From: Kribbella steppae
GTDB lineage: Bacteria > Actinomycetota > Actinomycetes > Propionibacteriales > Kribbellaceae
Length of the DNA stretch: 64,000 bases
Direction: 5' to 3'
Assembly: GCF_004342025.1 (NCBI RefSeq)
Contig: NZ_SLWN01000011.1
Location: 62,001 to 126,000 of the forward strand
The position numbers and the translations under genes were made by a program. Positions 1 through 64,000 of the stretch are shown here, piece after piece (position 1 is the stretch's first letter; each line of letters starts with the position of its first letter). Under the pieces are notes generated by a model. The model saw only the letters and a program-made list of their open reading frames with translations, did no database searches and was not told the origin of the DNA.

Positions 1-1
1 G

Positions 2-349
2 CGGAAGAACCAGGTGGTCCGGCTGATCCTGTTGCCGCAGGCCATCACTTCGATGCTGCCGGCCATCGTCAGCCAGCTCGTCGTCCTGCTGAAGGACACC
101 GCCCTCGGCTTCATCATCACCTACGCCGAGCTGCTGTACGTCGGCAAGCAGATGGGCGGCCGGCTCCAGTACGGCTTCCCGTACATTCCGACGTACATCG
201 TCATCGCGGTGATCTACATCGGCCTCTGCTCGCTGCTGTCGATGCTGGCCCGCTACCTCGAGGGCCGCTCCCGCCGCCGCCGCAAGATCACCGGCGCACC
301 GCCTCCGTCGGCCGCCGAAGCGGCCACTTCGGTGGAAGCTCCGCTGTAA
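2..349 (+). CDS. Amino-acid (glutamate-type) ABC transporter permease, C-terminal part
   Basis: The reading frame is open at the left edge of the window, so only the last 115 or so residues are present. They read as the end of an inner-membrane permease of the polar amino-acid importers: the stretch RLILLPQAITSMLPAIVSQL is the EAA-loop region that docks on the ATPase, followed by two hydrophobic segments (VVLLKDTALGFIITYAELL and a segment starting YIVIAVIYIGL) and a basic cytoplasmic tail. The LLKDTALGF motif is typical of GluD-type glutamate permeases. The partner permease, binding protein and ATPase must lie upstream, outside the window. A strong terminator follows, so this is the last gene of its operon. 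Confidence 0.85.
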   Translation, partial: RKNQVVRLILLPQAITSMLPAIVSQLVVLLKDTALGFIITYAELLYVGKQMGGRLQYGFPYIPTYIVIAVIYIGLCSLLSMLARYLEGRSRRRRKITGAPPPSAAEAATSVEAPL

Positions 350-359
350 ATCAGGTGCC

Positions 360-390
360 AAAGGCCCCGATCCCGGTGATCGGGGCCTTT
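360..390 (+). terminator. Intrinsic terminator after the ABC permease operon
   Basis: Perfect 13-bp stem (360-372 pairing with 378-390) around the 5-nt loop CCGGT, starting 10 nt after the permease stop codon. The arms begin with AAA and end with TTT, so the hairpin could also work on the opposite strand for the convergent aminotransferase gene. Confidence 0.85.
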
Positions 391-467
391 CGCTTGTCTG
401 AGCGCGTCTGGTAGTCGCCTGGTAGCCCTCCGGTAGCACCGCCGCGGTCGACTGAGCGCTTCAGAGG

Positions 468-1757
468 TCAGCGCAGCGTGTTGAAGGAGTCTCGGATGAT
501 CTCCAGGGCTTCGGTGGTCTCGGCCTCGGTCAGAGTCATGGGTGGGGCCATCCGGAGGACGTTGCCGTAGAGGCCGCCCTTGCCGACCAGCAGGCCGCGG
601 TTCTTGGTCTCCTGCTGGAGTTTGGCGGTGGTGGCTGCGTCGGGGCTGTTGTCATCGGGTTTGACGATCTCGGCGGCCAGCATCAGGCCCTTGCCGCGGA
701 CGTCGCCGAGCTCGGGGAACTCCTCGGAGATCCCGCGCAGCCCGTCGGCCAACTGGGCGCCGCGCTTGGCCGCGTTCGCCTGCAGGTCGTGGTCGAGCAG
801 GTAGTCGATGGTCGCCTTCGCCGCGCTGGTGGAGATCGGGTTGCCGCCGAAGGTGGACAGCGAGTTCGCGCTCAGGCTGTCCATCAAGGCCGGCTTCGCG
901 ACCACGCCGCCGATCGCGAACCCGTTGCCCAGACCCTTGGCGAACGTCATCGCGTCCGGCACCAAATCATGCGCCTGGATCCCCCAGAAGTGCTCACCGG
1001 TCCGGCCCCAGCCGGTCTGTACCTCGTCGGCGATGAGGAGGATCCCGTACTCGTCGAGGACCTCCTTGAAGGCGCCGTACAGGCCGTCCGGCGGTGAGGA
1101 GAACCCGCCGACGCCCTGGATCGGCTCGACGATCAGGCAGGCGACATCGCCCGCGGTGGTGGTGTCGATGACGTTGCGGAGGTCGTCGACACAGACCTTG
1201 ATGTAGTCGGCGTCGGGCAGGTCGCGGAACGGGCTGCGGTACCGGTACGCACCCTGGACGTACTGCACGTTCACCGGTGACAGGCTGCTCGCGGACCAGC
1301 CGCGGTTACCCGTGATCGCGACCGTGCCGAAACCGCGGCCGTGGTACGAGTTGCGCATCGCCAGCACCTGGTTGGAGCGGCGGTTCTGGGTGGCGAGCAT
1401 CATCGCCGCCTCGTTCGCCTCGGTGCCGGAGTTGGCGAAGAACACTTTGGCGTCCGGGATGCCGGACAGCTCCGCGATCTGCTCGGCCAGCTCGATCTGC
1501 TTGCGGATCAGGTACACCGTCGAGGTGTGCGCGATACCGGTGGCCAGTTGCTCGCGCACCGCGTCGGAGATCTCCGCGATGTCGTAGCCGATCGCGTTGG
1601 TCAGGATGCCGGCGAAAAAGTCGAGGTAGGTGTTGCCCTCGCCGTCGGTGACCCGGCGTCCGGATCCCTTGACGATCTCGATCGGCTCCTCGTAGTACAA
1701 CGCGAGCCAGTCCGGCATGACGGCCTTGTGACGCTCCCAGAGCTCCGCATGTGTCAT
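468..1757 (-). CDS. Class III PLP-dependent aminotransferase
   Basis: 429-residue fold-type I aminotransferase. Visible features are the cofactor-phosphate region NSGTEANEAA (about 109-118), SYHGRGFGT (about 137-145), the DEVQTGWGR motif (about 243-251) and FAKGLGNG, in which the lysine forms the Schiff base with PLP. Length is normal for the GABA / acetylornithine / alanine-glyoxylate (AGXT2-like) group. The exact substrate cannot be read from sequence; the N-terminus and the FAGILTNAIGY segment favour the AGXT2-like / omega-amino-acid subgroup. The gene stands alone, divergent from the LOG-family gene and converging on the permease terminator. Start is the ATG at 1757. Confidence 0.85.
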   Translation of the reverse strand: MTHAELWERHKAVMPDWLALYYEEPIEIVKGSGRRVTDGEGNTYLDFFAGILTNAIGYDIAEISDAVREQLATGIAHTSTVYLIRKQIELAEQIAELSGIPDAKVFFANSGTEANEAAMMLATQNRRSNQVLAMRNSYHGRGFGTVAITGNRGWSASSLSPVNVQYVQGAYRYRSPFRDLPDADYIKVCVDDLRNVIDTTTAGDVACLIVEPIQGVGGFSSPPDGLYGAFKEVLDEYGILLIADEVQTGWGRTGEHFWGIQAHDLVPDAMTFAKGLGNGFAIGGVVAKPALMDSLSANSLSTFGGNPISTSAAKATIDYLLDHDLQANAAKRGAQLADGLRGISEEFPELGDVRGKGLMLAAEIVKPDDNSPDAATTAKLQQETKNRGLLVGKGGLYGNVLRMAPPMTLTEAETTEALEIIRDSFNTLR

Positions 1758-1866
1758 GCCCCAAGGATTACCTCATCGGACCGCCTCCTCATAGCCGAGG
1801 CCGATGAAATGCCGGAAGAATGCCGGTTCGGTTCCGGGTGCGTTCCGGCCCGTTAGGGTGCTGCTC

Positions 1867-2961
1867 GTGACACTGCCGAGCATCCCGCACGTCGACATCG
1901 AGTCGCTGGCCCATTTCGACCGGATCGTGGCCGCCGGGGCCGCCTCGATGGAGGGCTGGCGGGTGCAATCGGTCGACCTGTCCGGCCGGACGGCGGAACT
2001 CCTCGGCCTGGACCCGAGAGGCTCCCTGTTCCTCGGCTGCGCCCTGGAGGAGAAGGCCGAGGCCTGGATCCGCGATGGCGGCGGGCTCGTCTTCCCGGCC
2101 ATCCCGTCGCTCCCGTTCGACGCCTACCGCGGCACGCTCTACGACGCCGAGGAGCTCTACGCCGGCCTCGAGAACGGGTACGACGCCACCCCGGACGCGC
2201 AGATCTACGCCTGGTCCCGCCAGCACGACGAGAAGGGCGACACCAGCCGCACCCTCGCCGCGGCCCTGCACGACCACGCCATCGCCGACGCCCTCACCGA
2301 GCTCCCCGACGGCCAGCCATGGATCGGCGTGATGGGCGGACACGGGATCGCTCGCGGCAGTACGGCGTACCGCTCCGCAGTGCTCCTCGGTCGCACCCTC
2401 GCCCGGGCCGGGCACACCGTCGTCACCGGCGGCGGTCCGGGCGCGATGGAGGCAGCCAACCTGGGTTCGTCGCTGTCCGGGTACGACGATTCCGTCGTCG
2501 ACACGGCTCTTTCCACGCTGGCCGCCGTACCTTCGTTCTGTCCCTCCGTGGCAGCGTGGGCGGCTGCGGGTCTCGGCGTACGGCGTGAGTTCCCCGGCGA
2601 TGGTGGAGTGTCGATCCCAACGTGGTTCTACGGTCACGAGCCGCCGAACGTGTTCGCGTCGTCGATCGCGAAGTACTTCTCCAACGCCCAGCGAGAGGAC
2701 GTCCTGCTGAGACGCGCACGCGGCGGCATCCTCTACCTCCCCGGCGCGGCCGGCACGGTCCAGGAGATCTTCCAGGCCGTCACCCCCAACTACTACGGCG
2801 ACCAGGCCACCCAGGTCCCCCTGATCCTGGTAGACATCCACCACTGGACCGTCAAGCTCCCAGTCTGGCCACTCCTCCAGTCCCTGGCCTCAGAGCGGGC
2901 AATGGCAACCTCCATCCACCTCGTCGACACGATCGAGGAAGCCGCCGCGCTGGTCAGCTGA
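1867..2961 (+). CDS. LOG-family (Rossmann-like) protein, possible nucleotide N-glycosidase
   Basis: About 364 residues. It carries both LOG-family signatures: GGGPGAMEAAN (about 188-198) and PGAAGTVQE (about 292-300), the latter with Ala in place of the second Gly of the usual PGGxGTxxE. Members of the family hydrolyse nucleoside 5'-monophosphates (cytokinin-activating LOG enzymes, PpnN), but the long N-terminal region of about 150 residues matches the larger uncharacterised actinobacterial members. The GTG at 1867 was chosen because it opens the conserved-looking VTLPSIPHVD start; TAGGGT lies 7 nt before it and could be a leaderless -10 element or a weak ribosome site. An ATG at 1804 is in frame but would add a compositionally different leader. 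Divergent from the aminotransferase. Confidence 0.7.
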   Translation: MTLPSIPHVDIESLAHFDRIVAAGAASMEGWRVQSVDLSGRTAELLGLDPRGSLFLGCALEEKAEAWIRDGGGLVFPAIPSLPFDAYRGTLYDAEELYAGLENGYDATPDAQIYAWSRQHDEKGDTSRTLAAALHDHAIADALTELPDGQPWIGVMGGHGIARGSTAYRSAVLLGRTLARAGHTVVTGGGPGAMEAANLGSSLSGYDDSVVDTALSTLAAVPSFCPSVAAWAAAGLGVRREFPGDGGVSIPTWFYGHEPPNVFASSIAKYFSNAQREDVLLRRARGGILYLPGAAGTVQEIFQAVTPNYYGDQATQVPLILVDIHHWTVKLPVWPLLQSLASERAMATSIHLVDTIEEAAALVS

Positions 2962-3106
2962 GGACTCTGGTGAGCCGAACGTCCTCCTCCTCGAAGCCGA
3001 GGCTGCGGTAGAACTCGCGCGCTGGAGTATTGGCAGCTCCGGTCTCCAGCGTGACCCGGTCGATGCCGAGCCGGCCGGCATGGGCCCAGTTTGTCGGTGG
3101 GGTGCT
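2954..3106 (-). pseudogene. GNAT acetyltransferase remnant (C-terminal 50 codons)
   Basis: The minus-strand frame from a TAA at 3107-3109 to a TGA at 2954-2956 encodes about 50 residues that look like the end of a GNAT acetyltransferase: LGIDRVTLETGAANTPAREF followed by YRSLGF, i.e. the beta-strand 5 / alpha-4 region where the Asn and Tyr near acetyl-CoA normally sit. There is no upstream GNAT core, no start codon of normal context, and the frame is blocked by TAA, so I read it as the decayed end of a once complete gene, overlapping the end of the LOG gene by 8 nt. The hydrolase gene at 3121 probably replaced the missing 5' part. Confidence 0.6.
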
Positions 3107-3120
3107 TTACGGTGCACGGC

Positions 3121-3825
3121 ATGGTGGATTTTGTGTTGGTTCCAGGGGCTTGGCTGGGTGCGTGGGCGTGGGACGAGGTGGCCGAGGTGCTGCGGGCCGA
3201 GGGGCATGAGGTGTACGCCGTGACGCTGAGCGGCCTCGCGGAGCGGCACGGCTCGGACTCGGCGCAGGTCGGTCAGCAGCAGCATGTCGACGACATCGTG
3301 TCGGTGGTCGAGGGCAACGATCTGCGCGACGTCGTACTCGCCGGGCACAGCTACTCCGGGATCCCGGTCGGTCAGGCGGCGGCGCGGATCGGCGACCGGC
3401 TGCGGCGAGTGGTGTACGTCGACTCGAACATCCCGACCGACGGGAAGTCGTTCATCGACGGGTGGTCGGCCGAGGGGCGCGCCTGGGTCGAAGGGCAACT
3501 GGCGGAGTCAGGTGGTTTCTGGCCACCGCTCGCTGCCGATGACTACGTGGACCAGGACCTGTCGGACGAGGCGATCGCCGCGATCGTCAGCCGCAGTACG
3601 CCGCACCCTGGGCGAGCCATCTCGGAGCCGGCCCACCTGGTTCGCCCGATCGGGGAGCTGCCAACCACCTACATCAAGTGCCTGATGGACGGGGCCGAGC
3701 CCTCGCGCGACGTCGCCGCGCAGCTCAAGTCACCCAACTGGGAGCTGGTCGAGCAGCCGACCGGCCATTGGCCGATGTTCTCGCAGCCAGCCGCGCTGGC
3801 GAAGATCTTCACCGGACTTGCCTGA
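3121..3825 (+). CDS. Alpha/beta hydrolase
   Basis: 234 residues with the compact alpha/beta-hydrolase layout. An oxyanion-hole segment (LVPGAWLGAW) follows the first strand, the nucleophile elbow is GHSYSG with Ser as nucleophile, and the C-terminal PTGHWPMF supplies the catalytic His. It resembles the salicylate-esterase / methylesterase-like alpha/beta hydrolases of actinobacteria; the substrate is unknown. The ATG at 3121 was preferred over in-frame starts upstream because it opens the first beta strand directly. Stands alone. Confidence 0.8.
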   Translation: MVDFVLVPGAWLGAWAWDEVAEVLRAEGHEVYAVTLSGLAERHGSDSAQVGQQQHVDDIVSVVEGNDLRDVVLAGHSYSGIPVGQAAARIGDRLRRVVYVDSNIPTDGKSFIDGWSAEGRAWVEGQLAESGGFWPPLAADDYVDQDLSDEAIAAIVSRSTPHPGRAISEPAHLVRPIGELPTTYIKCLMDGAEPSRDVAAQLKSPNWELVEQPTGHWPMFSQPAALAKIFTGLA

Positions 3826-3840
3826 TGCAGGTTGCCCGAC

Positions 3841-4089
3841 TCAGCGGCCGTTGAGCCAGCCGATGGCCAGGTCCAGGAAGCGGTCGACCTCGCCCACGTC
3901 GTAGCCCCCGCGGAAGCGGGAACTGCGGAACGCCACGTTCCTGACCTCATCGGATGTCACCGGGCTGTCCACCGGATGCCCGTCGAGGGTCGCGAGCAGC
4001 CGCCGGACGAACTGGTCCACCTCGGCGACGTCGTACCCCTGGCGCCAGCGAACCCGCGTGAACCGCGCGGGCGCCTCCGGCACCGTCAT
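3841..4089 (-). CDS. Small protein with two tandem DivIVA N-terminal motifs
   Basis: 82 residues made of two copies of the DivIVA/Wag31 membrane-binding motif: [19 protein letters not shown] (about 10-28) and [21 protein letters not shown] (about 52-72), each with the GYD-x-x-EVD-x-F core. There is no long coiled coil, so it cannot build a polar scaffold alone; it may bind curved membrane or interact with Wag31. Its ATG (4089-4087) overlaps the rlmN stop as ATGA, so it is translationally coupled to rlmN. The DivIVA-motif identification is firm, the role is not known. Confidence 0.75.
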
Positions 4090-5207
4090 GCGTTGTTGGC
4101 CGCGGCGAGCTGACCGCAGGCGCCGTCGATCTCCTGACCGCGCGTGTCGCGGACAGTGGTCGGGATGCCGCCGGCCTGCAGGCGACGGACGAACTCGCGC
4201 TCGTCGGCCGGGTCCGACGCGGTCCACTTGGAGCCGGGTGTCGGGTTGAGCGGGATCAGGTTGACGTGCACCCAGCCCCAGTCGCCGCGCGCCGCCAGCT
4301 TCTCGGCCAGCAGGTCCGCGCGCCAGGCGTGGTCGTTGATGTCGCGGATCATCGCGTACTCGATCGAGACCCGGCGCTTGGTCTGCTGCGCGTAGCCCCA
4401 GGCCGCGTCGAGCACCTCGTCGACCTTCCAGCGGTTGTTGATCGGCACGAGTTCGTCGCGCAGCTCGTCGTCCGGCGCGTGCAGCGACAGCGCGAGCGTG
4501 ACCGGGATGCCTTCGGTGGCGAGCTGGTTGATCCGCGGCACCAGGCCGACGGTCGACACGGTGACACCGCGGGCGGAGATGCCGAGGCCCTCCGGCGACG
4601 GGTCCGTGAACCGCCGTACGGCGCCGATCACGGCCTTGTAGTTCGCCATCGGCTCGCCCATGCCCATGAACACGATGTTGTTGACCCGGCCGGGACCGCC
4701 CGCGATCTCGCCGCGGGACAGTGCGCGAGCACCGTCGACGACCTGCTCGACGATCTCCGCCGTGGTCATGTTGCGGGTCAACCCGGCCTGGCCGGTCGCG
4801 CAGAACGGGCACGCCATTCCGCAGCCGGCCTGCGAGGAGACACACATCGTGGTGCGGTCCGTGTACCGCATCAGGACGGACTCGACCAGCGAGCCGTCGA
4901 GCAGCTTCCACAGCGTCTTGCGGGTCTGCCCCTTGTCGCATTCCAGGTCGCGCACCCGGGTCAGCAGCGGCGGCATCAGCTCCGCGACCAGTTTGTCCCG
5001 GGTGGCGGCCGGCAGATCGGTCATCTCGGCCGGGTCGGAGACCAGCCGGGAGAAGTAGTGGTTCGACAGCTGCTTGGCCCGGAACGCGGGCTCTCCCAGC
5101 GCGGCGACCGCCGTACGCCGCTCCTCCCCGGACAGGTCGGCCAGGTGCCGCGGCGGCTTCTTGGCACGGCGCGGCTCATCGAAAACAAGCGGAAGGGAGG
5201 TAGTCAT
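4086..5207 (-). CDS. rlmN: 23S rRNA (adenine-2503-C2)/tRNA methyltransferase RlmN
   Basis: 373-residue radical-SAM enzyme that methylates C2 of A2503 in 23S rRNA and A37 in some tRNAs. The cluster ligands are C129, C133 and C136 in CGMACPFC; C122 and the C-terminal C364 (DGACGQL) match the two extra cysteines used for the dual-SAM mechanism. GMGEPMANY (SAM binding) and [12 protein letters not shown] are present. Length and motifs are complete. It neighbours the cdsA-frr-pyrH-tsf-rpsB cluster, as in mycobacteria, and overlaps the downstream double-DivIVA gene by 4 nt. Confidence 0.95.
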
Positions 5208-5278
5208 AACCGACCCATTGTCGCCCGCCGCCTTCGTCCTTCACAAATTCACATCCACCACGTGCCCAGGATCACAGC

Positions 5279-5310
5279 CGTGCTCACCGGAGGGCGGGCC
5301 GGTGAGCACG
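5279..5310 (-). terminator. Hairpin between the C39 peptidase gene and rlmN
   Basis: Perfect 12-bp stem (5279-5290 pairing with 5299-5310) with an 8-nt loop, 10 nt downstream of the peptidase stop on the minus strand. There is no U-tract, as is common for high-GC actinobacterial terminators. Likely ends the peptidase transcript before rlmN. Confidence 0.65.
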
Positions 5311-5320
5311 GGCGATCCGG

Positions 5321-6019
5321 TCAGGCCGAGTAGCCCTTCGGCGGGATCAGGGTGGCGAGCTGGTTGAACGTGAGCCAGTACGTCGCGGTCGGGGCGAAGC
5401 CGGCCGGGTCGGCGATCAGGACGGTCATGTCGCTGGTGTCGTAGCCGATCACGGTGAAGTAGTGCCAGATCGTGTAGTTCGGGTAGCCCGGCGGGTGGTT
5501 GCTGGCCGGGGCGACGATGTTGGCGACGATCGCGTAGTTGTTGTCGATGTCGAGGACGACGTCCCGCCAGAGCAGATCGCGCTGGGCCTGGGTGGGCGGG
5601 TCGTTCGGCATCTCCTTGGTCTCGTACCAGCCGGTGCCGAGGTGGTTGTTGAGCACCCGGGTCACCTGCCCGATCCAGTCGGTGCCGTTCTCGTCGGTGG
5701 GCAGCTCGTTGGCCAACTGCTGCTGGCTCGGCGGCGAGATCCGTGCCGACAACGCGATCCGCGTCGCCGCCGGCCCGCACCAGTAACCGGTCTGCTGGTA
5801 CTGGAAGTCGATGTTCAGCGTCCGCACGCCCTGCGCCGAGTCGCCGGGCGTCGGCACCGGCTTGGCGGCAGCCGCGGCCTGAGCCTGTACGGCGCTCGGC
5901 GCCTCGACCGCTGCTGCGGCACTGGGGGTGGATGCCAGCGGCACCATGGCCGCGGCGATCAGGGCGAGACCGCTGACAGCGGCCCTGAGTCTCGTCGTCG
6001 TGCGCTCCTGGATCCTCAT
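5321..6019 (-). CDS. Secreted C39-like cysteine peptidase
   Basis: 232 residues. Residues 1-38 form a Sec signal peptide (basic start, hydrophobic core AAVSGLALIAAAMVPLA, AXA-type cleavage near SAAAA). The mature part is a papain-like C39_2 domain: Q76/C81 in QTGYWCGPAA, H186 in IWHYFTVIGY and D204 in IADPAGF form the expected Gln-Cys-His-Asp set. The ATG at 6019 has AGGAG 7 nt upstream; an in-frame ATG at 6058 would put 13 polar residues before the signal peptide. No ABC exporter is adjacent, so this is a free secreted peptidase and not a bacteriocin-processing module. Confidence 0.8.
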   Translation of the reverse strand: MRIQERTTTRLRAAVSGLALIAAAMVPLASTPSAAAAVEAPSAVQAQAAAAAKPVPTPGDSAQGVRTLNIDFQYQQTGYWCGPAATRIALSARISPPSQQQLANELPTDENGTDWIGQVTRVLNNHLGTGWYETKEMPNDPPTQAQRDLLWRDVVLDIDNNYAIVANIVAPASNHPPGYPNYTIWHYFTVIGYDTSDMTVLIADPAGFAPTATYWLTFNQLATLIPPKGYSA

Positions 6020-6117
6020 GTCACTCCTCGGACTCACTGGATAACCGGGCGTGGTCATCCGTACCCAGTTTCCGCCCGCCGCTGGAGTTTGGTGAAAAAC
6101 TCACCAACCCTTTCCAC

Positions 6118-6780
6118 TCAGATCGAAGGGTGGATGATCTCGTCGCGGAGCCAGCGGGCGGCGTGATCCGGGTACGGGCGTGGCAGCGACAGGACGATGT
6201 GGTCGAAGCCCAGCGCGACAGCCCGGCGTACGACGGACCGGGTGGCGGCCGGGTCGTCGTACGAGACGATCTGCTGGAGTGAGCGGCCGATCTCACCCGG
6301 GTCCCGGCCGATCCGGGCGCACTCCGCGTCCAAGCGCCGTACCCGATCTTCGAGGAATTCGAAGTCGTTGTGGGGTGGGCCGCTGATGTTCCAGCTGTCG
6401 GCGTGCTCCGCGATCAGGCGCATCATCCGGTTGCCCCAGCCACCGATCAGAAGTGGGGGGCCGGGGCGTTGGATCGGCTTCGGCTCGTTCCGGTTCGCTT
6501 CGAGGGTGTAGTAGCGGCCGCGGTAGTCGAAGACGTCCTGGGTCCACATGCCGCGCAGGATCTCGATGGTCTCGCGCAGCCGGTCGACACCTTCACGCGG
6601 CGGGACCAGAGTCAGCCCGTACGACGCGTACTCCGCAACGGCCGGGTTATCGCCGGGGATGCCGCCGGCGCCGGGCGGCTGATGGGTGCCGCCGGCACCG
6701 AGTCCCATGACGAGCCGACCGCCGGAGATGATGTCGAGCGTGCTGGCGATCTTGCCGAGCACAGCCGGCGGGCGGATGCG
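6118..6780 (-). pseudogene. LLM-class (F420/flavin) oxidoreductase, 5'-truncated
   Basis: About 220 residues match the C-terminal two thirds of a luciferase-like monooxygenase: PPAVLGKIASTLDIISGGRL, VMGLGAGGTHQPPGAG, IEILRGMW, GPPLLIGGWGNRMMRLIAEH and a C-terminal helix. The roughly 90 N-terminal residues that form the first strands of the TIM barrel and part of the flavin pocket are absent; upstream of the PPAVLGK segment the frame reads into unrelated sequence that faces the divergent LLM gene. I infer a gene that lost its 5' end by deletion. The frame remains open upstream, so a hybrid protein could still be made, but it would not be a normal enzyme. Confidence 0.65.
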
Positions 6781-6855
6781 GCTTCCGCGAAGATCTCCGC
6801 AAGCTCCTCTACTGACCTTGGGAATGGCGCTGCGAATGCGGTAGTTGAACGAGGC

Positions 6856-7863
6856 ATGTCCGCACTGACTGGTGTTCCGTTGTCTGTGCTCGACCGCTCG
6901 AGGACTCGAGTTGGTGAGTCGGAGGCGGAGACCCTGCGGCAGACCGTCGCGTTGGCCCAGCAGGTGGAAGAGCTTGGCTACAAGCGTTTCTGGGTGTCTG
7001 AGCACCACAGTGTCCCCGGTGTGGTCGGCTCGGCGCCGACTGTGCTGGCGGCGGCTGTTGCGGCCAGCACCAGCCGGATCCGCGTCGGCACGGGCGGTGT
7101 GATGCTGCCGAACCACCGCCCACTCGTGGTGGCTGAGCAGTTCGGCGTACTCGAGTCACTCTTCCCTGGCCGCATCGACATGGGTCTGGGCCGCTCGGTG
7201 GGCTTCACCAACGGCATCCGCCGAGCACTTGGCGTCGAGAAGGATGCGGCCGAGGACTTCGCCGTACAGGTCCGGGAGCTGCTCGGGTACTTCGACGGCA
7301 CGCAGCAGAGCCACCCACAGGTCCACGCCCGCCCCGGCGAAGGCCTGCGCGTCCCACCCTTCATCCTCGCCGTAGGAGAAGGCGCACTCCTTGCAGCCTC
7401 GCTAGGCCTCCCCCTGGTCATCGCCGGCGTCAAAGCCGAGTCAGACCTGCTGCAGTTGCTGGACCGCTACCGCACCGAGTTCCAGCCGTCCACGTGGGCT
7501 CCGAGGCCTTACGTCGTACTGGCAACGAGTGCTGCGGTTGCAGCAACCACTGAAGCGGCGCGACGGCTACTACTGCCTGAGGCTTGGTCCAGCGCCTACT
7601 CGCGCACCCGTGGGGTGTTCCCACCGCTGGAGCCGGTACAGCAACGGGACATGACCGAGAAGGAGCACGGGTTCTTCGAGCAGTCCCTCCGCGGCCAGAT
7701 CTACGGCACTCCGGAGGAGGTCGACGCCGCACTGGGCGGTCTGGTACGCCGTACCGCGGCTGACGAAGTGTTGCTCACGACAAGCACCTACGACCGCTCG
7801 GACCTACTCGCCTCGTACGCCGCTCTCGCCGAACTGGCCGGCACCCGCAGCACCGTCAGCTGA
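6856..7863 (+). CDS. LLM-class flavin-dependent oxidoreductase (MsnO8-like)
   Basis: 335 residues, full length for a luciferase-like monooxygenase. It starts with LSVLDRSRTRVG, continues with YKRFWVSEHHSVPG (flavin region), IRVGTGGVMLPNHRPLVVAEQ and FPGRIDMGLGRSVG, the pattern of the MsnO8 / alkane-monooxygenase-like subgroup using FMN or F420. Start ATG at 6856 opens this conserved stretch. It is divergent from the truncated LLM gene and overlaps the convergent GNAT gene by 8 nt at the 3' end. Substrate unknown. Confidence 0.8.
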   Translation: MSALTGVPLSVLDRSRTRVGESEAETLRQTVALAQQVEELGYKRFWVSEHHSVPGVVGSAPTVLAAAVAASTSRIRVGTGGVMLPNHRPLVVAEQFGVLESLFPGRIDMGLGRSVGFTNGIRRALGVEKDAAEDFAVQVRELLGYFDGTQQSHPQVHARPGEGLRVPPFILAVGEGALLAASLGLPLVIAGVKAESDLLQLLDRYRTEFQPSTWAPRPYVVLATSAAVAATTEAARRLLLPEAWSSAYSRTRGVFPPLEPVQQRDMTEKEHGFFEQSLRGQIYGTPEEVDAALGGLVRRTAADEVLLTTSTYDRSDLLASYAALAELAGTRSTVS

Positions 7864-8443
7864 GGCGGTCCTCGAGCCGCTTGCGGACCTCCGGCCACTC
7901 ATCGGCCAGGATCGAGAACACCACGGTGTCGCGGAACGAGCCGTCCGCGAGCCGCTTGTGCCGGCGCAGTACGCCCTCTCGCGTCGCACCCAGCTTCGCG
8001 ATCGCTGCCTGGGACCGGGTGTTCGCCGTACCGGTCTGGATCTTCACCCGGCCGAAGCCACAGTCCTCGAAGGCGTGCTGCAGCAGCAGGAACTTGCACT
8101 CCGGGTTGACCGCGGTCCCCCACACCGACGGCGCATAGCCGGTCCAGCCCAGGTGCACCGACTCGTTGCCAAGGTCCACGTCTCCGAGGCTCGTTGTACC
8201 GACGACGGTGCCGTCGGCAACCAGTCGGACGACGTACGCCACTCGCTTGGCGGATGACTCGATCCACTGCCCGGCCATCTCCGCCGCGTCGGCGGGCAGG
8301 CCGGCGATGCCGCCGCCGAACCCGGACGCGTACACCTGCTCGTTCGCGATCGCGTCGTACAGCGGTTCGATGTCGGCGGCAACGAGACGGTCCAGCCGGA
8401 CGACGTCGCCGACCAGCGGCCGACCGTCGGGAGCAACAGTCAT
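7856..8443 (-). CDS. GNAT-family N-acetyltransferase (RimJ/RimL type)
   Basis: 195 residues of the RimJ/RimL-like GNAT subgroup: LVGDVVRLDRL start, VVGTTSLGDVDLGNESVHLG and WGTAVNPECKFLLLQHAFE, with RVKIQTGTANTRSQAAIAKL carrying the Asn that contacts acetyl-CoA and the phosphopantetheine. It starts 10 nt after cdsA and is probably the last gene of that operon. The acceptor (protein N-terminus or small amine) cannot be predicted. Confidence 0.85.
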   Translation of the reverse strand: MTVAPDGRPLVGDVVRLDRLVAADIEPLYDAIANEQVYASGFGGGIAGLPADAAEMAGQWIESSAKRVAYVVRLVADGTVVGTTSLGDVDLGNESVHLGWTGYAPSVWGTAVNPECKFLLLQHAFEDCGFGRVKIQTGTANTRSQAAIAKLGATREGVLRRHKRLADGSFRDTVVFSILADEWPEVRKRLEDRLS

Positions 8444-8453
8444 CAGGTCCTCA

Positions 8454-9296
8454 TCAGACGAGTACGTGCAGCAGCAGCCAGACGGCCGGAGCCGTGGCCA
8501 GCAAGGAGTCCAGCCGGTCCATCACGCCGCCGTGACCCGGCAGCAGGTTGGACATGTCCTTGATGCCGAGGTCCCGCTTGATCATCGACTCGCCGAGATC
8601 GCCCACGGTCGCGGTGACGACGGCGACCGCGCCGACGATCGCACCGGCCCACCAGTTCCCGTCGAGGAGCCAGACGACAGAGCCGATGCCGGCACCGATA
8701 CAGGCCAGCGTCGAGCCGGCGAAGCCCTCCCAGGACTTCTTCGGGCTGATCGTCGGCGCCATCGGATGCTTGCCGAACAGCACACCGGCCGCGTAACCGC
8801 CGACGTCGCTGGCGACCACGACCAGGAAGAACGTCACCACCCGCTGCGGACCGTCCACCTCCGGCTGGACCAGCAGGATCGCGAACCCGGCCAGCAGCGG
8901 TACGTACCCGATCAGGAACACTCCGGCACTGGCATCGCGGACGAAGCCGACCGAACCGCCCGGCATCCGCCAGAAGATCGTCGCCAGCACCGTGATCGCG
9001 AGCGCGACCAGCAGCGCCATCGGCCCACCGAAGTACGCCGCCATCAGCATCGCCGTCGTACCGGCGAACATCGGAATCCGCGGAATGACCGCGCCGCCCG
9101 TGCGGAGCGCCTTGATCATCTCGTCGACGGCGACCAGCACGGTCGCCAGCACCAGGACCGTGAACAGGACCTTCTGCCAGAACAGCGACCCGATGATCAG
9201 CGCGCCGAGGCCGACACCGACCGCGATGGCCGCCGGCAGGTTGCGGCCGGCGCGGCTCGGGCTGGGGCTCGGCGCGGGCGTACTCTCGACGCCCAT
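8454..9296 (-). CDS. cdsA: Phosphatidate cytidylyltransferase
   Basis: 280-residue polytopic membrane enzyme making CDP-diacylglycerol from phosphatidate and CTP, the entry to phospholipid synthesis. About eight hydrophobic segments are visible. SPKKSWEGFAGS and the C-terminal GDLGESMIKRDLGIKDMSNL with the following GHGGVMDRLDSL form the CDP-alcohol/CdsA signature with the metal-binding Asp pair. The ATG at 9296 overlaps the frr stop (TGATG); a GTG at 9299 is an alternative. The proline/serine-rich first 15 residues are cytoplasmic. Confidence 0.93.
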   Translation of the reverse strand: MGVESTPAPSPSPSRAGRNLPAAIAVGVGLGALIIGSLFWQKVLFTVLVLATVLVAVDEMIKALRTGGAVIPRIPMFAGTTAMLMAAYFGGPMALLVALAITVLATIFWRMPGGSVGFVRDASAGVFLIGYVPLLAGFAILLVQPEVDGPQRVVTFFLVVVASDVGGYAAGVLFGKHPMAPTISPKKSWEGFAGSTLACIGAGIGSVVWLLDGNWWAGAIVGAVAVVTATVGDLGESMIKRDLGIKDMSNLLPGHGGVMDRLDSLLATAPAVWLLLHVLV

Positions 9297-9853
9297 CACA
9301 CCTCGAGCAGTTCGGCTTCCTTGTGCTTGAGCAGCTCGTCGATCGAGTCGACGTACTTCTTCGTCAACCCGTCGAGCCGCTTCTCAGCACTCTTGCCCTC
9401 GTCCTCGCCCGCGTCGCCGTCCTTGACGGTCTTGTGCACCTGGTCCATGGCGTGCCGGCGGATGTTGCGCATGGAGACCTTGGCCTCCTCGGCCTTGGTC
9501 TTGGCGACCTTGATGTACTCCTTGCGCCGCTCCTCGGTCAGCTGCGGCATCACCACCCGGATCACCGCGCCGTCGTTGCCCGGGTTGACGCCCAGGTCCG
9601 AGTCGCGGATCGCCTTCTCGATCGCCGCCATCGCGCCCTTGTCGTACGGCGAGATCAGCACGGTCCGGGGCTCGGGCACCTGGAAACCGGCCAGCTGCTG
9701 CAGCGGCGTCGGGCTGCCGTAGTAGTCGGCCAGCAGGCTCGCGAACATCTGCGGGTGGGCCCGGCCGGTGCGGATCGCGGCGAAGTCGTCCTTCGCGACC
9801 TCCACGGCCTTCGCCATTTTCTGCTCGGCTTCGCGGAGAGCTTCGTCGATCAC
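9296..9853 (-). CDS. frr: Ribosome recycling factor
   Basis: 185 residues, the exact usual length. The GTG at 9853 (GAGGAA ribosome site upstream) gives [20 protein letters not shown], the normal N-terminus; earlier in-frame starts would add a non-conserved leader. [38 protein letters not shown] and [13 protein letters not shown] are all family signatures. Acts with EF-G to split terminated ribosomes. Overlaps cdsA by 1 nt. Confidence 0.96.
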
Positions 9854-10055
9854 GACATTCCTCGCTTCCTCAGGGCCGCCTCGGCGCGGCCGCTCCAAAC
9901 CTGCGAACACAGGAACCCTACGAACGCAGGTCTACCAGACCACGGACGTCACCGCCCGTGTCGAACGATCCTAGTGCTTGTTCCCGGCCGGGCCGATCCC
10001 GGTCCTCGGGTACGACGACCCACCCCGGTCACCCGGGCGTGTCGCAGTACCTGGG
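9854..10055. other. pyrH-frr spacer
   Basis: 202-nt GC-rich gap inside the ribosomal/lipid operon. I see no open frame with a credible protein and no perfect hairpin of more than about 7 bp. It may hold a processing site or a promoter for frr-cdsA, but no convincing -10/-35 pair was identified. Confidence 0.4.
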
Positions 10056-10817
10056 CTACTGCCCCGGGGAGACGACCGTGCCGATCTTCTCGCCGTGCAC
10101 GACCCGGGCGATGTTGCCCTCCTCGAGGCCGAAGATGACGATCGGCAGCGCGTTGTCCCGGGCGAGGCTGATCGCGGTGGCGTCGGCCACCCGCAGCCCA
10201 CGGGCCAGGAAGTCGTCGTACGAGAGCTGGTCGAACTTCACCGCGTCCGGGTTCTTCTTCGGATCGGAGTCGTACACCCCGTCCACACCCTGCTTGCCCA
10301 TCAGCAGCGCCTCGGCGCCGATCTCCAGGGCCCGCTGCGCGGCGACCGTGTCGGTGGAGAAGTACGGCATGCCGGAGCCGGCGCCGAAGATCACCACGCG
10401 GCCCTTCTCCAGATGCCGCTCGGCCTTGCGCGGGATGTACGGCTCGGCAACCTGGCCCATCGTGATCGCGGTCTGCACCCGGGTCTCGATGCCGATCTTC
10501 TCCAGGAAGTCCTGCAGCGCCAGGCAGTTCATCACGGTGCCGAGCATGCCCATGTAGTCGGCCCGGTTGCGCTCCATCCCGCGCTGCTGCAGCTCGGCGC
10601 CGCGGAAGAAGTTGCCGCCGCCGACCACCACGGCGACCTGGACACCGGACCGGGCCACGTCGGCGATCTGCTTGGCGATCGAGTTCACCACATCGGGGTC
10701 GACGCCGAGCTTGCCGCCGCCGAACACCTCACCCGACAGCTTGAGCAGCACCCGGTGATAGGCCGGGAGATGCGGCGAAGAGGCCGGACTCGTCTCGGTA
10801 CCCAGGGTTTCCGTCAC
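10056..10817 (-). CDS. pyrH: UMP kinase
   Basis: 253-residue hexameric amino-acid-kinase-fold enzyme phosphorylating UMP to [68 protein letters not shown] and [19 protein letters not shown] are all diagnostic. The N-terminus has a 20-residue Ser/Thr-rich extension before the first strand. Start is GTG at 10817 with a GAGGAGG ribosome site 9 nt upstream. Sits between tsf and frr as in other actinobacteria. Confidence 0.96.
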
Positions 10818-10866
10818 GATTCCGGCCTCCTCGTCGATGATGCTGTGCTGTCAGTCCCTGCTGGGG

Positions 10867-11685
10867 TCAGGCGCCGACCTCGAAGCGGGCGAACCGCTTC
10901 ACGGTCACGCCGGCCTCGTCGAGCACGGCCTTCACGGTCTTCTTGCTCTCCTGGACCGACGGCTGCTCGAGCAGCACGACCTCCTTGAAGAAGCCGTTCA
11001 CCCGGCCCTCGACGATCTTCGGCAGCGCCTGCTCCGGCTTGCCCTCCTCGCGGGCGGTCGCCTCGGCGATCCGCTGCTCGTTCTCGACCGTCTCGGCCGG
11101 GATCTCGTCGCGGGTGGTGTACAGCGGGCGCATCGCGGCGGCCTGCATGGCGGCGCCACGGGCGGCCTCCACGTTGTCGCCCTCGAACTCGACCAGTACG
11201 CCGACCTGCGCCGGCAGGTCCGCGGCACGCTTGTGCATGTACGCGGCGACCTTGCCGTCGAACACGGCCACCTTGCCGAGCTCGAGCTTCTCGCCGATGA
11301 CGGCGGCCAGGGCCTCGATGTTCTCGGCGACGCTCTTGCCGTCGGCCAGCTTCTCGCTCAGCAGACCCTCGACGTCGCCCACCTTGCTCGCGGCGGCGTG
11401 CGCGACGATGTCGGCGGCCAGCTGCTGGAACTGCTCGTTCTTGGCGACGAAGTCGGTCTCGCAGTTGAGCTGGACCAGCGCGTTCTCCGCCGCGGCCACC
11501 AGGCCGTTGGTGGCGGAGCGCTCGGCGCCACGCTTGGCGGCCTTGGCCGCGCCCTTGATGCGCAGCTCCTCGATCGCCTTGTCGAAGTCGCCGTCGGTCG
11601 CCTCGAGCGCCTTCTTCGCGTCCATCATGCCCGCGCCGGTGGCGTCGCGGAGCTTCTTCACGTCAGCGGCGGTGTAGTTCGCCAT
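10867..11685 (-). CDS. tsf: Translation elongation factor Ts
   Basis: 272 residues; nucleotide-exchange factor for EF-Tu. Start ATG at 11685 gives [20 protein letters not shown], with the N-terminal UBA-like module, [19 protein letters not shown], and the core-domain [11 protein letters not shown] motif that opens EF-Tu. GAGGA ribosome site just upstream. The frame extends far upstream through the rpsB-tsf spacer without a stop, but that stretch has no EF-Ts similarity. Confidence 0.96.
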
Positions 11686-11873
11686 TCCTCGTTCTCTCGT
11701 CTTGTCGGTGCGGCTGGATGGGCGGCCTGCAGGTTTCGGCGGGCGCTTCCGCGGCAGTCCGCGGTGCCCACTCGGCCTGATGCTTGGGGGCCCAGTGCAT
11801 GCTGTGGGCCTGGTGCTCCGGGCCTCGTGCTTCTGGGCCCGGTGCTTGCGGCCCGGTGGTTGGGCCTTGGGTG

Positions 11874-11901
11874 GTGCCGCCCGGCGTGAGCCGGGCGGCA
11901 C
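11874..11901 (-). terminator. Hairpin just downstream of rpsB
   Basis: Perfect 12-bp stem (11874-11885 with 11890-11901) and a 4-nt loop, starting 10 nt after the rpsB stop. It lies within the rpsB-tsf transcript, so it may be a partial terminator or an mRNA-processing/3'-protecting hairpin that lets S2 be made at a different level from EF-Ts. The rest of the spacer (11686-11873) is made of degenerate GGCCC/GTGCT-type repeats. Confidence 0.65.
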
Positions 11902-11910
11902 TCAGGGCTG

Positions 11911-12927
11911 TCAGGCCTCGTCGGCCTTCGGGGCCTCTTCAGCCTTCGGAGCCTCGTCAACCTTCGGAGCCTCTTCGGCCTTCGCCTCGTCAACCTTCGG
12001 AGCCTCTTCGGCCTTCGCCTCTTCAGCCTTCGGAGCCTCGTCGACCTTCGGGGCCTCAGCGGCCGGGGTCTCCTCGGCCTTGACCTCGGTGGCCTCCGCG
12101 GCGGGGGCCTCAGCGGCCTTCGCCTCGGTGGCCTTCGCCTCGGTGGTGCCGTTCTGGCTCTCCAGCAGCTCCCGCTCCCAGGCAGCCATCGGCTCCTCGG
12201 CGCCCAGCTCCTCGCCGGCCGCGGCAGCGCCCTGGCCACCACGCGACATCAGACCGTCGGCGACAGCGTCGGCGACCACGCGGGTCAGCAGGCCGACCGA
12301 GCGGATCGCGTCGTCGTTGCCCGGGATCGGGAAGTCGACTTCGTCCGGGTCGCAGTTGGTGTCCAGGATGCCGATGATCGGCAGCTTCAGCTTGCGCGCC
12401 TCGTCGACCGCGAGGTGCTCCTTCTTGGTGTCCACGATCCACACGGCGGCCGGAACCCGGGCCATGTCGCGGATACCGCCGAGGGTCTTCAGCAGCTTGT
12501 CGTGCTCGCGCCGCTTCTGCAGCAACTCCTTCTTCGTGACGCCGGAGGCGGCCACGTCGTCGAAGTCGATGAGCTCGAGCTCCTTGAGCCGCTGGAGCCG
12601 CTTGTTCACGGTCTGGAAGTTGGTGAGCATGCCGCCCAGCCAGCGCTGGTTCACGTAGGGCATGCCGACCCGGGTCGCCTGCTCGGCGATCGCTTCCTGG
12701 GCCTGCTTCTTGGTGCCGACGAACAGGATCGCGCCGCCGGAGGCAACGGTGCTCCGGACGAACTCGTAGGCGCGGTCGATGTACGACAGCGACTGCTGCA
12801 GGTCGATGATGTAGATGCCATTGCGCTCGGTGAGGATGTAGCGCTTCATCTTCGGGTTCCAGCGACGGGTCTGGTGCCCGAAGTGCACGCCGCTCTCGAG
12901 CAGCTGCTTCATGGTCACGACGGCCAT
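11911..12927 (-). CDS. rpsB: 30S ribosomal protein S2 with a long acidic/Lys/Pro repeat tail
   Basis: 338 residues; normal S2 is about 230-290. The core is standard: [60 protein letters not shown] and [20 protein letters not shown]. From about residue 245 the protein becomes a low-complexity tail built of [13 protein letters not shown]-like units to the C-terminus. Start ATG at 12927 has a consensus AGGAGG ribosome site 9 nt upstream; the open frame continues further upstream but without similarity. Divergent from the M23 peptidase gene. Confidence 0.95.
11914..12060 (-). repeat. Degenerate 18-bp repeats encoding the S2 tail
   Basis: On the plus strand the region is a series of variants of AGCCTCGTCAACCTTCGG (18 bp), some with 6-bp or 12-bp deletions or substitutions, all in frame. 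They encode alternating EAPKVD and [12 protein letters not shown] units. The same repeat family occurs in rpsP (26230-26335). Confidence 0.85.
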
Positions 12928-13227
12928 GAGGTGTTTCCTCCTGTCGCGCCGTGGCCGGGCTCCCCGGTCCGATCGGCGCTGTCTCGGTTGTCCCGCGCCG
13001 AACCGGGTGGTCCGCCGCGCCTGACGCCCGGTGTGCGCACCCATCCCGGCGTAGGCCGGGACCGAGGGGAACGCACAGGTATGCGGGCGTGCGAAGTCGT
13101 CCCACTCGCATGGGACGCCACCGGAAGTGTACGGGACCACCCCAGGTCGAAGCGAACCGGGACCCGGTTGTCCACAGCCCCCGAACTCACCGTCCGTGAC
13201 CGCCCCATCTCACGGCATCTTCCAGAC
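12928..13227. other. Divergent rpsB / M23 peptidase intergenic region
   Basis: 300 nt without a convincing gene. It contains two small inverted repeats on the rpsB side: TCCCGGC-GTAG-GCCGGGA (13044-13061) and CGTCCCA-CTCGCA-TGGGACG (13098-13117), which would lie in the rpsB leader and may be an S2 autoregulatory structure or operator. A TTGTCCACA 9-mer sits at 13168-13176, about 50 nt before the peptidase start. Confidence 0.5.
13168..13176 (+). promoter_or_regulatory. DnaA-box-like 9-mer TTGTCCACA
   Basis: Matches the actinobacterial DnaA-box consensus. The surrounding 15-mer GGTTGTCCACAGCCC (13166-13180) recurs exactly at 17331-17345. Function here is not known; it is upstream of the M23 peptidase gene. 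Confidence 0.45.
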
Positions 13228-13947
13228 ATGAGCCCACTCCGATTTCTCCTCATCACCCTCCCCCTGACAACCATCCCCGTCCTCCCACTCGCAACCGCCG
13301 CGCCCGCAGCGGCGAGCCCACCTCCGCCTGCCCGGCCGCAGGCGGCCACCTGGCCCCTACAACCACGACCTCAAGTCGTGCGCGGCTTCGACCTCCCGGC
13401 CAAGCCCTGGCTTCCTGGCCACCGAGGCGTCGACCTGGCCGGCTCACCCGGCCAACCTGTCCTCGCCGCAACCGCCGGCACGATCACGTACGCCGGCCAA
13501 CTCGCGGGCCGAGGTGTCGTCGTCGTATCCACCGGCCCACGCCGCACCACCTACGAGCCGGTCGTCCCCTCATCGACCGTCGGCACCGTGGTCACCCCAG
13601 GAACTGTCCTCGGCCACCTCTCAGCCGCCGGCTCCCACTGCGCCCCCGCAACCTGCCTCCACTGGGGCCTCATCCAAGGCAAGCACTACCTCAACCCCCT
13701 CACCCTGCTCCCCAACCGCCCAGTCCGCCTACTCCCCCTCACTCAAACCCCAGACACCGAACCCAGCGCCGACCAACCAGATGCAGCGCCGCCGGGCGCG
13801 GACCCACCGGGTAGGGCCGGCCTACCTCAACCGCGCGCCGTCGCCGACGCGACGCCTCCTTCGAGCGGCGAACGAACAGCCACGGCTGTCGTCGCCACCA
13901 CGGCAGCGCTGACCCTGGCGGCCGGGCTCCTGGTCAGACGGCACTAG
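13228..13947 (+). CDS. Secreted/anchored M23 (LytM-type) metallopeptidase
   Basis: 239 residues. Signal peptide 1-25 (FLLITLPLTTIPVLPLATAA), proline-rich spacer, then a compact LytM domain: GHRGVDLAGSPGQPVLAATA with His and Asp zinc ligands, and CLHWGLIQG with the HxG/HW motif in place of the usual HLH. A Pro/Asp-rich linker leads to a C-terminal membrane segment (AVVATTAALTLAAGLLVRRH), which suggests surface anchoring. In mycobacteria an M23 peptidase gene (Rv2891) also lies divergent from rpsB, so the position is conserved. Probably cleaves peptidoglycan peptides; the weak HxH motif leaves activity uncertain. Confidence 0.82.
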   Translation: MSPLRFLLITLPLTTIPVLPLATAAPAAASPPPPARPQAATWPLQPRPQVVRGFDLPAKPWLPGHRGVDLAGSPGQPVLAATAGTITYAGQLAGRGVVVVSTGPRRTTYEPVVPSSTVGTVVTPGTVLGHLSAAGSHCAPATCLHWGLIQGKHYLNPLTLLPNRPVRLLPLTQTPDTEPSADQPDAAPPGADPPGRAGLPQPRAVADATPPSSGERTATAVVATTAALTLAAGLLVRRH

Positions 13948-14017
13948 GCAGCTGGGCTGCACGAGTAGTCGCCGGCATCAGCAGGGACCGCAGGTGGTTG
14001 CCACAGGTCGGCTGTTG

Positions 14018-14497
14018 TCAGCTGCCGGGGACGCGGGCCTGCCAGGCGTCTTCGTCGCGGGAGCGGCGTTCGACGCCGGCCGGGAGCTTGCCCTTGGCGA
14101 GGTCGATGAGGGTGGTGTGCTCGAGCACGTCCCGCAGGCTTGCGCGGGCGGCGATCCAGACACGCTGCAGCACAACAGCCCGCTCGTTGTACGCGACGCT
14201 CTCAGGCCGTACGCCGGAGATGCTCACGATCGGGCCGTCGACCGCGCGCATCACGTCGGCGACGGAGACCTCGTTCGGGTCGACCGCCAGCTTCCACCCG
14301 CCGGACTGTCCGCGCTGGCTCGCCAGCACGCCCGCACGCCGGAGGTCAGCCAGGATCCCCTGCAGGAAGCCGTGCGGAATCCCCTGCGCGCGACTGAGCT
14401 CCTCGGCCGACACCACCGAGGGGTCGTTGGCCACCCAGCGCTGAGTGATCTCGATCAGCGCCCGCAACGCATAGTCAGACTTCGCCGAAACCCGCAT
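14018..14497 (-). CDS. Rrf2-family transcriptional regulator
   Basis: 159 residues. The N-terminal winged helix reads MRVSAKSDYALRALIEITQR, VSAEELSRAQGIPHGFLQGI and GQSGGWKLAVDPNEVSVADV, the typical Rrf2 layout with the GG turn of the wing. No cysteine is present, so unlike IscR, NsrR or RsrR it cannot hold an Fe-S cluster by the usual ligands. Target genes unknown; it lies tail-to-tail with the M23 peptidase and upstream of nothing obvious. Start ATG at 14497 opens the recognisable domain; the frame is open further upstream. Confidence 0.82.
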   Translation of the reverse strand: MRVSAKSDYALRALIEITQRWVANDPSVVSAEELSRAQGIPHGFLQGILADLRRAGVLASQRGQSGGWKLAVDPNEVSVADVMRAVDGPIVSISGVRPESVAYNERAVVLQRVWIAARASLRDVLEHTTLIDLAKGKLPAGVERRSRDEDAWQARVPGS

Positions 14498-14626
14498 GCC
14501 CCGCAGTCTGCCGCATTCCCCCACCACCGCGCCGCATCCCACCCCACCGACACTCACCTCGAGCGGGCGGCGGACAGCTGCGATCCCTGCCGCCTCACCC
14601 ACCCAGCCCAGCCCGGATAGCGGGGG

Positions 14627-15568
14627 TCAGGCTCGCGGATGCGCCTGTTCGTAGGCCCGACGCAGCCGTTCGGTGGAGATGTGGGTGTAGATCTGCGTCG
14701 TCGCCAGCGACGCGTGACCGAGGAGTTCCTGGACACTGCGGAGGTCGGCGCCGCCTTCCAGCAGGTGGGTTGCGGCCGTGTGGCGTAGCCCGTGCGGCGA
14801 CAGGTCCGGCGCGTCGACGACCCCGATCCGCTCGTGCACAAGGCGCCGTACCGCTCGCTGATCGATCCGGCCGCCGCGAGCTCCGAGGAACACCGCCGGA
14901 CCACTCCCCGACCGGACCAGCTGTGGCCGCGCCTCGTCCAGCCAGCGGCGAAGCGCGTCGGAGGCCGGCACGCCGTAAGGGACCGAGCGTTCCTTCCGGC
15001 CCTTGCCGAACACGCGGACCACCCGCCGCGACGGGTCGATGTCGTCGATGTCGAGTGCGCAGAGTTCGCCGACACGGATGCCGGTCGCGTAGAGCAGCTC
15101 CATGATGGCCAGATCGCGTAGCCCGAGCGGACTGCCGTCGTCGGCCGCAACGGCCGCCGCATCCAGCACTGCCCGCGTATCTGCCTGGCCCAGTACGCCG
15201 GGCAGGGTCTTGTGCGGCCGAGGACTCGCCAGCAGTGCGCCGGGATCCGTGGTGATCCGCCCGGTCCGCTGTGCCCACGCGGTGAAGACACGCGCGGCGG
15301 TCGCCCGGCGCGACATCGTGCTGCGCGACTTCCCGAGGCTCTGCTGCTTGGCCAGCCACGAGCGCAGACCGCGGATGTCCAGGCCCTCGAGATCATCGTG
15401 ACCAAGCCGAATCAAATGTTCGAGTAAATCCGCGACATCTCCAAGGTACGCTCTGACCGAATGTCTGCTGAGGTCCCTTTCCGCCGTCAGATGCCGTTCG
15501 TAGTCGGCCAGTAACACTGTGAAACCTTCCGGGCAGGAAGGGGTCGTACCGACATCGTCCGGCGCCAT
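14627..15568 (-). CDS. xerC: Tyrosine recombinase XerC
   Basis: 313 residues. N-terminal SAM-like core-binding domain (about 12-110) and a C-terminal catalytic domain with the full set R165 (GIRVGEL), K189 (GKGRKER), H259 and R262 (HGLRHTAATHLL), H285 (GHASL) and the nucleophile Y294 (TQIYTH). Length fits the chromosome-dimer resolvase rather than a phage integrase, and its position near rpsB, dprA and rnhB matches mycobacterial xerC. Start ATG at 15568. Confidence 0.9.
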   Translation of the reverse strand: MAPDDVGTTPSCPEGFTVLLADYERHLTAERDLSRHSVRAYLGDVADLLEHLIRLGHDDLEGLDIRGLRSWLAKQQSLGKSRSTMSRRATAARVFTAWAQRTGRITTDPGALLASPRPHKTLPGVLGQADTRAVLDAAAVAADDGSPLGLRDLAIMELLYATGIRVGELCALDIDDIDPSRRVVRVFGKGRKERSVPYGVPASDALRRWLDEARPQLVRSGSGPAVFLGARGGRIDQRAVRRLVHERIGVVDAPDLSPHGLRHTAATHLLEGGADLRSVQELLGHASLATTQIYTHISTERLRRAYEQAHPRA

Positions 15569-15704
15569 GCCTCGACCATGCGGGAGCGGACCCGGCATCG
15601 CAAGCCACCGCGCGGAGGTCGAGGAGAGGAGGGCTGGTCGATAGCCCGACGGTCGACTACTGTTCGGCCCGATTGCCCTAGTAGCAACGGAGGCACCCCT
15701 GACC

Positions 15705-17315
15705 ATGGCCCCCTCAGCGAACGGACAGACCGTAGGCCGGCGCCTGCCGGTCGAGTCGGCGTTCACTCGAGTCGAGGACGCGCGGCACCGTCTGCCGCGC
15801 TTGTTCGGTCGTCGCGACCTGGTTGTACTCGGCCTGGGCGTGATGATCGGGTCCGGCATCTTCAGCATCAGCGGTAACCAGGCGGCCAAGGTCGCCGGTC
15901 CGGCCGTGATCCTGTCGTTCGTCATCGCGGCGATCGTCTGTGTGCTGGCCGCGGCCTGTTACGCCGAGCTCTCGTCCACGATCCCGGTCTCGGGTAGTGC
16001 CTACACCTTCAGCTATGTGACCTTCGGCGAGATGTGGGCCTGGCTGGTCGGGTGGGCGCTGGTGCTGGAACTGGTCACCGCCGCCGCGATCGTCGCGCGT
16101 GTCTGGTCGGCGTACTTCCTGGCCACCCTGGACGGATTCGGGGTGACGCTGCCCGCCAATGTCGCGCAGTTCTTCGGGCCCGACGCCAAGGTCAACCTGG
16201 TCGCGCCGCTGCTGCTGCTGATCCTGACCGCGATGATCGTCACCGGCACTAAGCTGTCGGCCCGGGTTCTGACCGTCGTGGTGATCGCGAAGGTCGCGGT
16301 GATCCTGCTGGTCGTGGTCGTCGGTGCGATGCACATCGACACGGCCAACTACCAGCCGTTCGTGCCGATGGCCAGGGCCGCGCCCGCGACCGCCAGTCCG
16401 ACCTTGCTCGGCTGGATCCTCGACTCGTCGTTCGGCTCGTTCGGCATAATGGGCATCTTCACGGCGGCCAGCTCGATCGTCTTCGCCTACATCGGCTTCG
16501 ACTTGATCGCGACCGCGTCGGAGGACGCCCGCAGCCCGCGCAAGACGGTCCCGCAGGGCATGCTGCTCGGCGTCGGCGCCGTCACGATCCTCTACATCGC
16601 GATGGCCGTCGTGCTGGTCGGCATGCGCCCGTACGGCGAACTGGGCGGCAGCGCACCGGTGTCGGAAGCGCTCGCAGCGGTCGGGGTCGGCTGGGCCGCG
16701 AAGGTGGTCAATCTAGGTGCCTTGCTCGCGCTGATGACGGTGATCGTGGTCGTGCTCATCGCACAGAGCCGCGTGCTGTTCAACATGGGTCGTGACGGCC
16801 TGCTACCGAAGAGCCTCGGCCGAGTCAGCCGGGTGTACTCCTCCCCCGCGCGTGCGGCCACCGCTGCCGGAGCCGCCGCACTGGCTCTGACGCTGTACCC
16901 GAAGGTGCTCGAGCTGGAAGAGCTGCTGGTCATCGGTGCGCTGTTCTGCTTCGCCTTCTGTGCGATCGGCGTACTCACACTGCGCCGGTCGGAGCCGGAC
17001 CTGGAGCGCGGGTTCCGGGTGCCGATGGTGCCGCTGATCCCGCTGCTGTCACTGGGCGCGACGCTGTGGCTGATGCTCAACCTGAAGACGAGCACCTGGA
17101 CCAAGTTCGGTATCTGGATGGTCGTCGGGCTGCTGATCTACGGGTTGTACGGGCGCTGGCACAGCCGGCTGGCGAACGAGGACAGCTGGGACTTCGACAT
17201 CGGCGACACCGACCCGGGGACGGGCGGACTGCAGGCGGTCCGGCCGGAGAGCGAGCTGCGCGCGGTTCGCACACCGCCGCAGAAGCCGACCCGCGGTAAA
17301 CACATGCGTAGCTGA
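15705..17315 (+). CDS. Amino-acid permease, APC superfamily (cationic amino-acid type)
   Basis: 536 residues with about 12-13 membrane segments. DLVVLGLGVMIGSGIFSISG is the first broken helix with the GSGIF substrate motif; CYAELSSTIPVSGSAYTFSY and FAYIGFDLIATASEDARSP are typical of the CAT (cationic amino-acid transporter) branch. The N-terminal tail is basic and the C-terminal 60 residues are hydrophilic. GGAGG lies about 10 nt before the ATG at 15705. It lies between xerC and yraN, a position not usual for this block, so it is likely an insertion or moved with the inverted yraN cluster. Confidence 0.88.
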   Translation: MAPSANGQTVGRRLPVESAFTRVEDARHRLPRLFGRRDLVVLGLGVMIGSGIFSISGNQAAKVAGPAVILSFVIAAIVCVLAAACYAELSSTIPVSGSAYTFSYVTFGEMWAWLVGWALVLELVTAAAIVARVWSAYFLATLDGFGVTLPANVAQFFGPDAKVNLVAPLLLLILTAMIVTGTKLSARVLTVVVIAKVAVILLVVVVGAMHIDTANYQPFVPMARAAPATASPTLLGWILDSSFGSFGIMGIFTAASSIVFAYIGFDLIATASEDARSPRKTVPQGMLLGVGAVTILYIAMAVVLVGMRPYGELGGSAPVSEALAAVGVGWAAKVVNLGALLALMTVIVVVLIAQSRVLFNMGRDGLLPKSLGRVSRVYSSPARAATAAGAAALALTLYPKVLELEELLVIGALFCFAFCAIGVLTLRRSEPDLERGFRVPMVPLIPLLSLGATLWLMLNLKTSTWTKFGIWMVVGLLIYGLYGRWHSRLANEDSWDFDIGDTDPGTGGLQAVRPESELRAVRTPPQKPTRGKHMRS

Positions 17316-17332
17316 CGCAACCCGCTTGGGGG

Positions 17333-17341
17333 TTGTCCACA
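17333..17341 (+). promoter_or_regulatory. DnaA-box-like 9-mer TTGTCCACA
   Basis: Second copy of the 9-mer, within the same 15-mer seen at 13166-13180, about 65 nt upstream of yraN. A weak CAACCC/GGGTTG hairpin after the permease stop overlaps the left flank. Confidence 0.4.
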
Positions 17342-17407
17342 GCCCGACAAGTCGCGCCCGAAATCGGTACCTGATCCCGGCATGTTCTTAGCCGGAGGTG
17401 GTCATCG

Positions 17408-17764
17408 ATGCGGACCAAGAACGCAGTCGGGCGGTACGGCGAAGATCTCGCCGCGAGGTATCTCACGACCGAAGGTTTCGTCATCCTCGAGCGCAACTGG
17501 CGCTGCGAGCTGGGCGAGATCGACATCGTCGCGCGGGACGGCGACGCCCTTGTCGTCTGTGAGGTGAAGACCCGCCGCGGGCTCAACTACGGCAGCCCGT
17601 TGGAGTCGATCACCTACCGGAAGCTGACCACGCTGCGGAAGCTGGCCGGCCGCTGGCTGCAGACCCACCAAGTCAAGCCGGGCGCGATCCGGATCGATTT
17701 CGTCGCCGTCCTCTTCGACCACAACACACCGCCGCGCGTGGACCACGTGAGAGGCGCAGCCTGA
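17408..17764 (+). CDS. yraN: YraN/UPF0102-family endonuclease-like protein
   Basis: 118 residues, normal length. GRYGEDLAARYL, ILERNWRCELGEIDIVARDG and VVCEVKTRRG show the PD-(D/E)XK nuclease core (E in GEID, D in IDIV, E-x-K in EVK). A resolvase-type nuclease role has been proposed for the family but is not established. GGAGG precedes the ATG. The stop overlaps the comM start (TGATG), so yraN, comM and dprA form one operon. Confidence 0.92.
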   Translation: MRTKNAVGRYGEDLAARYLTTEGFVILERNWRCELGEIDIVARDGDALVVCEVKTRRGLNYGSPLESITYRKLTTLRKLAGRWLQTHQVKPGAIRIDFVAVLFDHNTPPRVDHVRGAA

Positions 17765-19341
17765 TGCCTCTCGCACACACATGGTCCGTGGCGTTGGTCG
17801 GTCTCGAAGGACACCTGGTCGAGGTCGAGGCCGACATCGCGCAAGGCCTGCCGAAGACGACCCTGATCGGCCTGCCGGACGCGTCATTGTCCGAGGCACG
17901 CGACCGGGTTCGCGCCGCTGTAGTGAACAGCGGCGAGCGATTCCCCGACCGCAAGGTCACCATCGGCCTCTCGCCGGCCACGCTGCCCAAGACGGGTTCG
18001 CACTACGACATCGCCATTGCCATCGCTCTCCTCACGGCCGCCGGGGTCCTCGAGAGCGAGTCGATGCGGAACTCCGCGATGATCGGCGAGCTCGGGCTCG
18101 ACGGCCGGGTCCGCGAGGTCCGCGGCGCGCTCGCGATGACCCTGGCCGCGGCCCGCTCCGGCTTCGCGCGCATCGTCGTACCCGAGTTGAATGCCGGCGA
18201 GGCACGGCTCGTGCCCGGCATCGAGGTGTACGGCGTTCGATCGTTGCGGCAGGTGCTGGCGATGTTGCGCGGGACCGAGATTCCGGACGAGGAACCACCA
18301 CGCGCCGAACCGCGGCTGTTGTCCGAGTCGCTGACCCGGGTGCCAGAGGTGGACCTGGACGACGTGATCGGTCAACGCGAAGGGCGACGAGCGATCGAGG
18401 CCGCCGCGGCCGGTGGTCATCATCTCCTCCTGCACGGGCCGCCGGGGTCGGGCAAGACGATGCTGGCCGAGCGGCTCGCAGGGTTGATGCCGGATCTGAG
18501 TACGGACGATTCGCTCGAGGTGTCAGCGGTGCATTCGCTGGCCGGCTTGCTGACCAGCGACGCCGAACTGGTCGTCCGGCCGCCATTCATCGCGCCACAC
18601 CACACCGCGTCGCTGTCGAGTCTGGTCGGCGGTGGTTCGGGGATGCCGCGGCCGGGTGCGATCAGTTGCGCGCATCGAGGGATCCTCTTCATCGACGAGG
18701 CGCCGGAGATGCATCCGCTGACGTTGGACACGTTGCGGCAGCCGCTGGAGTCCGGGTACATCGAGGTGCACCGGTCGGCAGCGGTGGCGAAGTTCCCGGC
18801 GCGGTTCATGCTGGTGCTCGCCGCGAATCCGTGTCCCTGCGGGCTGTCCGGCACCAACCGCGGGATCTGCACGTGTACGCCGCAGGTGCTCGCGCGCTAC
18901 CGGCAGCGGATCAGCGGGCCGATCAAGGACCGGCTGGACATCCAGCGCCAGATCCTTCCGGCCGCGCGCACGACCACCGACGGGGAGAAGCCCGAGTCGA
19001 CGGAGGTCGTGGCCGAGCGGGTGAAGGCGGCCCGTGACCGGCAGGCGTACCGCTACCGGGAGACCGGCTGGATCCTGAACAGCGAGATCCCCGGCCCGGT
19101 GCTGCGCCGCGACTTTCCGTTGGATGCCGCCAGCCACAAGATGCTCGAGGACCTGTACTCCGCCGGTCGCATCACCGCCCGCGGCTTCGACCGCGTCGTC
19201 CGCCTGGCCTGGACGCTGGCCGATCTCCAGGGCCTCGACAGACCCACCGTCGAGCTGACCCATCAAGCCTTCCAACTCCGCTCCGGCGAACCTCTCACTG
19301 ACCTCGCCGACGCTCGCCCCATCAAAGGAACCGCCGCATGA
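17764..19341 (+). CDS. comM: ComM/YifB-family AAA+ ATPase (Mg-chelatase-like)
   Basis: 525 residues. The N-terminal Lon-protease-like domain (1-170) includes DIAQGLPKTTLIGLPD; the ATPase has Walker A GPPGSGKT (225-232), Walker B ILFIDEAPE and the NPCPCG segment, then the Mg_chelatase C-terminal region. ComM in naturally transformable bacteria is a hexameric helicase that extends branch migration of incoming ssDNA; in actinobacteria the gene travels with dprA even where transformation is not known. Overlaps yraN by 1 nt and dprA by 4 nt. Confidence 0.93.
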   Translation: MPLAHTWSVALVGLEGHLVEVEADIAQGLPKTTLIGLPDASLSEARDRVRAAVVNSGERFPDRKVTIGLSPATLPKTGSHYDIAIAIALLTAAGVLESESMRNSAMIGELGLDGRVREVRGALAMTLAAARSGFARIVVPELNAGEARLVPGIEVYGVRSLRQVLAMLRGTEIPDEEPPRAEPRLLSESLTRVPEVDLDDVIGQREGRRAIEAAAAGGHHLLLHGPPGSGKTMLAERLAGLMPDLSTDDSLEVSAVHSLAGLLTSDAELVVRPPFIAPHHTASLSSLVGGGSGMPRPGAISCAHRGILFIDEAPEMHPLTLDTLRQPLESGYIEVHRSAAVAKFPARFMLVLAANPCPCGLSGTNRGICTCTPQVLARYRQRISGPIKDRLDIQRQILPAARTTTDGEKPESTEVVAERVKAARDRQAYRYRETGWILNSEIPGPVLRRDFPLDAASHKMLEDLYSAGRITARGFDRVVRLAWTLADLQGLDRPTVELTHQAFQLRSGEPLTDLADARPIKGTAA

Positions 19342-20612
19342 CCACGAACTGCGCTCTCAGCTCTGACCTCGTCGACAACACTGCTCCAGTTGGTGGCGCA
19401 GCACCGCGAGGGGTCGCACAGAAATCTTCAGCCCGGGTAGACGAAGCGGGGGTCGGAGGCACCGGTGGATCGACGGGTGCGGCGGTTTCCGGCGCGGACG
19501 ACAGCGATCGGCTGGCTCGGGCGGGACTGTCTCGGGTCGTTGAACCCGGCGATCTCGCGGCGTTGAAGGCCTTCGAGGGCCTTGAGGCGCTGCAGATCTG
19601 GGAACTGCTTCAGCAGGGTGCTCCTGGCACGGAGCGGTGGACAACTCGGCTGGCTGAGGCCGAGCCGGAGCGCGATCTGGAGCGGGCGGCGGCGGCCGGC
19701 GCGCGGTTCGTGATCCCTGGAGACGACGAGTGGCCCGAGCAGGTGGAGGTGCTCGCGGATGCCGGGCAGTTGACGCGACGGGCCGGGGTGCCGTTCGGGT
19801 TGTGGGTGCGCGGGCCGGCGAATCTGCGACAGGTGCTCACGCGGTCCGTGGCGATGGTGGGTGCACGCGCGAGTTCGTCGTACGGCGAGCATGTGGCGGC
19901 TGAGCTGGCGTCCGGGCTGTCGGACAACGGGATCACCGTGGTGTCCGGGGGCGCGTTCGGGATCGATGCGGCGGCTCATCGGGGTGCGCTGGCTGGTTCG
20001 GGCGTGACGGTGGCGGTGCTGGCGTGCGGGGTTGATGTCAGCTATCCGAAGCAGAACTCGGCGCTGTTCAGCCGGATCGTGGAGGAAGGGCTGGTGGTGA
20101 GTGAGCTGCCGCCGGGGTGTTCACCGACGAAGCTCCGGTTCCTGGCGCGCAATCGGCTGATCGCTGCGGGAACGCTCGGCACTGTCGTGATCGAGGCGGC
20201 CGTTCGGAGTGGAGCGCTCAACAGCGCCGGGTGGGCCGAGCAGTGCGGTCGGGCGGTCCTCGCCGTACCAGGCCCGATCACCTCACGCATGTCCGAAGGC
20301 TCGCACCTCCTGGTCCGCGAACGCGATGCGGTGCTCGTCACCAACGTCGCCGACATCGTCGAGGCGATCTCCCCACTCGGCACCCGCCTCACGCCGTACC
20401 CCCAAGCCCCGAAGAGCCCGACCGACGACCTCCACCACGACCTCCGCCGAACCCTCGACGCCGTCCCCGTCCTCAACCCCGTCCCCGCCACCCGCATAGC
20501 CGGCACAGCCGGCCTGGACCTGGAAACCACCCAGCAATGCCTGGAAACCCTCGCCGACCTAACCCTCATCCAGCACGAGGACACCGGCTGGCGCCTACCC
20601 CCAACCCCATAG
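19338..20612 (+). CDS. dprA: DNA-processing protein DprA/Smf
   Basis: 424 residues. The Rossmann-like ssDNA/RecA-loading domain contains VAMVGARASSSYGEHVA, VSGGAFGIDAAAHRGAL, YPKQNSALFSRI and RNRLIAAGTLGTVVIEAA; a winged-helix-like C-terminus (about 355-424) follows. The first 70 residues are Gly/Ala/Ser-rich with no counterpart in a minimal DprA; a later internal start is possible, but the ATGA overlap with comM supports the start at 19338. Confidence 0.92.
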   Translation: MTTNCALSSDLVDNTAPVGGAAPRGVAQKSSARVDEAGVGGTGGSTGAAVSGADDSDRLARAGLSRVVEPGDLAALKAFEGLEALQIWELLQQGAPGTERWTTRLAEAEPERDLERAAAAGARFVIPGDDEWPEQVEVLADAGQLTRRAGVPFGLWVRGPANLRQVLTRSVAMVGARASSSYGEHVAAELASGLSDNGITVVSGGAFGIDAAAHRGALAGSGVTVAVLACGVDVSYPKQNSALFSRIVEEGLVVSELPPGCSPTKLRFLARNRLIAAGTLGTVVIEAAVRSGALNSAGWAEQCGRAVLAVPGPITSRMSEGSHLLVRERDAVLVTNVADIVEAISPLGTRLTPYPQAPKSPTDDLHHDLRRTLDAVPVLNPVPATRIAGTAGLDLETTQQCLETLADLTLIQHEDTGWRLPPTP

Positions 20613-20645
20613 CCGCGCGGCGGGCTAGCGGAATCGGCAGGGCGG

Positions 20646-20969
20646 TTAGCGGCCGAAGTCGGAGTCTTTGGGGACTTCTAAGTCGGACTTGGCGAGTTCT
20701 TCGATGTTGACGTCACGGAAGGTGACGACCTTGGCGTTCTTGACGAAGCGGGCGGAACGGTAGACGTCCCAGACCCACGCGTCGGCCATCGTCACCTCGA
20801 AGTACACGTCGCCGCCCTCGGTGCGGACCTTCAGGTCGACCGCGTTGCAGAGGTAGAACCGCCGTTCGGTCTCCACGACGTACTTGAAGATCCCGACGAC
20901 GTCCTTGTACTCCCGATAGAGCTGTAGCTCCATATCGGTCTCGTACTTCTCGAGGTCGTCAGCGCTCAC
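20646..20969 (-). CDS. DUF2469 protein
   Basis: 107 residues, highly charged, matching the actinobacterial DUF2469 family (Rv2901c in M. tuberculosis): MSADDLEKYETDMELQLYRE, KYVVETERRFYLCNAVDLKV and DAWVWDVYRSARFVKNAKVV. Family function is unknown. It lies directly downstream of rnhB as in other actinobacteria, and converges on dprA with a 33-nt gap. Confidence 0.92.
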   Translation of the reverse strand: MSADDLEKYETDMELQLYREYKDVVGIFKYVVETERRFYLCNAVDLKVRTEGGDVYFEVTMADAWVWDVYRSARFVKNAKVVTFRDVNIEELAKSDLEVPKDSDFGR

Positions 20970-21045
20970 GCCTCCACCTCGCTAGCGCTCGGTTCCGGCA
21001 TGAGCACTAAAGCGGCTGTGTTGGTTGTTCGCTCGCTACGCTCGC

Positions 21046-21744
21046 TCATCGGCTCTCCACTCCGGTGGGACTGGTCACATTCTGTCCCATATCGGGCCGC
21101 AGACTGCGGCGGACATTCTCGAACCGCCGTCTGTGTTGCGGGCACGGGCCGTATTCGTCCAGTGCCGCCTGGTGTTCAGGCGTGCAGTAGCCCTTGTGAA
21201 TCCCGAAACCGTATTGCGGGTACACCTGGTCCCAGTGCTCCATCACCCGATCGCGGGTCACTTTCGCGATCACAGACGCCGCGGCGATACAAGCCGCCAC
21301 GCGGTCACCCTTCCAGATCGCCAGGCCCGGGACGCCGAGACCGTCCACGCCGAACCCGTCGGTCAGCACGTACGACGGCCGTACGTCGAGCCGGAACAGT
21401 GCGCGGCGGAGCGCCTCCACGTTCGCGACGTGCATGCCGAGCCGGTCACACTCGGTGGCCTCGATAGCGACGACCGACCAGGCCAGGGCGCGCTTGCGGA
21501 TCTCGTCGTAGCAGCGGTCGCGAGCCTTGGCGGTGAGGAGCTTGGAGTCGGCGAGTTCGGGGATCTGGCCGCGCTTACCGTCCGGCAGGATCACCGCGGC
21601 GGCGACAAGCGGTCCGGCGCAGGGTCCGCGGCCGGCCTCGTCCACGCCGGCGATCGGATCCAGGCCGACGCGGCGCAGCGCCCGCTCGTACCCGTACAAC
21701 CCGGCATCCCGCCGCACCGTGCTCCCCCGCGGCAGCGCACTCAT
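21046..21744 (-). CDS. rnhB: Ribonuclease HII
   Basis: 232 residues; removes single ribonucleotides and RNA-DNA hybrids. The catalytic acidic set is visible in GVDEAGRGPCAGPLV (DE), the TDGFGVDGLG region (D) and SVIAKVTRDR (D). Start at 21744 gives a 20-residue lead into the first strand. Upstream gap 21745-22006 contains a long palindrome but no gene. Confidence 0.93.
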   Translation of the reverse strand: MSALPRGSTVRRDAGLYGYERALRRVGLDPIAGVDEAGRGPCAGPLVAAAVILPDGKRGQIPELADSKLLTAKARDRCYDEIRKRALAWSVVAIEATECDRLGMHVANVEALRRALFRLDVRPSYVLTDGFGVDGLGVPGLAIWKGDRVAACIAAASVIAKVTRDRVMEHWDQVYPQYGFGIHKGYCTPEHQAALDEYGPCPQHRRRFENVRRSLRPDMGQNVTSPTGVESR

Positions 21745-21873
21745 CCAGCCCTCCGAACTCCAGCCACAAAACCCACCCTAGGCACCCCGGACAGTGGGTG
21801 CCGCAGCCGGGGTGAGCCGCACGCGGAGGGTGCCGACAGCACACAGCAACCCAACCGCTCAGCAGGTGCGAGA

Positions 21874-21899
21874 CACGCGTCGCACCGGTGCGACGCGTG
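21874..21899. repeat. Perfect 26-bp palindrome between rnhB and lepB
   Basis: Positions 21874-21886 are the exact reverse complement of 21887-21899, with no loop; the half-site is CACGCGTCGCACC. It sits 130 nt upstream of rnhB and 107 nt downstream of lepB in an otherwise featureless 262-nt gap. Zero loop length makes it a better candidate for a dimeric protein-binding site or structured DNA than a terminator, although the minus-strand transcript could still form a hairpin. Confidence 0.7.
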
Positions 21900-22006
21900 A
21901 TGCGACGGCTGGGCCGGGACGACCTGCGGCTCGACAGAGGTGGGGTGGGTGGGGAGGACTGCCGGGGCCGGGAGGTGGGGGGCGGACTGGGGCACCGGGG
22001 GCTGCC

Positions 22007-22774
22007 TCACTTGGGGGGTGCGGTGAGGGAGATGGAGGGTTTGTCCGGGGGCGGCTCGGCCGCGGCCGGGACGGATTTAAAGGTGTCGGGGACGCCGAGC
22101 TTGCTCCAGCGGGCAGCGGGCCAGACGACCAGGATGGCCCGGCCGGTGATCTTGTCCATCGGGACGAAGGCGGCGTCGCCGGGGTTGCTTCCCTCGGTGT
22201 TGGTGTCGCTCAGGTGGACCCGGGAGTCACCGGAGGCGGATCGGTGGTCGCCCATCACGAAGACCTTGCCGGCCGGGACGGTGACTTGGAACTCCATCTG
22301 CGACGGCGCGTCACCCGGATACAGGTAGCTGGTCTCCTCGAGCGGCTGGCCGTTGACCAGCAGCCGGCCCTTCTCGTCGCAGCAGGCGACCTTGTCGCCC
22401 GGCATGCCGACGAGCCGCTTGATCAGGTGACCGTGGCTGGAGTCCGGGAGCAGGCCGACCACCTCGAAGAACCGGCCGACCGAACCACGCTTCTGACCGC
22501 TCTCCTCCGGGCCGAGCCAGCCGCCCGGGTCCTCGAACACGACCACGTCGCCACGCTTGACGTCGGTGAGCTTCTCCACGACGACCCGGTCGCCGACCAG
22601 AAGAGTGTTCTCCATCGACTCGCTCGGGATGATGAACATCTGCCCGACGAACGCGCGCAGGATCGACGAGACGATGAGTGCCCCGACCACGATCAGGACG
22701 AACTCACGGGCGGCCGCGGCGAACCCCGAGCGGTGGGCGGGTTTCTCCGGCGTCTTCGTCGGTGTATCGGTCAC
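22007..22774 (-). CDS. lepB: Signal peptidase I (second of a tandem pair)
   Basis: 255 residues. One N-terminal membrane segment (EFVLIVVGALIVSSILRAFV), then IIPSESMENTLLVGDRVVVE with catalytic Ser53, and HLIKRLVGMPGDKVACCD with the general-base Lys. VFVMGDHRSASGDSR is the box E region. The C-terminal 25 residues are Pro/Ser-rich. Cleaves Sec and Tat signal peptides on the outer face of the membrane. GTG start overlaps the stop of the upstream paralogue (GTGA). Confidence 0.93.
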   Translation of the reverse strand: MTDTPTKTPEKPAHRSGFAAAAREFVLIVVGALIVSSILRAFVGQMFIIPSESMENTLLVGDRVVVEKLTDVKRGDVVVFEDPGGWLGPEESGQKRGSVGRFFEVVGLLPDSSHGHLIKRLVGMPGDKVACCDEKGRLLVNGQPLEETSYLYPGDAPSQMEFQVTVPAGKVFVMGDHRSASGDSRVHLSDTNTEGSNPGDAAFVPMDKITGRAILVVWPAARWSKLGVPDTFKSVPAAAEPPPDKPSISLTAPPK

Positions 22775-23520
22775 TTCTTCAGCCCCGGCTTCTTGAAGGT
22801 TTCCGGAGGACGAAGCATCGTCATCCGGTCAGACGGCCAGATTACGCAACAGGCCCGGCCAACCACGTTCTCGGTCGGCACGAATCCGCCGCCGGGGCCG
22901 CCCATGTGGGCGCGGGAGTCGGCCGATTCGGCCCGGTTGTCGCCCATCACCCACAGGTGACCGGCCGGAACCAGCACGTTGAAGGGCTGCAACGACGGCT
23001 TGGCGTCCGTGAGCAGGTACTCCTGCTCGTCCAGCGGGATGCCGTTCACGGTGATCCGGCCGGCCCGGTCACAGCAGATGACCCGGTCGCCGCCGATGCC
23101 GATCACCCGCTTGACCAAGTGCCCCTCGCCGCTGCGCGGCAGGATGCCGACGAACTCACCGATCTTGCGGAACGGGCCGGGCTCGACCTGTTCCTCGTTC
23201 AGCCAGTTGCCGGGGTCCTTGAAGACGACGATGTCGCCGCGATCCACGTCGCGGTGCATGTAGCTGATCTTCTCGGCCAGGATCCGGTCGTTCGTGGTCA
23301 GCGTGTCGTACATCGACTCCGACGGTACGTAGAACGCCTCCGCGACGAACAGCCGCAGTACCACCGTGATGACGAGCGCGAGCACCGTGACGGTGCTCAT
23401 CTCGATGAGCAGGCTGAGCAGCGGGTTGCGCTGCTTCAGCCTGCGGTGACGTCCCTTGCTGCGACGTGCCCTCCTGGCTACCGGGCGAGGGCGAGCGCGA
23501 GTCGCAGTGCTCGGCGCCAT
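22771..23520 (-). CDS. lepB: Signal peptidase I (first of a tandem pair)
   Basis: 249 residues, paralogous to the downstream gene but with a very basic 35-residue cytoplasmic N-terminus, one membrane segment (TVTVLALVITVVLRLFVAEA), YVPSESMYDTLTTNDRILAE (Ser), HLVKRVIGIGGDRVICCDRA (Lys) and LWVMGDNRAESADSR. Both copies keep the catalytic dyad, so both should be active. Tandem signal peptidases between rnhB and rplS are also known in Streptomyces (four copies there). 24 nt downstream of rplS. Confidence 0.93.
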   Translation of the reverse strand: MAPSTATRARPRPVARRARRSKGRHRRLKQRNPLLSLLIEMSTVTVLALVITVVLRLFVAEAFYVPSESMYDTLTTNDRILAEKISYMHRDVDRGDIVVFKDPGNWLNEEQVEPGPFRKIGEFVGILPRSGEGHLVKRVIGIGGDRVICCDRAGRITVNGIPLDEQEYLLTDAKPSLQPFNVLVPAGHLWVMGDNRAESADSRAHMGGPGGGFVPTENVVGRACCVIWPSDRMTMLRPPETFKKPGLKK

Positions 23521-23544
23521 AGGTGACCGTCGTCGCTAAGACGC

Positions 23545-23904
23545 TCAGGAGGCCGGAACGTCCCGCTTCTCCTTGATCTTGGCTGCCTTGCCGCGCAGCT
23601 CGCGCAGGTAGTACAGCTTGGCCCGGCGGACGTCACCGCGGGTGACGACCTCGACCTTTTCGACGATCGGGGTGTGCAGCGGGAAGGTCCGCTCGACGCC
23701 GACACCGAAGCTGACCTTGCGGACCGTGAAGGTCTCCTGCAGGCCACCACCCTGGCGGCGGATCACGACACCCTGGAACACCTGGACGCGGGACCGGTTG
23801 CCCTCGACGACCTTGACGTGCACCTTGACGGTGTCACCGGGACGGAAGGCGGGGATGTCGTCGCGCTTGCTCGCGTTGTCGAGCTCGTTCAGGATGTTGC
23901 TCAT
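23545..23904 (-). CDS. rplS: 50S ribosomal protein L19
   Basis: 119 residues. [40 protein letters not shown] and [20 protein letters not shown] are diagnostic. The start at 23904 matches the usual N-terminus; the ATG at 23931 would add nine basic residues. It sits at the subunit interface contacting 16S rRNA. Confidence 0.96.
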
Positions 23905-23925
23905 CAGGTGTCTCTTCCTCGCGCG

Positions 23926-24001
23926 TGCCACAGGTCACCCACGAAATGTCGATGGTGAGAGTCGTCCAGATGCTGCCGAGCGGTGGTCACCCCCTGTGGC
24001 A
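23926..24001 (-). promoter_or_regulatory. Long-range inverted repeat in the rplS leader
   Basis: TGCCACAGG (23926-23934) pairs perfectly with CCTGTGGCA (23993-24001), enclosing 58 nt, upstream of rplS on the minus strand. GGTGACC occurs next to both arms. It could fold as an L19 leader structure or be a remnant terminator of trmD from the other direction; only the pairing is seen, the role is inferred. Confidence 0.35.
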
Positions 24002-24059
24002 GGAGCACCGAAAGGGCAGCAACCAGCAATCTTGCCACACCGCCCCAGCGACGACGAAA

Positions 24060-25259
24060 TCAGCGGCGGCGGCGACGCTTGGTGAGCAGGACGAGCTCGA
24101 CCTTCGCGGTCTGCCGCTCCCGTCGTACCTCTCGGTAACCGGCTTTCTGGTACAGCCTGAGGTTCCGGTCACTCTCCGCACCGGTGGTGAGCTCGTACGA
24201 CGTGACGTCGGCAGGCGCGAGCTGTTCGGCCACTCGGAGCAGCCGAGTGCCCAGACCACGGCCCTGCCAGTCCGGAGCGACGATGAGCCGGCCGAGCCGG
24301 GCAACGGAGCCGTCCACGGTCACCTGTACCGAGCCGACGATCCTGGTGCCAGCCACAGCCTTGAGTACGCCGCCCTGCTTCAGCCGCTCGACGCTCGCCG
24401 CCGGGTCCTCCGCCAGCGGTGGGATGGACAGGTCGTCGTACGCCCGTCCCTCCGACAGGAAGGCAGCCAACTGCAGTGTGTGAATCTCCCCCGCGTCAGC
24501 CTCGGTAGCGGGCAGGAGGCGGACCTGTGACGTCGCATCGTCCTTCCCAGCGACCGCATCGCCCCACGCCGCGAGCAGATCAGGCCGGCGCTCGGCAGTG
24601 CGCCGTACCGACTCCGCATGACGCCAGGTGGCGATCAGGCCGTGGTTACCCGACAGCAGCACGTCCGGTACGTCGTACCCGCGCCAGCTCGGCGGCTTCG
24701 TGTACACCGGGTACTCCAGCAGGCCATCACCCGAGTGCGACTCTTCAGACAGGGACTCCGGGTTGCCGATCACGCCAGGCAGCAGCCGGGCGACGGCCTC
24801 GACCATGACCAGTACGGCGACCTCACCGCCGTTGAGCACGTAGTCGCCGATGGACACCTCGTCGACACGCATCCGCTCCCCTGCGTACGACGTGACGCGT
24901 CCATCGATGCCCTCATAGCGGCCGCACGCGAACGCGAGCCATGGCTCGGCTGCAAGCTCGTAGGCGAGCTCCTGAGTGAAGGGGCGACCGGCAGGGGTCG
25001 GCACGATCAGTCTGGGCTGTGCAGGACCATCAGGGGGTGCAATGGCGTCGAGAGCCTCACCCCACGGTTCTGGCTTCATCACCATGCCTGCGCCACCGCC
25101 ATACGGGGTGTCGTCGACAGTCCGGTGACGGTCGTAGGTCCACTCGCGCAGATCATGCAGGTGGATGTCCAGAAGGCCGCTCTTCGCCGCCTTGCCGACC
25201 AGAGACACGTCCAGCGCGGCCAGGTACTCCGGGAAGATCGTGACGACGTCCAGTCTCAT
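24060..25259 (-). CDS. trmD: tRNA (guanine37-N1)-methyltransferase TrmD fused to a GNAT domain
   Basis: 399 residues, versus about 230-270 for TrmD alone. Residues 1-235 are a complete Trm[64 protein letters not shown] (trefoil knot) and [20 protein letters not shown]. From about 247 a GNAT fold follows: [40 protein letters not shown] (acetyl-CoA loop Q-G-R-G-L-G) and [15 protein letters not shown], ending in a KRRRRR tail. The frame is continuous. RimM stop and TrmD start overlap (TGATG). The GNAT substrate is unknown; a tRNA- or ribosome-related target is speculative. Confidence 0.93.
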
Positions 25260-25813
25260 CAGTCAGCGCCTGGCTCGGTGGGAGCCACCTCAGCGCCCTC
25301 TGGGTCCAGAAGGCCGGGCCGGTCCGCCACGACGACGTACCCCTTGTCGACGTTGAGCTCCGGGACCAGCGCCTCGACCAGCGGCACCAGTACGGCGTTG
25401 CCGGCCGGGCGGCGGATCTCGAGCAGGTCCTGCGAGGGCAGGTGGACGACATCGGTGACCTCGCCCGCCTCGGCGCCGTCAGCCGTACGGACGGCCAGGC
25501 CGATCAGCTCGCGGTCGTAGTACTCGTCCGGGTCTTCCGGGCGCTCGTCCTCGTCGATCTCGGACTGCACGACCAGATTGCGCAGTTGCTCGGCCGCCGT
25601 ACGGTCCGGCACGCCGGCGAACTTCACCAGTAGCCGCCCGCTGTGCCACCGGCTGGACTCCACAGTGAGGGCCCTGGGCACCTTGGCGGATGTGACGACG
25701 GTCGCGCCGTCGGCGAACCGCCGGTCCGGCTCGTCCGTCCGGACGTCCACGCCGACCTCGCCCTTGATTCCGTGCGCCCGGCCGATCCGCCCGACTGTCA
25801 CCAACACCAGCAC
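25259..25813 (-). CDS. rimM: Ribosome maturation factor RimM
   Basis: 184 residues. N-terminal barrel [20 protein letters not shown] and [17 protein letters not shown], then the PRC-barrel [20 protein letters not shown] and [20 protein letters not shown]. Binds S19 and assists 30S head assembly. The start is a GTG at 25813 or 25807, after AGAAGGG; both lie in a run of alternating Val/Leu codons. Overlaps trmD by 1 nt. Confidence 0.95.
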
Positions 25814-25874
25814 AAGCCCTTCTGCTCACTACCGATTGACTGAGGCTCTACCAATTGCCAAGAGAATATGGCGA

Positions 25875-25903
25875 AGGGCCGCACCCGCGGTGGGTGCGGC
25901 CCT
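25875..25903 (-). terminator. Terminator-like hairpin between khpA and rimM
   Basis: Perfect 12-bp stem (25875-25886 with 25892-25903), 5-nt loop, 18 nt after the khpA stop; on the minus strand it is followed by a moderately T-rich CATATTCTCTT. It likely ends or attenuates the rpsP-khpA transcript, leaving rimM-trmD with its own promoter or reduced read-through. Confidence 0.75.
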
Positions 25904-25920
25904 CCAGGAAGTACTGCGAG

Positions 25921-26175
25921 TCAGCGGCGCGGGCGCCGGTTGAACTCGTCGACGAAGTCGATCCGGATCGACGACTCGGAGCTGAGCGCGCCGACGACGG
26001 TCCGGATCGCGGTCGCGGTCCGGCCGTTGCGGCCGATCACCTTGCCGATGTCGTCGGGGTGCACGTGCACCTCCAGCGTGCGACCACGCCGCAGGTTCCG
26101 GGCCCGGACGCTGACGTCGTCGGGGTTGTCCACGATGCCTCGGACCAGGTGCTCGAGCGCCTCGGTCTCCATCAT
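25921..26175 (-). CDS. khpA: KH-domain RNA-binding protein KhpA
   Basis: 84 residues, a single type II KH domain: ALEHLVRGIVDNPDDVSV, the RNA-binding GxxG loop in IGKVIGRNGRTATAIRTVVG, and a basic end NRRPRR. In Gram-positives it pairs with KhpB/Jag in RNA-based control of cell size. Always between rpsP and rimM in actinobacteria. Two adjacent ATGs (26175, 26172) are possible starts. Confidence 0.93.
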   Translation of the reverse strand: MMETEALEHLVRGIVDNPDDVSVRARNLRRGRTLEVHVHPDDIGKVIGRNGRTATAIRTVVGALSSESSIRIDFVDEFNRRPRR

Positions 26176-26177
26176 GG

Positions 26178-26750
26178 TCAGGCCTTGGCGTCGTCGGCCG
26201 GCGCGGCCTCGGCCGGGGCCTCAGCAGCCTCCGCCTTCGGGGCCTCGTCGGCAGCCTTCGGAGCCTCGTCAGCCTTCGGAGCCTCGTCAGCCTTCGGAGC
26301 CTCGTCAGCCTTGGGTGCCTCGTCGGCAGCCTTCGGCGCGGCGTCCTTCTTCTCAGCCGTCTTCTTCGCCGCGGTCTTCTTCGCGGTGACGGCCTCGGTC
26401 TTCAGCGTGCCGTGCGCCTCGGCCAGGGCCTCGTTGAAGACCTCCTGCTTGTCCCGCTTCGGCTCCTTGACCCGCAACGGCGCCGGAGCGTCCTGGCCCT
26501 TGAACTTCTGCCAGTCGCCGGAGGCCTTGAAGATCGCCTCGACGGCCTCGGTCGGCTGCGCGCCGACGCCCAGCCAGTACTGCGCCCGGTCCGACTCGAC
26601 GTGGATGAACGACGGCTCGGTCTTCGGGTTGTACTTGCCGATCTCCTCGATGGCCCGGCCGTCCCGCTTGGTCCGGGCGTCCATCACGACGATGCGGTAG
26701 TGCGGCGCACGCTTCTTGCCGATGCGCTTCAAACGGATCTTGACTGCCAC
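26178..26750 (-). CDS. rpsP: 30S ribosomal protein S16 with a long repeat tail
   Basis: 190 residues; the S16 core is only about 80-90. The core is standard: [40 protein letters not shown] and [19 protein letters not shown]. From about 118 the tail is basic ([12 protein letters not shown]) and then consists of [13 protein letters not shown] units ending in an acidic Ala-rich segment. Start is GTG at 26750; no AUG fits the conserved N-terminus. 2 nt before khpA. Confidence 0.95.
26230..26335 (-). repeat. 18-bp tandem repeats encoding the S16 tail
   Basis: Plus-strand unit AGCCTCGTCAGCCTTCGG occurs as three nearly perfect tandem copies, flanked by 21-bp variants with an extra GCA codon. It differs by one base from the rpsB tail unit 14 kb away. 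Confidence 0.88.
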
Positions 26751-26942
26751 GTTTCGGGGGTCTCCCTTGGAATACATGTCTGGGTGAGCAGCACAGCGTC
26801 GTGGGGACAACGGGTGACCACTCGAATGGGCCGACCAGGAGGTGGAGTTAGAGGGCTGCACGAACCTGGACGGACTCAGCAGGCCATTGTGCCAGATCCG
26901 TGGGTTTCCAACCAATCCACCTCTGGCTGGGGCCAGGTGGCA

Positions 26943-28286
26943 TCACCGGCGGAAGGGGGCCAGGTCGGGGAGTTGGTCGGCGTAGGCGTCGAGGAGCTTG
27001 CCCGCGGCGGTGACCGAGTCGATCAGCGGGTGCCAGGCGAAGGCACGCAGCGCGGCGGCGCGGGAGCCACCGGCGGCAGCCTCGATAGTGGACCGCTCGA
27101 CGGCCTTCACCGCGCAGACGAGACCGGCCTGATGATCCGTCAACTGCGACACGGTGACCGGCAGCGGGCCGTTGGCGTCGACCGTGCACGGGATCTCGAC
27201 GACCGCATCGTCGTCCAGGTGACGCAGGACACCCCGGTTGCGCACGTTCAGGATCAGCGACGCCCTCTCGTTGTGGGCGATCGCGCGCATCAGCGACAGC
27301 GCGACCTGCTCGTACCCGCCGGCCGCCATGTCCCGCTCGTCCCGCTCCCCCGCGTCGGCGACCTCACGGCTCTCGACCATGTACGTCGACTCACGCTCGG
27401 CGCGGGTCTTCTGCCACAGCTCCAGCGCCTGCTCCGGGTGCCGAGCCGTCTCCGCATAGAACGCGGACTGCTGCTCCAGCAGGAACGTCCCGCGCGTCTG
27501 CCGCACAGCCTGTACGGCGGCCAGCGTCTCGCGGGCGAAGTAGTAGTAATGCAAGTACTCGTTCGGGATCGACCCCAGCGACCGCAACCAGTCCGCCCCG
27601 AACAGCCGCCCCTCCTCGAAGGACGCCAAGGCATCGCCCGACTCCAACAGCGATGGCAACCGGTCGACCCCACCGGACTGCAGCCCGCGTAGCCACCCCA
27701 GATGGTTCAGCCCCGCGTAGTCGTAGAACGCAGTAGACGGATCCACACCGAGCGCCAGCGCCGCCCGTCGGCCCAACCCGGACGGTGAGTCGCAGATCCC
27801 GATCACCCGGTCGCCCAGGTACGGGATCATCGCCTCGGTCACCATCCCGGCCGGGTTGGTGAAGTTGATGACCCAAGCCTCCGGCGCCACGGCGGCCACC
27901 CGCTGCGCGATCGCGACCGCCACCGGCAGGGTCCGCAGTCCGTAGGCGATCCCACCGGCGCCGACCGTCTCCTGACCGAGTACGCCGAGATCCAGCGCGA
28001 CCCGCTCGTCGACCGTCCGCCCTTCAAGACCACCGACCCGGATCGCCGAGAACACGAAGTCCGCGCCCCGCAGCGCCTCGTCCAGATCCGTCGTCTCGGT
28101 CACCACCGGCCCATCGGGAACCGAGACAGCCTGCTGCCGCAGCACCGCCCCGATCGAGGCCAGCCGGGACGAGTCCGTGTCGAAGAGCACCACAGAAGTG
28201 ATCCGGCCGGAGCCGCGGTCACCGAGCAACGCCTGGTAGACGAGCGGCACCCGGAACCCACCGCCGCCGAGGATGGTCAGCCTCAC
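26943..28286 (-). CDS. Glycoside hydrolase family 4 (6-phospho-beta-glucosidase-like)
   Basis: 447 residues. NAD-binding start LTILGGGGFRVPLVYQAL, R83 in AIRVGGLEGR, INFTNPAGMVTEAM (N and P of the substrate loop), the metal-ligand Cys165 in ICDSP and His195 in LNHLGW are all present. GH4 enzymes use NAD+ and Mn2+ for a redox-assisted elimination of phosphorylated glycosides. The CDSP/NHLGW motifs favour the 6-phospho-beta-glucosidase branch, but the neighbouring system is an ABC importer, not a PTS, so the substrate would be phosphorylated inside by a kinase, or be unphosphorylated. GTG start overlaps the deoR stop (GTGA). Confidence 0.88.
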   Translation of the reverse strand: MRLTILGGGGFRVPLVYQALLGDRGSGRITSVVLFDTDSSRLASIGAVLRQQAVSVPDGPVVTETTDLDEALRGADFVFSAIRVGGLEGRTVDERVALDLGVLGQETVGAGGIAYGLRTLPVAVAIAQRVAAVAPEAWVINFTNPAGMVTEAMIPYLGDRVIGICDSPSGLGRRAALALGVDPSTAFYDYAGLNHLGWLRGLQSGGVDRLPSLLESGDALASFEEGRLFGADWLRSLGSIPNEYLHYYYFARETLAAVQAVRQTRGTFLLEQQSAFYAETARHPEQALELWQKTRAERESTYMVESREVADAGERDERDMAAGGYEQVALSLMRAIAHNERASLILNVRNRGVLRHLDDDAVVEIPCTVDANGPLPVTVSQLTDHQAGLVCAVKAVERSTIEAAAGGSRAAALRAFAWHPLIDSVTAAGKLLDAYADQLPDLAPFRR

Positions 28287-29035
28287 GTCAACACCACCTG
28301 TACGCCCGCCTCCACCAGTTGCGCCCGGGTCGCCTCGTCGGCCTCGGGCTCGGTCACCACCATGTTCAGCTCACCCGGCTCACACACCCGCGCGACGCCG
28401 TGCCCCGGGAACTTGGTCGCGTCCGCCAGCAGCACCACGCGGTCGGCGGACTGGATCATCGCCCGCTTCACCGGTACCTCGATCATCGTGCTGTCCATCA
28501 CCCGCCCGTCCGGCCGGACCCCGCTGGTCCCGAGGAACAGCCAGTCGACGTGGATCTGCCGCAGACTCTCCTCGGTCAGATACCCCACCAGCGACCGGTA
28601 ACTCCGCCGGACGAACCCGCCGAGCACGATCAGCTCGATCTGCTCGTCGTTCTGCAGCTCCTCCAGTACGGCGAGATTGCTCGTCACCACCGTCAACGAC
28701 CGGCCGTGCAGATGCTGTGCGACCCGCAGCGCCGTGGTCCCGATGTCGAGCAGCACCGACTCACCGTCGGTCACCAACTCCGCAGCCCGCCGCGCGATCC
28801 GGTCCTTCTGAGCGGCATGTACGGCGTTCACGTCGGCGAACGGCTCGTCACCGCCGTCGACCGCCAGGGCACCGCCGTACACCCGGGTCAGCCGGCCCTC
28901 GGCATGGAGCTGCTCCAGGTCGCGCCGGATCGTCGCCTCACTCACGCCGAGCCGTTCGGCCAGCACTTTCACGCCCCCGGCCCCATCGGCCCGAAGCGAG
29001 CGAACGATCTGATCCTGCCGCTGCTTTGGCAACAC
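28283..29035 (-). CDS. DeoR/GlpR-family sugar-operon repressor
   Basis: 250 residues. N-terminal HTH: RQDQIVRSLRADGAGGVKVL, LAERLGVSEATIRRDLEQLH and EGRLTRVYGGA, the DeoR signature; C-terminal sugar-phosphate sensor domain with LLDIGTTALRVAQHL, VTSNLAVLEEL and LFLGTSGV. Start GTG at 29035. Divergent from the kinase-ABC operon and cotranscribed with GH4, so it probably represses both units, released by a phosphorylated sugar. Confidence 0.9.
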   Translation of the reverse strand: MLPKQRQDQIVRSLRADGAGGVKVLAERLGVSEATIRRDLEQLHAEGRLTRVYGGALAVDGGDEPFADVNAVHAAQKDRIARRAAELVTDGESVLLDIGTTALRVAQHLHGRSLTVVTSNLAVLEELQNDEQIELIVLGGFVRRSYRSLVGYLTEESLRQIHVDWLFLGTSGVRPDGRVMDSTMIEVPVKRAMIQSADRVVLLADATKFPGHGVARVCEPGELNMVVTEPEADEATRAQLVEAGVQVVLT

Positions 29036-29056
29036 AGAGAGACCGTATCACGCAAA

Positions 29057-29146
29057 CTCCGTCATTCTCCGTCAAATTTGTGAGCAGGTATTGCGCATCC
29101 TGCGCAGAGGATTCAAGATTCATGCACGAGTTTGATCGAGCGTGCA
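29057..29146. promoter_or_regulatory. Divergent promoter/operator region of the sugar module
   Basis: Seen: the direct repeat CTCCGTCA at 29057-29064 and 29067-29074 (10-bp period), two TGCGCA hexamers at 29092-29097 and 29101-29106, and the inverted repeat TGCACG (29123-29128) / CGTGCA (29141-29146). A possible promoter for the kinase gene is TTGCGC (29091-29096), 17 nt, CAAGAT (29114-29119). The repeats are candidate DeoR operators. Confidence 0.45.
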
Positions 29147-29162
29147 GGAGTGTGACGAGAGC

Positions 29163-30113
29163 ATGACCGAGTTGGACGTGGTCGTCTCCGGGCTGGTGTT
29201 CCAGGACCTGGTGCTCGGCCTGCCCACTCCGCCGCGCCCCGGCACCGAGGTCTGGGCCACCGACTCCCTCGAGAGCCCGGGCGGTATCGCCAACTTCGCC
29301 GTCGCGCTGTCCCGGCTGGGCCTGCGTACCGGCCTGGCCGCCGCGTTCGGCGCGGACGACCTCGGCGACCGCCTCTGGGACCGGCTCGCCGACGGTGAAG
29401 GCATCGATCTGACTCTCTCCGGCAAGCTCGCCGGCTGGCAGACCCCACTGACGGTGGCCCTTGCCTATGACAACGACAGGGCACTGGTCACCCGGGGCAC
29501 CCCTCCTCTGCTGTCGGCCGACGAGCTGATCACCGCACCGCCGGTCGCCCGAGCTGTCGCCGCCCACATCGGCCCCTGGCCGAACGAGTGGCTGGCTAAG
29601 GCGAAGGCGGCCGGCTGTGTGGTGTTCGCCGACGTCGGCTGGGACCCGTCGGAGCAGTGGGACCCCCAGGTGCTCGACCAACTGGAGCACTGCGACGTTT
29701 TCCTGCCGAACGCCGGTGAGGCGATGAACTACACCCGGACGGACAGCCCGGAGCAGGCCCTCGACCGACTGGCGGAGCTCGTACCGCTCGTCGTCGTGTC
29801 GAACGGTGCCGACGGTGCGCTGGCGCTCGACGCCGCCACCGGTGAGCGGGTCGCCGTACCGGCGTATCAAGTGCAGGCGGCGGACACCACCGGGGCGGGT
29901 GATGTGTTCGCCGCCGGCTTCATCGCCGCCACGCTGTGGGACCTGCCACTCGAGCAGCGGGTCCGGTTCGCCGCACTCGTGGCCGCGCTGTCGGTGACCC
30001 GGCTCGGTGGCGCCGACGCGGCGCCCCGCTGGGCCGACCTGGCCGCATGGCAGGCCGCCCACCCCGAAGACCACCATCTCCAAGCGCTGATCAGCGCCCA
30101 CTCAGGAAGGTAG
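29163..30113 (+). CDS. PfkB-family carbohydrate kinase
   Basis: 316 residues. VVVSGLVFQDLVLGLP start, the PfkB first signature region SPGGIANFAVALSRLGLRTG, and signature 2 DTTGAGDVFAAGFIAATLW with the catalytic Asp and anion hole GAGD. Start ATG 29163; an in-frame GTG at 29142 is possible. First gene of the operon with the sugar ABC importer; likely phosphorylates the imported sugar, giving the GH4 substrate or the DeoR effector. Specific sugar not predictable. Confidence 0.87.
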   Translation: MTELDVVVSGLVFQDLVLGLPTPPRPGTEVWATDSLESPGGIANFAVALSRLGLRTGLAAAFGADDLGDRLWDRLADGEGIDLTLSGKLAGWQTPLTVALAYDNDRALVTRGTPPLLSADELITAPPVARAVAAHIGPWPNEWLAKAKAAGCVVFADVGWDPSEQWDPQVLDQLEHCDVFLPNAGEAMNYTRTDSPEQALDRLAELVPLVVVSNGADGALALDAATGERVAVPAYQVQAADTTGAGDVFAAGFIAATLWDLPLEQRVRFAALVAALSVTRLGGADAAPRWADLAAWQAAHPEDHHLQALISAHSGR

Positions 30114-30117
30114 AACC

Positions 30118-31407
30118 ATGGAGCTCTCACGTCGGACGCTGCTCGCTGGGGGCTTCGCAGCCGTGCTCGGCGGTACGGTCGTCGGCTGTTCGTCCGGAAT
30201 GGACACCGGGACGGAAGCGAAGAAGAACACCGCCACCACGTTGACGCTGTGGTGCTGGCCCGGCGGCCTGGGCAAGTCGGTGGTCGACGACACCATCGCG
30301 CACTTCCCCGACCCGACGATCAAGTACTCCGAGATCGGCGGCGACTTCAAGCAGAAGCTGATCACCACCTTCAACGGTGGCACCGGCATCCCGGACATCA
30401 CCGGGATCAAGGGCGAGGACATCGCCTCGATGCTGCCGCAGGCGGAGCGGTTCGTGGACCTGAAGACGGTCGGTGCGGACTCGGTGCTCGGTGACTACGT
30501 CGAGTGGAAGGTCAAGCAGGCCACCACCTTGGACGGCAAGGTGATCGGTCTCCCGATCGACATCGGGCCGACCGCGCTGTACTACCGCGAGGACGTGTTC
30601 ACCAAGGGAGGCCTGCCGGGCGATCCGGCCAAGGTGGCCGAGCAGCTGAAGACCTGGGACGACTTCTTCGCCGCCGGGGTCGAGCTGAAGAAGTCGAACC
30701 CGAAGGCATTGATCGTCTGGGATGCCACCGACTTGTACGACATCGTCGTCGGCCAGGGCACCGAGCGGTACGTCTCCAAGGACAACACCTTCATCGGCGA
30801 CCAGGACCACATCCGGAAGGCCTGGGACACCGTGGTCAAGGCGATGACGCTGAAGATCGACGGCAAGACCGCGAGCGGTTCGCCGGACTGGAACGCGGGC
30901 CTCGACCAGGGCACGATCCCGGCCCACGTCGGCGCCGCGTGGGTGGCGCTCGACATCAAGTCCGCGGTCAAGTCCAGCGTCGGCAAGTGGCGGCTGGCCG
31001 CGACCCCGAGCGGCCCGGCGAACTTCGGCGGCTCGTTCCTGACCATCACCAAGAACGCGGCCGATCCGGCCAAGGCGTTCGAGGTGATCAAGTACATGCT
31101 CAGCCCGGACAACCAGGCCAAGGCGTACGCCGACGCCCAGATCTTCCCGGCGACGCCGGCGGCCTACGACAAGCCGCAGCTGAAGGTCGCGGATCCGTTC
31201 TTCGGCGGGCAGGTGCCGATCGACGTCTTCGGCCCGGCGGCCAAGGCCATCCCGGTCGCCTACGAGGCCCCGTCCGACGGCGCGGTCGCGCAGCCGTTCA
31301 AGGACGAGCTCAAGACCGTGCAGTCCGGCTCGAAGACCTCCGACGCCGCGTGGGCCTCCGCTGTCTCGAAGGCGAAGGCGATCGCCAAGCGCCAGGGAGT
31401 GCAGTGA
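30118..31407 (+). CDS. Sugar ABC transporter substrate-binding Tat lipoprotein
   Basis: 429 residues of the cluster B (MalE/UgpB-like) binding proteins. The N-terminus has a twin-arginine motif SRRTLLAGG and a lipobox VVGC (Cys23), so it is exported folded through Tat and lipid-anchored. TTLTLWCWPGGLGKSVVDDT, GKVIGLPIDIGPTALYYRED and ITKNAADPAKAFEVIKYM are typical. 4 nt after the kinase stop. Confidence 0.92.
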   Translation: MELSRRTLLAGGFAAVLGGTVVGCSSGMDTGTEAKKNTATTLTLWCWPGGLGKSVVDDTIAHFPDPTIKYSEIGGDFKQKLITTFNGGTGIPDITGIKGEDIASMLPQAERFVDLKTVGADSVLGDYVEWKVKQATTLDGKVIGLPIDIGPTALYYREDVFTKGGLPGDPAKVAEQLKTWDDFFAAGVELKKSNPKALIVWDATDLYDIVVGQGTERYVSKDNTFIGDQDHIRKAWDTVVKAMTLKIDGKTASGSPDWNAGLDQGTIPAHVGAAWVALDIKSAVKSSVGKWRLAATPSGPANFGGSFLTITKNAADPAKAFEVIKYMLSPDNQAKAYADAQIFPATPAAYDKPQLKVADPFFGGQVPIDVFGPAAKAIPVAYEAPSDGAVAQPFKDELKTVQSGSKTSDAAWASAVSKAKAIAKRQGVQ

Positions 31408-31446
31408 CAGTGCTTTTGGCCGGGCCTTCGGCGCCGGCAGGGTCAT

Positions 31447-31525
31447 GGGGCCTTGGCTCCCGGCCTTCCCTCGTCACTCCAGTCGCTTCGCTCCCTGCGC
31501 TCCTCAGTCCAGGCCGGGAGGCCCC
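31447..31525 (+). promoter_or_regulatory. Inverted repeat that would sequester the permease ribosome site
   Basis: CTCCCGGCCT (31457-31466) is the exact reverse complement of AGGCCGGGAG (31511-31520); GGGGC (31447-31451) can pair with GCCCC (31521-31525) just before the ATG at 31526. The right arm contains the GGGAGG ribosome site. The loop (31467-31510) is pyrimidine-rich. Expected effect: reduced permease expression relative to the binding protein. Confidence 0.55.
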
Positions 31526-32476
31526 ATGACCGGAACTGCGACGGCGCCGACCGCGCCGGCCGAACCGCTGACCGGGCCTTCCACCGGTCGGCGGCCCGGC
31601 CGGCGGGTCTGGTCGTACTGGCGGTTCTATCTGGCCCTGTCGCCGTTCTACCTCCTGTTCGCGGTCTTCGGGTTGTACCCGATGCTGTCCACGATCGTGC
31701 TGGCGTTCCAGCGCTGGGACGGCCTCAGCCCGCGCCAGTTCACCGGGATCGACAACTTCCGGTTCCTGGTCGAGGACCCGACGTTCTGGCTGTCGCTGGA
31801 GAACACCGTCGTGCTGTTCTTCATGTCGACCGTCCCGACGCTGGCCATCGCGCTGGTGCTCGCGGTGATGCTGCAGTCGGCCATCCGGTTCACCAATGTC
31901 TACCGAATCGCCTACTTCATCCCGAACGTCACCTCGCTGGTCGCGATGGCGATCTTCTTCGGCTCGGTGTTCAGCACCAACTTCGGCCTGGTCAACGCCG
32001 CGTTGCGGTCGCTCGGCATCCCCGAGCAGGACTGGCTCGGCCAGCCGTGGGGGATCAAGATCGCGATCTCGACGATGATCGTGTGGCAGTGGGTCGGGTA
32101 CAACACGCTGATCTACCTGGCCGGTCTGCAGGCGATCCCGAAGGAGCAGTACGAGGCGGCCAAGGTCGACGGCGCCGGCGCGACCCGGACGTTCTTCTCG
32201 ATCACGTTGCCGCAGCTTCGCCCGGTGGTGTTGTTCACCGTGGTGATCTCGACCATCGGCGGACTGCAGACCTTCACCGAGCCGCAGGTGATGGTCGGCA
32301 ACAGCGGCGGCACCGGGCAGAGCGGGATGACGGTCGTGCTGTTCTTCTACCGCGCCGCCTTCCTGGACAACGACTACGGCTACGCGGCCGCGATCGCGCT
32401 CAGCATCTTCATGCTCGTGTTGTTGTTCACGGCCATCAACTGGCGGATCTTCCGCGACAGGGGTGAGGGCAAGTGA
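31526..32476 (+). CDS. Sugar ABC transporter permease (MalF type)
   Basis: 316 residues, six membrane segments, first one FYLALSPFYLLFAVFGLYPM. The EAA loop EQYEAAKVDGAGATRTFFSI with TLPQLRP contacts the ATPase. Start ATG 31526; the frame is open upstream through the inverted-repeat spacer, which has no protein character. Overlaps the next permease. Confidence 0.92.
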   Translation: MTGTATAPTAPAEPLTGPSTGRRPGRRVWSYWRFYLALSPFYLLFAVFGLYPMLSTIVLAFQRWDGLSPRQFTGIDNFRFLVEDPTFWLSLENTVVLFFMSTVPTLAIALVLAVMLQSAIRFTNVYRIAYFIPNVTSLVAMAIFFGSVFSTNFGLVNAALRSLGIPEQDWLGQPWGIKIAISTMIVWQWVGYNTLIYLAGLQAIPKEQYEAAKVDGAGATRTFFSITLPQLRPVVLFTVVISTIGGLQTFTEPQVMVGNSGGTGQSGMTVVLFFYRAAFLDNDYGYAAAIALSIFMLVLLFTAINWRIFRDRGEGK

Positions 32477-33300
32477 TGCGCTACCGGTGGCGCGGGATCG
32501 CGCTGCACACCGTACTGATCGTCGCCCTGCTGGTGTTCATGTTCCCGTTCGTCTGGACGATCATCATGGCGACGAACAGCACCGCGGACATCTACCGGTT
32601 CCCGCCGAAGTTCACCTTCGGGTCGCAGTTCGACGACAACGTCCGGCACGTGCTGGCGAACGTCGCGTTCTTCCAGTCGATGGCCAACACCGCGGTCGTG
32701 GCGGTCTCGACCACGCTGCTCGTGCTGTTCTTCGACTCGCTGGCCGCGTTCACGTTCGCCAAGTTCCGGTTCCCCGGCCGCAATGCGTTGTTCGTCATCC
32801 TGCTGGCGACGATGCTGCTGCCGGCGCAACTGGCCGCCGTACCGCAGTTCCAGACGATGGCGCTGCTCGGCTGGGTCGGTTCGCTGAAGGCACTGATCAT
32901 TCCCGGGGCGGCGAACGCGTTCGGCATCTTCTGGTTGCGGCAGTACTTCCAGAACTCGATCCACGACGAGCTGGTCGAGGCTGCGACGCTGGACGGCTGC
33001 GGGTTCTTCGGGGTCTACCGGCACGTGGCGCTGCCGTCGGCCCGGCCGGCGCTGGCGTTCCTCGGCATCTTCACCTTCGTCGCGTCCTGGAACGACTACA
33101 TGTGGCCGCTGATCGTGCTCACCAACCCCGATCACCTCACCCTGCAGGTGGCACTGTCCACGCTGAACCGCAGCCACGGTGTCGACTACAGCATGGTGAT
33201 GACGGGTGCGTTGATGGCGATGGTGCCGCTGGTGATCGTGTTCGGGATCTTCGCCCGCCAGTTCATCAAGGGCGCGACTGAAGGCGCAATCCGCGGCTGA
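32476..33300 (+). CDS. Sugar ABC transporter permease (MalG type)
   Basis: 274 residues, six membrane segments; EAA loop DELVEAATLDGCGFFGVYRH with VALPSARP. ATG at 32476 overlaps the MalF-type stop (TGATG); GTG at 32473 is also possible. No ATPase gene follows, so the system presumably uses a shared MsmK-like ATPase encoded elsewhere, as is common in actinobacteria. The 3' end overlaps the convergent caspase-like gene by 35 nt. Confidence 0.92.
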   Translation: MRYRWRGIALHTVLIVALLVFMFPFVWTIIMATNSTADIYRFPPKFTFGSQFDDNVRHVLANVAFFQSMANTAVVAVSTTLLVLFFDSLAAFTFAKFRFPGRNALFVILLATMLLPAQLAAVPQFQTMALLGWVGSLKALIIPGAANAFGIFWLRQYFQNSIHDELVEAATLDGCGFFGVYRHVALPSARPALAFLGIFTFVASWNDYMWPLIVLTNPDHLTLQVALSTLNRSHGVDYSMVMTGALMAMVPLVIVFGIFARQFIKGATEGAIRG

Positions 33301-35578
33301 GAACTCCGGCGATCACCAGCAGGTTGCCGAACAGCGCGGTCAGGAAGGCAGCCGCCGAGTTCCCCTCGGTGTACGCGGGGATCACCGCGACGATGCTGAT
33401 CAGCGCGTACGTCGTCGCCGCAGCAGCGAGCCAGGTCCGGGCCCGGACCTCGGACGCGGCCAACGCGAGCCAGGCCAGGGCCACCGGGACCACCGGTTCC
33501 AGCAAGGCCAGTTTGGTGACGTCGACGAAGGCCACGCCGTCGTTGGGGTTGGTGATCAACGGGCTCATCAGCATCAAGATGCCGCCGGCAACGGCCAGGG
33601 CCGCGCCCGCCGGCGGCACCGGCCACACCGGCCAACGCCCAGGCCACAACACGATCAGGAGTACGCCGACCATCACGCCGGCGACCGCGGTCACGCCGAG
33701 CCAGTAGTTCTGCTCGATGTACGCGATCCCGCCGCCGAGGATCAGCAGTCCGTCCGCGATCAGGGACCCGACGCAGCCGGCCACGATTCCCAGCGCGATG
33801 GGACCCGACCACCGAGCGGCCAAGGCGGCCAGCAGTGCACCGAACGAGGACACGATCTCCGGATCGTGCCAGCTGCGGAACACATACCACCCGGTGTTGT
33901 CATGGTCCTTCCAGATATACCGGGGGTCACCCTCCGGCCCCGGCCAGTTCAGGTAGATGAGAATCACCGCGCCGACGACCAACACGCCGATCAGCCACCA
34001 AGGCGGCGTGAAAGCCACGTCGTCCCGCGTCGGCTCCGTGCGCTCCTCCGCGGGCTGCTCCGCGGGCGGCTGAACCGACTTCTCCGGGGGCGATTCTACG
34101 AGCTTCGCTGCAGGCTCCACTCGCCTCACCGCAGGCTCCGCGCGCTTCTCCGGAGGCGGTTTCAAGCTCGGCTCCGCAAGGTCGCGGGCCGGTTCCAGGC
34201 GCGGCTCTGGACGCGGTTGCCGGCGCTGCTCCGGGACCGTCTCCGGGACCATCTCCACGACCGGTTGTAGGTGCGGGGGCTCGGGTTGTGGTGCTGGTTG
34301 GGGTGGTTCGGGTTCTGGTTCGGGAGGTGGTGGAGGCGGCTCGGACTCCGTCTCCGGCATCGTCAGCCGCACCGGGATCGTCCACTCCCCCGTCGGACCG
34401 CTGACCACGACCGACGCCTCCTGGTCCTCGGGCGCTCCAGCCCGGACCCGGATGATCGCCCCGTCCTGCTCGACCCTGAGCCACTCCACGCTGGACGACG
34501 CGACCGCGATCAACGCGATCGGCGCCCCGTCCAGTCGCACCTCGCCCTCCCCCGCCGTACCAAGGTCAAGCACTTCCGGAGTCATCCGCGGAACGCCGAC
34601 CTCGAGCGCCTCCGTCGCAGCCAGCGCGACCCGCCGGCTGTCGTCGTTGACCATCGGCTGGAGTGCCTGCCACGCGGCGTACGCCTGGCTCAGATCGCTC
34701 CCGAGCAGGCGTTCACGCAGGTAGTCGACCACGCCGAACCTTGCTGCGGGCAACGGACTCTCCATCGCCTCGAGCAGCTCAGGGGCGAGCTGGGCCGGGG
34801 TGATCCGGCGGATCCGGCTGCGGGCGAGCAGCAGTTCGCCCTGGGAGCCGAAGGTCCACATCTGGGGGTTCTGGTTCGGAGTCACCCGGTGGACCCGATC
34901 GGTGACGTACCCGACGAGTTCGGTCAGGCCGACCCACCCGTCACCGTCGCGATCGGCCTCGCCGGTCGTCAGCCCGTCCACTACCGCGCTGGTGAACACT
35001 GACGGCGCCGACGCATCCGTCGCGAGCTGCCCGCCCTCGAAGGCGTACTCCATCGCACTGGACGCCGTCACCACCACCCGGCCGCGTCCACCACCCACTT
35101 GTTCCTGACCCGCGAAGGCATCCCGCACCTGTGCCTCACCGGCTGCGCGGACGACCATGCCGCGCGGGAAGGCGCCGCCGTAGCAGCAGTCCAGGAACAA
35201 GGCGATCCGCTGAGCCCGGCTGTCGGCCATCTGCCGGTTGACGAAATCCGCGGCCACAGCGGTCGAGGCCAGCCGGGTCGGCTTGGTGTCCGCGACGGCC
35301 AGGAAGAGCTCGCCTGCCGCGTTCTTCAACCCGTGACAGGAGAAGTGCAGCATCAGCAGGTCCTCGGGCGCTCGGTCCGCGAAGAAGTCCTCGACGGCGA
35401 ACCGGATCTCCTGGGCCGCCGCGTTGTGCAGGACCTGTACCTCGAAGCCGCCGACTGATGGATCCGCGAGTACCTCTGCCAGCGCGGCCGCGTCCTGGGC
35501 CGGCGCCACCAGGGCGCGCAGGCCCGGGTCGTCGTACTGGTCGTTCGCGATCACGAGCGCGATGCGCGAGCCGTCCAT
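33266..35578 (-). CDS. Caspase-like (C14) protease domain fused to a multi-pass membrane module
   Basis: 770 residues. Residues 1-245 are a caspase/metacaspase fold: ALVIANDQYDD first strand, catalytic H82 in HFSCHGLKN, catalytic Cys (131 or 132) in FLDCCYGGAFPRG, and VVTASSAMEYAFEGG. Then a helical HEAT-like stretch (about 265-345), a beta-rich segment (about 350-430), a Pro/Glu-rich linker (about 435-540) and seven to eight membrane segments to the C-terminus. It starts 1 nt after the stop of the EACC1-like gene (TGAgATG). Caspase plus EACC1 pairs belong to predicted multi-component conflict systems of multicellular bacteria; membrane attachment suggests signalling or lysis at the membrane, which is inference. 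Confidence 0.8.
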   Translation of the reverse strand: MDGSRIALVIANDQYDDPGLRALVAPAQDAAALAEVLADPSVGGFEVQVLHNAAAQEIRFAVEDFFADRAPEDLLMLHFSCHGLKNAAGELFLAVADTKPTRLASTAVAADFVNRQMADSRAQRIALFLDCCYGGAFPRGMVVRAAGEAQVRDAFAGQEQVGGGRGRVVVTASSAMEYAFEGGQLATDASAPSVFTSAVVDGLTTGEADRDGDGWVGLTELVGYVTDRVHRVTPNQNPQMWTFGSQGELLLARSRIRRITPAQLAPELLEAMESPLPAARFGVVDYLRERLLGSDLSQAYAAWQALQPMVNDDSRRVALAATEALEVGVPRMTPEVLDLGTAGEGEVRLDGAPIALIAVASSSVEWLRVEQDGAIIRVRAGAPEDQEASVVVSGPTGEWTIPVRLTMPETESEPPPPPPEPEPEPPQPAPQPEPPHLQPVVEMVPETVPEQRRQPRPEPRLEPARDLAEPSLKPPPEKRAEPAVRRVEPAAKLVESPPEKSVQPPAEQPAEERTEPTRDDVAFTPPWWLIGVLVVGAVILIYLNWPGPEGDPRYIWKDHDNTGWYVFRSWHDPEIVSSFGALLAALAARWSGPIALGIVAGCVGSLIADGLLILGGGIAYIEQNYWLGVTAVAGVMVGVLLIVLWPGRWPVWPVPPAGAALAVAGGILMLMSPLITNPNDGVAFVDVTKLALLEPVVPVALAWLALAASEVRARTWLAAAATTYALISIVAVIPAYTEGNSAAAFLTALFGNLLVIAGVLSRGLRLQSRP

Positions 35579-35579
35579 C

Positions 35580-35966
35580 TCACCCGTCCGCAGGGGTGTG
35601 CTTGCGGACCCAGGCATCGACCACTTGCTGCTGGACCGCGTCGCTGGCACCGGTCAGCTCGATCGTGTCGCCGTCGATCGTGACCTTCACCGTCCGCCCG
35701 CTGCCGGACCGGCGCAACCAGTCGCGCACGACAGTCACGACCGAGCCGAGCACCTGCAGACCGGGCGCGAGCGACACACTCAGCACCCCCGCGATGGCAG
35801 CAAGACCAGGCCCCCGCGTCCCGTCCGGTACCTCACCCTCGCGATAGGGCTCGACCGCGCGGACATCGGTCGCCAGCAACTCCTGCCGCAGTACCAACGC
35901 AAGTTCCTCGAGCCGCGCGTCGTCGGACCCTTCCTCGACGACCCCGACCAGCACGTCCGCCCCCAT
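35580..35966 (-). CDS. EACC1-like effector-associated component
   Basis: 128 residues. N-terminal alpha/beta part (ADVLVGVVEEGSDDARLEEL, LRQELLATDVRAVEP), a hydrophobic helix (LAAIAGVLSVSLAPGLQVLG) and the C-terminal strand pair GRTVKVTIDGDTIELTGASD followed by a helix. The DGDTIEL strand after a T-V-K-V strand is the recognisable part of effector-associated constant component 1, small proteins placed next to caspase, trypsin or TIR effectors. GGAGG lies 7 nt before the ATG at 35966. Cotranscribed with the caspase gene and probably an adaptor for it. Confidence 0.7.
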   Translation of the reverse strand: MGADVLVGVVEEGSDDARLEELALVLRQELLATDVRAVEPYREGEVPDGTRGPGLAAIAGVLSVSLAPGLQVLGSVVTVVRDWLRRSGSGRTVKVTIDGDTIELTGASDAVQQQVVDAWVRKHTPADG

Positions 35967-36081
35967 CAGGCCTCCCCCCAACACCCCCAGTCCGACATCA
36001 CCACCATGCGCCGGTACGGTCGCCGCCACAAGCACTAGGCTTCGGGAACTGAAGTCGGCTGAGCTACGTCGGAGGGGCGTC

Positions 36082-36276
36082 ATGGTGGGGAAGCGGGGAC
36101 GCGTGATCGGCCGGATCGCACCGGGAATCGTCGGCGAGGTGATGCTGCCGGTCCGGGGTGCCACCGAGGCCTTCTACGCTTACCCGGCGACCGACGAGGT
36201 GATCGAGGTGGGCACCCCGGTAGTGGTGGTCGACTTCGACCCGCCCCGCACGGTCTACGTCGCTCGCGCCTTCTGA
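36082..36276 (+). CDS. NfeD-like OB-fold protein
   Basis: 64 residues. RGRVIGRIAPGIVGEVMLPV, AFYAYPATDEVIEVGTPVVV and TVYVARAF form the small five-stranded OB barrel seen at the C-terminus of NfeD proteins. The membrane part of NfeD is missing, so this is a soluble minimal form. GGAGGGG precedes the ATG. 23 nt before the flotillin gene; NfeD and flotillin proteins are usual operon partners. Confidence 0.78.
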   Translation: MVGKRGRVIGRIAPGIVGEVMLPVRGATEAFYAYPATDEVIEVGTPVVVVDFDPPRTVYVARAF

Positions 36277-36299
36277 AATCTTGTTCCCTTGGAGGGGAA

Positions 36300-37649
36300 A
36301 TGCTCTGGACGTACCTGATCATCGGTGCCGTCGCACTGCTGGTCCTGCTCATCCTGTTCCGGATGGTCTGGCGGGTGGCCGAACCGAACGAGGCCCTGAT
36401 CATCTCCGGCCTCGGCGCGCACTCGAGCCAGGACCAGGTCAACGAAACGCTCGGCTTCAAGATCGTCGTCGGCCGCGGTACCGCGGTGCTGCCCGGATTC
36501 CAGACCGTACGGCGGTTGCCGCTGGACATCCGCGCCACGCCGCTGACGGTGACGTGTGTGTCCAGTCAGGGCATCCCGCTGCACATCAAGGGCGTCACGG
36601 CGTACAAGGTCGGTGACGACTACGGCTCGATCGCGAACGCGGCCCGGCGGTTCCTGGAGCAGAGCGACGAGCAGGTGATGAGCACCATCCACGAGCTGTT
36701 CGCGGGCCACCTGCGCGCGATCGTCGGTTCGACCACGGTCGAGGAGATGCTGCACGACCGGGAGACGCTGACCACGAACATCCGCGGCTCGCTGGCCGGC
36801 GACATGGAGAAGCTCGGCCTGGTGGTGGACTCGCTGCAGATCCAGGAGATCGACGACGAGTCCGGCTACATCAAGAACCTGGGCCGCCCGCAGGCCGCGG
36901 CGGTCGAGGCGGCCGCCCGAATCGCGCAGGCCGAGCGGGACCGCGAGGCGACCGAGCGCGAGCAGGTCGCCGCCGCTGCCAAGGCGGCCGCAGTACGGCA
37001 GAGCTCGATCGCCCAGGCCGGCTACCAGGCCGAGGTGGACCAGGCGAAGTCGAAGGCCTCGCAGTCCGGCCCGCTGGCCGAGGCCCTGGCCCGGCAGGAG
37101 GTCGTCGTCGCCGAGACGGAGACCGCGAAGCTGAACGCGTCGCTGGCCGAGAAGCAGCTGGAGTCGACGGTGCTGAAGCCGGCCGACGCCGAGGCGTACA
37201 AGCAGCGCACGCTGGCCCAGGCCGCGCGCGACGCACAGATCGCGGCCGCCGAGGCCCACGCCCGCGAGGTCACCCTGCGCGGTGAGGCACAGGCGAAGGC
37301 CACCGAGCTGAACGGTAAGGCCGAGGCGTCCGCCGTCCAGGCCAAGGCGATGGCGGAGGCGGCCGGTATCAAGGCGCGGGCCGAGGCGCTGGCCACCAAC
37401 ACCGACGCGGTCGTCGCCCAGCAGCTGGCCGAGGCGTACCCGGAGATCGTCGCCGCGGCGGCGGGTTCGTTCGAGAAGGTCGGCAACATGGTCGTGCTGA
37501 ACGGTGCCCAGGGCATCGAGGACACCCTGGTGAAGACCATCACCATGGGCGGTTCCGGTTTCGCCCTGGCCAAGCAGCTGATCGACTCGCTGTCGACCAA
37601 GAACGGCGACAAGCCCACCCTCGAGTCGGTTCCCAACGAACCTGCGTGA
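36300..37649 (+). CDS. Flotillin-family (SPFH) membrane-domain protein
   Basis: 449 residues. N-terminal membrane helix (YLIIGAVALLVLLILFRMVW), SPFH domain about 28-190 (VAEPNEALIISGLGAHSSQD, LPLDIRATPLTVTCVSSQGI), then a long Ala/Glu/Lys-rich coiled coil with repeated AEA units (about 200-400) and a short variable end. Flotillins oligomerise at the membrane and organise fluid domains. The ribosome site TTGGAGGGG is directly upstream. Strong terminator follows. Confidence 0.92.
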   Translation: MLWTYLIIGAVALLVLLILFRMVWRVAEPNEALIISGLGAHSSQDQVNETLGFKIVVGRGTAVLPGFQTVRRLPLDIRATPLTVTCVSSQGIPLHIKGVTAYKVGDDYGSIANAARRFLEQSDEQVMSTIHELFAGHLRAIVGSTTVEEMLHDRETLTTNIRGSLAGDMEKLGLVVDSLQIQEIDDESGYIKNLGRPQAAAVEAAARIAQAERDREATEREQVAAAAKAAAVRQSSIAQAGYQAEVDQAKSKASQSGPLAEALARQEVVVAETETAKLNASLAEKQLESTVLKPADAEAYKQRTLAQAARDAQIAAAEAHAREVTLRGEAQAKATELNGKAEASAVQAKAMAEAAGIKARAEALATNTDAVVAQQLAEAYPEIVAAAAGSFEKVGNMVVLNGAQGIEDTLVKTITMGGSGFALAKQLIDSLSTKNGDKPTLESVPNEPA

Positions 37650-37696
37650 CGCAAAGATCCCGGATCCCCGCGCGGCGGGGATCCGGGATCTTTGCG
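37650..37696. terminator. Bidirectional intrinsic terminator
   Basis: Perfect 21-bp stem (37650-37670 with 37676-37696) around a 5-nt loop, beginning directly after the flotillin stop and ending 2 nt before the stop of the convergent S1 protease gene. T-runs flank it on both sides, so it should serve both genes. The longest perfect hairpin noticed in the window. Confidence 0.95.
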
Positions 37697-37698
37697 TT

Positions 37699-38823
37699 TC
37701 AGGCTGTGTGCAGGGTGAGGCCGTAGGCCGAGAGGATCTCGTTGACGGGCTGGAACCAGGTCTCCCCGCCGCTGCTGCAGTTGCCCCAGCCGCCGGAGGT
37801 GACACCCTGGGCCTGGTCACCGGTGATGAACGACCCGCCGGAGTCGCCGCCCTCGGCGCACACGCTGGTCTTGGTCGCGCCGTGGAACAACTGGCCGTTG
37901 CCGTAGTTCACGGTCTCGTTCTTCGCCAGGATCTGGCCGCAGTGCCAATGGGTCGTCGACCCACTGCGGCAGACCGACGAACCGACCGGCGCCTCCCAGG
38001 AGCCGCGGACCAGTTGGTCGCTCACCTGGCCCCAGCCGAGCACCACGGGTACGGTCCACCAGCCGTTGCCGACCGAGACCCAGCCGTAGTCGTTGTCGGG
38101 GAAGGACCATCCGCGGAAGCTGCCCATGTCCGAGCCGTCCCAGCCGCGGACCGTGCCGCCGCGACCGCAGTGGCCGGCCGTGACGAAGCCGCCGTGTACG
38201 GAGAACCCGATCGAGCAGCGGATGTTGCTGACGTAGTACGGGTCACCGCCGACCGTGCCGGCCGCGAACGTCTGTGGTGCTTGGGCAGCCACCTCCCGGA
38301 CCGTGACCGCGCCGGCCTTCGCGACCTTGGCCACGAACGCGTCGACAGCCTCGGAACGCTTACCCGCTTGCACATTGATGACGACGCTGCCGGTGCGCGG
38401 GTCAGCCGCCCAGCCACTGACCGCATCGGGCACTGCCTTGCCGGCCAGCTTGTCGACAGTTGCCTTGCGCCGGTCCAGCTCCGCCGCCGGCACCGGTACG
38501 GCGACAGTCTGCGCGCCGGTGGCCTTCACTGCCGCCGCACGATCCTGCCCGGCCAGGCCGATCACCAGTTTCTGAGTGGTCGCGTCCAACCATGCGCCAC
38601 CGAAGTCGGCCCCAGCAGCCCGCTGAGCGGCCGGCAGGAGTTTGGCCGCGGCTGTTTCGGCCTTCAGACGTTGCTTCATCTGCTGCTCGGTCAGACCGAA
38701 GTCTTGCTGCATAGCTGCCGCTTGACGCGGTACGGCGAGCGGCTGGTCAGGGCTCGCCGCGACAGCCTGGCTGGGGACGGTCACCGCGCTCACGACGAGC
38801 ACGGCGGCTAGAAGGACTTTCAT
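37699..38823 (-). CDS. Secreted S1E (alpha-lytic/streptogrisin-type) serine protease
   Basis: 374 residues. Signal peptide 1-22, a two-part pro-domain of the alpha-lytic type (about 35-185: QQDFGLTEQQMKQRLKAETA, GWAADPRTGSVVINV), then the chymotrypsin-like protease: H218 in TAGHC, D245 in DNDYGWV, S328 in EGGDSGGSF, with paired cysteines at 203/219, 285/295 and 322/353 or so. Cleavage of the pro-domain is expected near TVGGDPYY. An extracellular digestive protease. A LacI-type palindrome lies 34 nt upstream. Confidence 0.93.
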   Translation of the reverse strand: MKVLLAAVLVVSAVTVPSQAVAASPDQPLAVPRQAAAMQQDFGLTEQQMKQRLKAETAAAKLLPAAQRAAGADFGGAWLDATTQKLVIGLAGQDRAAAVKATGAQTVAVPVPAAELDRRKATVDKLAGKAVPDAVSGWAADPRTGSVVINVQAGKRSEAVDAFVAKVAKAGAVTVREVAAQAPQTFAAGTVGGDPYYVSNIRCSIGFSVHGGFVTAGHCGRGGTVRGWDGSDMGSFRGWSFPDNDYGWVSVGNGWWTVPVVLGWGQVSDQLVRGSWEAPVGSSVCRSGSTTHWHCGQILAKNETVNYGNGQLFHGATKTSVCAEGGDSGGSFITGDQAQGVTSGGWGNCSSGGETWFQPVNEILSAYGLTLHTA

Positions 38824-38856
38824 CGGACTCTCCTCACCTAGGGGCGGTTCGGTGCG

Positions 38857-38870
38857 TGAGAGCGCTCTCG
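38857..38870. promoter_or_regulatory. LacI-family operator-like palindrome upstream of the protease
   Basis: TGAGAGCGCTCTCG, of which GAGAGCGCTCTC (38858-38869) is a perfect 12-bp palindrome. It is close to the CebR/CelR cellulose-regulon box TGGGAGCGCTCCCA of actinobacteria. No LacI gene is in the window, so a distant regulator would be needed. Confidence 0.6.
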
Positions 38871-38924
38871 CACATGAGAGTGACCTACTGGGCCCGGCTC
38901 GTCAAGGGCGAATGACCGACGTTG

Positions 38925-39563
38925 TCAGAGACCCAGGTGTGCGAGTACGGCGAGGACGCGGCGGTGACCCGAATCGGTCGGGGGCAGATCGAGCTTGAGG
39001 AACACGTTGCCGACGTGTTTGTGCACGGCACCTTCGGAGACGACCAGCTTCTCCGCGATCGCCGCGTTGCCCAGTCCTTCGGCCATCAGTGCGAGCACCT
39101 CCCGCTCGCGCGGTGTCAGGCGATCCAGCGGACTGCTCCGCTTCACCATCAGCTGGCTGACCACTTCCGGGTCGAGCACGGTCCCGCCGGCGGCCACTCG
39201 TCGTACCGCCTCCAAGAACTCGTCGACCCGGGAGACGCGATCCTTGAGCAGGTAGCCGACGCCCTCACTTCCGGCGGCCAGCAGCTCGGCGGCGTACACC
39301 TCCTCGACGTACTGCGAGAACACGAGCACCGGGAGACCAGGGCGGAGCCGGCGGGCTTCGATCGCGGCGCGCAGGCCCTCGTCGGTGAACGTGGGCGGCA
39401 GCCGTACGTCGACGATCGCGATCTCCGGAGCGTTGTCGGCCATGACTTTCGCAAACTCGTCCGCGTCACCGGCGACCGCGACCACCTCGAAGCCGGAGTT
39501 ACCGAGCAGCAGGCCCAGTCCCTCGGCCAGGATCGGGTTGTCCTCCAGGATCACGACCCGCAC
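38925..39563 (-). CDS. NarL/LuxR-type response regulator
   Basis: 212 residues. Receiver domain with phospho-acceptor D52 (IAIVDVRLPP) and the conserved Lys in GYLLKDRV; C-terminal LuxR HTH (LTPREREVLALMAEGLGNAA, IAEKLVVSEGAVHKHVGNVF). Overlaps the sensor kinase gene by 13 nt. Target genes unknown; the nearby protease is on the same strand but downstream in genome order of a separate promoter. Confidence 0.93.
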   Translation of the reverse strand: MRVVILEDNPILAEGLGLLLGNSGFEVVAVAGDADEFAKVMADNAPEIAIVDVRLPPTFTDEGLRAAIEARRLRPGLPVLVFSQYVEEVYAAELLAAGSEGVGYLLKDRVSRVDEFLEAVRRVAAGGTVLDPEVVSQLMVKRSSPLDRLTPREREVLALMAEGLGNAAIAEKLVVSEGAVHKHVGNVFLKLDLPPTDSGHRRVLAVLAHLGL

Positions 39564-40732
39564 GGCAGCACCACCTCGACTGTCGTCGGCCCACCGATCG
39601 GGCTCTGCAGCTCGAGCCGTCCGTCGATCGCTTCCACCCGGTGGAGCATGCCATGCAGACCGCTCCCCCGGCCCAGCTGGTCAGCCTGTTGGCTGATCCG
39701 CGCACCACCGATCCCGTCGTCGGTGATCGCCAGGTACAGCTCCGGACCACGCCGTTCCATCAGTACGTCGACATGCCCGGCCGCGGAGTGCTTGGTGATG
39801 TTGGTGAGCGACTCGGCAACGGCGAAGTAGGCGGCAGCCTCGACAGCGGCCGGGACCTGGCCGAGCTCGCCCAACCTGAGGTCGACCGGTAGTGGGCAGC
39901 GGGCGCACAGTGCGGAGACCGCCCCGGCCAGACCGCGGTCGGCGAGGATCGGCGGGTACATGGTCCGCAGTACGCCGCGCAGCTCGTTCATAGCCTGCTC
40001 TGCACCGTCACGGGCGTCGTCGAGGAGGCTGGCGGCCTTCTCCGGGTCATCGGCCATCATCTGCTTGGCGATGCCGATGCGCATGGCCAGCGACACCAGC
40101 TGGGCTTGGGTCCCGTCATGCAGGTCTCGCTCAATGCGACGCAGCTCCGCACCATGCGAGTCCACTGCACCGGCACGGCTCTTGGTGAGCTGCTCCACTC
40201 GCTGGCTGAGCCTAGCGGTGTCCAACTCGGCTTCACTCGGTGCGAGCAGGCTGAGGGCAGTGCGAGCGTGTCCACGTGCCAGTGCCGGAGCCCCCCAGCC
40301 CAGGACACCCAGGCTGACCAGAACCTGCATCGGACCGTTTGTGAGCGCCTCGAACCAGCCGTCCACACCGACACCCATGAGGCTGAAGTTGCCCGGGTCA
40401 AGCTGCCACAGCAGCATGCCGGCAAGTGCTGCCGGTGCGCCGACCACGGCGATGACTGCCACCAGCAGTTCCGGGATCATGACCACTGGCATCAGCAGGA
40501 GCCGCAGGCTGCGCTTGAAGGAGCTGCCCGCCGCTTCGACCGGAAGGTCGAGGTACCGGGACGCTTGGGATCGCTCCACGTTCGCCAGCCGGACGAGACC
40601 TGCCCTCACAGCAGGGAGCCAGGCGAACAGCAAGCCCAGCGGGAGCGCCACGAGGATGCCCATACCCGTCAGGAAGCGGAGGGCTAGGTAGCCGCTGGCT
40701 CTGCCGCCACGGGACAGGATCTTGGTCAACAT
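39551..40732 (-). CDS. NarL-class sensor histidine kinase
   Basis: 393 residues. Four membrane segments in the N-terminal 150 residues (a DUF1707/PspC-free 'sensor domain' type), then the HisKA_3 dimerisation region with H205 in RRIERDLHDGTQAQL and a GHKL ATPase end with DDGIGGARI and GSGLHGMLHRVEAI. The ATG at 40732 has GAGGATTGAGG upstream; a GTG at 40759 would add nine residues. No extracellular sensing domain is visible, so the signal may be membrane state. Confidence 0.9.
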   Translation of the reverse strand: MLTKILSRGGRASGYLALRFLTGMGILVALPLGLLFAWLPAVRAGLVRLANVERSQASRYLDLPVEAAGSSFKRSLRLLLMPVVMIPELLVAVIAVVGAPAALAGMLLWQLDPGNFSLMGVGVDGWFEALTNGPMQVLVSLGVLGWGAPALARGHARTALSLLAPSEAELDTARLSQRVEQLTKSRAGAVDSHGAELRRIERDLHDGTQAQLVSLAMRIGIAKQMMADDPEKAASLLDDARDGAEQAMNELRGVLRTMYPPILADRGLAGAVSALCARCPLPVDLRLGELGQVPAAVEAAAYFAVAESLTNITKHSAAGHVDVLMERRGPELYLAITDDGIGGARISQQADQLGRGSGLHGMLHRVEAIDGRLELQSPIGGPTTVEVVLPCGS

Positions 40733-40821
40733 GTCCTCAATCCTCCGCCACCAGGACACCGCAGTCGCTACAGCAGGCTCTACCCTTCACCCGGGCGTTC
40801 GCTGGACCAGGCTGACAAACG

Positions 40822-40851
40822 CCGAGGGCCCGGGATCTCCCGGGCCCTCGG
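40822..40851 (-). terminator. Terminator of the amidase gene
   Basis: Perfect 13-bp stem (40822-40834 with 40839-40851) and a 4-nt loop ATCT, starting 8 nt after the amidase stop on the minus strand, with CGTTTG following. Separates it from the histidine-kinase operon. Confidence 0.85.
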
Positions 40852-40859
40852 ATGTTCAG

Positions 40860-42224
40860 CTAGCACTCAGGTACGCCGGGGAGCTTTGGGTCGGGGTGGT
40901 CGATGTAGATGTTGGTCATGTAGCCGCCCTGGTCGCGGAGCTTGGCCCACCAGTTGTTGGTGGTGCCTTCGGCGGTGACCGGGTCACCCTGCACCTGGCA
41001 GATGACGAACACCTGGGTCGGGCCGGGCAGTGTGGTCACGATCGAGGCGGACAGGCTGGGCGCCGAGCGGACCCGGACGCCGGTGCCATAGGTGGTGAAG
41101 TTGTACGTCGGCGGGTTCGGGTTCCCGCCGTTCACCAACTCCATGTAGTAGTTCCAGTTCCAGTTCGGACCCGGGTCGGTGTGGTCGTTGTTGGGCATCT
41201 CACTGTGGCCCCGGATGTGGGCCCGGTCCTTCGGGATGCCACGACGGTCGGCGATGTTGCGGGTCACCGCGGCCGACGAGCGGTACATCGCGTCGGTGAA
41301 CCAGGACGGCTGGTCCACCCAGCCCTCGTGCTCGATGCCGATCGTGTACGGGTTCTCGGTCCGCACGTGCCAGGCAGTGTCCTTCTCGGCCACCATCTGG
41401 GTGACCTGGCCGTCGCTGGACCGGATCACGTAGTGCGCGCTCACCTGGGCCGACGGGTTCTTGAACCAACTGATCGTGCCGGCGTACGAGCCTTGCGTCA
41501 CATGGATGACAATCGTGGAGATCGCCGCGGTCCGGCCGACGCGGTAGTTGCTGGTGCTGGCCGCATTCCAGATCGCGCCCGGGTAGTCCACGGCCGCGAC
41601 CGAGGTCGGCGTACGCGTTCCGAGCGGAGCGACCTTGGCGTAGGCGCCACGGTCCGGGGTGACCTTCTTCGGCTCGGTGGTGACGCCTGCCGCGTTCACG
41701 CCCTGGCCGATGATCTTGTAGACCTCGTCGGTGTAGAGCCGGCCGGTCGGGGCGTCCGCGGAGTGCGAGTACTTCGCGATCACCTCGTACCACTTGCCGA
41801 GGTTCGACCGATCAGTCAGCTTCGCTGCATCGGCGTACGAGTCCAGGACGGCCGCGGCGCCGAGGATGTTGGCCGCGGTGTTCTTGGCCAGCTTCTCGAC
41901 CGGCAGACCGGTGAGTTTCGTTGCCTGCGACATCGTCGGGTTCTTGTTGTTGCTGACCAGGTGCATCACGCCGTACCCGCCTGCCTGGCTGGGCAGGCCG
42001 TTGTGGCCGTCGAGGTGCGACTCGGCGTAGCCGACGCCGACGAGCACCTCCCGCGGTACGTCGTACGTGGCTGCCGCTTCCTGGAACGCGGTGGCGAGGT
42101 CAGTGGACGCTCTCGTCGGTTCGGACGGTGCGGCGTTGCTCGGCAGGGCACTCAGTGCGAGGGCGCCGGCGGCCGCGGCGGCGAGCAGTCCGGACATTCT
42201 GGGTACTCGGGCGGTTTTCCCCAT
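40860..42224 (-). CDS. Secreted N-acetylmuramoyl-L-alanine amidase with SH3 tail
   Basis: 454 residues. Signal peptide 1-31; a helical lysozyme-like/SLT-type segment (about 38-140, LVGVGYAESHLDGHNGLPSQ); a type 2 amidase domain (about 215-365) with IVIHVTQG, HYVIRSSDGQVTQMV, IGIEHEGWVDQPSWF and HTDPGPNWNW, which hold the zinc ligands; and a C-terminal bacterial SH3 domain (about 385-450, GVRVRSAPSLSASIVTTLPG). Cleaves the lactyl-peptide bond in peptidoglycan. The 5' leader contains a 7-bp hairpin (42251-42270). No c-di-AMP riboswitch consensus is seen. Confidence 0.9.
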   Translation of the reverse strand: MGKTARVPRMSGLLAAAAAGALALSALPSNAAPSEPTRASTDLATAFQEAAATYDVPREVLVGVGYAESHLDGHNGLPSQAGGYGVMHLVSNNKNPTMSQATKLTGLPVEKLAKNTAANILGAAAVLDSYADAAKLTDRSNLGKWYEVIAKYSHSADAPTGRLYTDEVYKIIGQGVNAAGVTTEPKKVTPDRGAYAKVAPLGTRTPTSVAAVDYPGAIWNAASTSNYRVGRTAAISTIVIHVTQGSYAGTISWFKNPSAQVSAHYVIRSSDGQVTQMVAEKDTAWHVRTENPYTIGIEHEGWVDQPSWFTDAMYRSSAAVTRNIADRRGIPKDRAHIRGHSEMPNNDHTDPGPNWNWNYYMELVNGGNPNPPTYNFTTYGTGVRVRSAPSLSASIVTTLPGPTQVFVICQVQGDPVTAEGTTNNWWAKLRDQGGYMTNIYIDHPDPKLPGVPEC

Positions 42225-42361
42225 CGGGCGGTTCCTTCCCTTGCTCCGGTCCGCCGAGGGGCGTCGGCGGTCCCGGTGTCACGGGTCACGCTAAGCCAAA
42301 TTCTTCCGCCGCGACCAGGGTTTGGGTGAACTTTTTCCCGTCACGGCGTGAATTCGGTCCG

Positions 42362-43456
42362 TCACGCCCCGAAGACCACCTTGCCACGGAGCAGGATCAC
42401 CCGCGGGTGGCTGAGGACGGTGGGATTCACCCGGGGATCCTCGTCGTACACGACCAGATCGGCCGGATCACCCGGCCGGAGGTTGCTCGGGGCACCCAGC
42501 CACTCGCGTGCCGCCCACGACCCGGCGGCCAGCGCCTGCTCGCCGGACATGCCGATGCTCGTCAGCGCCTGGATCTCCTGCGCCACCAGGCCGTGCCCGA
42601 GCACACCGCCCGCGTCGGTCCCGGCATACACGGGTACGCCGGCCTCGAAGGCATCCCGGAGCCGGACCAGGCGCTGGTCGTACAGGTCACGCATGTGCGC
42701 CGAGTACACCGGGAACTTGGCGGCGGCCTGGTCGGCGTACTCCGGGAAGTTCTCCACCTGAATCAGCGTCGGGACCACCGCGACACCGTGCTCGGCCATC
42801 CGGTCCAGCATGTCCGGGAGCAGACCGGTGCCGTGCTCGATGCAGTCGATGCCGGCGGCAAGCAGGTCCGGCAGGGCGTGCTCACCGAAGACATGCGCGG
42901 TGACCCGGGCGCCGAGCTCGTGGGCGCGGGCGATCGCCGCATCGAGCGCCTCGGCCGGCCAGCAGGCGGTCAGGTCGCCGGCGTCGCGGTCGATCCAGTC
43001 GCCGACCAGCTTGACCCAGCCGTCACCACGCTTGGCCTCCTGCTCGACGTACGCGACCAACTCCTCCGGCTCGATCTCCCAGCCGTAGTTGCGGATGTAG
43101 CGCTTCGAACGTGCGATGTGCCGGCCGGCCCGGATGATCTTCGGCAGATCCTCGCGATCGTCGATCCACCGGGTGTCCGCGGCCGAACCCGCGTCCCGGA
43201 CGAGCAGCGCACCGGCCTCCCGGTCGGCGATCGCCTGCTGCTCCTGGGTCTCCCGGTCGACGGCACCGTGCTGGTCCAGCCCGATGTGACAGTGCGCGTC
43301 GACCAGACCGGGCACGATCCAGCCGCCGGTGTCCACGGTGCTGACATCGGCAGCGGCGGGCGGGTCGACGACCAGCCCACCGCTGAGATGGATCTCCTGC
43401 CGCTCGCCGGCCGGCAACACCGTGCCGACGAGCCTGAGTACGCCGGTTTCCGTCAT
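42362..43456 (-). CDS. Amidohydrolase-superfamily protein
   Basis: 364 residues. The metal-binding DAHCHIG follows strand 1 of the barrel, VTAHVFG and IEHGTGL supply later His ligands, and AGTDAGG the catalytic Asp. The composite flanking beta-sandwich is visible (VDTGGWIVPGLVDAH; PADLVVYDEDPR). Resembles imidazolonepropionase/prolidase-like hydrolases acting on ring amides or peptides; substrate unknown. Stands alone. Confidence 0.85.
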   Translation of the reverse strand: MTETGVLRLVGTVLPAGERQEIHLSGGLVVDPPAAADVSTVDTGGWIVPGLVDAHCHIGLDQHGAVDRETQEQQAIADREAGALLVRDAGSAADTRWIDDREDLPKIIRAGRHIARSKRYIRNYGWEIEPEELVAYVEQEAKRGDGWVKLVGDWIDRDAGDLTACWPAEALDAAIARAHELGARVTAHVFGEHALPDLLAAGIDCIEHGTGLLPDMLDRMAEHGVAVVPTLIQVENFPEYADQAAAKFPVYSAHMRDLYDQRLVRLRDAFEAGVPVYAGTDAGGVLGHGLVAQEIQALTSIGMSGEQALAAGSWAAREWLGAPSNLRPGDPADLVVYDEDPRVNPTVLSHPRVILLRGKVVFGA

Positions 43457-43480
43457 ACCGCGACGTTAACCGGAACGACC

Positions 43481-44710
43481 TCAGCCGTGCGAGCCGCCGC
43501 CCGGGGTGCAGGTGGGCGTGGTCGGATCACTCGTCGAGCACGGCGTACTGGTCGGCGTGTCCGACGGGGTCGGAGTCGGCGTCGGGGTTGGTGTCGGCGT
43601 GGGGGTCGGTGTCGGCGTGGGAGTCGGCGTCGGGGTCGGCGTCGGCCTTGTCGGCGGCCGGGTCGGCTTGTGCGTCGGCTCCTTGGTCGGCGTGTCCACC
43701 GGGTCCGGCACAGTGGGCTCGTCCGTGGTCGGCGCGGTCGGCTTCGGCTTCGGCGTGGTGGACGTGGTCGGCTTGTCGTCCGCGATGTCCGGCACGTCGC
43801 GCGGGTCCACCTTGCGCTCGGCGTTACCGGTTGCCCTGGGCACCGACAGGCTGCCCTTCTCGTTCGGGATCAGCACCGCGTTCTTGCTGTAGACCCGCAT
43901 CCACTTCAGCACGGTGGCGACGAAGTCCTTGGAGTGCTGGTACCGCAGCAGGGACGCGACCAGGTCACGCGGCCGCTTGAGGTCGTCGCCCTCCGAGCAC
44001 AGGTACACCGCGACCGTGGTGACCGCGTCGTACACGTTGTTCGGGTTGCGGAAGCCGTCACCGTTGCCATCGGCGCCGAATTCGGTCCACACCTGCGGAA
44101 TGATCTGCATCGGACCGACCGCACGGTCCCAGGTCAGATCGCTGTCGTACCGGCCCTTGTCGGAGTCGGTGATCCGGCCGTTGCCGCCGCGACCGTTCAG
44201 CACCGGGCCGAGGATCTTGCCCCGGGTGGTGCCGGCCACGTCGACCCGGCCGCCGCTGGCGTGGTCGGACTCGACCTTGCCGATCCCGGCCAGCAACGGC
44301 CAGGTGAGCCCACAGTTCGGCCGGACCACGGCGAGATTCGCGGTGGCGCGGCGGTAGGCGGGGAACACCCCGCGCGGGATGCCGTTGACGGCATCCGGTC
44401 GTCCCGGCCGGACCACGGACCGGCCGTCGGTCGCACCCTGGACGGGTACGTCGGCACGGGCAGGTTTGTCCGAACCGACCCGGCCGTCCACTCCGGGACG
44501 CTGCGGGACGATCATCGTCAGTTCGTCGAACTCACCGCTGTTCAGACCGGCTCCAGGCGATGGAGCAACCGGGCTGTCCGCCGCGAGCTGACCGGAGGCA
44601 CCGGCCCCGCCCGAGGCGACTGTCACGATGGCCCCGACCAGGAGAGGGGCCGTGCACAGTGAGGCGATGATGATTTTGACCCGACGGTTACCACTACGGG
44701 TTAGGCGCAT
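43481..44710 (-). CDS. Secreted lytic transglycosylase-like protein with Pro-Thr tail (paralogue 1)
   Basis: 409 residues. Signal anchor (IIIASLCTAPLLVGAIVTVA), spacer, then an SLT_2-type domain (about 105-265): LTWPLLAGIGKVESDHASGG with the catalytic Glu, GKILGPVLNG, RAVGPMQIIPQVWTEFGADG and DAVTTVAVYLCSEG. The C-terminal 110 residues are Pro/Thr-rich, with an unbroken (PT) run of about 13 units, probably a glycosylated cell-wall-spanning stalk. Same architecture as the downstream-strand neighbour at 44889. Confidence 0.85.
   Translation of the reverse strand: MRLTRSGNRRVKIIIASLCTAPLLVGAIVTVASGGAGASGQLAADSPVAPSPGAGLNSGEFDELTMIVPQRPGVDGRVGSDKPARADVPVQGATDGRSVVRPGRPDAVNGIPRGVFPAYRRATANLAVVRPNCGLTWPLLAGIGKVESDHASGGRVDVAGTTRGKILGPVLNGRGGNGRITDSDKGRYDSDLTWDRAVGPMQIIPQVWTEFGADGNGDGFRNPNNVYDAVTTVAVYLCSEGDDLKRPRDLVASLLRYQHSKDFVATVLKWMRVYSKNAVLIPNEKGSLSVPRATGNAERKVDPRDVPDIADDKPTTSTTPKPKPTAPTTDEPTVPDPVDTPTKEPTHKPTRPPTRPTPTPTPTPTPTPTPTPTPTPTPTPTPSDTPTSTPCSTSDPTTPTCTPGGGSHG
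43557..43650 (-). repeat. (GTCGGC)-type microsatellite encoding the Pro-Thr run
   Basis: Plus-strand hexanucleotide repeats of GTCGGN/GTGGGG type, all in frame, encoding PTPTPT on the minus strand. Likely length-variable by slippage. Confidence 0.85.
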
Positions 44711-44888
44711 AGACCCCTCAACGATCTCTACGCCAGAAAGTTACATCAAGTCGACGCAAAGTTACCTGACCCGCCAACACCTCCGACAACGGGCACGGCT
44801 CAGGCGTGAGTCAGCGGGCCGAGGCGCCGCGAGAGGCAGGTAATCTGCCCGGTTACCCCGGCTTGAAAACCCCGGTGGTCCGGCTGGC
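44711..44888. promoter_or_regulatory. Spacer between the transglycosylase paralogues with spaced GTTAC motifs
   Basis: AAAGTTAC occurs at 44737-44744 and 44758-44765, exactly 21 bp apart (two helical turns), upstream of paralogue 1. Paralogue 2 has GTTAC (46297-46301) and GTAAC (46311-46315) in its own upstream region. A shared regulator is plausible; MtrA is known to control cell-wall hydrolase genes in actinobacteria but I cannot match its motif with confidence. Confidence 0.35.
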
Positions 44889-46226
<1,338 letters not shown>

Positions 46227-46386
46227 CCGAGCCGTCCTTCGACGTGTTCGCAGTACCGGGGTGTTCGGGCGTAGGCACGATCTTAGTCGCCAGAGGGTTA
46301 CGGACAACCGGTAACGGTGCGCCACTTCACGCAGTCACCAAGTACCGATCAAGCTCCCCCTCGCGTGTCACCCACCGTACGCGCGC

Positions 46387-47955
46387 CTACTGACCGCCGA
46401 GCATCTTCTTCAGGTCGTCCGGGAGCTCGAAGTCGTCGCCGTTCTGGCCGGCGCCGCCGAACGCGGCGGGCAGCTGGCCCGGCTGCGGTGCGGACGGCTG
46501 CGCGTTGGTCTGGCCGGCCCGCTTGGCCGGGTTGCCGGAGCCGCGCTTCTTGCCCTTCTTCGCCTGCTGCTTCGCCTTCCGGGCGCCGCCGCCACCGGCC
46601 ATCCCCGGCATCCCGGGCATTCCCGGCATCCCCGGCATGCCCTTGCCGGTCGCCATCGCGTTCATCATCTTGCGTGCCTCGAAGAACCGCTCGACCAGCC
46701 CGCTGACGGTGGCGACCTCGGTGCCGGAACCCTTCGCGATCCGGGCCCGGCGGGAGCCGTTGATGATGTTCGGATCGGTCCGCTCGGCCGGCGTCATCGA
46801 GTGGATGACCGCCTCGATCCGGTCGATCTCGCGCTCGTCGAAGTTCTCCAGCTGGTCCTTGAACTGCGACGCTCCCGGCAGCATGCCGAAGATCTTGGTC
46901 AGCGGGCCCATCTTGCGGACCGACTGCATCTGGGCGAGGAAGTCGTCCAGGGTGAAATCCTTGCCGCCCTTCTTCTGCAGCTTGGCCGCGGTCTTGGCGG
47001 CCTCCTCGGCGTCGAAGCTGCGCTCGGCCTGCTCGATCAGGCTCATCACGTCGCCCATGCCGAGGATGCGCGAGGCCATCCGGTCGGGGTGGAAGACGTC
47101 GAAGTCCTCGAGCTTCTCGCCGTTCGAGGCGAACATCACCTGACGGCCGGTCACCTGCGCGATCGACAGCGCGGCGCCACCGCGGGCGTCACCGTCCAGC
47201 TTGGACAAGACGACGCCGTCGAACCCGACCCCGTCCAGGAACGCCTGGGCCGTGGTGACCGCGTCCTGACCGATCATCGCGTCGACCACGAACAGGATCT
47301 CGTCCGGCGTGACCGCGTCGCGGATGTCGGCAGCCTGCTTCATCAGCACCTCGTCGACACCCAGCCGGCCGGCCGTGTCAACGATCACCACGCTGTGCTG
47401 CTTGTCCCGCGCCTCGTCCATCGCCCGGCGGGCCACGTCCACCGGGTCGCCGACGCCATTACCGGCCTCGGGCGCGAACACCGGTACGCCGGCCCGCTCG
47501 CCGACCACCTGGAGCTGGGTCACCGCGTTCGGCCGCTGGAGGTCGGCCGCGACCAGCATCGGCGTCTGGTGCCTGGTCTCCTTCAGCCACTTGGCCAGCT
47601 TCCCGGCCAGGGTCGTCTTACCGGCACCCTGCAGACCGGCCAGCATGATCACCGTCGGCGGCCGCTTCGCCATCTGCAGCTCGCGGGTCTCGCCGCCGAG
47701 GATCGTGACCAGTTCCTCGTTGACGATCTTGATCACCTGCTGCGCCGGGTTCAGCCCGCCGCGCACCTCGGCCCCGCTGGCCCGCTCCCGGACCGCCGCG
47801 ATGAACTCCTTCACCACCGGCAGCGCGACATCCGCCTCCAGCAGCGCGATCCGGATCTCCCGCGTCGTCGCCTCGATATCGGCATCAGTCAACTTGCCCT
47901 TGCCACGCAAGTTCTTGAAGGTGGCCGCCAACCGATCAGAAAGCGTATCGAACAC
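46387..47955 (-). CDS. ffh: Signal recognition particle protein Ffh
   Basis: 522 residues. N domain, GTPase with GLQGAGKTTLAGKLAKWL (G1), DTAGRLGVDEVLMKQ (G3) and LSKLDGDARGGAALS (G4), then the Met-rich M domain (from about 300) with SRRARIAKGSGTEVATVSGL for 4.5S RNA binding and a C-terminal GMPGMPGMPGMAGG stretch plus a basic, Gly-rich end. Co-translational targeting of membrane proteins with FtsY. Confidence 0.96.
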   Translation of the reverse strand: MFDTLSDRLAATFKNLRGKGKLTDADIEATTREIRIALLEADVALPVVKEFIAAVRERASGAEVRGGLNPAQQVIKIVNEELVTILGGETRELQMAKRPPTVIMLAGLQGAGKTTLAGKLAKWLKETRHQTPMLVAADLQRPNAVTQLQVVGERAGVPVFAPEAGNGVGDPVDVARRAMDEARDKQHSVVIVDTAGRLGVDEVLMKQAADIRDAVTPDEILFVVDAMIGQDAVTTAQAFLDGVGFDGVVLSKLDGDARGGAALSIAQVTGRQVMFASNGEKLEDFDVFHPDRMASRILGMGDVMSLIEQAERSFDAEEAAKTAAKLQKKGGKDFTLDDFLAQMQSVRKMGPLTKIFGMLPGASQFKDQLENFDEREIDRIEAVIHSMTPAERTDPNIINGSRRARIAKGSGTEVATVSGLVERFFEARKMMNAMATGKGMPGMPGMPGMPGMAGGGGARKAKQQAKKGKKRGSGNPAKRAGQTNAQPSAPQPGQLPAAFGGAGQNGDDFELPDDLKKMLGGQ

Positions 47956-48018
47956 GAAACAGTCCGTTCCTCAGAGAAAACCCAGTACAACCCCACCGAG
48001 TCTACCGACCACCCCACC

Positions 48019-48027
48019 TGTGGATAA
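48019..48027 (-). promoter_or_regulatory. DnaA-box-like 9-mer TTATCCACA
   Basis: Exact match (minus strand) to the classical DnaA box, in the divergent ffh / 48100 intergenic region, 64 nt upstream of ffh. Third such 9-mer seen in intergenic DNA of this window. Confidence 0.4.
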
Positions 48028-48099
48028 CTCCCGCCGCCGTCGAACTCCGGTCACTACCGTTGTCACCGACAGCGATCGACGGCGCGTAGAGGAACAGAC

Positions 48100-48528
48100 A
48101 TGGACATCGCGGGTTTCAACTCTGCCTTTTCCGGGGCCAGGCGCCGGATCAGGTCCGAGCGGGCAGATGTCGGCCGGGAGCAGGAGCGGCTGCGCGCACT
48201 GGTGTCGGCCGACGATCCCGCCGAGGACCGCGACTGGGCCTTGCGCCTGATCGAGTCGCTCGCCGTACCGCCCGCACCGCCTCGTCAGTGGAGTGCGCTG
48301 TACGACGAAGCCGGCGCGATCCACGCCGATTCGTACCGGACGGGCGACACCGTCGAGGAACGCATCGCTGCACTGCAGGAGGCACGTCGACGCATCTGGG
48401 CGATCGCCGATCGCGCGCCCGAGGACGAGGCGCCGCACATCAGGGCGATGACCCGAGTGCTCGACCACCTCGAAGCCGAGCTTCGCGAGCCGAGCTGGAC
48501 CGACGGCCCCGCAGGCCCGGGAAGCTGA
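48100..48528 (+). CDS. Unknown helical protein, first gene of a two-gene unit
   Basis: 142 residues, rich in Arg, Glu and Ala, without signal peptide or membrane segment; predicted almost all helical from composition. FNSAFSGARRRIRSERADVG and EERIAALQEARRRIWAIADR look like coiled-coil arms around a Pro-rich loop (AVPPAPPRQW). I do not recognise a family. Three nucleotides separate it from the zincin-like gene, so the two products probably act together. GAGGAAC precedes the ATG. Confidence 0.65.
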   Translation: MDIAGFNSAFSGARRRIRSERADVGREQERLRALVSADDPAEDRDWALRLIESLAVPPAPPRQWSALYDEAGAIHADSYRTGDTVEERIAALQEARRRIWAIADRAPEDEAPHIRAMTRVLDHLEAELREPSWTDGPAGPGS

Positions 48529-48531
48529 CTC

Positions 48532-49527
48532 GTGGCCGCCGCCGACCGGCTGATCGCGCCTGAGTCTGCGGTCTACCGGGAGTTCGTGCGCCTGTACCGG
48601 ATAGCCCGGACGCTCCGGTCGACGCCGGTGGACAGATGGAACGGTGAGCTCTACGCCACCGACACCGCCGTCTGGGGCAGCGTGAGCCCGCTGACCGGCG
48701 CTGTCCGTCTCTCCGCCCAGCTCGTGCTGCCGCACTTGACTGGAAAGACGTCGCATCACCACCCCGTCGAGCAGGCCGAGGCGCTGGCCACGGTCCTGCA
48801 CGAGTCGACGCACGCAGGCATGGCGCTGAAGGCCCCCACCGAGCCGAATGCGGTGGACTCCAAGCACAGCCTCGGCCTGACCGAGGGTGTCGCCGAAGTG
48901 CGCGCCATTGAGGACTTCCAGGCTTTCACCTGGCGGGCGGGCTACCAGGATGTCGTGCTGCCCGGACCGCAGTACGAAGGTGCCTTCGCGGCGACTGACC
49001 GCCTGCTCGACCAGGCCAGTGGAATCTTCACGTCACGGGAAGATCTGACGGACGAGCTCGTCGCGGGTCCAGCTGCGACGCATTTCGATCGACTCGCCGG
49101 CGGCGTCGTCCGCAACCGGCTGTGGGATGTCGTGCCACACCACCCGGATCATCAACGCGCGGTGCGAGCGGCGCTCATCAGACCGATGCTTCACGACGTG
49201 TGGCCTCAGCTTCCCGACCAGCCGACAAGCATCGGTGAGCGGGTCGCGCTGGAGATTCGGATGGGGCTGGATGCGAAGGTCGATGAGGTTCGGCGGTATT
49301 ACCGGGGCGGCGGTTGGCGGCCGTTCGAGGGTGAGGGGTTTGGGCAGGTGGCCGGGCGTGGACGGCTCGAGGCCGGGTCTGCGGAGGCCGATGTGGCTGG
49401 TGGCTTGCGATTCCTGGATGCGCAGGCGCCAGCGGATGGAGCCGTAGCACTGAGGCCGTCGCTGGGGCTAGGTGCGCGGCGCACCGGCCCGCCCTCCACG
49501 CCAGAGCCGGGCCGCACCCGTGAGTGA
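48532..49527 (+). CDS. Unknown protein with a zincin-type HExxH motif
   Basis: 331 residues, no signal peptide. LATVLHESTHAGMALK holds HESTH (90-94), the zinc-protease helix, and LTEGVAEVRAIE 24 residues later offers the third glutamate ligand (E118 or E122) as in gluzincins. The rest is helical with a Gly/Pro-rich C-terminal 60 residues. Possible roles are a cytosolic protease, a conflict-system effector or a polymorphic-toxin-like product; none can be chosen from sequence. Start GTG at 48532. Confidence 0.65.
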   Translation: MAAADRLIAPESAVYREFVRLYRIARTLRSTPVDRWNGELYATDTAVWGSVSPLTGAVRLSAQLVLPHLTGKTSHHHPVEQAEALATVLHESTHAGMALKAPTEPNAVDSKHSLGLTEGVAEVRAIEDFQAFTWRAGYQDVVLPGPQYEGAFAATDRLLDQASGIFTSREDLTDELVAGPAATHFDRLAGGVVRNRLWDVVPHHPDHQRAVRAALIRPMLHDVWPQLPDQPTSIGERVALEIRMGLDAKVDEVRRYYRGGGWRPFEGEGFGQVAGRGRLEAGSAEADVAGGLRFLDAQAPADGAVALRPSLGLGARRTGPPSTPEPGRTRE

Positions 49528-49602
49528 GCGGTCGGAGGAGATGTTGGCGGGCGGGACGCCGTGGGTGGATCCGTCGGCAGACGGTGGCGGGATTGAGGTT
49601 CG

Positions 49603-49632
49603 TTGACACCTGACCCCAGAGACCGCCAGGAT
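49603..49632 (+). promoter_or_regulatory. Promoter of the arginase-family gene
   Basis: TTGACA (49603-49608), 18-nt spacer, CAGGAT (49627-49632), close to the actinobacterial sigma-70 consensus TTGACA / TAGGAT. A repeat TAGAGCAACTACTAGCGGTT lies between it and the GTG start at 49672. This is the clearest sigma-70 promoter noticed in the window. Confidence 0.6.
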
Positions 49633-49671
49633 CTAACCGGTAGAGCAACTACTAGCGGTTAGAGGTGTGGT

Positions 49672-50562
49672 GTGGCGAAGAGCTGGGTGGTGGTGGATGG
49701 GCCTTCCAATTTGGGGTTGCGGCCGCCGGTGGTGGGGGGTGTGCCGGGGTGTTACAAGTTGGCGGGGGCGGTCCGGGATCAGGGGTTCCTGCAGCGGATC
49801 GGGGCTGGGGATGCGGGGTGCGTGACGCCGCCTCGGTACGACCGGGAGGGGTGGAAGCCGGGGGACGGGGTGTTCAACGCCGAGGGGATGGCGGCGTACA
49901 CGGTGAAGTTGGCGGATCGGCTGACGAAGCTGTTCGACGAAGAGCGGTTCGTGGTTCTGCTCGGGGGTGAGTGCAGCAACCTGCTCGGGCCGGCGTTGGC
50001 GTTGAAGCGGCGGGGGCGGTACGGCGTCGTCTACCTGGACGGGCACTCGGACTTCCGGACGGTCGACAACTCGCCGCACGTCGGGGCCGCCGGTGGTGAG
50101 GCGCTCGCGTTGATCACCGGGCGCGGGCAGGCGGATCTCACCGATCTAGAGCAGCAGGGCCCCTACACCAGAGACACCGATGCAGCGCTGCTCGGCATTC
50201 GGGCGGACGACGAGTACGTCGGCGACGTGACGGCCGCCGGGATCCCGGTCTGGCCGGCCCTCAAGGTCGCCGAGGATGCGACCGCAGCAGCGAGCGGCGT
50301 GCTGCAGCACCTCGAGCGAGACGAGCTCGACGGGTTCTGGGTGCATCTCGACGTCGACATCCTCGACGCGACGATCATGCCGGCGGTCGACAGCCCCGAC
50401 CCGGGCGGCATCGATCACGCCCAGCTCGTCGAGCTGCTGCGACCGTTGCTCGCGGCACCCACCTGCAGGGGTATCGACATCGGTATCTTCGACCCCGATC
50501 TGGATCTGGACGGCAGGTACGCCGCCGAGCTCACCGACACCCTGGTCGCGGCCCTCAGTTGA
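49672..50562 (+). CDS. Arginase-family (ureohydrolase) protein
   Basis: 296 residues. The binuclear-metal motifs are VLLGGECSNLLG (98-102 GGECS, where canonical enzymes have GGDHS), VYLDGHSDF (DAHAD position) and FWVHLDVDILD (SxDxDxxDP position, with DAT following). The GGDCS/GGECS variant is a recognised actinobacterial subgroup of arginase-like proteins whose substrates (arginine, agmatine, guanidinobutyrate or formimino compounds) are not settled. GTG start. A clear promoter lies upstream. Confidence 0.8.
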   Translation: MAKSWVVVDGPSNLGLRPPVVGGVPGCYKLAGAVRDQGFLQRIGAGDAGCVTPPRYDREGWKPGDGVFNAEGMAAYTVKLADRLTKLFDEERFVVLLGGECSNLLGPALALKRRGRYGVVYLDGHSDFRTVDNSPHVGAAGGEALALITGRGQADLTDLEQQGPYTRDTDAALLGIRADDEYVGDVTAAGIPVWPALKVAEDATAAASGVLQHLERDELDGFWVHLDVDILDATIMPAVDSPDPGGIDHAQLVELLRPLLAAPTCRGIDIGIFDPDLDLDGRYAAELTDTLVAALS

Positions 50563-50571
50563 GGGCTGGGC

Positions 50572-51630
50572 TTACCTGACCTCGGTGGGAAGTTGCCAGA
50601 CCAAGCCCTGGCCATGGGGCTCGGCCCGGCCGAGAATCCGCCGGACGCCGCCCGGCCAGAGCTGCAACTCCACCAGGAAGTCGTACGGCCCACCCGGCGT
50701 CCGCGGAAGGGGCTCGAGCCGCAGCCGGGCCAACGGCGACGACTCCCCTGCCGTGGCACCGAGCTCTGCGAGCCGCGCCTCGACCGCAGCCCGGTCGTCG
50801 CGGGTCAGGTACTGCCACATGATCGAGTGCCACACGACAGTCACGTGCCCGCGTGACAACTCCAACCCGTGCAGGAACGAGACCGCGTCCTCCCGCCGTA
50901 CGTCGGCCGGCACCTCACGCGCGATCTCCAGGGCACCGCGCAACCGGGCCAGCCGCACAGGCATGTCCGGCCACACGTACGACGTCAGCGTGCGCGCACC
51001 GTCCTCGGTCAGCGGGTTCACCGGCGCGATGTCGCTCCCGACCCGCTCCGCGATCCGCAACGGCGCCGGCTTCAACGCGTGACCCGACCAGGCCTCGTCA
51101 AAGACCACCGGACTCTCCGCAGCACCGAACGACGTCCCGTCGGCCACGTTGTACCGAAAGTGTTCCGCCCGCAGGTTGAGCCCACCACTCGACCCGATCT
51201 CGAACAGCCGCACCGGCAGCGGCACAGCCTCGACCAACTGCAGCAGGCCGCCGTACAGCGCAGCAGCCCGGCCGACCTCGTTCGTCTGCGGCGGCTGGGT
51301 CAGCAACGACCGCAGCTCGGCCGACCGGGACTGCAGCACCTGCTCGAACGCTTCCCACCCCAGCACCGGGTCCCACGACCCACCCACGCTCGGATAGAAG
51401 GCTGCAAGCTCCGGCGCCTCCCCTGCCAGCACAAGCCGATGCACTGAGCCCAGCAACCGCAGTGCTATCGCGTCACCGAACGGACGGCCCTCATAGCCGG
51501 CCAGTACGCCAGTGGACACCCCACCGACCTCGTAGTCGTCCACGAGGAGCCGGCACAGCTCGGCGTACATCGACGACCCGAGGTCCTCGCAGGCAACCGC
51601 TTGACGCTGGAGAGTCTCTACGACATGCAC
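50572..51630 (-). CDS. DUF2332 protein
   Basis: 352 residues matching the DUF2332 family: LRRQA-like start (ETLQRQAVACEDLGSSMYAE), LFEIGSSGGLNLRAEHFRY, WPDMPVRLARLRGALEIARE and VTVVWHSIMWQYL. The GSSGGLNL loop and overall order resemble a SAM-dependent methyltransferase fold, but this is not established. Converges on the arginase-family gene with a 9-nt gap; 10 nt downstream of glnD on the same strand, so it may be the end of that operon. Confidence 0.85.
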   Translation of the reverse strand: MHVVETLQRQAVACEDLGSSMYAELCRLLVDDYEVGGVSTGVLAGYEGRPFGDAIALRLLGSVHRLVLAGEAPELAAFYPSVGGSWDPVLGWEAFEQVLQSRSAELRSLLTQPPQTNEVGRAAALYGGLLQLVEAVPLPVRLFEIGSSGGLNLRAEHFRYNVADGTSFGAAESPVVFDEAWSGHALKPAPLRIAERVGSDIAPVNPLTEDGARTLTSYVWPDMPVRLARLRGALEIAREVPADVRREDAVSFLHGLELSRGHVTVVWHSIMWQYLTRDDRAAVEARLAELGATAGESSPLARLRLEPLPRTPGGPYDFLVELQLWPGGVRRILGRAEPHGQGLVWQLPTEVR

Positions 51631-51640
51631 ACTGCCGACA

Positions 51641-53905
51641 CTAGAAGGTCAGACGATCCAGGACCGTCTTTGCCGTCGTGCGCGCGTCTTCGTCGTCCAG
51701 CGGCGAGCCGTGGCTGTCGGTGAGGTAGAAGACGTCCACACACTCAGCACCCAGTGTGCTCACGTGGGCAGAGCGGATATCGGCCCCAGTGGACGCGATA
51801 GCCGACGTGACGTCGTACAGCAGGCCCGGACGGTCGTGTGCTCGCACCTGCAGCACAGTGGCCGTCTCTGAAGCACCAGGCAACAGGTCCACCCGGCTGG
51901 CGACCCGTGCCTTCACTGCGGACGAGTCGCGCGCGGCCAAGCGCCGTACCAGGTCAGTGTCGTCGCGCAGAGCCACCGCGAGTCGGTCCCGCAACCGTGT
52001 GGGGTCGGGCGGCGAGCCGGCCACGGTCCACTGCGAGATACCCAGCCCTTCAACGGATGTGATGACCGCAGACCGAACGGCGAGCCGCTCAACCGCCAGC
52101 ACAGCCGCAACAGTCGACAGCGTTCCCACTTGATCGGGTACGGCGACATTGACCCGCAGGTCACCGAGATGCTCGGAGACGGTCACGCCGAGGCGCCCTA
52201 CTCCGACGATCTGGTGCAGCGTGGGTACGGGGATCGGCGGAGCGTCGGTCCACATGCTCTCCCCTCCCCCGGACAGCTCACCGCGCACGCGTCGGCACAG
52301 CTCACCGACCAGCCGCATCCGCCACGGCGAGGACGCAGCGGGACCGGCTGCACGCGCGTCGGCGTACGTGAGGGCTTCCAGCAGGTCCAATGTCTCGGTA
52401 GTGCGGACGATCCCGGCAACCAGGTCAACGGTCATCGGGTCGTCCAGGTCTCGCCGAGTAGCGACCTGCGCGAGCATCAGGTGCTGCCGGACCAGCAGGG
52501 CGATCGTGTCCGCGTCCGACTCGCTGAAACCGAGCCGGCGAGCCACAGTCCTTGCGATCACCGCACCTGTGACGCTGTGGTCGCCTTCGACCGCCTTACC
52601 GAGGTCGTGCAGCAGTGCGGAGACCAGGAGCAGGTCGGGCCGCCGTACGTCGCGGACCATCTTCGAAGCCTCGACACACGTCTCCAGCAGATGCCGGTCG
52701 ACAGTGAATCGGTGGATGGCCGACTGCGGCGGCCGGAACCGCACTGTGTCCCACTCGGGCAGGATCCGCGAGATGTAGCCTGCCTGGTCGAGCGCCTCCC
52801 ACACCTCGAGCAGACCGCTGCCCGCACCCAGCAGAGCGCACAGCAGTCGCCGCGCCTCACCCGGCCAGGGCTCAGGAAGAGCCAGAGCGCGATTGGCCAG
52901 CCGTCCGCAGACAGCAGGCGACAAGACAAGCTCTCGATCCGCGGCAACAGCAGCAGCCCGCAGCCCCAGTACTGCGTCCCGCTCCGGCCGCGCGTCCGGC
53001 ATCAGTACGACTTCACCCTCGTGCTGGCCGACTCCCTCGTCGAGTGCCAGCAGCAACGGTCCACCGGTCCGCTGACGACGCCGGGACCGAGGCGGCCGGG
53101 TCATCAGGCCCTCGATCCGCCGCCAGGACACGTCACACACGTGCGCGAGCGTCCGACCGGTCGAGTACACGTGCCGCAGGAGCTCCTCGCGGCCATCCAT
53201 GCCCAGCCCCGCAGCAACCTCTCCAGCCACGTCGGCGACCAGCCGGTCAGTGGAACGCCCCGCAACCGTGTGCAGCTCGTCCCGGATCTCCAGCAGGTCC
53301 AGTCGCGCCCGCTCCACCACCGGGTGCGGTACGTCGATCAGCCACGACGCCACCAAGGCACGCAGTACGACGGCATCCCGCAGACCGCCGTACGCCTCCT
53401 TGAGGTCGGGCTCTGCAAGGTGTGCGAGCTCTCCGACGGTCGAGGCACGGTCTTTGCACGCCTGAGCCAGTGCGGGCAGCCGAGTCTTCGCGGTACGGCG
53501 CCAGTCCGCCATCAGCACGGACCGCAGTTGCAGGGTCAGATGTGAGTCCCCCGCGACATGCCGTGCGTCCAGCAGGCCGAGGGCCACCCGGATGTCGTCG
53601 GCAGCCGCCTTCTGGGCCTCCGCGACCGTGCGAACACTGTGGTCCAGCTTGGTCCGCGAGTCCCACAGCGGATACCAGATCTGTGCGGCCAGCTCGTCCA
53701 CCCGTGGGTACCCCTCGGCGTGCACGAGCATCACGTCGAGGTCGCTGTACGGCGACAGCTCCTCCCGGCCGTAGCCGCCGACAGCGACCAGCGCGACGCC
53801 CTCGGTAGGTACACCGAGGGCGTCACAAGCCTTGGAGAGGAGCAGGTACAGCAGCGCGTCGGCCTCCTCGGCACGAACGCGCCGCTGTTCTGCTCGATCA
53901 ACCAT
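51641..53905 (-). CDS. glnD: [Protein-PII] uridylyl/adenylyltransferase GlnD
   Basis: 754 residues. Nucleotidyltransferase domain GGYGREELSPYSDLDVMLVH with the catalytic Asp pair, an HD phosphohydrolase domain (LLVSALLHDLGKAVEGDHSV, about 395-415) and two C-terminal ACT domains (VNVAVPDQVGTLSTVAAVLA; LQVRAHDRPGLLYDVTSAIA) that sense glutamine. In actinobacteria GlnD adenylylates GlnK at Tyr51. The N-terminus is short compared with mycobacterial GlnD; the ATG sits directly after the glnB stop (TAGATG), which supports this start. Confidence 0.94.
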   Translation of the reverse strand: MVDRAEQRRVRAEEADALLYLLLSKACDALGVPTEGVALVAVGGYGREELSPYSDLDVMLVHAEGYPRVDELAAQIWYPLWDSRTKLDHSVRTVAEAQKAAADDIRVALGLLDARHVAGDSHLTLQLRSVLMADWRRTAKTRLPALAQACKDRASTVGELAHLAEPDLKEAYGGLRDAVVLRALVASWLIDVPHPVVERARLDLLEIRDELHTVAGRSTDRLVADVAGEVAAGLGMDGREELLRHVYSTGRTLAHVCDVSWRRIEGLMTRPPRSRRRQRTGGPLLLALDEGVGQHEGEVVLMPDARPERDAVLGLRAAAVAADRELVLSPAVCGRLANRALALPEPWPGEARRLLCALLGAGSGLLEVWEALDQAGYISRILPEWDTVRFRPPQSAIHRFTVDRHLLETCVEASKMVRDVRRPDLLLVSALLHDLGKAVEGDHSVTGAVIARTVARRLGFSESDADTIALLVRQHLMLAQVATRRDLDDPMTVDLVAGIVRTTETLDLLEALTYADARAAGPAASSPWRMRLVGELCRRVRGELSGGGESMWTDAPPIPVPTLHQIVGVGRLGVTVSEHLGDLRVNVAVPDQVGTLSTVAAVLAVERLAVRSAVITSVEGLGISQWTVAGSPPDPTRLRDRLAVALRDDTDLVRRLAARDSSAVKARVASRVDLLPGASETATVLQVRAHDRPGLLYDVTSAIASTGADIRSAHVSTLGAECVDVFYLTDSHGSPLDDEDARTTAKTVLDRLTF

Positions 53906-55575
<1,670 letters not shown>

Positions 55576-55687
55576 CAACGTCATCCCTTCCATCGATCTG
55601 GGGAGTGGCCGGCGTCCTCAGTCGGGGAGAACTCCACAACGCCGGGGAGCCCGCGCTCAGCCACACCGCACACGGTGTCGGCGCGCC

Positions 55688-55725
55688 GTTTCAGCCGATC
55701 GGTCCGTTTGTTTCAGGCATGTGAC
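55688..55725 (-). promoter_or_regulatory. GlnR-box-like site upstream of amtB
   Basis: Minus strand: GTCAC, 6 nt, GAAAC (55725-55710), then a second GAAAC at 55692-55688, exactly 22 nt from the first. This reproduces the GTnAC-n6-GAAAC-n6-GTnAC-n6-GAAAC spacing of GlnR sites, with a degenerate second GTnAC (ACCGA). It lies about 115-150 nt upstream of the amtB start. Confidence 0.7.
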
Positions 55726-55740
55726 AAACAGGGCGTTCAG

Positions 55741-55762
55741 GTGACATCGGCGTGACATCGGC
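55741..55762 (+). repeat. Perfect tandem 11-bp repeat upstream of the TetR gene
   Basis: GTGACATCGGC occurs twice without a gap. With GTGAC at 55721 it gives three GTGAC elements. It could be a regulator-binding array for the TetR gene (start 55839, about 75 nt away), or part of the amtB control region. Not matched to a known operator. Confidence 0.6.
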
Positions 55763-55838
55763 GAAGGTGTGGCACTCTGGCCTGGACCACACGGGTATGC
55801 AGCCGCGCCACTGCACCCGTCCGACCTGGGGACGCGAA

Positions 55839-56483
55839 ATGGGGACGAACCACGGGGTGAGGCCGCGCCGAGGCAGGCCACGAGACCCGGATGCGGAGCC
55901 GAGGATCCGCCGGAACGCCGTGCAGCTGCTGCTGGAGCGGGGATTCGACGGAATGACAGTCGACGATGTCGCCGAGGCCGCGGGAGTGGGCAAGGCGACG
56001 ATCTATCGACGCTGGGTGAGCAAGGAGCAACTGGCCAACGACGCCCTGGCCGACCTGTTCGACATCGAGATCCCAGATGCCGACACCGGGTCGATCGAGG
56101 GCGACCTGCGCCAGGTCTACACCGATGCTCTGATGTTCGTGAACAGCAAAGAAGGGCTGGCTCTGATCCGCCTGGCGGTGTCGGAGGCGAACCGCGACGA
56201 GCGGTCGGCCGCGATCTACCGTGCCTTCCTGGAGCGGCGGATCCAGCTCACACAGGCCGCGCTGGACCGGGCCCTCGCCCGCGGTGAGCCGATCCGGCGC
56301 ACCGCGGACCCGGCGCTGATGGTGCAGTGGCTGGCCGGCGTGTTCGTCATCCGTGCGCTGACCGGTGAGCCGATGCCCGCGCCCGAGGACGCCGACCGGC
56401 TGCTGAGGTTCACCCTGCGCTGCGTCATGGAGGAGGACTCAGGGCCGGATCCCCGGCCCGAGAGCGACACCGTCGACGGCTAG
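55839..56483 (+). CDS. TetR/AcrR-family transcriptional regulator
   Basis: 214 residues. Basic, Pro-rich lead (RPRRGRPRDPDAEPRIRRNA), TetR HTH: LLLERGFDGMTVDDVAEAAG, VGKATIYRRWVSKEQLANDA, then a helical ligand domain with FTLRCVMEE near the end. The ATG at 55839 follows GGGGACGCGAA; the frame is open upstream to 55752 but without protein character. Converges on the sigma-associated membrane protein with a 45-nt overlap. Ligand unknown. Confidence 0.88.
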   Translation: MGTNHGVRPRRGRPRDPDAEPRIRRNAVQLLLERGFDGMTVDDVAEAAGVGKATIYRRWVSKEQLANDALADLFDIEIPDADTGSIEGDLRQVYTDALMFVNSKEGLALIRLAVSEANRDERSAAIYRAFLERRIQLTQAALDRALARGEPIRRTADPALMVQWLAGVFVIRALTGEPMPAPEDADRLLRFTLRCVMEEDSGPDPRPESDTVDG

Positions 56484-57677
56484 CTCGGTGACGCGCTGCA
56501 CCTTGCCGGTGCGGACGTCCCAGGCGAGCACCCAGCCACGGACCAGGATCAGCGGCTTGTAGTCGTCGTACCAGCCGAGTACGGCGCAGCAGCCGGGCTC
56601 CCGGACGTGGGCTGGGTCGGCCGTGCCCGGCGTCGACGGGTCGGTCTCCCCCAGCACAAGCAGGCTGCTGCGCAGGGCGCGCAGGGTGGAGATCGCCGCC
56701 ACGACCTGTGGTTGAGAGGACTTGGTGGGCACCTGCTGGATGTCGTTCGCGATGAACAGCCGGGCCGTCATCGTGTACGTCGAGAAGGTCTGGCCCACCC
56801 AGGTCCGGACGGGCAGTTGCAGCTCGCTGTCGAGTGAATACTCGCCGTTGACCAAGTATCGGAGTACGGCTCCGCTGTCCATCCGGTACGGCGCTGTGAT
56901 CGACGCGGGATTCCTGGCCGACGGGATCGCGGTCACCGGTTTCTCACCGTCACCGCCCTCGCCCACCACCACTCGATAGGCCACACCGGGCCCGCTCACC
57001 AGGATGCGCTCGGCGGTCGGCAGCCAGGACACGCTGCTGACGTCCTGGCTCGGCAGGGTGAAGCGGAAGACCTCTGCGGTCGTCACGTCGACAATGACCA
57101 GCTCGCCCGGCTGCGGGAAGGCTGCGAAGCGTCCGTCGGGCGAGATCGCACCTGAGCTCAGCGGTGATCCGGTGCGGATCTTGCGCAGCTGCAGGTCTGC
57201 GCGCGCCCAGCTCGAGTCTTCACCGAGCAGCAGCGCGTCGTACCGGCCGCCTCTTTCCTCGAGCACCACCGCGGCCAGATTCTCGAGCCGGTGCTCGGAC
57301 AGCGAGTCTGGGTCGTCCGGCAGCCGCAGGCGGTCGCCGAGCGGTGTGTAGAGCCGGTCGAGGAATCGCTCACTGCCGGCGGGTGGCGCGACCCAGTAGT
57401 CGATCCCGGCGATCTGCCCGGCCGGTGGCAGATAGCCTTGAGGGAGCGTCGGCGTGGTCGGTGGCGGAACGAGCTCGGCGCTCCTGCTCCCACTGACTCC
57501 GAATCCGATCGCCGCGCCCACAGCGATGCCCAGGACAGTCAGCAAGGCGATCAGGACGTTGCGACGTCGACGGCGCCTGGTTGCCACTCCATCGGCCCAG
57601 GCCGCGTCGGCCAGGTCAGGCTCTGGCACTCGGTCCGCAGCCTGGTAGAGCAGGGGCTGGATGTCCTCGCGCCTCAT
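56439..57677 (-). CDS. Membrane-anchored sigma-associated protein with a beta-propeller-like C-terminus
   Basis: 412 residues. Short cytoplasmic part (1-40, PLLYQAADRVPEPDLADAAW) of the kind that binds an ECF sigma factor, one membrane segment (RNVLIALLTVLGIAVGAAIG), then an extracellular region with repeating beta-strand pairs (GELVIVDVTTAEVFRFTLPS, SSVSWLPTAERILVSGPGVA, WVLAWDVRTGKVQRVTELAV) that look like a beta-propeller. No classical HxxxCxxC zinc anti-sigma motif. Overlaps the sigma gene by 4 nt, so it is the likely anti-sigma/sensor partner; this is inferred from position. Confidence 0.6.
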   Translation of the reverse strand: MRREDIQPLLYQAADRVPEPDLADAAWADGVATRRRRRRNVLIALLTVLGIAVGAAIGFGVSGSRSAELVPPPTTPTLPQGYLPPAGQIAGIDYWVAPPAGSERFLDRLYTPLGDRLRLPDDPDSLSEHRLENLAAVVLEERGGRYDALLLGEDSSWARADLQLRKIRTGSPLSSGAISPDGRFAAFPQPGELVIVDVTTAEVFRFTLPSQDVSSVSWLPTAERILVSGPGVAYRVVVGEGGDGEKPVTAIPSARNPASITAPYRMDSGAVLRYLVNGEYSLDSELQLPVRTWVGQTFSTYTMTARLFIANDIQQVPTKSSQPQVVAAISTLRALRSSLLVLGETDPSTPGTADPAHVREPGCCAVLGWYDDYKPLILVRGWVLAWDVRTGKVQRVTELAVDGVALGPGIRP

Positions 57678-58126
57678 CGCGGTTCTTCCGCGTCACGCCA
57701 GTCGCCCGCGCCGAGCGCCGTACGGAAGCGACTGAACGCGGTGAGGCCGTGTCCGTGCACGGTTGTGTGGGACAGGTTGAGTATGTCCCCCACCTCGAAC
57801 TCGGTGAGCTCCTCCAGGTGCAGCAGCACGAACACAGCGCGCTGTGCGGGAGTCAGCTCGGCCAGTGCGAGTTTGACTGGGTCGTCCTCGTCCGGGAACG
57901 CCTTCACCCGGTTCCACCGCACCAGAGCCGGCTGGTAGAGCAGCCGCTGGACGAACGCGTCCGGGTCGTCCACCTTGAACCAGGACAGTGACAGCCGGGT
58001 GAAGGCGTGCAGCAGTGCATCCTCAGCTCGCTCCAGGTCGCCGTACACGAGGTACGCCGTACGGAGCCATCTGCCCTGCCTCGCGTCGACATACGAGGCG
58101 AAGTCCGGGTCGACCGATTCCTGCAT
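57674..58126 (-). CDS. Short SigE-family ECF sigma factor
   Basis: 150 residues, about 20-40 shorter than usual ECF factors. Region 2 is visible as FASYVDARQGRWLRTAYLVY, GDLERAEDALLHAFTRL; region 4 as LTPAQRAVFVLLHLEELTEF, EVGDILNLSHTTVHGHGLTA. The linker between them is brief. SigE-family factors of actinobacteria often come with a membrane partner, as here. Promoter specificity unknown. Confidence 0.83.
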   Translation of the reverse strand: MQESVDPDFASYVDARQGRWLRTAYLVYGDLERAEDALLHAFTRLSLSWFKVDDPDAFVQRLLYQPALVRWNRVKAFPDEDDPVKLALAELTPAQRAVFVLLHLEELTEFEVGDILNLSHTTVHGHGLTAFSRFRTALGAGDWRDAEEPR

Positions 58127-58152
58127 CCACCCTCCCGCCCCTATTCAACTCC

Positions 58153-59097
58153 TCAACTACTGCGCGCGGCCACCGCCAGCCGGGTCTCTTCCGCGATCAG
58201 GTCCGCATTGATACCTCCAGCGGCCATCAGGCCGGCCGCGGCGGCCGGGATGACCTGGGCGCGGGCGTCGGTCACGTTGCCGGCCACGAAGACGCCGGGT
58301 ACGGCGGTGGCGCCCATCGAGTCGGCCGGGACGACAGTGCCCATCACCAGCCCGTTGGCCTCCTGTTCGACGGTCTCGAGGCCCAAATCGGTCAGGAACG
58401 CCGCACGGGCCCGCATGCTGGTCTGCACGGCCAGCGCCTGGCGCGGGATGACTCTGCCACCCTCCAGTTGGACACCAGTCAGCTTGTCGTTCTCCACCTC
58501 GAGCTGCTCGACTTTCCCTTGTACTACGGAGATTCCGCGAGCTGCGAGCTGTTCCCACTGCTCATCCGTCGGCTCCGGCGCGGTGTGCACGAACAGCGTC
58601 ACGTCGTCACTCATCTGCCGGAACAGCAGCGCCTGGTGCGTCGCCATCCCACTGCTCGCCAGAATGCCGATCGCCTGGTCACGCACCTCCCAACCGTGGC
58701 AGTACGGGCAGTGCAGCACGTCACGCCCCCACCGCTCGGCCAGTCCACGTACGTCGGGCAGCACGTCCGTCAGCCCGGTCGTCACCAGCAGCCGCCGGCC
58801 CTGGTACGTCGTACCGTCCGCAAGCTCGACTGTGAACAGCTCGTCCCGGCGGACTGCTGTCACGGTGCCGGTCGCGAACTCACCGCCGTACCCGGCGACC
58901 TCCTGGCGACCGATCGCGTACAGCTCGGCCGGTGGGACCCCGTCGCGGGTCAGGAAGTTGTGGACCGCCTCGGCCGGGGCATTGCGCGGCGTACCGTCGT
59001 CGACGACCAGCACCGACCGGCGCGACCGCACCAGCGCCAGCGCACCACTCAGCCCGGCGGCTCCCCCGCCGACCACGATCACGTCGTAGGTCTTCAT
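58153..59097 (-). CDS. Thioredoxin-reductase-like NAD(P)/FAD oxidoreductase
   Basis: 314 residues. FAD Rossmann YDVIVVGGGAAGLSGALALV, the redox motif VLHCPYCHGWE with the CxxC disulfide, a second nucleotide-binding region (IGILASSGMATHQALLFRQM), and the C-terminal FAD motif GVFVAGNVTDARAQVIPAAA. It belongs to the TrxB-like group found next to cupin-XRE regulators, with an unknown electron acceptor. GAGGAG precedes the ATG at 59097. Divergent from the XRE-cupin gene, with an 81-nt control region. Confidence 0.88.
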   Translation of the reverse strand: MKTYDVIVVGGGAAGLSGALALVRSRRSVLVVDDGTPRNAPAEAVHNFLTRDGVPPAELYAIGRQEVAGYGGEFATGTVTAVRRDELFTVELADGTTYQGRRLLVTTGLTDVLPDVRGLAERWGRDVLHCPYCHGWEVRDQAIGILASSGMATHQALLFRQMSDDVTLFVHTAPEPTDEQWEQLAARGISVVQGKVEQLEVENDKLTGVQLEGGRVIPRQALAVQTSMRARAAFLTDLGLETVEQEANGLVMGTVVPADSMGATAVPGVFVAGNVTDARAQVIPAAAAGLMAAGGINADLIAEETRLAVAARSS

Positions 59098-59162
59098 CTC
59101 TCGGACTCCTCTGTCTCGGTACCTCGAGGATCCGCCCGGGCTTTCGTTTTCGACAACTTTCT

Positions 59163-59177
59163 TTGCCACAATGGCAA
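59163..59177. promoter_or_regulatory. Inverted repeat TTGCCA-CAA-TGGCAA
   Basis: Perfect 6-bp half-sites with a 3-nt spacer, ending 1 nt before the ATG (59179) of the XRE-cupin gene and 66 nt from the flavoprotein gene. The location fits an autorepressor site; it may also control the divergent oxidoreductase. Confidence 0.55.
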
Positions 59178-59178
59178 C

Positions 59179-59754
59179 ATGGACACGTTCGATGACGTTC
59201 TCGAGGCCGTCGGACCGCGGCTGCGGATGCTGCGGGCCGAGCGGAAGACGACGCTGGCCCAGCTGTCGGAGTCCACCGGGATCTCGGTGAGCACGCTGTC
59301 CCGGCTGGAGTCCGGTCAGCGCCGCCCCACGCTGGAGCTGCTGCTGCCCCTCGCCCGTGCGCACCAGGTACAGCTGGACGAGCTGGTCGACGCGCCACCG
59401 ACGGGTGATCCGCGGATCCACGCGAAGCCGATCAAGCACCACGGCGTCGTGCACATCCCGCTGTCCCGGCGGCCGGGCGGGCTGCAGGCGTTCAAACAGA
59501 TCCTGCCGGAGGGATGGCCGGGCGGTGACGTGGTGCAGAAGACGCACGAGGGGTACGACTGGATCTACATGCTGTCCGGGCGGATCCGGCTGGTGCTCGG
59601 CGACAACGACTTCATGCTGACCGAGGGTGAAGTGGCCGAGTTCGACACCAGGGTGCCGCACTGGTTCGGCAACCCCGGGCCGGGCCCGGCCGAGGCGCTG
59701 TGCCTCTACGGCCCGCAGGGCGAACGGATGCATGTGCGCGCCCGCACCCGGTAG
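59179..59754 (+). CDS. XRE-family regulator with C-terminal cupin domain
   Basis: 191 residues. HTH region RLRMLRAERKTTLAQLSEST, GISVSTLSRLESGQRRPTLE; cupin domain from about 95 with YDWIYMLSGRIRLVLGDNDF and GEVAEFDTRVPHWFGNPGPG. Cupin-XRE proteins are usually repressors of small-molecule oxidation or amine/amino-acid pathways with a metal- or ligand-binding sensor barrel. The ATG at 59179 abuts the TTGCCA palindrome, so transcription may start at or near the ATG. Controls itself and probably the divergent flavoprotein gene. Confidence 0.87.
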   Translation: MDTFDDVLEAVGPRLRMLRAERKTTLAQLSESTGISVSTLSRLESGQRRPTLELLLPLARAHQVQLDELVDAPPTGDPRIHAKPIKHHGVVHIPLSRRPGGLQAFKQILPEGWPGGDVVQKTHEGYDWIYMLSGRIRLVLGDNDFMLTEGEVAEFDTRVPHWFGNPGPGPAEALCLYGPQGERMHVRARTR

Positions 59755-59787
59755 CCTGCGCCAGTTCGATCCGGAGGAGGAACTGTT

Positions 59788-60747
59788 GTGAGCGTCGCGT
59801 TGTTCACTTTGGGCGGCACCATCTCGATGGCCGGCAACCACCGGCTCACCGGTGACGACCTCACCGCGGCCGTACCAGGGCTGGCCGAGGTCGGTCACGC
59901 CGTCGAGATCCAGGACGTCGAGAAGGTACCCAGTGCCAACCTGACCGCCTCGACGATGCTCGACGTGGTCGACGCCGCATCGAAGGCGGTGGCGGACGGC
60001 GCCAGCGGTGTCGTGGTCACACAGGGGACCGACAACCTCGAAGAGACCGCCTTCCTCGTCGACCAGGTGTGGCCGCACCCGCAGCCGTTCGTCCTCACCG
60101 GTGCGATGCGCAACCCGACGCTCGCCGGTCCTGACGGTCCGGCCAACCTCCTGGCCGCCGTACGCGTCGCCGGCGCCCCTGCGGCCCGCGACCTCGGTGC
60201 TCTGGTCGTGTTCAAGGAGGAGATCCACGCGGCCCGGTGGGTGTGTAAGACCCACAGCACCAGTACGGCGACGTTCGTATCACCCAACGCCGGTCCGATC
60301 GGCCATGTGGTCGAGGACCGAGTCCGCATCCTCACCCGTCCGCTGCGACTGGACGGCGTACACGGAAGGGCTGAGCCGGCTGAGCTCGATGCGACCCGGG
60401 TGGCACTGTACACGGTGACGATGGACGACGACGGCCTGCTACTGCAGGGCTTGGCGGACACACACCAGGGTCTGGTCGTTGCTGGGTTCGGCGTGGGCCA
60501 CGTGCCGTCTGCACTCGCCCCTGTGCTGGGCGAACTGGCTGCAGTGATGCCGGTGGTGCTGACGTCGCGGACAGGTGGTGGTTCGGTACTGCGGAACACC
60601 TACAAGTCGGTGGGGTCGGAGTCCGACCTGCTGCAGCGTGGACTGGTCGACGGCGGCTTCCTGGACCCTTACAAGGCGCGCATCCTACTTCGGTTGCTGT
60701 TGGCAACGGATGACGATCTCGAGGCGGCGTTCGCGCAGTACCGCTAG
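59788..60747 (+). CDS. L-asparaginase (type I-like)
   Basis: 319 residues. VALFTLGGTISMAGNHRL supplies the first catalytic Thr (Thr7/Thr11 region), VVTQGTDNLEETAFLVDQVW the second Thr with its Asp-Lys/Glu helpers, and LTGAMRNPTLAGPDGPANL and GGSVLRNTYKSVGSESDLL the rest of the amidohydrolase core. No signal peptide, so cytosolic. GGAGGAGG ribosome site. 33 nt after the XRE-cupin gene; may be co-regulated. Confidence 0.9.
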   Translation: MSVALFTLGGTISMAGNHRLTGDDLTAAVPGLAEVGHAVEIQDVEKVPSANLTASTMLDVVDAASKAVADGASGVVVTQGTDNLEETAFLVDQVWPHPQPFVLTGAMRNPTLAGPDGPANLLAAVRVAGAPAARDLGALVVFKEEIHAARWVCKTHSTSTATFVSPNAGPIGHVVEDRVRILTRPLRLDGVHGRAEPAELDATRVALYTVTMDDDGLLLQGLADTHQGLVVAGFGVGHVPSALAPVLGELAAVMPVVLTSRTGGGSVLRNTYKSVGSESDLLQRGLVDGGFLDPYKARILLRLLLATDDDLEAAFAQYR

Positions 60748-60961
60748 AGGCTGCGGGCGGGCCGAATAATTGCCTTCAGCAACTACTGCGGGACATAGTA
60801 AGCAAACACCTTCACAAGACCAGACGTCCGTGTCAACGGCTGGCACGAACTTCGGACGGATTGTGACCAATTGTCGCCAAACGCTTGACCCCGGCCCCGG
60901 AGGGTGCTCGGATCGTCACCGCTCGGGGAGCCGATTTCGAGGACTGGGAGATGGTTGCGCC
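60748..60961. other. Relatively AT-rich spacer before the globin genes
   Basis: The stretch 60768-60880 is less GC-rich than its surroundings and contains GTGACCAATTGTCGCC, a half-match to a CRP/FNR-type palindrome, and TTGACC (60885-60890) as a possible -35. No open frame with protein character. A control region for the haemoglobin genes is likely. Confidence 0.35.
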
Positions 60962-61351
60962 GTGGTCGAGCAGGCACAGGGCACCAGCGGGGACAACAGC
61001 GATTACGCGGCGGTCGGCGGTGGTCCGGCGATCGCCTCGGTGGTGGATGTCTTCTACCAGAAGGTGCTCGGCGATCCGCAGCTCGCCGGCTACTTCGTGG
61101 ACACCGATCTGGCCCGCCTCAAGCGGCACCAGGTGCAGCTGGTCTCGCAGGTGATGGGCGGTCCGGTGTCGTACGACGGTGCCGATCTGGCGCAGGCACA
61201 CCAGGGCCGCGGGATCACCGGCGACGACTTCGGCAAGGTGGTCGTCCACCTGGTCGATGCGCTGGAGGCACACGAGGTGCCCGGCGACATCGTCGGGCGC
61301 GTTGTGACGGCACTGGGCGCCACCCAGGGCGACATCGTCACCGCACACTGA
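60962..61351 (+). CDS. Truncated haemoglobin (group I)
   Basis: 129 residues with the 2/2 globin layout: VVDVFYQKVLGDPQLAGYFV, LKRHQVQLVSQVMGGPVSYD and AQAHQGRGITGDDFGKVVVH, where H80 is the proximal haem ligand; Y32 is the B10 position. Group I truncated globins detoxify nitric oxide or scavenge oxygen. The GTG at 60962 is the in-frame start with GGGAG upstream; the frame is open to 60770 but without globin similarity. 7 nt before the flavohaemoprotein gene. Confidence 0.85.
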   Translation: MVEQAQGTSGDNSDYAAVGGGPAIASVVDVFYQKVLGDPQLAGYFVDTDLARLKRHQVQLVSQVMGGPVSYDGADLAQAHQGRGITGDDFGKVVVHLVDALEAHEVPGDIVGRVVTALGATQGDIVTAH

Positions 61352-61358
61352 TCCGGGG

Positions 61359-62495
61359 ATGGACCCGGTAGCACTGAAGAACAGCTGGGCCGTGGTCGCG
61401 AAGTCAGGCGACGAGGTGCCGTTGTTCTTCTACTCACACCTGTTCCTGTCCCATCCGGAGGTCCGGGAGATGTTCCCGGTCTCGATGGCCGCCCAGCGGG
61501 ACAAGCTCGTCGGCGCGCTCGGTGCCGTGGTCAGCAACGTGGCGCAGGTCGACGAGGTCGTGCCGTTCCTGCAGCAGCTCGGCCGGGACCACCGCCGGTT
61601 CGGCGCGGTCGCCGAGCACTACTCGGCGGTCGGGGGGTCGCTGCTGGCGACCTTGCAGCATTTCCTCGGCGCCGCCTGGACCGCCGAGTTGGCGGCCGAC
61701 TGGGCCGAGGCGTACGGCCTGGTCGCGACCGTGATGGTCCAGGCCGCCGAGGAGGCGGCGGAGGACAGCCCTGCCTGGTGGTCCGGCGAGGTGCTGGGGG
61801 TCGATCGACGCACGATGGACGTGACGATCGTGCAGATCCGACCTGAGCGGCCCCTCGACTACCAGCCTGGGCAGTCCGTCGCGCTGGAGATCCCCTACCG
61901 GCCCCGGCGTTGGCGCTACTACAGCCCGGCCAGCGCGCCACGCGACGACGGCTCCTTCGAACTGCACATCGGACTGGTCCCCGGCGGCCAGGTCAGTGGG
62001 CCTGCTGTGCGTTCGCTCAAGCGAGGTGACCCGGTCCGCCTCGGCGCTCCGGTCGGTGACAGTCTGAAGCTGCCCGCGGGCGGCCAGGACATCTTGATGG
62101 TGGCCGGCGGGACCGGACTCGCGCCGTTCCGGGCGATGCTCGAACAGCTCGACCGGCGCACGCAACCGGCCGAGGTGCCGCGGGTGCATCTGTTCCACGG
62201 TGCCCGCATGCCGTGGAACCTCTACGAGCACAAGCAACTCAGCAACCTCACCCAGCGGCCGTGGTTCCGCTACACCGGCGTCGTCTCCGACGACAAGTCG
62301 TTCCCAGGCCCCCGTGGGCCGGTCGGGACGGTCGCGGCGGATCACGGGCCGTGGGCAGGCCACACCGCCTTGGTGTGCGGTTCCCCCGGTATGGTCCGGC
62401 AGACCGTCGAAGAACTCACCGGAGCCGGTGTCCCGGCGGCCGACATCCGCACCGAGTCCCTCGGGACCACGACCTCGGCAGGGGGCCAGCAGTGA
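61359..62495 (+). CDS. Flavohaemoprotein-like globin-oxidoreductase
   Basis: 378 residues: globin domain 1-135 with Y25 (B10) in FFYSHLF and proximal H78 in GRDHRRFGAVAEH; FAD domain about 140-245 with RRWRYYSPASAP; NAD domain with LMVAGGTGLAPFRAMLEQLD and VCGSPGMV. Related to nitric-oxide dioxygenases, but the FAD-binding motif is RxYSPA rather than RQYSLS, which places it in the variant group seen in actinobacteria, with uncertain activity. Overlaps the DivIVA-domain gene by 4 nt (GTGA). Confidence 0.87.
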   Translation: MDPVALKNSWAVVAKSGDEVPLFFYSHLFLSHPEVREMFPVSMAAQRDKLVGALGAVVSNVAQVDEVVPFLQQLGRDHRRFGAVAEHYSAVGGSLLATLQHFLGAAWTAELAADWAEAYGLVATVMVQAAEEAAEDSPAWWSGEVLGVDRRTMDVTIVQIRPERPLDYQPGQSVALEIPYRPRRWRYYSPASAPRDDGSFELHIGLVPGGQVSGPAVRSLKRGDPVRLGAPVGDSLKLPAGGQDILMVAGGTGLAPFRAMLEQLDRRTQPAEVPRVHLFHGARMPWNLYEHKQLSNLTQRPWFRYTGVVSDDKSFPGPRGPVGTVAADHGPWAGHTALVCGSPGMVRQTVEELTGAGVPAADIRTESLGTTTSAGGQQ

Positions 62496-63130
62496 CGCCT
62501 GAAGACCCGTTCGCCCGCAGACCCGCGCAGTCGCCATACGCGATCAGGCACCAGACCTTCCGTACCCGGCGGAGGGGCCTGGACCCGGACGAGGTGGCGG
62601 CGTACCTGGGCGGACTGGCCGAACAGATCGAGTACGCCGACGCGGACCGGGCCGAGCTCCGGGCCGAGGTCGAGCGGCACCGCAACAGCACACCCGATGC
62701 CGATCAGCGCGCCCACATCACCGCGCATGCCGTCGGGCTGCTCAGCCAGGCCCAGCAGATCGCGGACAACCTCGTCGCCGAGGCCGAGCAGTACGCGAAG
62801 GATCTGGTGGAGTCGGCCCGCGGTCAGCAGCGGGACGCGCTGGAGCAGGCGCGCGACTCGGTGGAGACTGCGGTCAAGCACCTGCCGCCCAGCGACGCGC
62901 AGGCAGCCGAGCTCGAGTACGTCCGCACCTTCACGCAGGTGGCCAGCGTCCAACTCCGGTCGGTCCTGGACGCTCTCGCGGAGCAGGTGGAGCGACTCGG
63001 CCAGCTACCGCGGGTGCCGCAGGAACCGACCAGGCACGAGGAGATCCAGTGGTGGACCGATCTGTCCACCGACACGGCCGACGCTCTCCGCGATTCCCGG
63101 CCCCAGGCAGGTCATCGCCGTCCGATCTGA
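62492..63130 (+). CDS. DivIVA-domain coiled-coil protein
   Basis: 212 residues. N-terminal DivIVA motif IRHQTFRTRRRGLDPDEVAA followed by YLGGL, then heptad-rich coiled coil (about 55-165: ADADRAELRAEVERHRNSTP, AEQYAKDLVESARGQQRDAL) and a short end. GTG start overlaps the flavohaemoprotein stop. Possibly a membrane-curvature scaffold; its link to the globin genes is only positional, but the overlap is strong evidence of cotranslation. Confidence 0.8.
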   Translation: MTPEDPFARRPAQSPYAIRHQTFRTRRRGLDPDEVAAYLGGLAEQIEYADADRAELRAEVERHRNSTPDADQRAHITAHAVGLLSQAQQIADNLVAEAEQYAKDLVESARGQQRDALEQARDSVETAVKHLPPSDAQAAELEYVRTFTQVASVQLRSVLDALAEQVERLGQLPRVPQEPTRHEEIQWWTDLSTDTADALRDSRPQAGHRRPI

Positions 63131-63148
63131 GCGCGGCTGCTCCGCTCT

Positions 63149-64000
63149 TCAGTGCTTTCTGGTCCGCTCCGGGCTTGCGGTCTCGAGTGGTACGTCGGCC
63201 GCGGGGATGACACCGAGTTGGGTGGTCTGGCGCCGCAGTACCGCGTCGTACAGCCAGTCCGTGGCTGTGCGGACGCGGTTACCCGGCATGGAGAGGAGGT
63301 GGTAGCCGCGTGTCACCACCTTCGCCGGGAAGCCGGCGAGCGGGACCTGCAGCGGGTTGGCCGCGGCCTGGGTACCACCCAGGTCCACGACGAACCCGAG
63401 GTCGCTGTGCACGTACGGCTGGCGCTCACCGGTCCCGAAGCCGGCCGCGACGTTCTTGGCGGCCCGCTTGCCCTGACGCTCGGCATGCTGCGCTGTCATG
63501 GGCGTGTACTCGCCTGGCCTAGTCAGGTCGGGCACGGCGGCCGCGTCACCGCAGGCGAACACCTCGGGGTGGTCCGGCACGTTCAGGTACTCGTCGACGA
63601 GCAGACGACCCTTCTCGGTCTTCAGCCCGAGCCCGTCGACCATGGGGTCCGGCCGTACGCCGACACACCAGATGAGCGAGTGTGTCGGCACGAACGACTT
63701 GTCGGTGAGCCGTACGCCGTCGTGCTTGGCCTCCTCGACCGATCTGCCCATCAGTACGTCGACACCACGCTCGCGCAGCACCTTGTCCGCCGTACGCGAC
63801 AACCGCTCGTCCAGCTCGGGCAGAACCCGGTCGGCGATGTCCAGGAGCATCCAGCGCATCCGTTGGTGGCGTAGGCGTGGTCGACGCTTCTTGAGGATCT
63901 CTGTGTAGAGCACACCGTGTGCGGCCACCTCAGTGCCTGTATAGCCGGCTCCGACGACCACAAAGGTGCAGAGTGCGTTTCGCTCGGCCAGGCTGTCGGT
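63149..64000 (-). CDS. Type II NADH dehydrogenase-like flavoprotein, C-terminal part
   Basis: About 284 residues up to the window edge; the frame stays open beyond 64000, so the N-terminal FAD domain lies outside. TFVVVGAGYTGTEVAAHGVL is the NAD-binding Rossmann fold, LIWCVGVRPDPMVDGLGLKT, VFACGDAAAVPDLTRPGEYT and HAERQGKRAAKNVAAGFG the second FAD motif. Matches NDH-2 (Ndh) enzymes that feed electrons from NADH to quinone without proton pumping. Converges on the DivIVA-domain gene with an 18-nt gap. Confidence 0.88.
   Translation of the reverse strand, partial: TDSLAERNALCTFVVVGAGYTGTEVAAHGVLYTEILKKRRPRLRHQRMRWMLLDIADRVLPELDERLSRTADKVLRERGVDVLMGRSVEEAKHDGVRLTDKSFVPTHSLIWCVGVRPDPMVDGLGLKTEKGRLLVDEYLNVPDHPEVFACGDAAAVPDLTRPGEYTPMTAQHAERQGKRAAKNVAAGFGTGERQPYVHSDLGFVVDLGGTQAAANPLQVPLAGFPAKVVTRGYHLLSMPGNRVRTATDWLYDAVLRRQTTQLGVIPAADVPLETASPERTRKH

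What the first reader, a model, noticed from the sequence alone, without database searches (positions are those of the whole stretch)
48100..49527. Orphan two-gene unit with a cytosolic HExxH protein
Between ffh and the nitrogen operon lies a pair of genes 3 nt apart: a 142-residue helical protein of no recognised family and a 331-residue protein with HESTH plus a downstream Glu, the gluzincin pattern, without export signal. Tight coupling suggests toxin-antitoxin-like, inhibitor-protease or effector-adaptor function.
Basis: partly seen in the sequence, partly recalled or inferred. Interest (0 to 1): 0.5.

Follow-up and report, generated by a model that had tools for sequence, protein, structure and literature searches.

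The report
Kribbella-specific metalloprotease with helical partner gene
Two adjacent unnamed genes are a fast-evolving pair, found so far only in the soil bacterium Kribbella, that encodes a probable zinc-dependent protease inside the cell and a small helical partner inherited with it, even where the protease has lost its cutting site.

Summary
A 142-aa helical protein (P1, 48100-48528) and a 331-aa HESTH protein (P2, 48532-49527) lie 3 nt apart beside ffh, without a known family. They are not orphans: broad profiles find both families in 38 of 38 Kribbella genomes. Outside the genus a narrower P2 profile hit 0 of 207 genomes of the order and a broad one 0 of 78 of the class. P2 is predicted to be a gluzincin (core pLDDT about 97; best re-ranked structures are M1 aminopeptidases, Z 9.8, though Foldseek E is only 0.33). 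Of 155 full-length homologues 128 keep H90-E91-H94, all 128 with E118. Two separate clades of 10 have lost the site; the one tested (9 members) is under purifying selection. A full-length P1 lies within 600 nt of 104 of 155 P2 genes, a half-length one of 29, a mini-P1 of 13; 9 have none. P1 and P2 trees mirror each other (r 0.88). The unit is present or cleanly absent at its site. Best reading: a co-translated intracellular metalloprotease with a dedicated helical regulator or adaptor. Since the partner is kept beside dead proteases, a pure inhibitor or antitoxin is less likely. Substrate and role are not shown.

The parts
48100..48528 (+). P1: 142-aa all-helical partner protein
   Evidence: ORF; six confident helices, mean pLDDT 93.7; family in 38 of 38 Kribbella genomes; no family match above cut-off
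48352..48489 (+). C-terminal helical hairpin of P1 (about residues 85-130), the part that half-P1 and mini-P1 genes of other loci keep
   Evidence: mini-P1 profile A10 aligns here: hhalign probability 93%, E 3.4e-7 against P1 profile A9; only 39%, E 3e-4 against A8
48532..49527 (+). P2: 331-aa predicted cytosolic gluzincin metallopeptidase
   Evidence: ORF; AF2 core pLDDT about 97; best re-ranked structures M1 aminopeptidases, Z 9.8, Foldseek best E 0.33
48799..48813 (+). HESTH (residues 90-94), predicted zinc and catalytic motif on helix 78-95
   Evidence: in 128 of 155 full-length homologues; secondary structure
48883..48897 (+). E118-G-V-A-E122 on helix 111-135: predicted third zinc ligand (E118) and a second conserved Glu
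   Evidence: E118 in 128 of 128, E122 Glu in 123 and Asp in 5 of homologues with HExxH; of 27 without it, 5 keep E118 and 3 keep E122
48973..48975 (+). Y148: candidate transition-state tyrosine
   Evidence: Tyr in 124 of 128 with HExxH, in 4 of 27 without; Phe in 11 of those 27
49342..49524 (+). Disordered C-terminal tail of P2 (residues 271-331)
   Evidence: pLDDT about 44-52
49408..49479 (+). Conserved short motif in the tail (residues 293-316; RFL..QAP...PSLG.GAR)
   Evidence: R293, L295, L311, G312, R316 invariant in 24 close homologues; a tail profile trained and iterated on family tails hits 56 of 155 and no shuffled tail

Best explanation
The locus is a co-translated two-gene unit encoding an intracellular zinc metalloprotease of the gluzincin fold (P2) and its dedicated helical partner (P1). 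Shown by comparison: the two genes behave as one evolutionary unit; P2 has a conserved gluzincin-type residue set; two clades of P2 have lost that set yet keep a partner, and the one tested is under purifying selection. Inferred: P1 binds P2 directly, through its C-terminal hairpin; P1 controls folding, localisation or substrate access (adaptor or regulatory subunit) and does not merely block the active site; the disordered P2 tail with its short motif is a docking segment, for P1 or for a common target; live and dead P2 may form mixed complexes. Fast divergence, tandem expansion, broken copies and presence or absence at a fixed site suggest adaptation to a changing target, such as conflict with phages or competitors.
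For: Partner on the same strand within 600 nt of 146 of 155 full-length P2 genes: full-length P1 for 104, only a short P1 match for 29, mini-P1 for 13. 68 of 136 gene clusters are simple P1-P2. Mirror trees over 95 pairs, r 0.88, highest of 999 permutations 0.11. In 9 of 13 genomes checked ffh is directly beside the arginase gene, both genes absent together. Fold: all 50 entries listed by VIA-align are zinc metalloenzymes by title, mostly M1 aminopeptidases (best 1z1w, Z 9.8, rmsd 4.0, 183 residues). E118, E122 and Y148 track HExxH. Two dead clades of 10, support 1.0 each; median dN/dS in nine members of the first 0.33 for P2 and 0.28 for P1.
Against: No experiment; no complex model could be run, so binding is untested. 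Foldseek found no PDB match better than E 0.33; VIA-align only re-ranks Foldseek's candidates, and its own note says Z under about 13 can be a common arrangement in mostly helical models, as this one is; I did not check that HExxH aligns with HExxH. 9 of 155 P2 genes have no recognised partner, and one P1 class lies beside a different, secreted peptidase. Mirrored trees follow from linked inheritance alone. The mini-P1 profile was built from these same loci. The tail profile reaches 56 of 155. dN/dS was measured in one dead clade only. Conflict is inferred from evolution; P0002 has no match in plasmids or phages.
Confidence: 0.5

Rival explanations
1. Inhibitor-protease or toxin-antitoxin (effector-immunity) pair: P2 is a toxic intracellular protease and P1, made first, blocks its active site, as emfourin does for protealysin.
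For: P1-P2 is the commonest gene order (68 of 136 clusters) and some loci have extra P1 copies (1-1-2 in 5, 1-1-1-2 in 2); fast evolution and a present-or-absent unit. Precedent: protealysin, an intracellular metalloprotease, shares an operon with its inhibitor emfourin, discussed as effector and immunity (PMC9505478, abstract and passages seen).
Against: The dead clades keep a partner (10 of 10 full-length, 10 of 10 half-length), with P1 constrained in the first. 21 of 128 P2 with HExxH have only a mini-P1 (13) or no recognised partner (8). No match of P0002 in plasmids or phages.
Confidence: 0.28
2. P2 is a structural or regulatory gluzincin-like protein whose site binds zinc or a ligand; proteolysis is not its role, and P1 and P2 form a scaffold.
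For: Two clades lost the site, one shown to stay constrained; disordered tails.
Against: 128 of 155 keep both zinc His and the catalytic Glu; with them E118 in 128 of 128 and Tyr148 in 124 of 128, the set expected for hydrolysis.
Confidence: 0.12
3. The two genes are a linked duplication unit of unrelated functions, and adjacency reflects co-duplication at a hotspot.
For: Tandem arrays and broken copies at the ffh-arginase site; linkage alone could give mirrored trees.
Against: Pairing persists at several other loci, with P2 before P1 in some, and down to a 50-90-aa partner.
Confidence: 0.07

Closest known systems
M1 aminopeptidase catalytic domain and other gluzincins (tricorn factor F3, ERAP2, LTA4 hydrolase, selecase, thermolysin)
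   Same: HExxH helix followed by a helix with a conserved Glu; VIA-align Z 9.8 to 1z1w (183 residues, rmsd 4.0), 6.6 to selecase, 6.3 to thermolysin; a conserved Tyr after the Glu helix, as in M1 (M1 Tyr recalled, from no call)
   Different: No peptidase model above cut-off in Pfam; no GAMEN motif in P2 (motif recalled; sequence); Foldseek E 0.33 at best; disordered tail and operon partner
Protealysin-emfourin operon of Serratia proteamaculans
   Same: Intracellular metalloprotease with a small partner protein in one operon, discussed as effector and immunity (PMC9505478, abstract and passages seen)
   Different: P2 matches no M4 model and P1 no Pfam family above cut-off; the Kribbella partner persists beside dead proteases; 1 to 11 P2 matches per genome
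ImmA/IrrE-type (M78) cytosolic HExxH proteases with a regulator gene (recalled, from no call)
   Same: Cytosolic HExxH protein encoded beside a small protein
   Different: No M78 match for P2 and no DNA-binding-domain match for P1 in Pfam
Metallopeptidases of polymorphic toxin and conflict systems (PMC3482391, PMC7159879: search listing only)
   Same: Rapid diversification and small partner genes (likeness recalled)
   Different: No delivery domain seen, no PADLOC match; found in one genus only

Membership tests
Gluzincin metallopeptidase (clan MA) | HExxH zinc motif on a helix | tested here: met
   HESTH, residues 90-94 on helix 78-95; 128 of 155 homologues
Gluzincin metallopeptidase (clan MA) | Third-ligand Glu on a downstream helix | tested here: met
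   E118 on helix 111-135, Glu in 128 of 128 homologues with HExxH; ligand geometry was not measured
Gluzincin metallopeptidase (clan MA) | Zincin fold | tested here: inconclusive
   VIA-align lists zinc metalloenzymes throughout, best Z 9.8, but the tool warns that Z under about 13 may be a common arrangement in helical models, and Foldseek's best E is 0.33
Gluzincin metallopeptidase (clan MA) | Zinc binding and peptide hydrolysis | not testable with these tools
   needs purified protein
M1 aminopeptidase family | Match to the family's sequence models | tested here: not met
   no peptidase model above cut-off for P0002 or its 34 homologues in A7
M1 aminopeptidase family | GAMEN exopeptidase motif (recalled) | tested here: not met
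   absent from the P2 sequence
Protealysin-emfourin type protease-inhibitor pair | Protease belongs to the M4 (thermolysin) family | tested here: not met
   no Pfam or NCBIfam match
Protealysin-emfourin type protease-inhibitor pair | Partner blocks the protease active site | not testable with these tools
   needs an inhibition assay; partner kept beside dead P2 speaks against a sole role of this kind
Toxin-antitoxin system | Two adjacent genes inherited as a unit | tested here: met
Toxin-antitoxin system | Toxicity neutralised by the partner | not testable with these tools
   needs an expression test
Toxin-antitoxin system | Occurrence on mobile elements (common, not essential) | tested here: not met
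   P0002 (P1 not searched): no match in 72,556 plasmid and 50,697 phage records

The most novel reading that the evidence does not exclude
A genus-specific, rapidly diversifying protease system in which catalytically live and dead gluzincins share one family of helical adaptors through a minimal hairpin and a disordered docking tail, giving each Kribbella species its own set of active and decoy protease complexes, possibly for phage defence or kin competition.
Probability: 0.25. Interest if true: 0.75.

Novelty: new variant of a known kind. Interest (0 to 1): 0.5.

Why it matters
It marks out a probable metalloprotease family and a partner family that the searched libraries do not hold, present in every Kribbella genome searched, with natural experiments built in: empty sites, dead-enzyme clades that keep a partner, and partners reduced to a single hairpin. 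These make the question of what a protease-partner operon does beyond inhibition directly testable.

Tried and rejected
Orphan gene pair: rejected, both families occur in 38 of 38 Kribbella genomes. General actinobacterial system: the narrow P2 profile A1 matched 30 of 38 Kribbella and 0 of 207 other genomes of the order; the broad profile A4 was run outside the genus on 78 genomes only, with no match, so distant relatives elsewhere are not excluded. P1 profile A9 gave two borderline hits (E 4e-4, 6e-4) in 158 non-Kribbella genomes, taken as chance and not looked at. Scans with patterns for close relatives: none in viral contigs, 8 loci in genome contigs.

Encapsulin-like or other cargo tag for the tail: dropped. 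In 38 genomes the motif profile hit two weak places outside P2 genes, both antisense to another gene by my own gene caller. Single-member weak Pfam hits (DUF2201_N, TsiV, TPR-S, DUF7553 and others) and DUF7844 below cut-off were not followed. NCBIfam gave P1 one hit far below cut-off (HistKinChvGCaul, E 0.0026). P1 structure matches were generic helical bundles (14-3-3, MIT, BAG; Z up to 8.4), taken as uninformative. PDB sequence search with the P2 profile gave designed armadillo proteins (E 1e-5), taken as chance helical likeness without a further test. Literature: Kribbella with metalloprotease gave 3 papers, none on this pair by title; the rows listed by three broader searches (10 of 395, none of 0, 10 of 69) showed nothing on it.

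Rows dropped: 31 of 181 P2 and 36 of 186 P1 places were not listed by the tool and not sought out; 16 of 171 P2 hits with at most 200 model positions were left out; 3 of 155 rows with a gap at a catalytic column were left out of the tree. The 27 proteins without HExxH include fragments and one contig-edge copy besides the two clades of 10. The 'neighbour' count accepts weak and half-length P1 hits; one search separates them; the 95 pairs needed a full-length P1 within 150 nt. The tail regexes (loose: 73 of 151 tails, 12.4 in shuffles; strict: 60 of 151, 1.8) were written after seeing tails.

Full report
What is there. Two ORFs lie on the + strand: P1, 48100-48528, 142 aa, and P2, 48532-49527, 331 aa, 3 nt apart. 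Upstream and divergent is ffh; downstream are an arginase-family gene, a DUF2332 gene, glnD, a P-II gene and an ammonium transporter. Neither protein matches Pfam, NCBIfam, PHROGs or PADLOC above cut-off. Of 34 homologues of P2 (Pfam, NCBIfam) and 48 of P1 (Pfam) only single members gave weak hits. Their GC3 is low for the window: 0.81 and 0.79 against a median of 0.88 in 57 genes called by my own simple gene finder.

Distribution. With single sequences P2 was found in 20 of 39 genomes and P1 in 22 of 39, all of the window's genus. With broad profiles both families occur in 38 of 38 genomes of the genus, 181 P2 and 186 P1 matches. Outside it the narrower profile A1, which finds 30 of 38 Kribbella, matched 0 of 207 genomes of the order, and the broad A4 matched none of 78 other genomes of the class.

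One unit. Of the 150 listed P2 places 100 have a same-strand P1 within 600 nt, 92 of them within 120 nt. I then examined 155 full-length P2 proteins from 134 sources: 104 have a full-length P1 within 600 nt, 29 only a short P1 match of 55-103 aa, 13 a mini-P1 found with a profile built from these loci, and 9 none. The mini-P1 genes encode 50-90 aa that resemble the last hairpin of P1 (hhalign 93%, E 3.4e-7 against A9; 39%, E 3e-4 against A8). Gene order is P1-P2 in 68 of 136 clusters; 23 are P2 alone by the P1 profiles, and P2-P1-P2, P1-P1-P2 and arrays of up to four pairs occur. Over 95 pairs the trees of P1 and P2 correlate at r 0.88 (highest of 999 permutations 0.11); linked inheritance alone could give this.

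Site and tempo. In 25 of 38 genomes, the window's included, the unit lies at the ffh-arginase site; in three of these (G040, G046, G050) I saw only the arginase side, in G018 no arginase gene was found, and in G016 P2 is cut to about 100 aa. In 9 others ffh and the arginase gene are neighbours, 156-405 nt between aligned ends; G015 ends at a contig edge; G009, G013 and G021, with copies elsewhere, were not checked. Two genomes with an empty site are close by flank (ffh 96-97% identical). Against the window, ffh is 86-97%, the arginase protein about 69-85% and DUF2332 65-89% identical, P1 35-69% and P2 31-58%. Arrays contain broken copies. This is the pattern of genes under changing selection.

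P2 as a protease. The AF2 model has a core of about 270 residues at pLDDT about 97 and a disordered tail. Foldseek gives nothing better than E 0.33. In VIA-align's re-ranking of Foldseek's candidates all 50 listed entries are zinc metalloenzymes by title, mostly M1 aminopeptidases, Z up to 9.8 over 183 residues; selecase has 6.6, thermolysin 6.3, and one is the endoribonuclease YbeY. The tool warns that Z under about 13 may be a common arrangement in helical models, so the sequence evidence weighs more. Among the 128 homologues with H90-E91-H94, E118 is Glu in 128, E122 Glu in 123 and Asp in 5, Y148 Tyr in 124, while core columns average 42% identity. In the 27 without the motif these positions vary, while W36 is kept in 24 of 24 with a letter there and P202 in about 93%: loss of catalysis with retention of fold.

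Pseudo-proteases. The tree shows two separate dead clades of 10, each with support 1.0, and five live/dead changes in all (24 dead of 152). In the first, E91, H94, E122 and Y148 are lost in all 10, H90 in 7, and E118 is Asp in 8. In the second, H90, E91 and E118 are lost in all 10 and H94 in 9; E122 is Asp and Y148 Phe in all 10. The first clade has a full-length P1 within 22 nt in 10 of 10; the second a half-P1 of 66-72 aa in 10 of 10, in some loci between a live and a dead P2 (L121, L154). In nine members of the first clade median dN/dS is 0.33 for P2 and 0.28 for P1, against 0.31 and 0.25 in six live pairs (Nei-Gojobori); so these proteins are constrained. The second clade was not tested.

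Tail. After a variable linker the close homologues end with RFLxGxAPAxGA...SLGDGSR. A profile trained and iterated on such tails finds it in 56 of 155, and in no shuffled tail; looser forms such as ALSGLAPP are seen in others. Outside P2 genes it gave two weak hits in 38 genomes, both antisense to a called gene. I read it as a docking motif; that is inference.

Mechanism. Most likely P1 and P2 are made together and form a complex in the cytosol, in which the P1 hairpin contacts P2 and P1 sets the activity or targeting of the protease. The nearest studied gene layout I found is protealysin with emfourin, an intracellular metalloprotease and its operon-encoded inhibitor (PMC9505478, abstract and passages read). 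No substrate or phenotype follows from sequence. The listed rows of the searches run show nothing on this pair.

Changes made on checking: the zincin-fold membership row was lowered to inconclusive, and counts of partners were split by length.

Noticed in passing
L106 6922-8489 (own genome); also L109, L110, L111, L112: A conserved P1 paralogue (149-151 aa) lies 155-213 nt downstream of a HEYGH protein with an apparent signal peptide in all five genomes looked at; Pfam, run on L106 only, calls it PF04228 neutral zinc metallopeptidase. P1-like proteins may partner unrelated zinc peptidases.
   Followed up: partly
window 43481-44710 and 44889-46325 (- strand): Two related tandem proteins with hydrophobic N-termini and long Thr-Pro repeat tails, no Pfam match at 1e-5; by eye they resemble secreted lytic-transglycosylase-like proteins.
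   Followed up: no
L035 (G018) 6088-11791: Array of several P1 and P2 copies at the ffh site, some P2 copies split into pieces in different frames.
   Followed up: partly
L121 4970-9207: Live P2, half-length P1 (66 aa) and dead P2 in a row beside a 560-aa gene; a 560-aa gene in the corresponding place of L108 is an ABC-type ATPase by Pfam.
   Followed up: partly
L096 / L217: A contig titled Streptomyces sp. SID13031 carries the pair and has the same length as a contig of a genome the tool places in the window's genus; the title is probably a misnomer.
   Followed up: no
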